From Actinomycetota bacterium (GTDB taxonomy: Bacteria > Actinomycetota > Acidimicrobiia > Acidimicrobiales > VFJN01), in assembly GCA_009886035.1 (NCBI GenBank), contig VFJN01000054.1, positions 1 to 40,055 of the forward strand: a DNA stretch of 40,055 nucleotides, written 5' to 3'. The notes under the pieces are model-generated. The model saw nothing but the letters and a program-made list of their open reading frames with translations, was not told where the DNA came from and did not search any database. Each line of letters starts with the position of its first letter. Positions within the stretch are counted from its first letter, which is position 1. This document shows, one piece after another, positions 1 through 40,055 of the stretch. The position numbers and the translations under genes are program-made.

Positions 1-557
1 ACCGACGACGGGATCCGAATGGAACCGCCACCATCGGATCCGGTGCACAGCGGAACGAGCCCCGCCGCCAGGGCGGCCGACGAACCACCGGAGGAACCCC
101 CCGCCGAGTAGGCCAGATTCCACGGATTGCTCGTGTCCCCAAAGAGGGGGTTCGTGGTGTCGCCTTTGTGTCCCAGTTCGGGGGTGTTCGTCTTGCCGAT
201 CACCACACACCCCGCCGCTTTGAGGCGCCCCACCAGCACAGAGTCGGTCTCCGCAATGGCGCTATCGGCGTACACCACCGACCCCTGCGTCGTCCGGAAC
301 CCGGCGGCATCTTCGAGATCCTTCACCCCGATGGGGATCCCGGCCAGCGGACCCACGTCCTCGCCCGCCGCCAGTCGCTCATCGATGCGGGCCGCCTCCG
401 CCAAGGCCGCTTCGCCCTCCACCGACACGAACGCGTTGACCACCGGATTGAACTGATCGATCCGCGCCAGGGCCGCTTCGGTAACTTCGCGGGCCGACGT
501 GCGTTTAGCCCTTACATCAGCCGCCAGAGCGGCCACGGTGACGTGACGAAAGTCCAT
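1..557 (-). CDS. Amidase (amidase-signature/GatA-like), N-terminal part, truncated by window start
   Basis: Minus-strand reading from ATG at 557 gives MDFRHVTVAALAADVRAKRTSAREVTEAALARIDQFNPVVNAFVSV...PLAGIPIGVKDLEDAAG...SAGGSSGGSSAALAAGLVPLCTGSDGGGSIRIPSS, containing the Gly/Ser-rich amidase signature. Confidence 0.9.
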   Translation of the reverse strand, partial: MDFRHVTVAALAADVRAKRTSAREVTEAALARIDQFNPVVNAFVSVEGEAALAEAARIDERLAAGEDVGPLAGIPIGVKDLEDAAGFRTTQGSVVYADSAIAETDSVLVGRLKAAGCVVIGKTNTPELGHKGDTTNPLFGDTSNPWNLAYSAGGSSGGSSAALAAGLVPLCTGSDGGGSIRIPSS

Positions 558-593
558 AAGAGAAGAACTTAGAACGCCCGACCACCCGCCCGC

Positions 594-1523
594 TCAATAT
601 CCCGTGTCCACATCCACCGGACCCACTAGGACCTCAGCGGCCAACCATCGGCCCACGTTCTCCCGAATCCGCTCACTCAGGAGGGGAATCGCCATGGCAA
701 TCGTGTTGGCAGAATGGGGCGTAATGATGCAGCGCGGCTCGCTCCAGAGCGGATGATCGCGCGGCAATGGCTCTGGCTCCGTGACGTCGAGAGCCGCCCC
801 CCCAATCCCGCCGGCGGCCAGCACCGCGACGAGGTCCTCGGTCACGATGTGCCCACCGCGGGCCACGTTCACCACCCATGCCTCCGGGGCCAACAACCCC
901 AGCCGACGGCGGTCGATGAGCCCACGAGTTTCCGGGGTGAGAGCCAACGCCAACACCACCAGACGTGCCCCCGCCAATGCGTCGTCCACATCAGCGAGGC
1001 CCACCACCCGAGTCGCCCCCTCCATCGCACACGGGGTTCGGCGCACCACGGTGACGTCGCATCCAAACGGCCCCAACAGGCGCAGCAAACTCTCGGCAAT
1101 CCCCCCGCCTCCGAGAATCACCACTCGTGCACCGAGCAGGTTCGTGCCCGACGCCGGCGTCCACTCCGATGCCCGTCCGTAGTGCGCCACCTGCCGAAGC
1201 CCCGCCAAGGCCAAAGCCAGCGCATGCTCCGCCACGGGCTCCGCGTAGATGCCCTTCCCGCAGGTCCAGAGGCGGTGCCGGTGGGCTTGGAACACCTCGC
1301 GATAGGGCTCCACCCCCGCCCACGGCAGTTGTATCCATTCGATGTGGGGACACTCCAGCAACAGCCGGTGGAGACCCTCGGGATCGTTGGGGTCTGCCCA
1401 CACCAGCCCACTGGCATCCGACGGCACCACCACCGTGCCTCCACCCGCCCGCACCGCCTCACCCAACCAGTTCCCCGTACCCTCCGGGGCCAACGCGATA
1501 CGAGATCGATCACTCACAGTCAT
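594..1523 (-). CDS. D-isomer-specific 2-hydroxyacid dehydrogenase family protein
   Basis: 309 aa; Rossmann motif VVILGGGGIAESLLRLLGPFG and C-terminal signature VVNVARGGHIVTEDLVAVL...ALDVTEPEPLPRDHPLW. Confidence 0.88.
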   Translation of the reverse strand: MTVSDRSRIALAPEGTGNWLGEAVRAGGGTVVVPSDASGLVWADPNDPEGLHRLLLECPHIEWIQLPWAGVEPYREVFQAHRHRLWTCGKGIYAEPVAEHALALALAGLRQVAHYGRASEWTPASGTNLLGARVVILGGGGIAESLLRLLGPFGCDVTVVRRTPCAMEGATRVVGLADVDDALAGARLVVLALALTPETRGLIDRRRLGLLAPEAWVVNVARGGHIVTEDLVAVLAAGGIGGAALDVTEPEPLPRDHPLWSEPRCIITPHSANTIAMAIPLLSERIRENVGRWLAAEVLVGPVDVDTGY

Positions 1524-1573
1524 CGCCCGATCCTAGGGAACACTCCCCCGGCGGCACTCCTTCACCCGCTCGG

Positions 1574-1762
1574 TCAGTCGCAACACGAATCGCGCCAGCC
1601 ACAACCGCACCGGTAGTGAGCGTGCTCGGGACGCATCTCACCGCCGCACAGCGGGCAACACGGGAACGTCCCCATCGGATCACGGTTGATCACACACCGC
1701 CGCGGCGCCGGACCGGCCGCATCTCCAAAGGGCAACTGCAACTCCTCGAACTCCACCGGCAT
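1574..1762 (-). CDS. Small Cys-rich zinc-ribbon-like protein (about 62 aa; a shorter start at 1675 is possible)
   Basis: In-frame C-terminus of the 1574..1999 ORF: MPVEFEELQLPFGDAAGPAPRRCVINRDPMGTFPCCPLCGGEMRPEHAHYRCGCGWRDSCCD; clustered CxxC-type cysteines; TATCCT sits 8 nt upstream of the ATG. Confidence 0.55.
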   Translation of the reverse strand: MPVEFEELQLPFGDAAGPAPRRCVINRDPMGTFPCCPLCGGEMRPEHAHYRCGCGWRDSCCD

Positions 1763-1801
1763 AAGCGCCAAGGATACGGGCTCGCCCCCGCTCCCGGCCG
1801 G

Positions 1802-3133
1802 ATGGCAGGCTGCGACGCCATGCCGCTTGATGTTCCCCTGCCGAACCCATCGCCGGAGTCTGCCGAGGACGCCGTGGATGCGCTGATCGACGGCGACCGC
1901 GTCCTGCGCCCCGGACCGGCCCGGGCCGCCCTGCGGCACCCCGTGTTCCGCCGTGTGTTCATCGGCGCGTTCCTCTCCAACATCGGCAACTGGATGCAAA
2001 ACGTGGTCCTCGGCGCCATCGCCTACGACCTCACCGGATCAGCCAAGTTTGTGGGGCTCTTGGCCTTCGCCCAACTCGGCCCCCTGCTGTTCTTCTCCCT
2101 GATCGGCGGCGTCCTCGCCGACATCTTCGACCGGCGCCGCCTTCTCATTCTCGTCACCGCACTGCAATCGTTACTGTCGCTCGTGCTGGCGTGGGAGGTC
2201 CTCGTCGACGATCCTTCACCCGCCAACCTGGTGATCACGGTGTTCCTCATCGGCTTGTGTAACGCCGTCTTTGGACCTACCTACGGCGCCCTGCTCCCGG
2301 CCCTCGTCGGCCGAGCCGACCTCCCCGGCGCGATCTCACTGAACTCGGCCCAGATGAACGGTTCACGGGTCATCGGGCCGGCGATCGGGGCAGTGGTGCT
2401 GTCCAGTTTCGGCGCGTCGTGGGTGTTCATCATCAACGCCGCGTCCTATCTGCTCGTCATCTGGGCCCTCATCACCGTGACGTTGCCCGCTCCCGCGATC
2501 GACACATCGGGGCCGCGTGGCCTCAGTCGCATCGCCGAAGGATTCCGAGCCGCTCGGCGAGACCGTGTCGTGAGCCGCAGTCTCGTGATCATCTTTACCT
2601 TTTCCCTGATCTCGCTCGTCTTCATCCCCCAGCTCCCCACCCTGGCCGACCGGAACCTCGGCATGGCCCCCCAAAGCCCGGAATACGGCTACCTCTACGC
2701 CTGCTTCGGCTTCGGCGCGCTCCTGGGCGCCATTTCCATCGGCACCGTGCTGGCGTCCCACAACCTCGAACGGATCGTGCGGATGAGCCTCGTGGCCTTC
2801 GCCGTCTTTCTCTCCATCTTCGCCTTGCTCCGCAGTCCTGTCCTGGCCTACCCCCTCATCATGTTGGTGGGGCTGGCGTACTTCGCCATGGTCACCTCGC
2901 TGTCCACCGTCTTCCAGCAACGGCTCGACGACGTCAGTCGCGGCCGCGTGATGGCGCTGTGGATCATGGGCTTCGGCGGCACCGTCCCCATCGGCGGATT
3001 GTTGGCCGGCGTCGCAATCGAGGCGTTCTCGGTGACCGCCGTGGTGCTCGTGGGGGCGGGGGTCGCCCTCGGCCTCGCCGCCTATGCCGATCTCTCTCCG
3101 GGGCCCGAGGCACCCCCACCGCCGCAAGCCTGA
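1802..3133 (+). CDS. MFS transporter (EntS/MFS_3-like exporter)
   Basis: RHPVFRRVFIGAFLSNIGNWMQNVVLGAIAYDLTGSAKFVGLLAFAQLGPLLFFSLIGGVLADIFDRRRLL and many hydrophobic helices; start placed at ATG 1802 because the upstream ORF extension runs antisense to other genes. Confidence 0.88.
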   Translation: MAGCDAMPLDVPLPNPSPESAEDAVDALIDGDRVLRPGPARAALRHPVFRRVFIGAFLSNIGNWMQNVVLGAIAYDLTGSAKFVGLLAFAQLGPLLFFSLIGGVLADIFDRRRLLILVTALQSLLSLVLAWEVLVDDPSPANLVITVFLIGLCNAVFGPTYGALLPALVGRADLPGAISLNSAQMNGSRVIGPAIGAVVLSSFGASWVFIINAASYLLVIWALITVTLPAPAIDTSGPRGLSRIAEGFRAARRDRVVSRSLVIIFTFSLISLVFIPQLPTLADRNLGMAPQSPEYGYLYACFGFGALLGAISIGTVLASHNLERIVRMSLVAFAVFLSIFALLRSPVLAYPLIMLVGLAYFAMVTSLSTVFQQRLDDVSRGRVMALWIMGFGGTVPIGGLLAGVAIEAFSVTAVVLVGAGVALGLAAYADLSPGPEAPPPPQA

Positions 3134-3173
3134 CCCACCCGGGCTCGAGCCCCGGCTTCACGAGGGTGCGCCC

Positions 3174-4472
3174 TCAGCCCAGCAGGGCGGCGGCCAGGCG
3201 TTCGAGCCCGGCCACCCGGCTGCCCTTCACCAACACGGCATCGCCGTCTCCCAAGGCCCCCAGCGCTGCCTGCGCGGCATCGAGGTCGGCCACGTTCTCG
3301 CCCCCGTAGCCCGGCGCCGCCACCGCAATCAGCTGGATCCCCAGCTCCGCCGCCAACTCGCCGATGGCGCGATGCTCCGCCAATGAACCCTCGCCCAGTT
3401 CGGCCATCACCCCCAACACCGCGACCCGCCGCCGGGCGGGCAGGGCCGCCAGAGCGCGCAAGGCCGCCGCCACCGACGTGGGGTTGGCGTTGTAGGAATC
3501 GTTGAGCACCCGCGCGCCCCCCGCCGCCGTGTCCAGTTCCATCCGCCAGGGCGAAAGTTCTCCGGTCTCCAGCCCCACCACTACCGCCGCCAGATCCTCT
3601 CCCGCAGCCAGGGCCGCGGCGGCGGCGGCCAATGCGTTGTCCACCTGATGCAGGCCCCGCGCCCGCAGCACCACCTCGGCGCGGCCCCAGGGTGAAACAA
3701 GCCAGAACCGCGGCCGTAAGTCCTCGGCCACCACAATGGATTCCGCCGCCACGTCACCCCCGCTCCCAAAGGTGACCACCCGGGCCACCGTGCGCTCCGC
3801 CATGGCCAGCACCAATGGATCGGCGGCGTAGAGCACCGCAACGCCCGATGCCGGCAGCGCTTCCACCAGTTCGCCCTTGGCTCGCGCCACCTCCGCCAGA
3901 GTGCCGAACACCTCCGTGTGCGCGGCGGCCACCCGGGTGATCACCCCAATAGTGGGCGACGCCATGACGCACAGGTGCGCAATGTGGCCCACCCCGCGCG
4001 CACCCATCTCCACCACCACCGCCTCGGTGCCTTCGGGGGCATTCAACAAGGTAAGGGGCACCCCCAACTCGTTGTTGAACGATCGGGTACTCGCCGTGGT
4101 GGGCCATTGCTGGGCCAGCGCGGCGGCGAGCAGATCCTTCACCGAGGTCTTGCCCACCGATCCCGTTACCGCCACCACCCGATCCGGCAACCGGGTGCGG
4201 GCGTAACCGCCGGCGACCCCCAAGGCGGCCAACGTGTCGGGCACCACAATGGCGCTGCCCCCGCGGCGAGAACCGGCGGTGAGATAGGCGGCCGCTCCGT
4301 TGGCCAGAGCCTCATCGATGAAATCGTGACCGTCGCGTTCCGCCACGATCGGCACGAACAACTGACCGGGGGTAACCGACCGCGAATCCTGCGTCGCGCC
4401 ATCGCAGACCACGTCAGGACCCTCGAGCGTTCCGTGGATGGCCCCGGCAAGGTCACTGGTACGGATAAGCAT
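3174..4472 (-). CDS. murF: UDP-N-acetylmuramoyl-tripeptide--D-alanyl-D-alanine ligase
   Basis: MLIRTSDLAGAIHGTLEG...DSRSVTPGQLFVPIVAERDGHDFIDEAL...VVAVTGSVGKTSVKDLLAAAL...NNELGVPLTLL; Mur ligase ATP-binding motif; ATG at 4472. Confidence 0.92.
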   Translation of the reverse strand: MLIRTSDLAGAIHGTLEGPDVVCDGATQDSRSVTPGQLFVPIVAERDGHDFIDEALANGAAAYLTAGSRRGGSAIVVPDTLAALGVAGGYARTRLPDRVVAVTGSVGKTSVKDLLAAALAQQWPTTASTRSFNNELGVPLTLLNAPEGTEAVVVEMGARGVGHIAHLCVMASPTIGVITRVAAAHTEVFGTLAEVARAKGELVEALPASGVAVLYAADPLVLAMAERTVARVVTFGSGGDVAAESIVVAEDLRPRFWLVSPWGRAEVVLRARGLHQVDNALAAAAAALAAGEDLAAVVVGLETGELSPWRMELDTAAGGARVLNDSYNANPTSVAAALRALAALPARRRVAVLGVMAELGEGSLAEHRAIGELAAELGIQLIAVAAPGYGGENVADLDAAQAALGALGDGDAVLVKGSRVAGLERLAAALLG

Positions 4473-4511
4473 CGCCCCGAGTCTCGCAGGCCGTCCTCCT
4501 ATGCTTGGGGC

Positions 4512-5585
4512 ATGCCCGATCGTGTGCGTCTCGTGGTCCTCTTCGGTGGCCAGTCCGCCGAACACGACGTCTCCTGCGTCTCGGGATGGCACGTGCTGCG
4601 CGCCGCCAACCGGGATCGCTACCAACTCGAGGCCATCGGCATCGATCGCCAAGGCATCTGGCGCCAGGCCGACGACCCCACCACCGCCCCCGAGGCCGGC
4701 GGGGGAACCCATGATCACCTCTCCGCCGTCGGCTCCCCCATCAACCCGATGGTCGCCCTGGCCCCGCAGGCGGGCCAGCCCGCACTCACCGTGGTGCTCC
4801 CGGTGCTCCACGGCCCCGGCGGCGAAGACGGGACAGTGCAGGGTCTGCTCGAAATGGCCAACGTGCCGTTTGTGGGTGCGGGGGTACTGGGCTCCGCGCT
4901 GTGCATGGACAAACTGAAGGCCAAAGATGTGCTCGCCGCCCACGGAATGCCCCAGGTTCCCTGGATCGGGCTGCGAGAAGGCGACTGCGCCGAGGTGGTG
5001 GCCCTCGCGCGGGCCGCCGGGCTGCAGTATCCGTTGTTCGTGAAGCCCGCCAACCTCGGATCATCCGTGGGGGTGAGCCGCGCCACCGACGAAGCGGCCC
5101 TGGAGATCGCCACTGCACTGGCGGTCAGGTACGACGAATGGATCGTGGTGGAGGAGAGCGCCCACGGACGCGAAATCGAAGTGGCGGTGCTGGGGAACAC
5201 CGAGCCGCAGGCCTCGGTGCCCGGCGAGATCATCCCGGCGGGGGACTTCTACGACTACAACGACAAGTACCTCAACGGCGCCGCCGACCTCATTATCCCC
5301 GCCGACCTGCCGCCCACTACGAGCGAGGAAATCCGCCGCCTGGCCGTGGCCGCCTTCACGATCCTGCGGGTCGATGGGATGGCCAGGGTCGATTTCTTCT
5401 ACGAACCCGACGGACGCGGCCTGCTCATCAACGAGGTCAACACGATCCCCGGCTTCACCCCTATTTCCATGTATCCCAAGCTCTGGGCGGCCACGGGCGT
5501 TCCCTACGACGCACTCATCGACGAGTTGGTGCGCCTCGCCCTCGATCGCCACGCCCGTCGATCACGCTTTTCCACCACGCGCTGA
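4512..5585 (+). CDS. ddl: D-alanine--D-alanine ligase
   Basis: MPDRVRLVVLFGGQSAEHDVSCVSG...FVKPANLGSSVGVSRATDEAAL...GMARVDFFYEPDGRGLLINEVNTIPGFTPISMYPKLW. Confidence 0.95.
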   Translation: MPDRVRLVVLFGGQSAEHDVSCVSGWHVLRAANRDRYQLEAIGIDRQGIWRQADDPTTAPEAGGGTHDHLSAVGSPINPMVALAPQAGQPALTVVLPVLHGPGGEDGTVQGLLEMANVPFVGAGVLGSALCMDKLKAKDVLAAHGMPQVPWIGLREGDCAEVVALARAAGLQYPLFVKPANLGSSVGVSRATDEAALEIATALAVRYDEWIVVEESAHGREIEVAVLGNTEPQASVPGEIIPAGDFYDYNDKYLNGAADLIIPADLPPTTSEEIRRLAVAAFTILRVDGMARVDFFYEPDGRGLLINEVNTIPGFTPISMYPKLWAATGVPYDALIDELVRLALDRHARRSRFSTTR

Positions 5586-5613
5586 AGGTGCCACCGACGG
5601 CAGGCGGCGCCCC

Positions 5614-6417
5614 TCAGTCCGGCCGACAGATGAAGTAGTGCTGGATGATGGGGAGCTCGGGCGGGTGGAGAGCCTCGACCCGCCAGCCGGAACCATCGAT
5701 GAGCTCGCGGGCAAAGCGCTCCGAGTACACGGCCTCCATCATCGGTCGGTCGGGCAGGCGATCGACGAAGTCGGGGATGTCGGTGCCCCGCGCCTGCCGC
5801 TCGGCGATTGCCTCCAGGACGGCCGGGTCGCCCGCCTCGGCCCGTCGCTGTACCTCCCGGCTGAAGGCGTCCTGCCGGCTCGGGTCGATGCCTTCGTCCA
5901 CAAAGAGCGAGAACAGGAGTCGTCCATCATCGGCGATGTGGGGCCGGAGCACCTTGAGCATGGCTCGATAGTCGTGCGGAGCCAGGTGAGTGAACACCGA
6001 GAAGAGCGAGATGAGGCCGAACTGCTCGTCGGGTATCGGGAGTCGGTCATACGACTCGAGCGGTTGTCCGGTGGGGTTGTACAGGTCGTTGTGGGCATCG
6101 AGGTGGTGGAACGAGAAGCGGGGGTCATGCACGCTCGTGCCAAGGAAGGCAACGATGTCTGCGTCGGTGTCGACGCCGACATAGCGACCTATCGGAAGGT
6201 CGTGGTTGATGATCGCCGCCGTGAATTTCGTCCCGCACCCGACATCGAGCAACGACGTCGTCGAGAGGTCAGCCTGACCGGAAGACCGGGCCAGCAGATC
6301 AATCAGCCGGAAGGCGTTCCGCAGCCACTCGTCGTCGTTACGTCGCTTGCCGCGCCGCCACTTGGGCGGCACCGACAACTGATCCGCCCCGTCCGCACCC
6401 GTGGTCTCTCCGTCCAT
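5614..6417 (-). CDS. Class I SAM-dependent methyltransferase
   Basis: 267 aa; TTSLLDVGCGTKFTAAIINHDLPIGRYVGVDTDADIVAFL (SAM motif I). Confidence 0.8.
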   Translation of the reverse strand: MDGETTGADGADQLSVPPKWRRGKRRNDDEWLRNAFRLIDLLARSSGQADLSTTSLLDVGCGTKFTAAIINHDLPIGRYVGVDTDADIVAFLGTSVHDPRFSFHHLDAHNDLYNPTGQPLESYDRLPIPDEQFGLISLFSVFTHLAPHDYRAMLKVLRPHIADDGRLLFSLFVDEGIDPSRQDAFSREVQRRAEAGDPAVLEAIAERQARGTDIPDFVDRLPDRPMMEAVYSERFARELIDGSGWRVEALHPPELPIIQHYFICRPD

Positions 6418-6511
6418 CCCTCCACCTTAGGTATCCGTCCACCATCCACCCCGCCCGGCGGTGGTCTCGAGTCGGGCACCCGCCCGGACCGACCACGACG
6501 AATCGCCCGTC

Positions 6512-7099
6512 TCACGGCTCCAGCGCCGCCCGCAGGAGCGACAGCAGCTCATCGCGCCGTCGCAGCAGCGACGGGAGGGTGGGTTCCTCGCCGAAGGCCC
6601 GGAGGACGTCGACCTCCGTCGCCATCCCCGTCACCATCGAGTACGCCGCGAGCAGCAGGAGCCGCGGCTCATGATGCTGCATCCGCCCGGCATCCATCTC
6701 CGCCTGGAGGAACGCAGAGGCCCGCTCGATGAGAGGCTCGATGCGGGCCAGGAGACGGGTGGACGAGGGCGGCCCCAGGCGGGCCACCTCGCGCAAGACG
6801 CCGAGTATCGCCGGATGGCGAGCGGCCAGGCGGAACATGGCCCGCACCATGGCGTCGACCCGGCCGAACCCATCCGACGCGCCGTCCAACCCGCGGACGA
6901 GACGATAGGTCACCTCGTCGGCACACCGATCGACCACGGCCTCGAGCAGCGCATCCTTGGAAGGGAACCAGTAGAGGATCGTCTGCTTGCGGATCCCGAT
7001 CTCACCGGCCAGGTCGTCGAGTGACGTGGCTTCGTAACCGCGGGTGCCAAAGGCCGTCATGGCCTCCTCGAGGATCCGCTCCGCCGTGGTGTCTGCCAC
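6512..7099 (-). CDS. TetR/AcrR family transcriptional regulator
   Basis: 195 aa; MADTTAERILEEAMTAFGTRGYEATSLDDLAGEIGIRKQTILYWFPSKDALLEAVVDR is a classic TetR HTH. Confidence 0.92.
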   Translation of the reverse strand: MADTTAERILEEAMTAFGTRGYEATSLDDLAGEIGIRKQTILYWFPSKDALLEAVVDRCADEVTYRLVRGLDGASDGFGRVDAMVRAMFRLAARHPAILGVLREVARLGPPSSTRLLARIEPLIERASAFLQAEMDAGRMQHHEPRLLLLAAYSMVTGMATEVDVLRAFGEEPTLPSLLRRRDELLSLLRAALEP

Positions 7100-7114
7100 T
7101 CCACCTCCCGTCCT

Positions 7115-7134
7115 TGTCTACCAAATGGTAGACA
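7115..7134. promoter_or_regulatory. Perfect inverted repeat TGTCTACCA-AA-TGGTAGACA, likely TetR operator between divergent genes
   Basis: Read directly: 9-bp arms, 2-bp spacer, between the TetR start (7099) and the acyl-CoA reductase start (7142). Confidence 0.75.
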
Positions 7135-7141
7135 GACCTGC

Positions 7142-9511
7142 ATGATTCACGAGGCCCTCGACGGAAAACGCATCGCCATCACCGGCGGTACGGGTTTTCT
7201 CGGGACCGCGCTGATCGAGCGACTCCTGCGGTCGATCCCCGGATGTGAACTCGTCCTGCTCATCCGACCGGGGAAGCGATCCTCGGTGGAACAGCGGGCC
7301 AAACGGGAAATCTTCAGCAACGATGCCTTCGACCGCCTCCGCCAGGAGCACGGCAAGGAGGGCTTCGCCGCCCTAGTGGCGGCACGGGTCACCCCGATTG
7401 CCGGTGACGTGGGCACCGACGGCCTGGCCCTCGACCCCCACGGTCGCGCCGCGCTCGAATCGTGCGACATCGTGATCCACTCGGCGGCCACCGTGTCCTT
7501 CGACTCCCCCCTCGACAGCGCCGTGGAGGTGAACCTGCTTGGCCCCACCCGCATCGTGCGCACGCTGCAGGAGCTCAACCTCACCCCCCACCTCGTGTCG
7601 GTGTCTACCTGCTACGTGGCCGGCAACCGCCGCGGCGCGGCGCCGGAAATCCCCGTCCACGAGAGCCCGTTCTTCATCGACGTGGACTGGCGTCGCGAGG
7701 TGGACGGGGCCCGACAATCACGCGTGCTGGCCGAGGCCGACAGTCGCCGCCCCGACCATCTCACCCGCTTCCGCAAAGAGGCCCGCACCGAACTCGGCGC
7801 GGCCGGCATCCCGGCGTTGGCCGCCAAAACCGAGCAGCGTCGCAATGCCTGGGTGAAGGCGCAGATGGTGGAAGCCGGACGGGCCCGAGCCGCCTCCCTC
7901 GGCTGGCCCGATGCCTACGCCTATACCAAGGCCCTCGGCGAACGGGCCCTCCTCCAAAATCGCGGCCCCATCCCCGTGTCCATTGTCCGCCCCTCCATCA
8001 TCGAGTCGGCCCTCCTCGAGCCCTTCCCGGGATGGATCCGCGGCTTCCGAATGGCCGAGCCGGTGATCGTCTCCTACGCCCGCGGCCTCCTCAAGGAGTT
8101 CCCCGGCGTCCCCGAAGGCATCATCGACGTCATCCCCGTGGATCTCGTGGTCGCCGCCATCATCGATGCCGCCGCCGGACCGGTGCCCGATGCCCCCGCG
8201 ATCACCCAGGTGGCCTCCGGTTCGGTGAACCCCCTGCACTACCGCCACCTCGTGGACATGGTGCGGGAGTTCTTCACCACCCACCCGATCTACGACCTCG
8301 AGGGCCAGCCCATCATCGTGCCGGAATGGTCCTTCCCCGGCCGCGGGCGCGTGCAACGCCAGCTCGAACGAGCCCAGACCGCCATCGACAAGGGCGAAAA
8401 ACTCCTCCAGTCGTTGCCCCTGCGCGGCAAGCAAGCGGCCTGGGCCGCCACGCTGGAGGAAAAACGCGAGGAAGTGGAGCGGGCCCTCGCCTACGTGGAG
8501 CTCTACGGCGCCTACGCCGAATGCGAAGCGATCTATGGGGTCGACAACCTGCTCAGCCGCTGGGACCGCCTGGACCCGGCCGATCAGGCCACGTTCTGTT
8601 TCGACCCCCGGGTGATCGACTGGAGTTGGTACGCCCCCAACGTGCACCTTCCCTCGGTGGTGGAACACGCCCGGGTGCGCACCACCCCGGGGGGCCGACA
8701 GGGCGAGAAACGGGAGGACCGCCTCCGGAGTCAGGTGCTCGATCCCTCCCGCCACTTTGCCGCCTTCGACCTCGAGAACACCCTCATTGCCTCCAACGTG
8801 GTGGCCTCCTACTCCTGGCTGGCCACCCGCCGTCTTCCCCAGGAAGACCGGATCCGCTTCGTGCTCCAGACGCTCAAGGAGGCGCCCGCCCTGCTCGCCG
8901 CCGATCGGCGCGACCGAAGCGATTTCCTGCGCCAGTTCTACCGGCGTTACGAAGGGGCCGACGCCGCCCAACTCGAAGCCGACGCGCGGGAAATGTTTAG
9001 CGACCTCATCCTCATCAAGTCCTTTCCGGCAGCCATCCGACGGGTGCGTGAACACCGCCGTCTCGGCCACCGAACCGTGCTCATCACCGGCGCCCTCGAC
9101 GTGGCCATCGGTCCGCTGCGCCCCCTCTTCGACGACATCATCGCCCCCTCGCTCGCCATCCGCCCCGACGGCACCTACCGGGGCGAACTCACCGCCGTGC
9201 CCCCCACCGCCGAGGCCCGCGCCCAGGCCCTCTACGACTACGCCGAGGACCACGGCTTCGACGTGGCCGAGGGCGTGGCCTACGCCGATTCCACCTCGGA
9301 TCTTCCGATGCTCGAAGCCGTGGGCTTTCCCGTGGCGGTCAACCCCGAAACCCGCCTCGCCGCTCTGGCCCGCAAGCGCGGCTGGCTGGTGGAGCACTTC
9401 GACCCCGCCCACGGCGTCGACACCCCCCTCCTTCCTATCGGCCCAGCCTGGGGTCGCCCCCGCCGACGCCGGGTGGGCAAGGTCGCCACCGCCACGAGGG
9501 CTCTGCGATGA
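7142..9511 (+). CDS. Fusion: fatty acyl-CoA reductase-like NAD(P)-binding domain + HAD-IB-like domain
   Basis: 789 aa; N-terminus GKRIAITGGTGFLGTALIERLLRSIPGCELVLLIR plus YTKALGERALLQ; C-terminus FAAFDLENTLIASNVV...VLITGALDVAIGPLRPLFDDIIA...GVAYADSTSDLPMLEAVGFPVAVNPETRL. Confidence 0.85.
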   Translation: MIHEALDGKRIAITGGTGFLGTALIERLLRSIPGCELVLLIRPGKRSSVEQRAKREIFSNDAFDRLRQEHGKEGFAALVAARVTPIAGDVGTDGLALDPHGRAALESCDIVIHSAATVSFDSPLDSAVEVNLLGPTRIVRTLQELNLTPHLVSVSTCYVAGNRRGAAPEIPVHESPFFIDVDWRREVDGARQSRVLAEADSRRPDHLTRFRKEARTELGAAGIPALAAKTEQRRNAWVKAQMVEAGRARAASLGWPDAYAYTKALGERALLQNRGPIPVSIVRPSIIESALLEPFPGWIRGFRMAEPVIVSYARGLLKEFPGVPEGIIDVIPVDLVVAAIIDAAAGPVPDAPAITQVASGSVNPLHYRHLVDMVREFFTTHPIYDLEGQPIIVPEWSFPGRGRVQRQLERAQTAIDKGEKLLQSLPLRGKQAAWAATLEEKREEVERALAYVELYGAYAECEAIYGVDNLLSRWDRLDPADQATFCFDPRVIDWSWYAPNVHLPSVVEHARVRTTPGGRQGEKREDRLRSQVLDPSRHFAAFDLENTLIASNVVASYSWLATRRLPQEDRIRFVLQTLKEAPALLAADRRDRSDFLRQFYRRYEGADAAQLEADAREMFSDLILIKSFPAAIRRVREHRRLGHRTVLITGALDVAIGPLRPLFDDIIAPSLAIRPDGTYRGELTAVPPTAEARAQALYDYAEDHGFDVAEGVAYADSTSDLPMLEAVGFPVAVNPETRLAALARKRGWLVEHFDPAHGVDTPLLPIGPAWGRPRRRRVGKVATATRALR

Positions 9512-10662
9512 AGGCACTCGTGTTTTCCCGCCAGCCCGCCAAGTTCGCCGCCGCCATGGTGGCGGGTCGGCTGCGGCCCGGCGGCGGTGCCCGAGTGGGG
9601 CCGCTCTCGCTGCGAGATATAGAACCGCCTGCCCTCCCCGGCCCGGGATGGTTGCGGGTCCGACCCCGCCTCGCCGGTATCTGCGGCTCCGATCTCGCCA
9701 CCATCGATGGCACCTCATCGCGCTGGTTCGAGCCGATCGTCTCCTTCCCCTTCACGCCCGGCCACGAGGTGGTGGGCGATCTCGACGACGGCACTCGGGT
9801 GGCGGTGGTGCCCGTCCTCAGTTGCGTCACCCGCGGCTTCTCCCCGGCCTGCCCCGCCTGCGCGGCCGGCCGGATCAACCACTGCGAACGCATCGCCTTC
9901 GGCGACGTGGAACCGGGGCTGCAATCCGGGTTCTGTGAAAGCACCGGCGGGGGCTGGTCCACCGTGATGGTCGCCCACGAAAGCCAGTTGGTGCGCCTGC
10001 CCCCCGATCTCACCGACGAAGCCGCCGTGTTGGTAGAACCGGCCGCCTGTGCGGTCCACGCCGCCTCGCGGGTAGACAACGACAACATTGCGCTGATCGG
10101 CAGCGGCACCCTCGGCCTGCTCACCATCGCCGCCCTGCGAGCGGCCCGACCCCAGGCGGTCATCATCGCCACCGCCAAGTACCCGCACCAGCGGGAACTC
10201 GCCACCACCCTCGGGGCCACCACGGTGGTGGACCCCGGCGAACTAGACCGCGCCGTGCGCGCCCGATCCGGAACCATGCGTCTCGACAACGGCCAACTCG
10301 GCGGTGGCATCGCCACCGTCGTCGATTGCGTCGGCTCAGCGTCCTCCATCGCCCAGGCCCTGCGGATCACCGCCCCCGGCGGCACCATTCATGCCGTGGG
10401 CATGCCGGGGGTCACCACCGTGGACCTCACGCCACTGTGGCAACGAGAAATAGCACTGCAGGGTGCCTACGCCTATGAGCGGGCCGACTTCGATGGGGCC
10501 ATCGAACTGGTGGCCACCCTCGATCTCGGCCGCCTCGTGAGTGCCACCTACCCCCTCCATCGCTATGAGCAAGCCATCGCCCATGCGGCCCACGCGGGTT
10601 CCCGCGGTGCCGTGAAGATCGCCTTCGACCTCCGGTCGGAACGAGAGAGAGACACCATCTGA
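9508..10662 (+). CDS. Zinc-dependent medium-chain alcohol dehydrogenase
   Basis: 384 aa; GICGSDLATIDG, GHEVVGDLDDG, Cys-rich CPACAAGRINHCE, Rossmann IALIGSGTLGLLTIAAL; ATGA overlap with preceding CDS. Confidence 0.85.
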   Translation: MKALVFSRQPAKFAAAMVAGRLRPGGGARVGPLSLRDIEPPALPGPGWLRVRPRLAGICGSDLATIDGTSSRWFEPIVSFPFTPGHEVVGDLDDGTRVAVVPVLSCVTRGFSPACPACAAGRINHCERIAFGDVEPGLQSGFCESTGGGWSTVMVAHESQLVRLPPDLTDEAAVLVEPAACAVHAASRVDNDNIALIGSGTLGLLTIAALRAARPQAVIIATAKYPHQRELATTLGATTVVDPGELDRAVRARSGTMRLDNGQLGGGIATVVDCVGSASSIAQALRITAPGGTIHAVGMPGVTTVDLTPLWQREIALQGAYAYERADFDGAIELVATLDLGRLVSATYPLHRYEQAIAHAAHAGSRGAVKIAFDLRSERERDTI

Positions 10663-12257
10663 TGCCCCGCCCCGGCTTTGTCCTAGACGTAGACCGCTCC
10701 ACGCCACCCATCCTCTTTCACCACGGCGAGACCCTTCGCCTCGAACGACTGCCCGCTGGCCGCAGCCGGGTGCTCTATCCCGGCGAGCCGCTTGAGGCCC
10801 TCGATGATCCCGACGCCGCCATCCGGCTGGCGCTCGACAATCCTCTGGGTGATTCGGCGCCGCTGCGGGCGCTTCTCACGCCCGGCATGAAGCTCACGAT
10901 CTGCTTCGACGACATCAGCCTGCCCCTCCCTCCCATGCGTCGACCCGATGTGCGCCAGCGCGTCATCGAAGCGGTCCTCGACCTCGCCGCCGCCGCCGGC
11001 GTGGACGACGTGCACCTCATCGCCGCTTTGGCCCTGCACCGACGCATGACCGAAGCCGAACTGCGCCATGCCGTGGGCGACCGGGTCTACGACGCCTTTG
11101 CCCCCGATGGTCTTCTCTACAACCACGACGCCGAGGACCCCGACAACCTGCTCTTTATCGGCGAAACCAAACACGGCGAGGAGGTGGAGATCAACAAGCG
11201 AGCCGCCGAGAGCGACCTCATCGTCTACGTGAACATCAACCTCGTATCCATGGACGGAGGATGGAAGTCAACCGCCACCGGACTCTCGTCCTACAAGTCG
11301 TTGCGCCACCACCACAACGTGGCCACGATGCTGAAGTCGCGCAGTTTCATGGACCGCCACAAGAGCGAACTGCACTCCTCCAACTGGCGCATGGGCGAGG
11401 TTTTGAAGAACAGCGGCATCAAGGTGTTCCAGATCGAGACCACCCTCAACAACGACACCTTCGGCACCTCAGGACCCATGTCGGTGCTTCAGAAGCGCGA
11501 GTGGGAGTGGACCGCCCGTGACCGGGCCAGCTTCGTGGGGATGAAGGCGGGCCTTGATCGCCTCCCGGTGAAAGCCCGTCGGAAGATTTTCAACTCGTGG
11601 CAGGCCCCCTACGGCATCACCTCGGTACAGGCCGGTGAGGTGGAAGCCGTGCACGAAGTGACCACCGCCAACGTCTTCAAACAGCAGCTGGTGGAGATAC
11701 AGGGCCAGACCGACATCCTCACGATGGGGCTTCCGTACATTTGCCCGTACAACGTGCATTCGATCATGAACCCGATCCTGGTCATGTGCCTCGGCCTCGG
11801 GTACTTCTTCAACATGTACCGGGGCAACCCCCTCGTGCGGGAGGGAGGCGTGTTGATCATGAGCCACCCCACACCGTGGGAGTTCCACCCGGTGCACCAT
11901 CCGAGTTACATCGATTTTTTCGAGCAGGTATTGGCCGATACCACCAACCCACTGGAGATCGAAGCCAAGTACGAGAAGCAGTACGCCGAGGACGAGTGGT
12001 ACCGCCACCTCTACCGCACCAGCCACGCCTACCACGGCGTCCACCCGTTCTACATGTGGTACTGGGGAAGCCATGCGCTGTCCCACCTCGGCAAGGTGAT
12101 CATCGTGGGCGGCGAAGCCCGCTCGGTACGACGCCTCGGCTTCACCCCCGCATCCACCCTCAACGATGCGCTGGAGATGGCTGCCGATGTGGTGGGTCGG
12201 GATGGCACCATCACCCACCTCCACAACCCGCCCATTGTCATGGCCGACGTGGTGTAG
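10662..12257 (+). CDS. LarA-like (DUF2088, nickel-dependent lactate racemase superfamily) protein
   Basis: 531 aa; LTICFDDISLPLPPMRRPDVRQRVIEAVLDLAAAAGVDDVHLIAALALHRRMTEAELRHAVG...YNHDAEDPDNLLFIGETKHGEEVEINKRAAESDLIVYVNI...GGWKSTATGLSSYKS; start overlaps previous stop. Confidence 0.75.
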   Translation: MPRPGFVLDVDRSTPPILFHHGETLRLERLPAGRSRVLYPGEPLEALDDPDAAIRLALDNPLGDSAPLRALLTPGMKLTICFDDISLPLPPMRRPDVRQRVIEAVLDLAAAAGVDDVHLIAALALHRRMTEAELRHAVGDRVYDAFAPDGLLYNHDAEDPDNLLFIGETKHGEEVEINKRAAESDLIVYVNINLVSMDGGWKSTATGLSSYKSLRHHHNVATMLKSRSFMDRHKSELHSSNWRMGEVLKNSGIKVFQIETTLNNDTFGTSGPMSVLQKREWEWTARDRASFVGMKAGLDRLPVKARRKIFNSWQAPYGITSVQAGEVEAVHEVTTANVFKQQLVEIQGQTDILTMGLPYICPYNVHSIMNPILVMCLGLGYFFNMYRGNPLVREGGVLIMSHPTPWEFHPVHHPSYIDFFEQVLADTTNPLEIEAKYEKQYAEDEWYRHLYRTSHAYHGVHPFYMWYWGSHALSHLGKVIIVGGEARSVRRLGFTPASTLNDALEMAADVVGRDGTITHLHNPPIVMADVV

Positions 12258-12261
12258 CGAC

Positions 12262-13170
12262 GTGGTGAACCTGCCCCGGGTGCCAAAACTCCCGTTCCCC
12301 TATTCCACCCCCACGGTGCCCGACACCGTCGAGGCGCTTCCCGCCCCCCGCCGCCTCGGGGCCCACTACCAAACAGACTGGGCTCGCCGTTACCCGGCCC
12401 GGTTGGCGCGTGTCGTGTTTCTCGAGGCCGTCTTGCGTCCGGCGGTGGCCGTTCTCGGTGCCCCCGAGCGCGATGGGATCGACCGGCTCGAGGGTCTCAC
12501 CGATGGTCCTGTGATCTTCGCCCCCAACCACCACAGCCACCTCGACACGCCCACCATGCTCACGTCGATCCCGGAACCGTGGCGGTACAAGATATTCGTG
12601 GGGGCCGCCGCCGACTATTTCTTCCGAACCCACCTCAGCGCGGCGGCGTCGGCACTGGCCCTGGGAGCCATCCCTATCGAACGTTCCAAGGTCAGTCGTC
12701 GATCCGCCGACGAAGCGGCCGCCTTGATCAACCAGGGCTGGTCGATGCTCATCTTCCCGGAGGGGGGCCGATCCCCCGACGGCTGGGGCCAACCGTTTCG
12801 CGCCGGCGCGGCCTATCTGGCCAACCGCTGCTCGGTCCCGGTGGTTCCCGTCCATCTTGAGGGCACGGCCAAGATCCTTCGCAAGGGACAGCGGCGGCCT
12901 ACCCCCACCCACGTGCGCGTCACCTACGGCACCCCCTTGCGCACCGAGGACGGGGAGAGCACCACTCGCTTCGCCGAGCGCATTGAGCGATCGGTGGCCG
13001 AACTGGCCGACGAAGCCACCACCAACTGGTGGCAATCTCGCCAGCGGGCCGCCCTCGGCACCACCCCATCGCTCTCAGGCCCCGATGCTCCGGCATGGCG
13101 ACGGGCCTGGGCCCTGGGCGATCGATCCCGCAAGCGCCGCCGCCAAACCCGCTCCTGGCCCAAGCTCTAG
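12262..13170 (+). CDS. 1-acyl-sn-glycerol-3-phosphate acyltransferase-like (PlsC family)
   Basis: GPVIFAPNHHSHLDTPTML (HX4D), LALGAIPIERSKVSRRSADEAAALINQGWSMLIFPEGGRSPDGWGQPFRAGAAYLANRCSVPVVPVHLEGT; GTG start at 12262 or 12265, 4 nt after the LarA-like stop. Confidence 0.85.
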   Translation: MVNLPRVPKLPFPYSTPTVPDTVEALPAPRRLGAHYQTDWARRYPARLARVVFLEAVLRPAVAVLGAPERDGIDRLEGLTDGPVIFAPNHHSHLDTPTMLTSIPEPWRYKIFVGAAADYFFRTHLSAAASALALGAIPIERSKVSRRSADEAAALINQGWSMLIFPEGGRSPDGWGQPFRAGAAYLANRCSVPVVPVHLEGTAKILRKGQRRPTPTHVRVTYGTPLRTEDGESTTRFAERIERSVAELADEATTNWWQSRQRAALGTTPSLSGPDAPAWRRAWALGDRSRKRRRQTRSWPKL

Positions 13171-13233
13171 GACTACCGTTCCCTGAGTTCACCCTGCGGC
13201 CCCTGGCGGCCCCACACCAAAGGAAACCAACAG

Positions 13234-13734
13234 ATGGTAAGACGCAGTCGGTTCGGGTTGGGTTTGGCGACGGTGCTCCTCATGGGCTCGCTGGCCCTAA
13301 CGGCATGTTCGTCGACGGATGAGGGCACCACGGTGACCGTCACCCACGGCGAGGTGCCCGCTCCCACCCTCGTCGACAACGGGGTACCGGGCAACTCTGT
13401 AGGCGATACCCGACTCTTTCGCTTCGACGGCACCGACGAGGAGGGTGAGGTGGTGCACACCGATTGGGTGATGACCACCACCGCCTTGGATGTAGCCCCC
13501 GATGGGTTCGAATCGCGCGTCGCTACCGGCGTGTTCGCCTTCGGTGATGTGTCGAACCAGTTGATTCTCGAGGGCGCTGCCTACTACCCCGGCGCCGGAG
13601 CCACCCTGAAGCCCTCCGCGTCCACCATTCGATCCATCATCGGCGGGTCCGGCACCTACGCAGGAGCCACCGGGTGGGTGAAGTCCACTCACCTCGACGA
13701 CGGCACGTGGACTCACGTGTTCCACATCCAATAG
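13234..13734 (+). CDS. Lipoprotein with allene-oxide-cyclase/dirigent-like beta-barrel domain
   Basis: 166 aa; signal peptide and lipobox LALTACSS; ILEGAAYYPGAGATLKPSASTIRSIIGGSGTYAGATGWVKSTHLDDGTWTHVFHI; AAAGGA upstream of the ATG. Confidence 0.65.
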   Translation: MVRRSRFGLGLATVLLMGSLALTACSSTDEGTTVTVTHGEVPAPTLVDNGVPGNSVGDTRLFRFDGTDEEGEVVHTDWVMTTTALDVAPDGFESRVATGVFAFGDVSNQLILEGAAYYPGAGATLKPSASTIRSIIGGSGTYAGATGWVKSTHLDDGTWTHVFHIQ

Positions 13735-13752
13735 CGCCCATTCCCGAAGCGG

Positions 13753-14484
13753 TCAGTCCACCAGTCGCATACCGGTAGGGGCGATGCTGCGCGCGGCCAT
13801 CGGCAGATCCACCACAAACTCGGTGCGATGCGCCGGGAACACGTGCTCGGACAGCAACACCGGCCGCCCGGCGGGGGTAGACGTGATCCGTTCGCAGCGC
13901 AGCACCGGTGATCCGACCGGCACCTTCAGCAAGCCCGCATCGCTCGCACTCACCACGGCGGCACCGATGGTCTGCACCGCCCCCCCCAACGGCTCCGAGA
14001 GGAGTTCATAGAACGGGGCGCGCTCCACGTCGGAGCGAGACAGCGACGCCCCGAGTTCCTCCGGGCACCACACCGTGACCCGTGCAAACGGTTCGCCGTC
14101 GGCGAGGTTCAGCCGCCGCACCTCGAGCACGGTTGGGCTCGCCAACACCGCCGCCACATGCGCCGATGCGGTCACGAAGCCGAAGTCCAGGATGCGCCGT
14201 TCGGAATGCACTCCCGAGGCTGTGAGTTGCGCCTCGATCGTCCCGAGCCGCCCGAGCGACTGTCGCAGGGGATCCACCGCCACGAACCACCCGAACCCTT
14301 GGCGGGCATCCACGAGGCCATCGGATCTGAGGAGTTCCAGCGCCCGGCGAATAGTTACCCGACTGGCCCCGTAGTGCCCGGAGAGATCGGCCTCGCTGGG
14401 CAGCGTGCGGCCGAGGGCAAACTCTCCGGCCACCACCCGGTGACGCAGTTGGTCAGCGATGGTTCGATAGCGGATCTGGCGCAC
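13753..14484 (-). CDS. GntR family (HutC/UTRA type) transcriptional regulator; start uncertain
   Basis: YRTIADQLRHRVVAGEFALGRTLPSEADLSGHYGASRVTIRRALELLRSDGLVDARQGFGWFV plus UTRA-like C-terminus; GTG 14484 chosen so it does not overlap the acn start; ORF track extends to 14559. Confidence 0.88.
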   Translation of the reverse strand: MRQIRYRTIADQLRHRVVAGEFALGRTLPSEADLSGHYGASRVTIRRALELLRSDGLVDARQGFGWFVAVDPLRQSLGRLGTIEAQLTASGVHSERRILDFGFVTASAHVAAVLASPTVLEVRRLNLADGEPFARVTVWCPEELGASLSRSDVERAPFYELLSEPLGGAVQTIGAAVVSASDAGLLKVPVGSPVLRCERITSTPAGRPVLLSEHVFPAHRTEFVVDLPMAARSIAPTGMRLVD

Positions 14485-14491
14485 TTGTCCT

Positions 14492-14501
14492 ATACTTGTA
14501 T
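14492..14501. promoter_or_regulatory. Short dyad ATAC-TT-GTAT in the GntR/acn divergent promoter region; TATACT overlaps
   Basis: Read directly in CTTGTCCTATACTTGTATC; HutC-type regulators use related TTGTAT/ATACAA half-sites. Confidence 0.4.
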
Positions 14502-14530
14502 CTTCTATTGGACGACGCAAGAGGCCCGCC

Positions 14531-16813
14531 ATGTCTGCCGAACCCATCTCCTCCACCACCCCGCTGTCGCTGGTCGAGGAGGTCTACGCCCGCCTTCCCG
14601 AGCGCGTGGCCCTCGCCCGGGAGCGGCTGGGCCGGGGGCTCACGCTGGCCGAGAAAACTCTCGTCAACCACCTCCGAGACGCGCAGGAGGACATCAGCCG
14701 CGGGGTCACCTACAACAACTTCGACCCCGACCGCGTCGCCATGCAGGACGCCACGGCCCAGATGGCGCTCCTGCAGTTCATGACCGCCGGCCTGCCGCAG
14801 GTCGCGGTTCCCTCCACGGTGCACTGCGATCACTTGATCCAGGCCCGAGCAGGGGCCAACATCGATCTGAGTTTTGCCCTCGACATCAACAGCGAGGTCT
14901 ACGCCTTCCTTCGCACCGTGTCGGCCAAATACGGCATCGGCTTCTGGAAACCGGGCAGCGGGATCATCCACCAGGTCGTCCTCGAAAACTACGCGTTCCC
15001 CGGCGGCATGATGATCGGCACCGACAGCCACACGCCGAACGCCGGCGGTCTCGGCATGGTCGCCATCGGCGTGGGCGGGGCCGATGCCGTCGACGTCATG
15101 ACCGGCTTCCCGTTCAACGTCCGCTGGCCGAAGCTGATCGGTGTGCACCTCACCGGCGCGCTCAGCGGGTGGTCCAGCCCCAAGGACATCATCCTCAAGG
15201 TGGCCGAAGTGCTCACCGTGAGCGGCGGCACCGGCGCCATCATCGAGTACTTCGGGGCCGGTGCTGATTCGATCACTGCCACCGGCAAGGCCACCGTGTG
15301 CAACATGGGGGCCGAGATCGGCGCCACCACGTCGATCTTCGGGTACGACGACAACATGGCCGCCTACCTGCGGGCCACCGGGCGCGCCGCCATCGCCGAC
15401 GCCGCCGACGGGGTGGCCAGCCATCTTCGGACCGACGACGCCGTGGTGGCCGACCCCTCCGCTTTTTTCGATGAGGTCATCCACATCGACCTCAACGAAC
15501 TCGGGCCGATGATCAACGGCCCGCACTCCCCCGACCGGGCTCATCAACTGGCCGAACTTGGCTCCACTGCCGCGGCGGAGGGCTGGCCGCTCGAGATCTC
15601 CTCAGCCCTCATCGGCTCGTGCACGAACTCCTCCTATGAAGACATCACCCGCGCCGCGTCCATCGCTCGCCAGGCGTCGGCCAAGGGCCTGCGGGCCAAG
15701 ACGCAACTGCTCATCACTCCCGGCTCCGAGCAGACGCGCGCCACCATCGAACGCGACGGCCTGCTCGCCGATCTCGAGGCGATCGGTGGCACCGTGCTGG
15801 CCAATGCCTGTGGGCCCTGTATCGGCCAGTGGGACCGCACCGACCTCGACACGTCGAAGCTGAACACGATCGTGAACAGTTACAACCGCAACTTCCCCAA
15901 GCGCAACGACGGCAACGCCAACACACTCAGTTTCGTCACCAGCCCCGATACCGTGATCGCCCTCGCCCTGGCCGGCACGCTGGCCTTCGATCCGCGCACC
16001 GACACCCTCACCAACGACGCCGGCGAGGAGGTGCGCCTCAACCCGCCGGTAGGTCAGGCCCTGCCCAAAGCCGGCTTCGAACCCGGCGAGGAAACGTTCC
16101 AAGCACCCCCTGCCGACCGCTCCGGCATCGAGGTCGTCGTTGATCCCCAGAGCGACCGGCTGCAGCTCCTCGAGGCCTTTGATCCGTGGGACGGCCAGGA
16201 CTACATCGAGCTCCCCGTGCTGATGAAGGCGCAAGGCAAGTGCACCACCGACCACATCTCGGCCGCCGGCCCGTGGCTCAAGTACCGCGGTCATCTCGAG
16301 AACATCTCGGGCAACCTGTACCTCGGCGCCATCAACGCCTACACGGGCGAGGCCGGAACGGGGAAGGACCCGGTCGACGGCGAGACCCGCACGTTCCCCG
16401 AGATCGCCAAGCGCCTCCACGAGGCGCACCTCGGCTGGGTGGCCATCGGCGACCAGAACATGGGCGAAGGCAGCTCCCGCGAGCACGCCGCCATGGAGCC
16501 CCGCTTCCGCAACGGCAAGGTGGTGCTGGCCCGTTCGTTCGCTCGCATCCACGAGACGAACCTCAAGAAGCAGGGCCTCCTCCCGCTCACCTTCGCCGAC
16601 CCGGCCACCTACGACCAGATCGGCGAGGACGACACGATCAGCGTGCTCGGCCTCGCCTCGCTGGCCCCGGAGGTCCCCGTCCAGTGCCGCATCACCAAGC
16701 CCGACGGCACCACGATCGACTTCCATGCCCACCAGACCTTCAGCCCCGAGCAGATCGAGTGGTTCAAGGCCGGCGGCGCCCTCAACATCATCCGCCAAAC
16801 GCAACTCAGCTGA
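14531..16813 (+). CDS. acn: Aconitate hydratase
   Basis: 760 aa; VPSTVHCDHLIQA, IIHQVVLENYAFPGGMMIGTDSHTPNAGGLGMVAIGVGGADAVD, LIGSCTNSSYEDITRAA, NACGPCIGQWDR, GDQNMGEGSSREHAAMEPR. Confidence 0.97.
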   Translation: MSAEPISSTTPLSLVEEVYARLPERVALARERLGRGLTLAEKTLVNHLRDAQEDISRGVTYNNFDPDRVAMQDATAQMALLQFMTAGLPQVAVPSTVHCDHLIQARAGANIDLSFALDINSEVYAFLRTVSAKYGIGFWKPGSGIIHQVVLENYAFPGGMMIGTDSHTPNAGGLGMVAIGVGGADAVDVMTGFPFNVRWPKLIGVHLTGALSGWSSPKDIILKVAEVLTVSGGTGAIIEYFGAGADSITATGKATVCNMGAEIGATTSIFGYDDNMAAYLRATGRAAIADAADGVASHLRTDDAVVADPSAFFDEVIHIDLNELGPMINGPHSPDRAHQLAELGSTAAAEGWPLEISSALIGSCTNSSYEDITRAASIARQASAKGLRAKTQLLITPGSEQTRATIERDGLLADLEAIGGTVLANACGPCIGQWDRTDLDTSKLNTIVNSYNRNFPKRNDGNANTLSFVTSPDTVIALALAGTLAFDPRTDTLTNDAGEEVRLNPPVGQALPKAGFEPGEETFQAPPADRSGIEVVVDPQSDRLQLLEAFDPWDGQDYIELPVLMKAQGKCTTDHISAAGPWLKYRGHLENISGNLYLGAINAYTGEAGTGKDPVDGETRTFPEIAKRLHEAHLGWVAIGDQNMGEGSSREHAAMEPRFRNGKVVLARSFARIHETNLKKQGLLPLTFADPATYDQIGEDDTISVLGLASLAPEVPVQCRITKPDGTTIDFHAHQTFSPEQIEWFKAGGALNIIRQTQLS

Positions 16814-16816
16814 ACG

Positions 16817-17179
16817 ATGCTCATCGGCATCGACCACGTGCAGCTCGCCATGCCGGCCGGCGGAGAAGACCGAGCCGAGGCGTTCTACGCGGGCGTGCTC
16901 GGGCTATCCCGAGTACCCAAGCCCGAGCCGCTCGCATCCCGAGGCGGCTGCTGGTTCCAGGGGCCAAGCGTCGAGGTCCACCTCGGCGTCGAGGCCCCGT
17001 TCGCCCCCGCCCGCAAGGCCCACCCGGCCTTCTTGGTGCGCAACTACGACGGATTGCTGTCGGCGCTGCGCGCGTCCGGTACCGAGGTCCGCCCCGACGA
17101 TGCACTCCCCGGCGTCCGTCGGTGCCACGTCGACGACCCCTTCGGCAACCGCCTCGAGCTCATCGCCGCTGAGCCCTAG
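16817..17179 (+). CDS. VOC/glyoxalase family protein
   Basis: MLIGIDHVQLAMPAGGEDRAEAFYAGVLGLSRVPKPE...CHVDDPFGNRLELI. Confidence 0.85.
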   Translation: MLIGIDHVQLAMPAGGEDRAEAFYAGVLGLSRVPKPEPLASRGGCWFQGPSVEVHLGVEAPFAPARKAHPAFLVRNYDGLLSALRASGTEVRPDDALPGVRRCHVDDPFGNRLELIAAEP

Positions 17180-18603
17180 TCGGTGCCGGGGCGGCGCTCG
17201 GACTCGTCGCGGGCTTTCACCTTGCCGCCGGGGTAGGTCTTGGCGAGCTCCTCGGCGGTGGGCGTGCGCGGCTTTCGGGCTTCGGCGGGAAGCAGCTTGG
17301 TGATGGCCTTCATGATCTTCTTGGTGTCGGCATCGGGCGACACTCCCTTCAGGGCGGCTACCGCCTCACCCACCTTGATCCTGATCCTGGGTGGGTGACC
17401 GATGGCGAGGAGGTTCGGCAGGCGCTCGCTGCGCGGCCACACCTTCTCAGTACCCCAGAGGCCGATGGGGATCACCGGTGCCCCCGTCATGGCGGCGAGC
17501 TTGGCGGCCCCCCAGCGACCCTTCAGCACCGGATCGAAGAAGGCCGGCCCGCGCGGGATCGTGCCCTCGGGCATGAGCGCGACGAGTTCACCGGCGGCCA
17601 GGGCGGCGGCCGCCTCGGCCAGCGGTTCGTCGGATCCCGTGCCGCGCTCAACCCGAATGCCGCCCATGGCCTTCGCCACCTGGCCCACGATCGGGGCGTC
17701 GAACACCTCTTTCTTGCCCAGGAAGCGCACCGGGCGGCCGCGCTGGGCGAGGGCAACGGCCAGAGCCAGCGGGTCGAAGTAGCTGCGGTGGTTACCCACC
17801 ACGATCGCCGGTCCGGTGGCGGGGATGTTCGATACACCGGCGATGTCGAAGCGGGCGTAGGGGATGAGTTCAGGCCGCAGGAGGGCCAGCACCGCCTGCT
17901 GGGGCTCGATGCCCAGCACCGGAAGCTTGGGCACGCCGGCGGGGACGTCGAGGTGCACCATCGGCCACCGCCGCACGAGAGCCACAACGGCGAGACGGGG
18001 ATCTGGATTCACCACCACCGGGTGTTTGACCGCCGAAAGCATCGGGATGTCGTAGTAGCTGTCGGAGTACGCCCAGCTCTCGGTCATGGACACCCCAGCG
18101 TCCGTAGCCCACGCCTGGATGGCCCGCAGTTTGCCCGGGCCCCACACGAACTCACCGTCGAGCGTGCCGTCGTACACGCCGTCCTTCTCGCCGTACCGGG
18201 TGGCCACGACGGCATCGAAACCCAACGCTTCCGCCAGTGGCTTCACGAGGTCGAACGGCGTCGTCGTCGCCAGCACGAGCGGGCGGCCGGCAGCACGGTG
18301 CTCCTCGAAAATCGGCCGGGCGAACGGCTGCAGGCTGGCCGCCAGCGCTTCGGCGGCGAGTTGGCCCGCCTCCTGCACCTGCTCGCGCACCCATCCCGAG
18401 GCGAACCGAACGGCCCGCTTGGTGACCTCCATCGAGGGCCGATTCTCCCCAAAGAGGTCATACAGCCGATAGACGAGCCCCTCGCCGGGAATGGATCGGT
18501 CGGTTACCCCCGCCTTCTTCAGCGCCTCCCCGATGATCGGCCCCGACGCCCCCCGCAAGAGGGTCCGGTCCAGATCGAAAAAGGCGGCACCGGACACTCC
18601 CAC
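17176..18603 (-). CDS. Fusion: HAD-IB family hydrolase + PlsC-like 1-acylglycerol-3-phosphate acyltransferase
   Basis: 475 aa; GAAFFDLDRTLLRGASG...SWAYSDSYYDIPMLSAVKHPVVVNPDPRL then GPAIVVGNHRSYFDPLALA...GGIRVERGTGSD...LVALMPEGTIPRG. Confidence 0.9.
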   Translation of the reverse strand: MGVSGAAFFDLDRTLLRGASGPIIGEALKKAGVTDRSIPGEGLVYRLYDLFGENRPSMEVTKRAVRFASGWVREQVQEAGQLAAEALAASLQPFARPIFEEHRAAGRPLVLATTTPFDLVKPLAEALGFDAVVATRYGEKDGVYDGTLDGEFVWGPGKLRAIQAWATDAGVSMTESWAYSDSYYDIPMLSAVKHPVVVNPDPRLAVVALVRRWPMVHLDVPAGVPKLPVLGIEPQQAVLALLRPELIPYARFDIAGVSNIPATGPAIVVGNHRSYFDPLALAVALAQRGRPVRFLGKKEVFDAPIVGQVAKAMGGIRVERGTGSDEPLAEAAAALAAGELVALMPEGTIPRGPAFFDPVLKGRWGAAKLAAMTGAPVIPIGLWGTEKVWPRSERLPNLLAIGHPPRIRIKVGEAVAALKGVSPDADTKKIMKAITKLLPAEARKPRTPTAEELAKTYPGGKVKARDESERRPGTD

Positions 18604-18638
18604 CTAGCCGACGGTACTGGGTTGGGTCACCACGCGGC

Positions 18639-18667
18639 AACGCTGGCCCTGGGGGAGGGCCAGCGTT
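18639..18667. other. Strong inverted repeat (12-bp perfect stem, GGGGG loop), intergenic between divergent genes
   Basis: AACGCTGGCCCT-GGGGG-AGGGCCAGCGTT; no following T-tract. Confidence 0.7.
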
Positions 18668-18790
18668 CCGCTGCTTGCGAGGGGCCAACCGGGGGGGATC
18701 GGCCTCACCTCGCTGAGGCGCCTTCGGGGGGGAAGGTGCTGCCTCTTATGTCCACCACCATAAACCCTCGCGAGCAATCCGGCAAACAGT

Positions 18791-18808
18791 TACTACAGAT
18801 TTGTAGTA
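18791..18808. promoter_or_regulatory. Perfect dyad TACTACA-GATT-TGTAGTA upstream of the LysR gene
   Basis: 7-bp arms, 4-bp spacer, 12 nt before ATG 18821; contains T-N11-A-like spacing typical of LysR sites. Confidence 0.6.
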
Positions 18809-18820
18809 TCATTATTAGCG

Positions 18821-19738
18821 ATGGACCTTCGCCAACTCGCTGCCTTGGTTGCCGTATCGGAGACCGGCAGTTTTTCGGGAGCCGCCCGCTCCCTGCACAC
18901 CGTCCAATCCAACATCTCCACCCACATCGCCCACCTGGAACGCGAACTCGGCGCTCCCCTCGTCGATCGCCGGAGCGGCGAACTCACCCCCGAGGGCAAG
19001 ATAGCCCTCCAGCGGGCCCGCCATGTTCAGCAGGAACTCGACGCCCTCCGCGACGACGTAGCGGCACTGGGCGCCGAGGTCGTCGGCAGTGTGCGCCTTG
19101 GGTGCATCGGCACCGTTGCCCGTTGGCTCATACCCCTCGTGCTGGAGAACGTCACCGCCGCCCATCCGAAGGTGCGGGTGGTGGTGGTCGATGCCACCAC
19201 GTCGTCGCTTGTACCCCAACTCATCGCCGGTGACATCGACCTCGCCGTGCTCAGTATCCCCACCCTGGACAACGATCTGGTGGACGAAGCGCTCTTCGAG
19301 GAGGACCGCATCGTCATTGCCCCCGACCAGCACCCCCTCGCCCAACTCACGCGGGTGTCCATCGCCGACCTCGCGGCCTACGAACTCCTCCTCGGCCCAC
19401 CGGGGACGGCCTTCCGCGACGAGTTGGATGCCGAGGCCACCAGAGCCGGTGTCGTGCTGCGCCCGCAGGCCGAGGTAGACGGCCTGCGCCTCATCGCCAC
19501 CCTCGCCTTCCAGGGCTACGGAGCGGCCATCGTGCCCGCCACTGCCGCGCCCCGCTGGCTCGAAGGGAAGTGGAAACGCGTGTCGGTAGACGGACTACCC
19601 CGCCGCCACGTGGGCCTGGCCCAGCGGCGCCGGGGCCGGCTGTCGACCCCGGTACGAGCGTTGCGCGAGTCGCTCCTCGAGGTGGTGCAAAACCAGGGCC
19701 CCGCCATGGAGGGCGTGCACCCTCTTCCCCCTGGGTAA
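18821..19738 (+). CDS. LysR family transcriptional regulator
   Basis: 305 aa; MDLRQLAALVAVSETGSFSGAARSLHTVQSNISTHIAHLERELGAPLVDRRSGELTPEG. Confidence 0.95.
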   Translation: MDLRQLAALVAVSETGSFSGAARSLHTVQSNISTHIAHLERELGAPLVDRRSGELTPEGKIALQRARHVQQELDALRDDVAALGAEVVGSVRLGCIGTVARWLIPLVLENVTAAHPKVRVVVVDATTSSLVPQLIAGDIDLAVLSIPTLDNDLVDEALFEEDRIVIAPDQHPLAQLTRVSIADLAAYELLLGPPGTAFRDELDAEATRAGVVLRPQAEVDGLRLIATLAFQGYGAAIVPATAAPRWLEGKWKRVSVDGLPRRHVGLAQRRRGRLSTPVRALRESLLEVVQNQGPAMEGVHPLPPG

Positions 19739-19742
19739 CGCC

Positions 19743-21113
19743 GTGACCCCTCCGCTAGTCGCAGCCCCCGTGCTCGTTGTCCCCGTCGCCGCCGACCACC
19801 CCGGATCCCTGCAAGCCAACCTCACCACCGTGGCCGGCCGGCAGGTCGTGTTCGTGGAGGTCGCCGACGAACGACGCCGAGGGGCGCTCACCGCCGCCGA
19901 CGGCCACACCTTCGCCGAGGCCGCCGCCCACGCCCTCGGGGCGGGTCTCCCCCTCCTGATCGTCCTGTCCTCCAGCGGGGCCGATGCCCACGACGGCATT
20001 GCGGCTCTGCACGGCTGGGGCCGCGCCGCCCGGATGATCAGCCGTTGCTCCGGTCGCGTGCCCGTGTTGATGGCGGCCACCGGACCCGTGCTCTCCGGGC
20101 CCGCTCTGCTCCTCGGCCTCGCCGACCACGTGGTGATGACCGAAGATGCCTACGCCTACGTAAGCGGGCCTCGCATGGTGGCCACCTTTACCGGGGAAAC
20201 CCTCGACTCCGCCGAACTCGGCGGGGCCAGTGTCCATGCGGTAGAGACCGGAGTGGCGGCGCTGGTGGTGCCGACGCCAGAAGATGCCCTCGATGCGCTC
20301 GGACACCTGCTGGCCTATCTCCCCTCCTCGATCGACGAAGAACCACCGCGCTGGCCGACCGGCGACCCCCTCGATCGCTCGACCCCCGAGGCCGGGGCCT
20401 GCGTGCCGACCTCCCCCACGGGCGGCTACGACGTTCGCGACGTCATCCGCAGCATCGTGGACGACGCCGACTTCCTCGAGCTGCGTGAGCGCTGGGCGCC
20501 GAACCTCGTCACCGCAATGGCCACCATTGGTGGGAGACCCGTCGGGATCGTGGCCAACCAGCCCCTGGCGATCGCCGGCACCCTCGATATCGCCAGCTCG
20601 CAGAAGGGCGCCCGCTTCGTGTCTTTCTGTGATGCCTTCGGCATCCCGCTGCTCACCCTCATCGACACCCCCGGCTTTTATCCCGGGAAAGACCTTGAGT
20701 GGCGCGGCATGATCAGACACGGGGCGCAGTTGGCCTTTGCCTATGCCCGGGCCACGGTCCCACGCGTGGCGGTCGTGCTCCGCAAGGCCTACGGCGGGGC
20801 CTACATCGTGATGGATTGCCGCACCATGGGCAGCGACCTCTACCTGGCGTGGCCGTCGGCTGAGATCGCGGTGATGGGGGCCAAAGGAGCCGTGGAGGTG
20901 CTGCACCGCCGGGAGTCGCCGGCGCGCCGGGCGGAACTGGAACAGGAGTACGAGGACCGCTTCCTCAACCCGTACATCGCCGCTGATCGGGGGGCTGTCG
21001 ACGCCGTGATCGACCCTGCCGATACCCGCCGGGAGGTAGCCCATGCCCTGGAAATGCTCTCCTCCAAACAGGAACGCCTCGTGCAACGAAAGCACGACAA
21101 CCAACCCCTCTGA
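19743..21113 (+). CDS. Acyl-CoA carboxylase carboxyltransferase (beta)-like protein with shortened N-terminus
   Basis: 456 aa, GTG start; IGGRPVGIVANQPLAIAGTLDIASSQKGARFVSFCDAFGIPLLTLIDTPGFYPGKDLEWRGMIRHGAQLAFAYARATVPRVAVVLRKAYGGAYIVMDCRTMGSDLYLAWPSAEIAVMGAKGAVEVLHRRE. Confidence 0.88.
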   Translation: MTPPLVAAPVLVVPVAADHPGSLQANLTTVAGRQVVFVEVADERRRGALTAADGHTFAEAAAHALGAGLPLLIVLSSSGADAHDGIAALHGWGRAARMISRCSGRVPVLMAATGPVLSGPALLLGLADHVVMTEDAYAYVSGPRMVATFTGETLDSAELGGASVHAVETGVAALVVPTPEDALDALGHLLAYLPSSIDEEPPRWPTGDPLDRSTPEAGACVPTSPTGGYDVRDVIRSIVDDADFLELRERWAPNLVTAMATIGGRPVGIVANQPLAIAGTLDIASSQKGARFVSFCDAFGIPLLTLIDTPGFYPGKDLEWRGMIRHGAQLAFAYARATVPRVAVVLRKAYGGAYIVMDCRTMGSDLYLAWPSAEIAVMGAKGAVEVLHRRESPARRAELEQEYEDRFLNPYIAADRGAVDAVIDPADTRREVAHALEMLSSKQERLVQRKHDNQPL

Positions 21114-21135
21114 AGAACCACACTAGATTCGCCCG

Positions 21136-22407
21136 GTGGCTAACACTGTGACGATCACCGACAACCGCTCTGGCGAGTCCATCGAGGTACCCATCGTGGA
21201 CGGGGGCGTGGACGCCTCCGAATGGCGCAAACTTCTCCCGGGGGTCTGGTTCTACGACCCAGCCCTCATGACCACGGCCTCCACTTCCAGCGCCATCACC
21301 GATCTCGACGGCGAGAACGGGATCCTGCGCTACCGCGGCTACCCCATCGAACAACTGGCCGAGCACTCCACCTATCTCGAGGTGGCCTACCTCCTGATCC
21401 ACGGCGAACTGCCCACCGCCGAGCAATACGATCCGTGGGTTCACGAGATCACGTACCACACCTTCATCCACGAAAACGTGCGCAAGCGGTTCCTGGAGGG
21501 CTTTCACCACGATGCCCATCCGATGGGGATGCTCGTGTCGGCCATCGCGGCGCTCTCCACCTTCTACCCCGATGCCAACAACATCAGCGACCCCGACAAT
21601 CGGTACAAGCAGATCGTGCGGCTCATCGCCAAGATGCCCACCCTGGCCGCCGCCTGCCACCGCAACAGCGTTGGCATGCCTTTCGTCTACCCGGACAACT
21701 CCCTCAACTTCACCGAAAACTTCCTCTCGATGCTGTGGAAAGTGGCCGAACCGCGTTACGCCGCCAACCCGGCGTTGGCCCGAGCGCTCGACGTGCTGTT
21801 CATCCTTCATGCCGACCACGAACAAAACTGCGGCACCACGGCCATGCGCACGGTCGGATCCGCCCATGCCGATCCCTACGTCAGCACCGCCTCGGCGGCG
21901 GCGGCCCTCTACGGTCCGCGCCACGGCGGGGCCAACGAAGCCGTGATCCACATGCTCACCCAGATTGGATCAGTGGATCGGGTACCGCAGTTCATCGAAG
22001 ATGTGAAAGCCGGCCGCGGAAGGCTCCAGGGCTTCGGCCATCGCGTGTACAAGAGCTATGACCCCCGAGCCGCCATCATCAAAAAGACGGCTGACGAGGT
22101 TTTCGCCATCACCGGGAAGAACCCGCTCCTCGACATCGCCCTCGCCATCGAGGAAGTGGCGTTGTCCGATGACTACTTCATTTCCCGCAAGCTCTACCCC
22201 AACGTCGACTTCTATTCCGGCTTGATCTACCAGGCCATGGGTTTCCCCACCCAGATGTTCACCGTCCTGTTCGCCATTCCCCGCACCTCCGGGTGGCTGG
22301 CCCATTGGGTAGAACTGCTCGAACAGGACCAGAAGATCGCGCGTCCCCGCCAGCTCTACACCGGAGTGGGCGCCCGGGACTACGTGGGGATGGACGGCCG
22401 GGGCTGA
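21136..22407 (+). CDS. gltA: Citrate synthase
   Basis: 423 aa, GTG start; [89 protein letters not shown]. Confidence 0.97.
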
Positions 22408-22520
22408 CCACTCCAGAGTCCCTGGTGGCGGCGGTCAACGCCGCCTTTGAGGACCCGGACAGGGGGTCTGATCGACTGCTCCCCGTGCGGGCCGGGACCG
22501 CAGGGGGCTACGGTCCGGCC

Positions 22521-22871
22521 ATGCACACCACGGCCACCCGCTCCCCCCTTCGCACCACCGGAGCAGCGCTGCTTCTCGTCCTCGCCCTCACGGCCTGCGG
22601 GGGAAGCGACCAGACCGACCCTGGCAGCGCAGAGGCCTGTGGGGCGCGGGGCGCGGGGGTTGACCTCCACGGTTGCGACCTGTCCGATGCCGACCTGTCC
22701 GGTGCCGACCTGACCGACGCCGACCTGACCGACGCCGACCTGGGGGGCGCCAACCTGAGCGGTACCGACCTGAGCGGTGCCGACCTGAGTGGTGCCAAGC
22801 TGACCGACGCAGTTTGGGATGGCACGACGTGCCCGGACGGTTCGATGCAATCCACCGAGTGCACTCCGTAG
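22521..22871 (+). CDS. Small lipoprotein with pentapeptide repeats
   Basis: [29 protein letters not shown] (lipobox) then [61 protein letters not shown]. Confidence 0.7.
22676..22815 (+). repeat. Tandem 15-nt coding repeats (GACCTG-type units encoding pentapeptides)
   Basis: Repeated gacctgtccgatgcc/gacctgaccgacgcc/gacctgagcggtgcc units read directly. Confidence 0.7.
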
Positions 22872-23028
22872 GCGTTGCTGCGGGGTATCCCGTGAGCCAT
22901 CGCCCCGGACCGTGAGTTTGCGGCCCGCCGCCACCGCAGTGTGGAAAACCCCCCATGGACGTTCCCGGGGCGGCGGGCGTAGCCGCGATTGACCATCCCG
23001 ACGGCGGCCACATGACATCCTGAAGCCC

Positions 23029-23970
23029 ATGCACGCAGTCACGATCCTCAACGGTCGCCTTGAGTGGCAGGAGCACCCGGACCCCACCCCCGGTCATGGT
23101 GAGGTGGTCGTGGCCGTACGAGCGGCCGGGCTCAATGGGGCTGATCGTCTCCAGGTGGCCGGGTTCTACCCCGCTCCCCCCGGTTCCCCGGCAGATATCC
23201 CCGGCCTGGAGATCGCCGGTGAGATCCTCACCCGGGGGCCGGGCTCGCAGCGCTTTGCGGTGGGCGACCGGGTCATGGCGGTGATCGGCGGCGGCGGACA
23301 GGCCGAACGCTGCGTGGTGCATGAGCGCCACCTGCTGCCGGTGCCGGAGGGGATGACCTGGGACCAGGCGGGTGGATTCCCCGAAGTGTTCAGCACCGCC
23401 TTCGATGCCCTGTTCACCCAGTGTGGGTTGGCTGTGGGTGAACGCGTGTGCATACACGGCGCCGCCGGGGGCGTGGGGATAGCGGGGGTGCAGTTGGCCC
23501 GGGCGGCGGGGGCAGAGGTGGTGGCCACCGTGCGCCATCCGACGCGGCGGGCGCAAGTGGCGGAGATGACCGGCGCCACCACGGTGGACCCTGAGCACTT
23601 CGCCGAGCACGGTCCGTTCGATGTGGTGCTCGAACTCATCGGCGCCCCCAACATGGCCGCCAATCTCGCCGCGCTGGCCATGGGCGGGCGCATCGCAGTG
23701 ATCGGGGTGGGCGGCGGAACCACCGCCGAGTTGAACCTGCTTGATCTCATGGCCAAGCGAGCCAGAATCCACGGCTCCACGCTGCGAGCCCGCTCCCTCG
23801 AAGACAAAGCCACTCTGGCGCGCCGGGTGGAGCACCAGGTGCTGCCCCTGCTGGTGGCGGGCCGCCTCCAGGTGCCGGTGCACGCAAATGTGCCCATGGC
23901 CGAAGCCCGCCGCGCCTACGAGCTCTTCGCGGCCGGGGGCAAGTTGGGCAAGATCGTGCTGACGTCCTGA
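23029..23970 (+). CDS. NADPH:quinone oxidoreductase-like (MDR family) protein
   Basis: 313 aa; GLNGADRLQVAGFYPAPPGSPADIPGLEIAGEI...VCIHGAAGGVGIAGVQLARAAGAEVVATV. Confidence 0.9.
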   Translation: MHAVTILNGRLEWQEHPDPTPGHGEVVVAVRAAGLNGADRLQVAGFYPAPPGSPADIPGLEIAGEILTRGPGSQRFAVGDRVMAVIGGGGQAERCVVHERHLLPVPEGMTWDQAGGFPEVFSTAFDALFTQCGLAVGERVCIHGAAGGVGIAGVQLARAAGAEVVATVRHPTRRAQVAEMTGATTVDPEHFAEHGPFDVVLELIGAPNMAANLAALAMGGRIAVIGVGGGTTAELNLLDLMAKRARIHGSTLRARSLEDKATLARRVEHQVLPLLVAGRLQVPVHANVPMAEARRAYELFAAGGKLGKIVLTS

Positions 23971-23989
23971 GGACGAATAGGTTCGACCC

Positions 23990-25102
23990 ATGGACTTTGC
24001 GTTGCCCTTGCCGTTACTGGCGCTTCAGGAGGAGGCGCTCGAGGTAGGTCGCCAGGCCGCCAAGGGAGCCGCCCTCACTGAGGACACCTGGATCGCCGCC
24101 CCCGACCGCACCTTTTCCATCGAGTTGGGCCGCCGCGGCTGGCTGGGCATGACATGGCCGGTGGAATCCGGGGGCGGCGGGCGCACCGCCCTCGAGCGGT
24201 TCATCGTGTTTGAGGCCCTCATTGGCAGCGGGGCACCACTGGCCACATCCTGGTTCGCCGACCGACAGATGGGGCCCACACTGCTGCAATTCGGTACACC
24301 GGCGCAGCAAGAACAACACCTGCCCTCCATCCTGAATGGAACCTCGGCCTGGAGCATCGGGATGTCCGAGCCCGATGCGGGGTCCGACGTCGCCTCGATC
24401 CGTACCCGGGCGGTTCGTGACGGCGATACCTTCGTCGTGAACGGCCAGAAGATCTGGAACTCGGGGGCAGCCGAGGCGGATTGGATCTATCTCATCGCCC
24501 GCACCGACCCCGACGCCAAACCGCATGCCGGATTGTCCGAGCTCATTGTGGACATGCGTTCCCCCGGCATCACGATCCTGCCCATTACCGACATGACCGG
24601 CAGTAGGCATTTCTGCGAAGTCTTTTTTGAGGACGTACGGGTCCCCGCCGAGAACCTCGTCGGCCAACTCAACGGCAGCTTTCAGCAGGTCATGCGACAG
24701 ATGGAGCACGAGCGGGGCGGCATCGACCGCCTCCTCAGCAACCGGAAGCTCTACGAAGATGTCCTCGCCGTCACCGACACCGGCGATCCGCGGCGGCGAC
24801 AGGAGATCGCCGAGATCGAAACGGGCTACCGGATCGGCCGCCTGTTGGTGCTGCGCGAAGTGCTCGGCCAAGCCCCCCCGCAGTTTTCGGCGGCCACCAA
24901 GACGTTCTGTACGGAACTCGAGCAGCGCATCGCTGCCTTCTGCGCCCATGCCCTCGGCCCGGCCACCATGCTCGCCGAAGCCGACCTCGCCGGCCGGGTG
25001 AGCCGCGGGGTGGCTTACGCCCCCGCCTACACGATCATGGGCGGCACCACCGAGATCCTGCGCAACATCCTCGGCGAGCGCGTCCTCGGCTTACCGCGCT
25101 GA
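23990..25102 (+). CDS. Acyl-CoA dehydrogenase
   Basis: 370 aa; GMSEPDAGSDVASIRTRAVRDGDTFVVNGQKIWNSGAAEADWIYLIART...YTIMGGTTEILRNILGERVLGLPR. Confidence 0.93.
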   Translation: MDFALPLPLLALQEEALEVGRQAAKGAALTEDTWIAAPDRTFSIELGRRGWLGMTWPVESGGGGRTALERFIVFEALIGSGAPLATSWFADRQMGPTLLQFGTPAQQEQHLPSILNGTSAWSIGMSEPDAGSDVASIRTRAVRDGDTFVVNGQKIWNSGAAEADWIYLIARTDPDAKPHAGLSELIVDMRSPGITILPITDMTGSRHFCEVFFEDVRVPAENLVGQLNGSFQQVMRQMEHERGGIDRLLSNRKLYEDVLAVTDTGDPRRRQEIAEIETGYRIGRLLVLREVLGQAPPQFSAATKTFCTELEQRIAAFCAHALGPATMLAEADLAGRVSRGVAYAPAYTIMGGTTEILRNILGERVLGLPR

Positions 25103-25119
25103 GCCACCCCTCCGGCTTC

Positions 25120-25428
25120 TCAGCGAGCCGGACCGTCGAAGCCCTCGTGACCGTTCGGTTCTTTCGATCGGATTCGCTGCGACTGTCGCACCAGATGCAC
25201 AACGGTGCCTCCCATCACGAGGACCACGGTCGCCAGGAGCCCGAGTTGCAGCGCGCCACCTCGATCACCGGCCTCCTGGGGAGCCGCACCGGAGTTGGGC
25301 CGGGGGAAGATCCTCGGCCGAGACTGGCCCACCGCATTGGTGGTGGGCGGAGCGTCCTGGGCGACCGCCGCCGCCGGGAGGCTCACCAACACGGCGGAGA
25401 AGATCAGCAGAGCGAGGAGTCGGCGCAC
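25120..25428 (-). CDS. Small secreted/membrane protein, function unknown
   Basis: 102 aa; signal peptide MRRLLALLIFSAVLVSLPAAAVAQ and a TM segment LQLGLLATVVLVMGGTVVHLV. Confidence 0.55.
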   Translation of the reverse strand: MRRLLALLIFSAVLVSLPAAAVAQDAPPTTNAVGQSRPRIFPRPNSGAAPQEAGDRGGALQLGLLATVVLVMGGTVVHLVRQSQRIRSKEPNGHEGFDGPAR

Positions 25429-25447
25429 TCGCCCATCATCGCACCGC

Positions 25448-25909
25448 TCAGCGGGATCGGCGGCGTCGATGAGCAGGCGCTAGGGGTGGCCCCACATGAT
25501 CGGCATCGATCAGGCGGGTGTCGTCGAGGTCCCAGAGCCAACGTCCTCCATCCTGGCGAAGGCGGCCCAGCGCCACATCGGCGATGGCTCGGTCGGTGAA
25601 CACCACCACTCGGTACCCCTCGACCAGTCCCTTGCTGGCGGCCTTGCTCAAGAAGCCGGTGGTGCCCTCGAAGGCACCCGCGGGTGCACACACGATGGCC
25701 CCGGCGATGATGTCGCCTTCGAACATCGGCGCCTCGGCGGTGGGCACATCCCACTTCAGGGTGGGATCGCCCAGCACCGCCACGCTCACCTCAGGATGCT
25801 GGCGATGCAGGTGGACGAGCGACTGGTGAAGTTGGGCCAACGACGGTGTCGACAACCGGAAACCGGCAGCCATTCCGGCATCGACGAGTACGAGGGTCCG
25901 ATCAGGCAT
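25448..25909 (-). CDS. Hypothetical protein, possibly PIN/NYN-like nuclease fold
   Basis: MPDRTLVLVDAGMAAGFRLSTPSLAQLHQSLVHLHRQHPEVSVAVLGDPTLKWDVP...GDIIAGAIVCAPAGAFEGTTGFLSKAASKGLVEGYRVVVFTDRAIADVALGRL; fold assignment is tentative. Confidence 0.55.
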   Translation of the reverse strand: MPDRTLVLVDAGMAAGFRLSTPSLAQLHQSLVHLHRQHPEVSVAVLGDPTLKWDVPTAEAPMFEGDIIAGAIVCAPAGAFEGTTGFLSKAASKGLVEGYRVVVFTDRAIADVALGRLRQDGGRWLWDLDDTRLIDADHVGPPLAPAHRRRRSR

Positions 25910-25937
25910 GAGGACGGCACGATACCGTTGCCTCCTG

Positions 25938-26393
25938 ATGACTACGACCATCCTCCTCGCCGTCCTCATCCTCACCCTGGTGCTGTCGGCGGTGATCGCC
26001 GTGCTCATTGTGCGCCGCGGTCGCGCTCGGGCCCTGGAGAACCTGTCTCAGCTACCCGGAGTGCTCCAGCGATCCATGGCGGCCACCTCGCTCGGGATCA
26101 CCAGCCGAGGGAGAGGTGAGGCCCAGGGCACGGGCACCCTCGTGTTGACGAGCGACGAGGTGGCGTTCGCCCAGTGGCGCCCGGACTACCTCTTGCGCAT
26201 TCCCCGGGCCCAAATCCTCGAGGTGGACACCACCCGCACCCACCTGGAGCGGAAAATGAAGAACGACGTGTTGCGGATTCGTTGGACCGACACCGCTACG
26301 GGGGCAGAAGACACCTTCGCCGCCTTTGTGCGGGACCTCGATCCCTGGCTGACGGACCTGGGGGGCCAGCGCTCGCCCAGCGAGGACGAGTGA
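25938..26393 (+). CDS. Membrane-anchored protein resembling DUF2550 family
   Basis: N-terminal TM MTTTILLAVLILTLVLSAVIAVLIVRRGRAR followed by a soluble PH-like region; family assignment from recall. Confidence 0.55.
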   Translation: MTTTILLAVLILTLVLSAVIAVLIVRRGRARALENLSQLPGVLQRSMAATSLGITSRGRGEAQGTGTLVLTSDEVAFAQWRPDYLLRIPRAQILEVDTTRTHLERKMKNDVLRIRWTDTATGAEDTFAAFVRDLDPWLTDLGGQRSPSEDE

Positions 26394-26406
26394 CCTGGTT
26401 GGCTCT

Positions 26407-26427
26407 TTCTAATGGGTTACATTAGAA
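26407..26427. promoter_or_regulatory. Perfect inverted repeat TTCTAATG-GGTTA-CATTAGAA upstream of LLM oxidoreductase
   Basis: 8-bp arms, 5-bp spacer, read directly. Confidence 0.6.
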
Positions 26428-26436
26428 CCTGTTCTA
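26423..26436. promoter_or_regulatory. KstR-box-like operator TAGAACCTGTTCTA
   Basis: Exact match to the KstR consensus TnnAACnnGTTnnA; 24 nt before ATG 26461. Confidence 0.65.
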
Positions 26437-26460
26437 GTTTCCCGACCAGGAGTGTGCGCG

Positions 26461-27669
26461 ATGGAATTCGGCTTGTTCATGAACGGCTACCTGCCCGGCC
26501 CGGCGGCCCACGACCGCGAGGCCGAGCACACCATGATCATGCGGGAAATCAACTACGCCATCCAGGCCGACCGACACAACTGGAAGTACGCCTGGTTCGG
26601 GGAGCACCACGCCCTCACGGAGTACTCCCACATGTCTGCCCCTGAGGTCCTGTTCGGATACATGGCGGCCAAGACCGAGCGCATCCATCTCGGTTCGGCG
26701 ATCATGAACCTCTCGCGACCGGTGAACCATCCGGTGCGCAACGCCGAACGCGTCGCCATGCTCGACCACGTGACCGAGGGTCGCTACGAGTGGGGCACCG
26801 GCCGGGGGGCGGGGAGCCACGAGATGGCCACCTTCGATTTGCTCACCTCGGACACCAAGGCCATGTGGGACGAAGCGGCACCGGAAATCCTCCGCATGTG
26901 GGAGCAGCGCGACTACACCTTCGAGGGCGAATTCTTCCGGGTGGAAAAACCCCACAACATCCTGCCGAAGCCCTACCAGCACGGACATCCGCCCCTGTGG
27001 GTGGGCTGCGGTAACCCTGGCACCTTCACCAAGGCCGGCGAGTTGGGCATTGGGGCTATCGCCTTCAACTTCGAGCCCATCTACAACCTCAAAGGGCGCA
27101 TCGAGGCCTACAAGGAAGGCATCGCCAACTGCAAGGAACCACTCGGTCAGTTCATCAACGACAACATCATGATGACCAACGCCGTGGTGTGCGTCGCCAG
27201 CCGCGAGCGGGCCCGCGCCATCGCCATGTCGCCGGGTCGGGGCTACCTCAACACGATGGTGAACATGTACCACGACACCATGCCCCCCCAGCCCGGCGCG
27301 GTGAAGTGGCCCAATGCGCCCCGGGCCATCCCGGATGAATCCACCCTCGACTGGCTCATCGAAGCCGGTTACCTCCTCTGCGGGGCTCCCGACGATGTGC
27401 TCGAACAGATCGACAAGTACCAGCAGGTGGGTTGCGACCAACTCGTCTTCGGCATCCCCAACGAGGGGTTTGAGCACGAGGAGGTGATGGAGATGATCGA
27501 ACTGTTCGGCGACAAGGTGATTCCCACCTTCGACACCGACCCGGTGCACCGCACCACCCGCTTCCGGGCCACCGCCCAGCCCAAGTTCCCGGTCTTTGCC
27601 CATCCGGTGCCCGAAGACCTGAGCGTGAGCGTGATTCCCACCAACGCGCTGATCCCGCTGGCGGGTTGA
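26461..27669 (+). CDS. LLM-class (luciferase-like) flavin-dependent oxidoreductase
   Basis: MEFGLFMNGYLPGP...YAWFGEHHALTEYSHMSAPEVLFGYMAAKTERIHLGSAIMNLSRPVNHPVRNAERVAMLDHVTEGRYEWGTGRG. Confidence 0.92.
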   Translation: MEFGLFMNGYLPGPAAHDREAEHTMIMREINYAIQADRHNWKYAWFGEHHALTEYSHMSAPEVLFGYMAAKTERIHLGSAIMNLSRPVNHPVRNAERVAMLDHVTEGRYEWGTGRGAGSHEMATFDLLTSDTKAMWDEAAPEILRMWEQRDYTFEGEFFRVEKPHNILPKPYQHGHPPLWVGCGNPGTFTKAGELGIGAIAFNFEPIYNLKGRIEAYKEGIANCKEPLGQFINDNIMMTNAVVCVASRERARAIAMSPGRGYLNTMVNMYHDTMPPQPGAVKWPNAPRAIPDESTLDWLIEAGYLLCGAPDDVLEQIDKYQQVGCDQLVFGIPNEGFEHEEVMEMIELFGDKVIPTFDTDPVHRTTRFRATAQPKFPVFAHPVPEDLSVSVIPTNALIPLAG

Positions 27670-27691
27670 CACGACCGCTCTTGCTGTCGCC

Positions 27692-28273
27692 ACCCGCGAC
27701 CGACTGCTCGATGAGGCCGAACGCCTCTTCGCGTTGCGCGGTGTTCAGGGGGTAACCATCCGTGAGATCACCGAGGCGGCGGGGCAGCGCAATGTGTCGG
27801 CCGTGAGTTATCACTTCCACTCGCGCCAGGGCCTCCTGGCGGAGGTATTGGCACGGCGGGGTGCCCCCGTGGATCGTGCTCGTGGCGAGGCCCGCGACGC
27901 GCTCGGGCCGCGCCCGGCCCCCGGCGACCTTGTGGCCTGCCTGATCACTCCCTATACCGCCCTGCTCCACGCCCCCGCCGGGCGGAGCTACCTACGGATC
28001 GTGGCCCAACTACGGGGCCGGTTCGCCCTGTGGCGAGACGCATCAGACCCCGCCACCACCACGCACCTCACCCACATACTGGCCGAGGTGGAAGCCCTCC
28101 CCCGCGCCCCCGGCCCGGTTCGCCGCGAGCGAGTGGTGTCGCTGATCATGCTCCTCACCGCCAGCGTGGCCGAACGGGCCCGTCGCATCGACGACGGTAC
28201 CGGCACCGAACTCGATCACGAGGCCTTCACCGCCAATCTCATCTCCATGTGCACCGCCCTGCTGTCGTCCTGA
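27692..28273 (+). CDS. TetR family transcriptional regulator; start codon unresolved
   Basis: In-frame TRDRLLDEAERLFALRGVQGVTIREITEAAGQRNVSAVSYHFHSRQGLLAEVLARR; supplied ORF starts at TTG 27734, inside helix 1 of the HTH. Confidence 0.75.
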   Translation, partial: TRDRLLDEAERLFALRGVQGVTIREITEAAGQRNVSAVSYHFHSRQGLLAEVLARRGAPVDRARGEARDALGPRPAPGDLVACLITPYTALLHAPAGRSYLRIVAQLRGRFALWRDASDPATTTHLTHILAEVEALPRAPGPVRRERVVSLIMLLTASVAERARRIDDGTGTELDHEAFTANLISMCTALLSS

Positions 28274-28323
28274 AGCCCACCGGCTGAGTCGGGGCTCCGA
28301 TCCCCCGCCGGGGACCAACCCCG

Positions 28324-29508
28324 TTAGGGGGTCCAGCGCACCGGCATGGACTCGAAGCCGGTGATGAAGTTCGCCGGACGCATCGGGGTGGGGCCGACGA
28401 GTTCAAGGTCGGGCATCCGGGCCATCACCCGTTCGGTCATCACACTCACCTCGAGCCGGGCCAGGCTGGCGCCCAGGCAAAAGTGCGTGCCAAATCCGAA
28501 GGCCACGTGGTCGTTAGGACTGCGCTCGATATCGAACTCGAACGGTCGATCAAAGATCTCCTCATCACGATTAGCGGAGTGATAGAGCAGCACCACCTCT
28601 TGCCCCTGGCGCAACTGCTGGCCGCGCAACTCCGTGTCCTCGGTGGTCACGCGGGCCATCGTTTTGATCGGCGTCACCCAGCGCAGCATCTCCTCCACCG
28701 TCGAACCCAACAGTTCGGGCCTCTCGAGGAGCTTTTGCCGCTGATCGGGGTTGCGCACCAACTGGGCAATCCCGCCACTCACCACGTGACGGGTGGTCTC
28801 GTCGCCTCCCACCAAGATGAGCAACGACTCCTGCATCAACTCATCGTCGTCGAGGGTGTCACCGTCTACCTCGGCATGGACCAACACGGAGATCAAATCG
28901 ATATCGACCGGCCGGGTGCGTCGCTCGGCGATCACCTTGGTCGCATAGGCCTGGTACTCCGAGAAGGCGGTGGCCGCCGCCATCAGGGCCTCGTCGGTGG
29001 CTTTATTGGACTGGGCCGAAACCATGTCGTCGCTCCAGGTGAGCAGATCGGCCCGGTCTTCAGGCGCCACACCGAGCGCATCACCGATCATGACCATCGG
29101 CAGGGGGGCGGCGATGTCGCGTACCAAGTCGCATGACCCCTTCTCGTACACCGCATCGATGATCTCGTCGCACACGGCACGAATCTTGGCTTCGAGGTCC
29201 CGTACCCGGCGGGGTGTGAAGCCCTTGCTCACCAACTTCCGGCGACGGGCATGATCGGGATCGTCCATGTCGATCATCATCGGCATCGGCCCCATACCCG
29301 GGACCGCCCCACCGGCGCTCGAGAACGTATTCGGGCTGCGCTCCACCACCTTCAGGTCCCGGTAGCAGGCGATCCCCCAAACACCATTGGCTTCGTCGAA
29401 ATACACGGGAGCGTTGGTCCGCATCCAGCGGTAAAGGTCGTGGGGGTCGCTGGCGTAGAACTCCCCCGCCAGTAGGTCGATCTCCGGGCGCGTGGGATGG
29501 TCAGCCAT
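28324..29508 (-). CDS. Cytochrome P450, CYP142-like (steroid side-chain hydroxylase family)
   Basis: 394 aa; LPMVMIGDALGV, LILVGGDETTRHVVSGG (I-helix), FGFGTHFCLGASLARLEVSVMTERV (heme Cys loop), MMIDMDDPDHARRRKLVSKGFTPRRVRDLE; pattern strongly resembles recalled CYP142 sequences. Confidence 0.85.
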   Translation of the reverse strand: MADHPTRPEIDLLAGEFYASDPHDLYRWMRTNAPVYFDEANGVWGIACYRDLKVVERSPNTFSSAGGAVPGMGPMPMMIDMDDPDHARRRKLVSKGFTPRRVRDLEAKIRAVCDEIIDAVYEKGSCDLVRDIAAPLPMVMIGDALGVAPEDRADLLTWSDDMVSAQSNKATDEALMAAATAFSEYQAYATKVIAERRTRPVDIDLISVLVHAEVDGDTLDDDELMQESLLILVGGDETTRHVVSGGIAQLVRNPDQRQKLLERPELLGSTVEEMLRWVTPIKTMARVTTEDTELRGQQLRQGQEVVLLYHSANRDEEIFDRPFEFDIERSPNDHVAFGFGTHFCLGASLARLEVSVMTERVMARMPDLELVGPTPMRPANFITGFESMPVRWTP

Positions 29509-29715
29509 CCGGCGATTCTCGCATACCCGACCGGATCAACCCGATTGGGAACCGATCACAACCGGAAGGAATCCGGGGCCACGACGGGTGGCAGAAACCC
29601 CGATCGCCTTCGACCCCCAGGCGCAGCCGGAGCGGGGAAATCCTCGGGCGGTGTGAGCCCGGCATACTGGGAGTCCCGCTAACCAAAACCACTCACGGAA
29701 GTACGAGACCCTCAC

Positions 29716-31116
29716 ATGGCGCTACACGACCGAGACGCGATTCGTGACGAACTCAACGCCAGCGTGTTCGCCGGCCAGGACCTCTCCACCGCCCTGCCCA
29801 AGTATCGCTTCCCCGACCGGGAGATTTCCCCCGATCACGCTTATCAGGTCATCGCCGATGAGATCATGCTCGACGGCAACTCCCGCCAGAACCTGGCCAC
29901 GTTCTGTCAGACATGGGAGGAGCCGCAGGTCATCAAACTCATGGAGTTGGCGATCAACAAAAACATGATCGACCGCGATGAGTACCCGCAGACCGCCGAG
30001 ATCGAGCGGCGCGCCACGCACATGATGGCGGATCTCTGGAACGCCCCCGATGCGGCCAACACTGTCGGCACCTCCTGCATCGGATCTTCGGAGGCATGCA
30101 TGTTGGGAGGTTTGGCGGCCAAGTGGCGCTGGCGGGCCCGTCAAGCTGCCGCCGGCCGGCCTACCAATCGACCCAACATGGTGTGTGGCGCGGTACAGGT
30201 CGTGTGGCACAAGTTCGCCAAGTACTGGGATATCGAAATGCGGGAGGTACCCATGGCCCCCGATCAGTACTTCATGACACCCCAGGACGTGCTGGACCGA
30301 GTGGACGAAAACACCATCATGGTGGTGCCCACCCTGGGGCTCACCTACACCGGCGCCTACGAGATGGTGAAGCCCATCGCCGATGCCCTTGATGAACTGC
30401 AGGCCGAAGGCGGCCTCGATATCGATATCCATGTCGATGCCGCCAGCGGCGGATTCCTCGCCCCGTTCTGCACACCCGACATGGAGTGGGACTTCCGCCT
30501 CCCCCGGGTGAAATCGATCAGCGCATCAGGCCACAAGTTTGGTCTCGCCCCGCTCGGAGTTGGCTGGGTGGTCTTCCGCGATCGCGACGAACTCCCCGAT
30601 GATCTGATTTTTCATGTGAACTACCTCGGTGGGGATATGCCGGTCTTCCAGATCAACTTCTCCCGGCCGGCCGGTCAGATCGTGGCCCAGTACTACGATT
30701 TTCTGCGGCTCGGACGCGACGGCTACCGGCGGGTGCACGACGCCACCTACGCCACCGGAAAATATCTGGCGGAGGAGATCACCCAAATGGGGATCTTCGA
30801 ACTGCTCCACGACAGCGATTCCACCACCGGCATTCCTTGTGTCACCTGGCGCATCCCGGAAGGGGTCGACCTCGGCTTCACCCTTTACGACCTGGCCGAC
30901 CGTTTGCGCATCAAGGGCTGGCAGGTGCCGGCCTACACGCTCACCGGCGATGCCTCGCACATCGCCGTACAACGCATCCTGGTGCGCCAGGACGTGAGTC
31001 GAGACATGGCCAGCCTGCTCGTGGCCGACTTCCGCGATGCCCTGGCCCACCTCACCCGCCACCCCGTGTCGGTGCCGATGGATCGGGATGAATCGGCCGG
31101 GTTCAACCATCTCTAA
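29716..31116 (+). CDS. gad: Glutamate decarboxylase
   Basis: 466 aa; GTSCIGSSEACMLGGLAAKWRWRAR, HVDAASGGFLAPFCTPDMEWDFRLPRVKSISASGHKFGLAPLGVGWVVFRD (PLP-lysine region). Confidence 0.95.
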   Translation: MALHDRDAIRDELNASVFAGQDLSTALPKYRFPDREISPDHAYQVIADEIMLDGNSRQNLATFCQTWEEPQVIKLMELAINKNMIDRDEYPQTAEIERRATHMMADLWNAPDAANTVGTSCIGSSEACMLGGLAAKWRWRARQAAAGRPTNRPNMVCGAVQVVWHKFAKYWDIEMREVPMAPDQYFMTPQDVLDRVDENTIMVVPTLGLTYTGAYEMVKPIADALDELQAEGGLDIDIHVDAASGGFLAPFCTPDMEWDFRLPRVKSISASGHKFGLAPLGVGWVVFRDRDELPDDLIFHVNYLGGDMPVFQINFSRPAGQIVAQYYDFLRLGRDGYRRVHDATYATGKYLAEEITQMGIFELLHDSDSTTGIPCVTWRIPEGVDLGFTLYDLADRLRIKGWQVPAYTLTGDASHIAVQRILVRQDVSRDMASLLVADFRDALAHLTRHPVSVPMDRDESAGFNHL

Positions 31117-31167
31117 CCCCCCTGGCCCTGAGCCCGACCGCCGTCGGCCCTGGACGGCCCTCACCCT

Positions 31168-31827
31168 TCAGGCTTGGTGGCCTCGGCGCCAATGGTCCAC
31201 AAGGGTAACCACCGCTACCCCCACGAGAGTTCCGAATGACCAGCCCCCGATAACATCGGCCGGGAAATGGGGCCCATAAACGATCCGGGCGATCCCTACT
31301 GACGCCGCGATCACGAGGGCCACCGGCCGGACCCGCACCGGCAGTACTGCCATGGTGATCAACGCAGTGACCGCCGCCACGGCCGCGTGACCCGAGATGT
31401 AACCGAGCCCAGTACCGTCGCTACCGCGAACGACAACGTCGGGCATCTACATGCGGGGACGGCCCCGGGAGACGAGTTGTTTGATCCCCTTGGCCGCCAT
31501 CCAGGTGCCGACACCGGCGACCACCGCAAGCCCCGCCAGAACGCGGTCGCGGCGGAATACCAGGATGGCTCCCCCTACGATGAACGGACCCACCAAGCTT
31601 CCCAACTGCATGACGGGCCACAGCCCTGCCGCCACCGGATCCGGCGCGTGGTTGAGCCAACGGATGAGCTCAATCTCCCAGGAGGCGATCGGATCCCTCG
31701 TGGCCGCGATGTAGGAGACCCCCAGACCGACACCGGCGATCGCGCTCATCACCACGAGATGAGCGAATGGTTCGAAGAACAAGGCGTTGGAACGCCGGGA
31801 CGTCGAGGCCGATTGAGCGTTATTCAT
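31168..31827 (-). pseudogene. PAP2-family phosphatase gene interrupted by one in-frame TAG (complement of 31447-31449)
   Basis: MNNAQSAS...WMAAKGIKQLVSRGRPRM-TAG-MPDVVVRGSDGTGLGYISGHAAVAAV...ARIVYGPHFPADVIGG; the two supplied ORFs (31447..31902 and 31168..31446) share one frame. Confidence 0.8.
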
Positions 31828-31981
31828 TGCGCTCCATTTACGTTGGCCCGGGATCATCAACCGATGGTGACTCTTCCCGCCGGCGGGAGCGGCTCTCATC
31901 ACGGCTGCATGGTTCGATGGGTTGTGTTAGCAATGCGGTCGGATCGATGCCAACGGCGGCGCCGCCCACCACGGCGCAGGG

Positions 31982-32392
31982 ATGGCGGGCACCAGGGCGA
32001 CCGATCGACCTCCCTGGTCGCCACTGCGCGGCCTCAAACGCGACGGCAACGCGTCTGGGGAGCTCAGACTGGATTGGCCCGCGTGGCGGTCGTTTCTCGA
32101 CAGGCTGGCTCTCCATCCAGAACTCGTTCCCGAGGCGATCTACGCCATTCCGCCACCGACCGGCGAACGGATCGTCGACGCGTTGCTCGCCGGAGTCGCG
32201 GAGAAGATCGCCGATGACACCGGCCTCCCACGCCCGCGGTGGACGGAACGTGCGCCATCACTCGAACATGAATGTCGCCCGCAAATCGCTCGTCCGCGTG
32301 TCGATTATCAAGTTCCTCCACAGCTGGCCGCGCGCGGATTGATGGTCGACCCCGAGAGCCTGTGGCGTCGTCCGGAGAACGTCGGTGTCTGA
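31982..32392 (+). CDS. Putative partner/antitoxin ORF of an AbiE-like (DUF6036 nucleotidyltransferase) module
   Basis: LVPEAIYAIPPPTGERIVDALLAGVAEKIADDTGLPRPRWTERAPSLE...VPPQLAARGLMVDPESLWRRPENVGV; overlaps the next ORF by 8 nt. Confidence 0.55.
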   Translation: MAGTRATDRPPWSPLRGLKRDGNASGELRLDWPAWRSFLDRLALHPELVPEAIYAIPPPTGERIVDALLAGVAEKIADDTGLPRPRWTERAPSLEHECRPQIARPRVDYQVPPQLAARGLMVDPESLWRRPENVGV

Positions 32393-32729
32393 AGTCTCGC
32401 TCGAACGCGACGACATCGAACGGTACGTCTCGGAGGTCGCCGACGAACTCGCGGGTTCGGGTGGGCAACGCGTCGTGATCATCGTCGGTGGTGCCCTTCT
32501 TGCGATGCACGGCTTGCGCGCCGCAACCCGGGATGCGGACAGCGTGAAACGCCTTGATGAGGAGCTCACGGCGGCGATAGCTCGAGTCGCATCGAGACAC
32601 GGGCTGGCGCCGCGTTGGCTCAACGACTCTGCGCTGCCGTTCCTGCCAGCGACATTTGACGCGGATGCCTGCGAGACCATTCTGGTGAGGAAGTCGCTCC
32701 TGGTCCGCCACATCGAGGCGATCGTGTGA
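32385..32729 (+). CDS. DUF6036/AbiEii-like nucleotidyltransferase, C-terminally truncated
   Basis: VVIIVGGALLAMHGLRAATRDADSVKRLDEELTAAIARVASRHGLAPRWLNDSALPFLPATFDADACETIL then an unrelated short tail; GTG start. Confidence 0.6.
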   Translation: MSEVSLERDDIERYVSEVADELAGSGGQRVVIIVGGALLAMHGLRAATRDADSVKRLDEELTAAIARVASRHGLAPRWLNDSALPFLPATFDADACETILVRKSLLVRHIEAIV

Positions 32730-32760
32730 CGGAACCAACCCTCTGAACCTTCCGGGCTTC

Positions 32761-32778
32761 GGACCCGGACCCGGACCC
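32761..32778. repeat. (GGACCC)x3 short tandem repeat
   Basis: Direct reading: ggacccggacccggaccc. Confidence 0.9.
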
Positions 32779-32813
32779 GCCGAGGCAAATTTCGGTGTCA
32801 TAATCACAACGGG

Positions 32814-32887
32814 TGGGCGATGGGGGACTCGAACCCCCGACCTCCTGCGTGTCGAGCAGGCGCTCTAACCAACTGAGCTAACCGCCC
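32814..32887 (-). tRNA. tRNA-Val (anticodon GAC)
   Basis: RC: GGGCGGT TA GCTC AGTTGGTTA GAGC G CCTGC TCGACAC GCAGG AGGTC GGGGG TTCGAGT CCCCC ATCGCCC A; full cloverleaf folds by eye. Confidence 0.92.
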
Positions 32888-32986
32888 TTGGAACGGCCGA
32901 TCATAGTGCCGAATCTCCCGGGACAGCGACCCGAGGCGGGGAAACAACCGGTGGATCCGCGGGCGAGTTCTTCTAGGGTCCGCTCC

Positions 32987-34801
32987 ATGCTTGCCCCTGA
33001 CAGTAACGCCGTGGCGCCGTCGTCGGTCCCGCCCCTTCGCCAACTCTGGGGCCACGCCAGCGGCCACCGCCCCAAAGTGATCGTCGCCACCGTGTTCTCG
33101 GTCCTCAACAAAATGTGCGACATCGCCCCCGAACTACTGATCGGCGTAGCCGTAGACATCGTGGTGAACGAGGGCGAGACCCTCGTACAGCGCCTCACCG
33201 GAATCGAAGACCGTTACGACCAGCTCTACCTGCTGGCCGGCATCACAGTGCTCGTGTGGATCGCCGAGTCGATCACCGATTACATCGCCGAGATCACCTG
33301 GAGGAACCTCGCCCAGGAAATCGAACACAACGTGCGCATGGAGGCCTACCGCCACGTACAGGAACTGGAACTGGCCTACTTCGAAGATCGATCTTCCGGT
33401 GGACTTATGGCCGTACTCAACGACGATGTGAATCAGTTGGAACGCTTCTTGGACACGGGCGCCCACGAAATGATCCTCACCATTACCAATGTGGTGCTGG
33501 TGGGCATCACCTTTGCGGTTATCTCCCCGCTTCTCGCCGTCCTGGCCTTTCTCCCCATTCCCGTGATCATCGGAGGGTCGCTGCGCTACCAACGCACGCT
33601 CGAGAAGCGTTATGACGTTGTGCGTTCCGCCGCTGGGCGTATTGCCGACACCCTCACCAACAACCTGGGCGGCATCGCTACCATCAAGGCCTTCAACGCC
33701 GAAGAGCGCGAAGTGGCCCGCGTGGCCACCGACAGCCAGGCCTACAGCAGCGCCAACGCCGAGGCGATCCGCTACTCCAGTGCCTTCGTCCCCCTCATCC
33801 GCATGGCCATCCTCGCCGGTTTCACAATGACTCTCGTGGTGGGCGGTCGGGCCACGTTGAACGGCACCCTCGAAGTGGGGGCCTTCACCGTTCTCGTGTA
33901 CATGACCCAACGCCTGCTGTGGCCCCTCACTCGCCTCGGCGAGACCTTCGACCTCTATCAGCGGGCCATGGCCTCCTGCCGTCGGATCTTCGGGCTCCTC
34001 GACGTCGCCCCGTCGATCCGTCCCGGCGCCGCCACCCTCGCCCAGCCCGTCGCCGGGGCGGTGAGGTTCGACAACGTGTCCTTCAGCTACGGCGAAGGCC
34101 GCGAAGTGCTGCGCAGGGTGAGCCTCGACATCCAACCCGGCGAGACCCACGCCATCGTGGGCGCCACCGGGGCCGGCAAGAGCACCCTCGTAAAACTCCT
34201 CCTGCGCCTTTACGAACCCACCAGCGGCACGATCTCCATTGACGGCATCCCCGTCGAGGACCTCACCTTCAGCTCCCTACGCCACTCCATGGGCTTCGTC
34301 AGCCAAGAGGCGTTCCTCTTTCAGGGAACGGTGCGCGAGAACCTCACCTACGGCCGACCCGACGCCGGCGACGACGACCTCGTGCGGGCCGCCACCCTCG
34401 CTGAGGCCCATTCCTTCATCTCCATGCTTCCCGAGGGCTACGACACGATTGTGGGCGAGCGCGGCCAGAAACTCTCCGGGGGTCAGCGCCAACGGCTCAC
34501 CATCGCCCGAGCCATCCTGCGAGACCCGGCCATCCTGGTACTCGATGAAGCCACCTCCGCAGTAGACAACGAGACCGAAGCAGCCATTCAGCGATCCCTC
34601 GCCCAGGTGTCGGCTCATCGCACCACCGTGGTGATTGCCCATCGGCTCTCTACGGTTCGTCACGCCGCCCGCATCCATGTGCTCGAGGATGGCGAGATGA
34701 TCGAGGCCGGAACTCACGAGGAGCTGGTGGAAAAAGGTGGGCTCTACGCGGCACTTTGGCGCGTTCAGACCGGGGATGCGGTCACGACCACGCTGGAGTG
34801 A
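32987..34801 (+). CDS. ABC transporter, fused permease and ATP-binding domains (exporter type)
   Basis: TM region followed by HAIVGATGAGKSTLVKLLLRLYEPTSG (Walker A), LSGGQRQRLTIARAILRDPAILVLDEATSAVDNETE (signature, Walker B); ATG 32987. Confidence 0.92.
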   Translation: MLAPDSNAVAPSSVPPLRQLWGHASGHRPKVIVATVFSVLNKMCDIAPELLIGVAVDIVVNEGETLVQRLTGIEDRYDQLYLLAGITVLVWIAESITDYIAEITWRNLAQEIEHNVRMEAYRHVQELELAYFEDRSSGGLMAVLNDDVNQLERFLDTGAHEMILTITNVVLVGITFAVISPLLAVLAFLPIPVIIGGSLRYQRTLEKRYDVVRSAAGRIADTLTNNLGGIATIKAFNAEEREVARVATDSQAYSSANAEAIRYSSAFVPLIRMAILAGFTMTLVVGGRATLNGTLEVGAFTVLVYMTQRLLWPLTRLGETFDLYQRAMASCRRIFGLLDVAPSIRPGAATLAQPVAGAVRFDNVSFSYGEGREVLRRVSLDIQPGETHAIVGATGAGKSTLVKLLLRLYEPTSGTISIDGIPVEDLTFSSLRHSMGFVSQEAFLFQGTVRENLTYGRPDAGDDDLVRAATLAEAHSFISMLPEGYDTIVGERGQKLSGGQRQRLTIARAILRDPAILVLDEATSAVDNETEAAIQRSLAQVSAHRTTVVIAHRLSTVRHAARIHVLEDGEMIEAGTHEELVEKGGLYAALWRVQTGDAVTTTLE

Positions 34802-34810
34802 CACCCAACA

Positions 34811-34836
34811 GCGCCGCCACCCGAGGGTGACGGCGC
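34811..34836. terminator. Probable bidirectional terminator-like hairpin between convergent ABC transporter and HU genes
   Basis: GCGCCGCCACC-CGAG-GGTGACGGCGC, 11-bp stem with one mismatch, CGAG tetraloop; no clear T-tract. Confidence 0.5.
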
Positions 34837-34848
34837 CGGGTGCACGGA

Positions 34849-35124
34849 CTACTTGTTGACGGAATCCTTGAAGGTCTTACCGACCTTCACCTTCGGGACC
34901 TTGGCGGCGGCGATCTGAATCTCCGCCCCAGTGGAGGGGTTTCGCCCCGTCCGAGCGGCCCGTTCAGCTCGCTCAAAGGTGAGGAAACCCGGGATCTGGA
35001 CCCTGCCGCCAGCTGCGACAGTACTGGTGATGGTGTCTTCGAAGGCGCTGAGGACGGAACCCACCGTGGCGGCGGACTGTCCTGACTTCTCTGCTACAGC
35101 GCTGACGAGTTCGGCCTTATTCAT
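34849..35124 (-). CDS. hup: HU family DNA-binding protein
   Basis: 91 aa; MNKAELVSAVAEKSGQSAATVGSVLSAFEDTITSTVAAGGRVQIPGFLTFERAERAARTGRNPSTGAEIQIAAAKVPKVKVGKTFKDSVN. Confidence 0.96.
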   Translation of the reverse strand: MNKAELVSAVAEKSGQSAATVGSVLSAFEDTITSTVAAGGRVQIPGFLTFERAERAARTGRNPSTGAEIQIAAAKVPKVKVGKTFKDSVNK

Positions 35125-35213
35125 CGAGGGCCCTCCTTAGGGACAAATACTTAGTGCTCGTACGCTAAACCACGGCGCAGCGGGGGTGGTGGATACTTGC
35201 TGCTCTCGGAAGG

Positions 35214-36386
35214 CTAATGGGAACCGTGGGCGGCGTCGCACGCCTTGGTTTCACCCTCGGCCACCTGGCCGGCGCCGATTCCCTCCAGCGCCGCAAAGGG
35301 ACCACAAGGATGCTTCTGGATCCACACATGCATCATGGGCGTCTCGACGCCCTTGGTGAGAGTGCCCGGACACACCCCCTCCGCATTGGTGATCCCGGCC
35401 ACCCGGGGACCAGCGAAGCAAAGATTGTTATGGATGTGCCACTGCGTGAGCGATCCCCCCACATCAGGCACGTCGGCCAACGTGTCGCCGGGGCTCATCA
35501 TGAACATGGCGGCCGCTAGTTGCTTCGGCGTGGTGGTGGTGTCGTAGACCAACGATTCCGGGTAGTCCGGATCGAGAATCTTGTCGTCGTTCATGTTGGC
35601 GGCGCTGAGATAGTGCTCGACCCCGGTGAACCCGTCGCCGATCGATACGAAGCCCATCGCCTCGGCGACGGCCGGATCAGAGAACTGCGGGAGTTCGATG
35701 AGGCTGATCGCCAGCAGATTCTCGGCCCGAGCCTGCTGCTGGGGAGAAACACCCTCGACGCCACTGAGATCAATGGGCAGGAGCGGATCGAATACGGTCG
35801 GGGGAACGGAGGTAGCGCCGTGAGCGTGACCGGCGGCCCCGGCACCATCGTGACCGGCGGCATGGGCATGGGAACCGGCGACCAACATTCCCGGCAGGCT
35901 CAAACCCGCCAACAAAATGGCGACGGTCCCGGTGGCGAGCGGGCTAGCGGTGAGGGTGCGCGAGCCGATGCCGAACAAGTAGGCCAGGCCGCACAGGGCC
36001 GCGGTGATGGCCAGGGCGGCGGCGACCGAATCGACGAACTGCACCGGCTCCACGTCGCCAAGACCCTCGACAAACCCGATTCCTCTCGTCTTGGCGACCA
36101 GCCACATAGCGGCTATCGCCACGTTGGCGATCACTCCGAGCGAGATGAGGAGACGACCGGGCCGGGCCAGGACGATGGCCCCCCAACCCAACTGAATCGC
36201 CGCCACGATCGTAAAGGCCGCCACCGCTTGGCGATGTTCGGAATGCACCCCGATGGCGGCTGCGTGGATCGCGCCGGCTCCCAACGATGCACCGCCCGCT
36301 ACTGCGAGCCATCCCAGCGCGCCCAATGAGGCCACGGATCGCACCGCCCGCATCACCCCAGGATCCTGCTCTACCGTCAGCGTCAC
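35214..36386 (-). CDS. Polytopic membrane protein with His-rich linker and conserved WHIHNNLCF / HVWIQKHPCGPF extracytoplasmic domain; unknown function
   Basis: Several TM helices, GSHAHAAGHDGAGAAGHAHG linker, LTQWHIHNNLCFAGPRVAGIT...PMMHVWIQKHPCGPFAALEG; AGGAGG 7 nt before GTG 36386. Confidence 0.75.
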   Translation of the reverse strand: MTLTVEQDPGVMRAVRSVASLGALGWLAVAGGASLGAGAIHAAAIGVHSEHRQAVAAFTIVAAIQLGWGAIVLARPGRLLISLGVIANVAIAAMWLVAKTRGIGFVEGLGDVEPVQFVDSVAAALAITAALCGLAYLFGIGSRTLTASPLATGTVAILLAGLSLPGMLVAGSHAHAAGHDGAGAAGHAHGATSVPPTVFDPLLPIDLSGVEGVSPQQQARAENLLAISLIELPQFSDPAVAEAMGFVSIGDGFTGVEHYLSAANMNDDKILDPDYPESLVYDTTTTPKQLAAAMFMMSPGDTLADVPDVGGSLTQWHIHNNLCFAGPRVAGITNAEGVCPGTLTKGVETPMMHVWIQKHPCGPFAALEGIGAGQVAEGETKACDAAHGSH

Positions 36387-36441
36387 TTCATAGCCTCCTT
36401 GGTCGGGGGTCATGCTACATGCCGGGTTTGCGTTTGGGAGA

Positions 36442-37482
36442 TCACAGGGGCGGGCGGACCGCCACCAACACATCCCGGGTGATGGCTCGATCCACCCGGT
36501 GCACAAACGCCTCGTCGACCTTGCTTTCCACCGTGAACCCTGCCCTCACGGCCAGGTCCGCCAGCAGCCCACGCGGCAGCGTGCGGCGATTCCAGGCAAA
36601 CACGGCGGCCGCCCCGGGGCGAAGGAGATCGAACCACACCGGAAGCGCCTGCTCGAGAAGATCCGCCGGGCCACGCTCCAGGCGACCAGGGCCGGGCTGC
36701 GAACCGTGCTTCACGCCGTAAGGGAGGTCGCAGGCCAGCAGGTCGATGCTTCGTGCCTTCAGATGATCGCGGGCCCGCAGGGTGTCGTCGTGCACGAGGT
36801 CCACCACCCGATCGGTACCACCCGCCCCGGGGGTGCGATAGGTCACCGTGATTCGGTGCGCCGTGGACACTCGGCCCTTACGCAAGGTGGCCTTGTCCAC
36901 GCGGTGCTTGATCCGCTTGTCCTTGAGCCAGGTGAGCAAGAACAGGGCGTAGGCCTCCACGTCGCGTGCATCGGCATCGATCCCCACTCCATCCATGCCG
37001 TACAACGCCGCCCGGTTGAGGGTGGTGCCCCGCCCACACGTGGGGTCCAACAGTCGCAGGGGCTCCCCCGCCAGCATCCGTTCGAAGGCACCGGCGCTGG
37101 CCGCCAGAGCCAGGTTCACGAGCAGATGAGTGAAGGCCTCATTGGTCTTGCCGGGGTATCGCTGAATCGTCAGGAGGTCGTTCGCGAGCACCGCTCGAGG
37201 GTGGGCCAACCGCGGCCGGAACCGCGCCGTGTCCTCCACCTCGAAAAGCGCGTGGAGCGACGACAAGTTCCCCACCACGGCGAGCCGCCGATCATCGAGG
37301 GGCTCGGCGGTATGGACCACGAGATAGTCCACCCCGGCGATCGACTGGCGCTCACAGGAGCCGATGACCCCACCCAACACGTGGGCATCGATCGCCCGCA
37401 GTTCGGCGGCCGCCAGCGCAAAGGTGGCCTCCCCGAACACGCGATTGTTATTGGCCTTCAGGAGGACGGCGTAATGAGGCAT
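36442..37482 (-). CDS. TRM11-like RNA methyltransferase (SAM-dependent)
   Basis: 346 aa; LLDPTCGRGTTLNRAALYGMDGVGIDADARDVEAY and DLLACDLPYGVKHGSQ (DPPY-like motif IV). Confidence 0.75.
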   Translation of the reverse strand: MPHYAVLLKANNNRVFGEATFALAAAELRAIDAHVLGGVIGSCERQSIAGVDYLVVHTAEPLDDRRLAVVGNLSSLHALFEVEDTARFRPRLAHPRAVLANDLLTIQRYPGKTNEAFTHLLVNLALAASAGAFERMLAGEPLRLLDPTCGRGTTLNRAALYGMDGVGIDADARDVEAYALFLLTWLKDKRIKHRVDKATLRKGRVSTAHRITVTYRTPGAGGTDRVVDLVHDDTLRARDHLKARSIDLLACDLPYGVKHGSQPGPGRLERGPADLLEQALPVWFDLLRPGAAAVFAWNRRTLPRGLLADLAVRAGFTVESKVDEAFVHRVDRAITRDVLVAVRPPL

Positions 37483-37494
37483 TCAACCGGCAGG

Positions 37495-38331
37495 TTAGGA
37501 CCCTTCGCCCACCACGATGCGGTGCAGATCGGCGCCCAGTTCGATGGGACCGGCGAAGTGTTCGGCGGCGAGGGCCCGCCACTCGTCCTCCGCGCCCGGG
37601 ACCATCGGCGGCACGTAGTGGGTGAGCACCAGGGTGCCCACGCCGCCGCGCGTGGCGGTCTGGGCCGCCTGTTCCACCGACGAGTGGTAGTCGAGGATGT
37701 CGGTGAGGCGAGGCAGCGGAATCGCCGCCACCTGATCGGCCCGGATCACCGTATGCACGAGGGCATCCGCCCCGGCGCAGAGCGCATCGAGCCCGGCACA
37801 CGGCACCGTATCCCCGGCGATCACCACCGCATGTCCGTCGTGCTCCAGCCGGTAGCCGATGCTTGGGTCCACCGGCCGGTGGTCGGTGGGGCCGGCGATG
37901 ATCCGCACCGTGCCGTCGTCGAACACCACACCGTCGGTTACCTCCTCCACCACCGGGGCCGGGTCCCAGGAGAGGTCGTCGTGATGCGCGAGGCGGTAAC
38001 CGATGTCTGGACCCAGGGAGGAGAGGATGGCGTTCACCACCGACTGAGTGCCGATCGGCCCGAGGATCGAAAGCGGGGTGGGTACGAAGGTGGTAACCCA
38101 CCGGCTGGTGATCACGTCGTTGAGATCGGTGATGTGATCGCTATGGAGGTGGGTGAGCAGCAGGGCCGTCAGCTGGTTCGCCGGGGCGCCCACCGCGGCA
38201 GCTCGCATCAACACACCGCGACCACAGTCGAAGAGAAACGACCGTCCACCGGCCCGCACGAGCGTGGATGGTCCCGCCCGGAGCGGATCAACCAGTGGAC
38301 TGCCGGTGCCAAGCAAGATGATTTCGATCAT
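37495..38331 (-). CDS. MBL-fold metallohydrolase (RNase Z-like)
   Basis: [48 protein letters not shown]...[22 protein letters not shown]...[13 protein letters not shown]...[10 protein letters not shown]. Confidence 0.9.
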
Positions 38332-38426
38332 GGGCCACATACCTCCATTGGACGTCGAACTCTCCCGGTTGCATTCCCATCGGGCACCCCTGGGGGGCCA
38401 AACCCACCCGGGAGACCGGCGGGAGA

Positions 38427-39191
38427 CTACGTCAACGCAATGGCCGTGGCCAGGGTGACGGCTCGGAGACGGGGAAGGTACCGCTCGATATTCTCGCCGA
38501 GCGCGTCCAGGCTGACGGGGGTGACCTCGGGACGATCGCCCACCTCGGCGTCGTGATCGGTGACCAGACCGATGGCACCGTAGGCCAGGTCTAATTCGCG
38601 AGCGATCACCGCCTCGGGGTACTGCGTCATGTTGATCAGGGTGGCTCCGATGCTGCGATACCAGTGCGACTCTGCCCGGGTTGAGAAGCGGGGGCCGTTG
38701 ATCACCACCACCGTGCCGCCGTCGTGCACCGCTTCCCCCACGCGCTCCCCCGCTGCGAGGGCGGCGCGACGCACAGCCGGATCGTAGGGGTCAGCGAAGG
38801 TGGCATGGGCGGGACCATTGCGAAAGTCATCGTGAATCGTTTCGGCTCGACCTTGGGTGCGGTCGATCAACTGATCGGGCACCACCAACGTGCCCACTGG
38901 GACCTCCGGCGTGAGTGAGCCGCAGGCAAAGGTGGCGACGATCGCCCGTACCCCCACCGTGCGCAGCGCCCACAAGTTGGCTCGACTATCCACCCGGTGG
39001 GGCGCAATGTGGTGGCCCTCGCCATGGCGGGCCAGAAAGGCCACCGGAACCCCCTCCACCTTCCCGACGCAGATCGGGCTCGATGGCGCCCCCCAGGGGG
39101 TGTCGATCTCCAACGTCTCGACGTCGCCATCGAGCGCGTAGAACCCGGAACCGCCGATCACCGCTACCTGAGCCTGCGTCGTTGTCGTCAC
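38427..39191 (-). CDS. MTAP-family phosphorylase (S-methyl-5'-thioadenosine phosphorylase-like)
   Basis: [26 protein letters not shown]...[64 protein letters not shown]...[31 protein letters not shown] start. Confidence 0.9.
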
Positions 39192-39262
39192 CGACCCATC
39201 CTGCCCTACCCACGCCACCTCGGTGGTCGTCCACTCACCGCCGAGCGATCCTGGGCCGGTAA

Positions 39263-40042
39263 CTAGCGGCGGTACTCCGTGGGGTAGAGAGCGGTGGTGG
39301 CGCGGGAGAGCACCTCAACCCGCTCATTCCGTTCCATGCCCGCCACAAACTCGAGGCTTGGATCAGCGAGGAACCAACCCGGTTCGGGGAGGTGGTCCAG
39401 CGCCGCTTCCACCACCGCCCGGGGATCGGCGGCCGGTTGAAACATGTTGGCCTCCTCCACGGCGTGGGATCGCCATCCGGGTGTATCCATCGCCGGGGCC
39501 ACCACCGCCTTCACATCCACACCGCTCTCGCGCAACTCCCAACCCAATGCCTCGGCCAGGTTCAACCCGAAGGCCTTACTGGCGCTGTAACTAGCCACCC
39601 CAGCCGTACCCGCCAGTGCCGAACCCGAACTCGTCACGATGAAGCCACCGCGGCCGCGCGACACCATGGCCGGCAGAACCCAGGCCGCGAGTTCGGTCGT
39701 GGCCAGGCAATTTACCTGCACCGTGGCGAGGCGACTGGCGGCGGACTGATCAAGGAAGCGGCCCACAAAGGACACCGCCGCGTTGGCCACCGCCAGGCCG
39801 ATTTCCAGATCCGCAGTAGCGGCAACGACTTGATCGAGCCACGTGGCGTCGGCCAAATCAGCCACCACGGCCCGGGTTTCGCCAGCCAAGTCGGCAGCCA
39901 CATCGACAACCGAGGGGAGTTGATCCACCAAGACCACTGAACACCCACGGGCCAAGAGGGCCTCGCTAAAGGCCAGCCCTACACCCTGGGCGGCGCCGGT
40001 CACCAGCGCCCAGGGGCCGTAGCGACCTGCAAAGGCTGTCAC
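39263..40042 (-). CDS. SDR family NAD(P)-dependent oxidoreductase
   Basis: 259 aa; GPWALVTGAAQGVGLAFSEALLARGCSVVLVD, NAAVSF, SSGSALAGTAGVASYSASKAFGLNL (YxxxK). Confidence 0.92.
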   Translation of the reverse strand: MTAFAGRYGPWALVTGAAQGVGLAFSEALLARGCSVVLVDQLPSVVDVAADLAGETRAVVADLADATWLDQVVAATADLEIGLAVANAAVSFVGRFLDQSAASRLATVQVNCLATTELAAWVLPAMVSRGRGGFIVTSSGSALAGTAGVASYSASKAFGLNLAEALGWELRESGVDVKAVVAPAMDTPGWRSHAVEEANMFQPAADPRAVVEAALDHLPEPGWFLADPSLEFVAGMERNERVEVLSRATTALYPTEYRR

Positions 40043-40055
40043 GGCCGGAGTGTAC

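What the first reader, a model, noticed from the sequence alone, without database searches (positions are those of the whole stretch)
6512..13170. Candidate undescribed lipid system: TetR plus acyl-CoA reductase/HAD fusion, Zn-ADH, LarA-like protein and PlsC-like acyltransferase
Four plus-strand genes are nearly gapless: ATGA overlap at 9508, TGATG overlap at 10662, and a 4-nt gap at 12258-12261. A TetR gene lies divergent. Seen directly: gene order and couplings. Established: acyl-CoA reductases make fatty aldehydes/alcohols, PlsC enzymes transfer acyl groups, and LarA-family proteins racemise or epimerise hydroxyacids. Inference: together they may make or remodel an unusual hydroxy-, ether- or wax-type lipid. 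I know of no characterised pathway with this set.
Basis: partly seen in the sequence, partly recalled or inferred. Interest (0 to 1): 0.7.

Follow-up and report, generated by a model that had tools for sequence, protein, structure and literature searches.

The report
Conserved nickel-enzyme operon for unusual membrane lipids
A gene set kept together across several deep branches of Actinomycetota joins a fatty-alcohol-making enzyme, glycerol-lipid acyltransferases and a nickel-cofactor enzyme that lacks one of its two usual catalytic residues; it most likely builds ether-linked membrane lipids, by a step for which no enzyme is known in these bacteria.

Summary
The genes, the overlaps and the divergent TetR are real. 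The set is not local. FAR-HAD lies upstream of this LarA in all 103 flanked loci where LarA is at least 52% identical, covering Acidimicrobiia, Rubrobacteraceae and other actinomycetotal families. PlsC follows in 99 of 99 loci outside Rubrobacteraceae. There, PlsY overlaps or abuts FAR-HAD instead, and in five of those genomes it is the only PlsY found. One family carries larE-larB-larC in the same run. LarC is in 44 of 47 genomes with this LarA and 0 of 7 class-mates without it. A palindrome (TCTACCA-nn-TGGTAGA) sits upstream in 57 of 60 TetR-linked loci and 0 of 30 unlinked ones.

The LarA is not an ordinary racemase. It keeps the cofactor lysine, the nickel histidine and one catalytic histidine; the second is Asn in 101 of 101 sequences. 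Its nearest solved structures are 'single catalytic histidine' LarA proteins.

Best reading: biosynthesis of 1-O-alkyl (ether) glycerophospholipids. FAR makes the fatty alcohol, acyltransferases acylate glycerol phosphate, the nickel enzyme makes glycerol C2 reactive. The pathway class is moderately supported; the LarA chemistry is inference. Rubrobacter, a known mixed ether/ester lipid producer, has the operon but no Ger marker, AGPS orthologue or wax synthase by these searches.

The parts
6512..7099 (-). TetR-family regulator, divergent from the operon
   Evidence: PF00440 E 6e-13; linked to the operon in 60 of 90 loci, elsewhere upstream or downstream of PlsC
7115..7134 (.). Predicted TetR operator, perfect 9-nt inverted repeat TGTCTACCA-AA-TGGTAGACA between TetR and FAR-HAD
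   Evidence: TACC-n2-6-GGTA found in the 200 bp upstream of FAR-HAD in 57/60 TetR-linked and 0/30 unlinked loci, about 0.9% in shuffled sequence
7142..9511 (+). Fatty acyl-CoA reductase (about residues 3-522) fused to HAD-IB phosphatase domain (about 540-738)
   Evidence: PF07993, PF12710; TIGR01490 at cut-off; aligns with fatty acyl-CoA reductase 7eoz over residues 3-522, E 1e-67; TGxTGFxG and YxxxK conserved, HAD motif I DxE or DxD
9508..10662 (+). Zn-dependent medium-chain dehydrogenase, nearest NCBIfam models act on secondary alcohols of polyols or threonine (all far below cut-off); absent from 45 related loci
   Evidence: in 45 loci FAR-HAD directly abuts LarA with gaps of at most 143 bp
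10662..12257 (+). LarAH14/15/16-type protein, predicted nickel-pincer nucleotide enzyme with a single catalytic histidine
   Evidence: NF052592 895.6 bits; H126, K202, H218, D84 and N193 invariant in 101 sequences; AF2 pLDDT 91.8, best PDB matches 9q3k and 9q3j; only LarA homologue found in its genome
12262..13170 (+). PlsC-like acyltransferase (start uncertain; GTG 12262 or upstream)
   Evidence: PF01553 E 7e-18; HX4D and FPEG motifs conserved; downstream of LarA in 99 of 99 flanked loci outside Rubrobacteraceae with the close LarA

Best explanation
A TetR-controlled operon for glycerophospholipids with an ether-linked chain (1-O-alkyl, 2-acyl). Proposed steps: (1) the FAR domain reduces a fatty acyl thioester to a fatty alcohol; (2) PlsY, or the cell's ordinary glycerol-phosphate acyltransferase, makes 1-acyl-glycerol-3-phosphate; (3) the LarA-type enzyme, with its nickel-pincer cofactor and one catalytic histidine, takes a hydride from C2 of the glycerol unit, making a transient ketone that lets the acyl group be exchanged for the fatty alcohol (as AGPS does on acyl-DHAP), and then gives the hydride back; (4) the Zn-ADH, where present, supplies or removes the same ketone or clears aldehyde; (5) PlsC acylates sn-2; (6) the HAD domain removes a phosphate at an undefined point. 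Shown by sequence: the families, conserved order, co-occurrence with NPN cofactor genes, residue pattern and operator motif. Inferred: all substrates, and step 3 above all.
For: Order FAR-HAD, (ADH), LarA, PlsC across several families of the phylum. FAR-HAD, full-length or split at contig ends, in every examined genome with the close LarA and in none of the 7 without it. PlsY at the FAR-HAD start in Rubrobacteraceae, the only PlsY match in G129, G278, G167, G187 and G308, ties the set to acylation of glycerol-3-phosphate. larE-larB-larC directly downstream in three loci (L112, L117, L146), LarC in 44/47 versus 0/7 genomes (LarE similar), and LarB, LarC and LarE in the window's own genome support NPN use. 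FAR + HAD + acyltransferase are also parts of the myxobacterial elb ether-lipid cluster (PMC9131029). Ger marker PF09989: 0 of 11 genomes. Close AGPS orthologue: none in Rubrobacteraceae.
Against: No lipid data for the window's organism or any Acidimicrobiia were found. The window's genome carries an AGPS-like gene elsewhere, so it need not use LarA for ether exchange; that gene, however, also occurs in genomes without the operon. ADH is missing from 45 loci. Three genomes with LarA (G066, G075, G204) show neither LarC nor a LarE over cut-off. The HAD domain has no assigned role. No LarA-family enzyme is known to act on glycerol phosphates, which are not hydroxyacids.
Confidence: 0.48

Rival explanations
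1. The operon makes ether lipids or other alkyl glycerolipids, but LarA does not form the ether bond: it isomerises a small hydroxy compound that becomes a head group or backbone, and the ether bond comes from another enzyme such as the AGPS-like protein.
For: AGPS-like gene in the window's genome and many Acidimicrobiia; known LarA enzymes act on hydroxyacids and sugar acids (PMC7583248; PMC11770544)
Against: No close AGPS orthologue in Rubrobacteraceae, which have the operon; AGPS-like gene also in operon-free genomes G038, G051, G078, G081 and G003; second catalytic histidine lost, which argues against simple racemisation
Confidence: 0.2
2. The operon makes long-chain 1,2-diol or 2-hydroxy lipids: FAR reduces a 2-hydroxyacyl thioester to a diol, LarA sets or moves its 2-hydroxyl, PlsC acylates it.
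For: LarA family chemistry is at the 2-hydroxyl of acids; diol lipids are known in some actinomycetotal and related thermophiles (from memory; one search found no relevant paper)
Against: No hydroxylase in the operon; PlsY partner in Rubrobacteraceae points to glycerol-3-phosphate, not diol, as acyl acceptor; single-histidine active site
Confidence: 0.13
3. The operon feeds fatty alcohol into wax esters or other storage lipids.
For: FAR is the alcohol-forming enzyme of wax ester pathways (PMC11948995); three WS/DGAT matches in the window's genome
Against: No WS/DGAT in any of the eight Rubrobacteraceae searched nor in G139 and G164, all with the operon; does not need LarA, PlsC or PlsY
Confidence: 0.07
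4. A lipid turnover or aldehyde-clearing operon induced by fatty acids through TetR, with LarA working on a breakdown product.
For: TetR linkage with a conserved predicted operator; ADH and HAD fit a catabolic set as well
Against: PlsY and PlsC are biosynthetic; no other gene family was seen to travel with the core in most loci
Confidence: 0.08

Closest known systems
LarAH14/15/16 family (NCBIfam NF052592), LarAH14 of Frankia
   Same: Full-length match over the family cut-off; same lack of the second catalytic histidine reported for groups 14 and 15 (PMC12611868)
   Different: The Frankia protein was assayed without activity; its operon was not described in the text held, so the lipid context is the new part
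Single-catalytic-histidine LarA proteins of Blautia and Streptococcus (9q3j, 9q2u/9q3k)
   Same: Best fold matches, TM 0.72-0.78 by query; one catalytic histidine kept, the second replaced by Asn
   Different: About 20-23% identity; their context was read as carbohydrate metabolism (PMC12611868)
Myxobacterial elb ether-lipid cluster (ElbA-ElbE)
   Same: FAR-type reductase, HAD phosphohydrolase and PlsC-like acyltransferase together; ether lipid product
   Different: ElbD is one protein with acyl-CoA ligase and carrier domains that are absent here; elb has no LarA or Zn-ADH as described (PMC9131029)
Putative 1-O-alkyl-glycerol-phosphate operon of Rubrobacterales (doi 10.1016/j.syapm.2023.126404)
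   Same: Probably the Rubrobacteraceae form of the same gene set (from memory of its abstract)
   Different: Paper not held, so whether it names LarA, or extends beyond Rubrobacter, could not be checked
AGPS and Ger ether-lipid enzymes
   Same: Same kind of product proposed
   Different: Neither is in the operon; Ger marker absent from the 11 genomes searched, AGPS-like gene not tied to the operon

Membership tests
LarAH14/15/16 (NF052592) | Full-length score over the curated cut-off | tested here: met
   895.6 bits against 740; R. xylanophilus copy 868.5
LarA racemase/epimerase (proton-coupled hydride transfer) | NPN-binding residues equivalent to K184 and H200 | tested here: met
   K202 and H218, 101 of 101; a third NPN contact, R75, is L/I/C here
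LarA racemase/epimerase (proton-coupled hydride transfer) | Two catalytic histidines, H108 and H174 | tested here: not met
   H108 kept as H126; the H174 column is Asn193 in 101 of 101
LarA racemase/epimerase (proton-coupled hydride transfer) | Cofactor genes larB, larC, larE in the genome | tested here: met
   L149 (larB, larC) and L150 (larE) from the window's genome; 44 of 47 LarA genomes have LarC
Fatty acyl-CoA reductase (FAR) | NAD_binding_4 domain, GxxGxxG and YxxxK motifs, C-terminal FAR region | tested here: met
   the Sterile domain match is below its cut-off (25.2 against 35.4)
Elb ether-lipid cluster | ElbD: FAR, acyl-CoA ligase, carrier and acyltransferase domains in one protein | tested here: not met
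   Only FAR and HAD domains in the window protein
AGPS ether-lipid pathway | AGPS encoded with or co-occurring with the operon | tested here: not met
   Not in the operon; in operon-free genomes too, and no close orthologue in Rubrobacteraceae
Ger/PlsA ether-lipid route | DUF2229 (PF09989) protein in the genome | tested here: not met
   0 of 11 genomes, while 4 control genomes matched
Ether-lipid producer | Alkyl glycerol ethers in the cell | not testable with these tools
   needs lipid analysis

The most novel reading that the evidence does not exclude
A nickel-pincer nucleotide enzyme with a single catalytic histidine forms the ether bond of bacterial membrane lipids, by transient oxidation of glycerol C2 and acyl-to-alkyl exchange, replacing AGPS and Ger across several lineages of Actinomycetota; this would be the first non-racemase reaction of the LarA family and the first role of this cofactor in lipid synthesis that I know of.
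Probability: 0.2. Interest if true: 0.92.

Novelty: new variant of a known kind. Interest (0 to 1): 0.64.

Why it matters
How bacteria such as Rubrobacter make ether-linked glycerol lipids without AGPS or Ger is open. This work names one conserved gene set, with a defined cofactor and a defined odd enzyme, that can be tested directly. It also gives a metabolic context to a LarA subfamily whose tested member showed no activity, and a predicted operator for its control.

Tried and rejected
Two region requests failed on size. The Rubrobacterales and Ger papers are not held. Searches for diol lipids and for ether lipids in Acidimicrobiia gave nothing useful. Simple racemase reading rejected on the residue pattern. 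Wax-ester reading put low because WS/DGAT does not follow the operon. AGPS as the hidden partner put low because its distribution does not follow the operon. Sigma-70 promoter scan gave no site and terminator counts equal chance. The aconitase and GntR genes downstream are often near, but in varying arrangement and at varying distance, so they were left out.

Full report
OBSERVATION. FAR-HAD 7142-9511 overlaps ADH (9508) by ATGA; ADH overlaps LarA (10662) by TGATG; PlsC follows after 4 nt if it starts at GTG 12262. The frame of PlsC is open back to 12166, so that start is open. Families by Pfam and NCBIfam: TetR; NAD_binding_4 plus HAD-IB; zinc MDR dehydrogenase; Lar_N, with the LarAH14/15/16 model at 895.6 bits against a cut-off of 740; PlsC-type acyltransferase.

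CONSERVATION. Of 108 loci with enough upstream sequence, the script counted FAR-HAD upstream of LarA in 102. L125 is a 103rd: its FAR-HAD is upstream but outside the script's 5.5 kb limit, as the coordinates show. The five without it all carry a remote LarA (about 36-42% in these alignments, up to 45%). PlsC follows in 99 of 113; the 14 without are nine Rubrobacteraceae loci and the same five remote ones. ADH is found close upstream in 56 of 108 by a tight filter; in 45 loci FAR-HAD abuts LarA with a gap of at most 143 bp, so ADH is not part of the invariant core.

TAXA. The named loci are nearly all Acidimicrobiia. Family f45 is taken to be Rubrobacteraceae: the rhodopsin of G157 is identical over 239 residues to PDB 6kfq. 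That 6kfq is from R. xylanophilus, and that its chromosome has the length of G157:C1, is from memory.

RUBROBACTERACEAE VARIANT. In f45 loci PlsY (TIGR00023, PF02660) lies immediately upstream of FAR-HAD, overlapping its start by 4 nt in L122 and close to it in others, and no PlsC follows LarA. In G129, G278, G167, G187 and G308 this is the only PlsY match; G157, G143 and G207 have further, weaker ones. So the set sits with glycerol-3-phosphate acylation. Extra genes between ADH and LarA there include a protoglobin, a MOSC protein and a GAF protein, which I read as insertions.

NICKEL COFACTOR. In L112, L117 and L146 the genes after PlsC are larE, larB and larC, same strand (identities for L112). 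In 54 genomes, LarC is present in 44 of 47 with this LarA family (44 close, 3 remote copies) and 0 of 7 class-mates without it; the seven were taken from the listed negatives, not drawn at random. LarE follows the same pattern. The window's genome has larB and larC on C173 and larE on C184, and this LarA is the only homologue found in it. G066, G075 and G204 have LarA but neither LarC nor a LarE over cut-off; assembly gaps may explain this, since the cofactor genes are often linked, but it was not shown. G112 lacks LarE only.

CO-OCCURRENCE OF FAR-HAD. FAR-HAD, full-length or split at contig ends, is found in every one of the 44 genomes with the close LarA, in none of the seven without it, and in none of the three with a remote LarA; those show only HAD-domain paralogues.

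ACTIVE SITE. Aligned to LarA of L. plantarum through a 17-sequence profile, the window protein keeps D72 as D84, H108 as H126, K184 as K202 and H200 as H218, and has L87 for R75 and N193 for H174. In 101 relatives D84, H126, N193, K202 and H218 never vary. The N193 pairing lies next to a gap in the alignment, so its exact column is less sure than the others, but no histidine is conserved there. Groups 14 and 15 are reported to lack H174 (PMC12611868). The predicted fold (pLDDT 91.8) matches 9q3k and 9q3j best, the single-histidine LarA structures. LarAH14 from Frankia was inactive on seven racemase or epimerase substrates (PMC7583248), and its authors suggest that a one-histidine LarA may move a hydride to another site. 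Racemisation is therefore unlikely, and a hydride-mediated step on one stereoisomer is likelier.

REGULATION. The 42-nt TetR/FAR-HAD gap holds a perfect inverted repeat at 7115-7134. TACC-n2-6-GGTA occurs in the 200 bp upstream of FAR-HAD in 57 of 60 TetR-linked loci and 0 of 30 unlinked ones; base-shuffled sequence gives 0.9%. Related loci are not independent, so the Fisher value printed there overstates the case. The pattern was chosen after seeing the window's palindrome. Binding is predicted, not shown.

WHAT IT DOES. FAR makes fatty alcohol; PlsC and PlsY acylate glycerol phosphates (family knowledge); the elb cluster of Myxococcus, which makes ether lipids, combines FAR, HAD and acyltransferase parts (PMC9131029); FarA-type reductases are linked to ether lipids elsewhere (PMC11948995). 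Rubrobacterales are reported as mixed ether/ester lipid makers (title; the details, and a putative operon in that paper, are from memory). In the Rubrobacteraceae searched there is no Ger marker (four genomes), no close AGPS orthologue (their weak FAD-oxidase hits are glycolate- or lactate-oxidase-like by my reading) and no wax synthase. This makes an ether glycerolipid the best reading. The idea that LarA carries out an AGPS-like exchange through a transient C2 ketone is mine and untested. The window's own genome has an AGPS-like gene and three WS/DGAT matches, so for this organism the rivals cannot be excluded.

NOVELTY. Parts are known families; the combination with an NPN enzyme in lipid context was not found in the held literature, which leaves out most subscription papers. 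Hence 'new variant of a known kind'.

Noticed in passing
G000:C165:5615-7096 (locus L173): AGPS-like gene in the window's genome, best PDB match alkyldihydroxyacetonephosphate synthase 2uuu; orthologues also in Acidimicrobiia without the operon.
   Followed up: partly
G066, G075, G204: Genomes with this LarA but no LarC and no LarE over cut-off; gap in the assembly or a LarA that works without own cofactor synthesis.
   Followed up: no
L129, L144, L145: Remote LarA (about 42% identical) next to a CoA-transferase-like gene (my reading of the sequence) instead of FAR-HAD, in family f49.
   Followed up: no
L123, L125: Protoglobin gene between ADH and LarA in Rubrobacteraceae loci, with a MOSC or GAF gene beside it.
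   Followed up: partly
window 13234-13734: Small ORF after PlsC with a lipoprotein-like start, no Pfam match.
   Followed up: no
window 17176-18597 (-): Second gene with a region 35% identical to the HAD domain of FAR-HAD.
   Followed up: no
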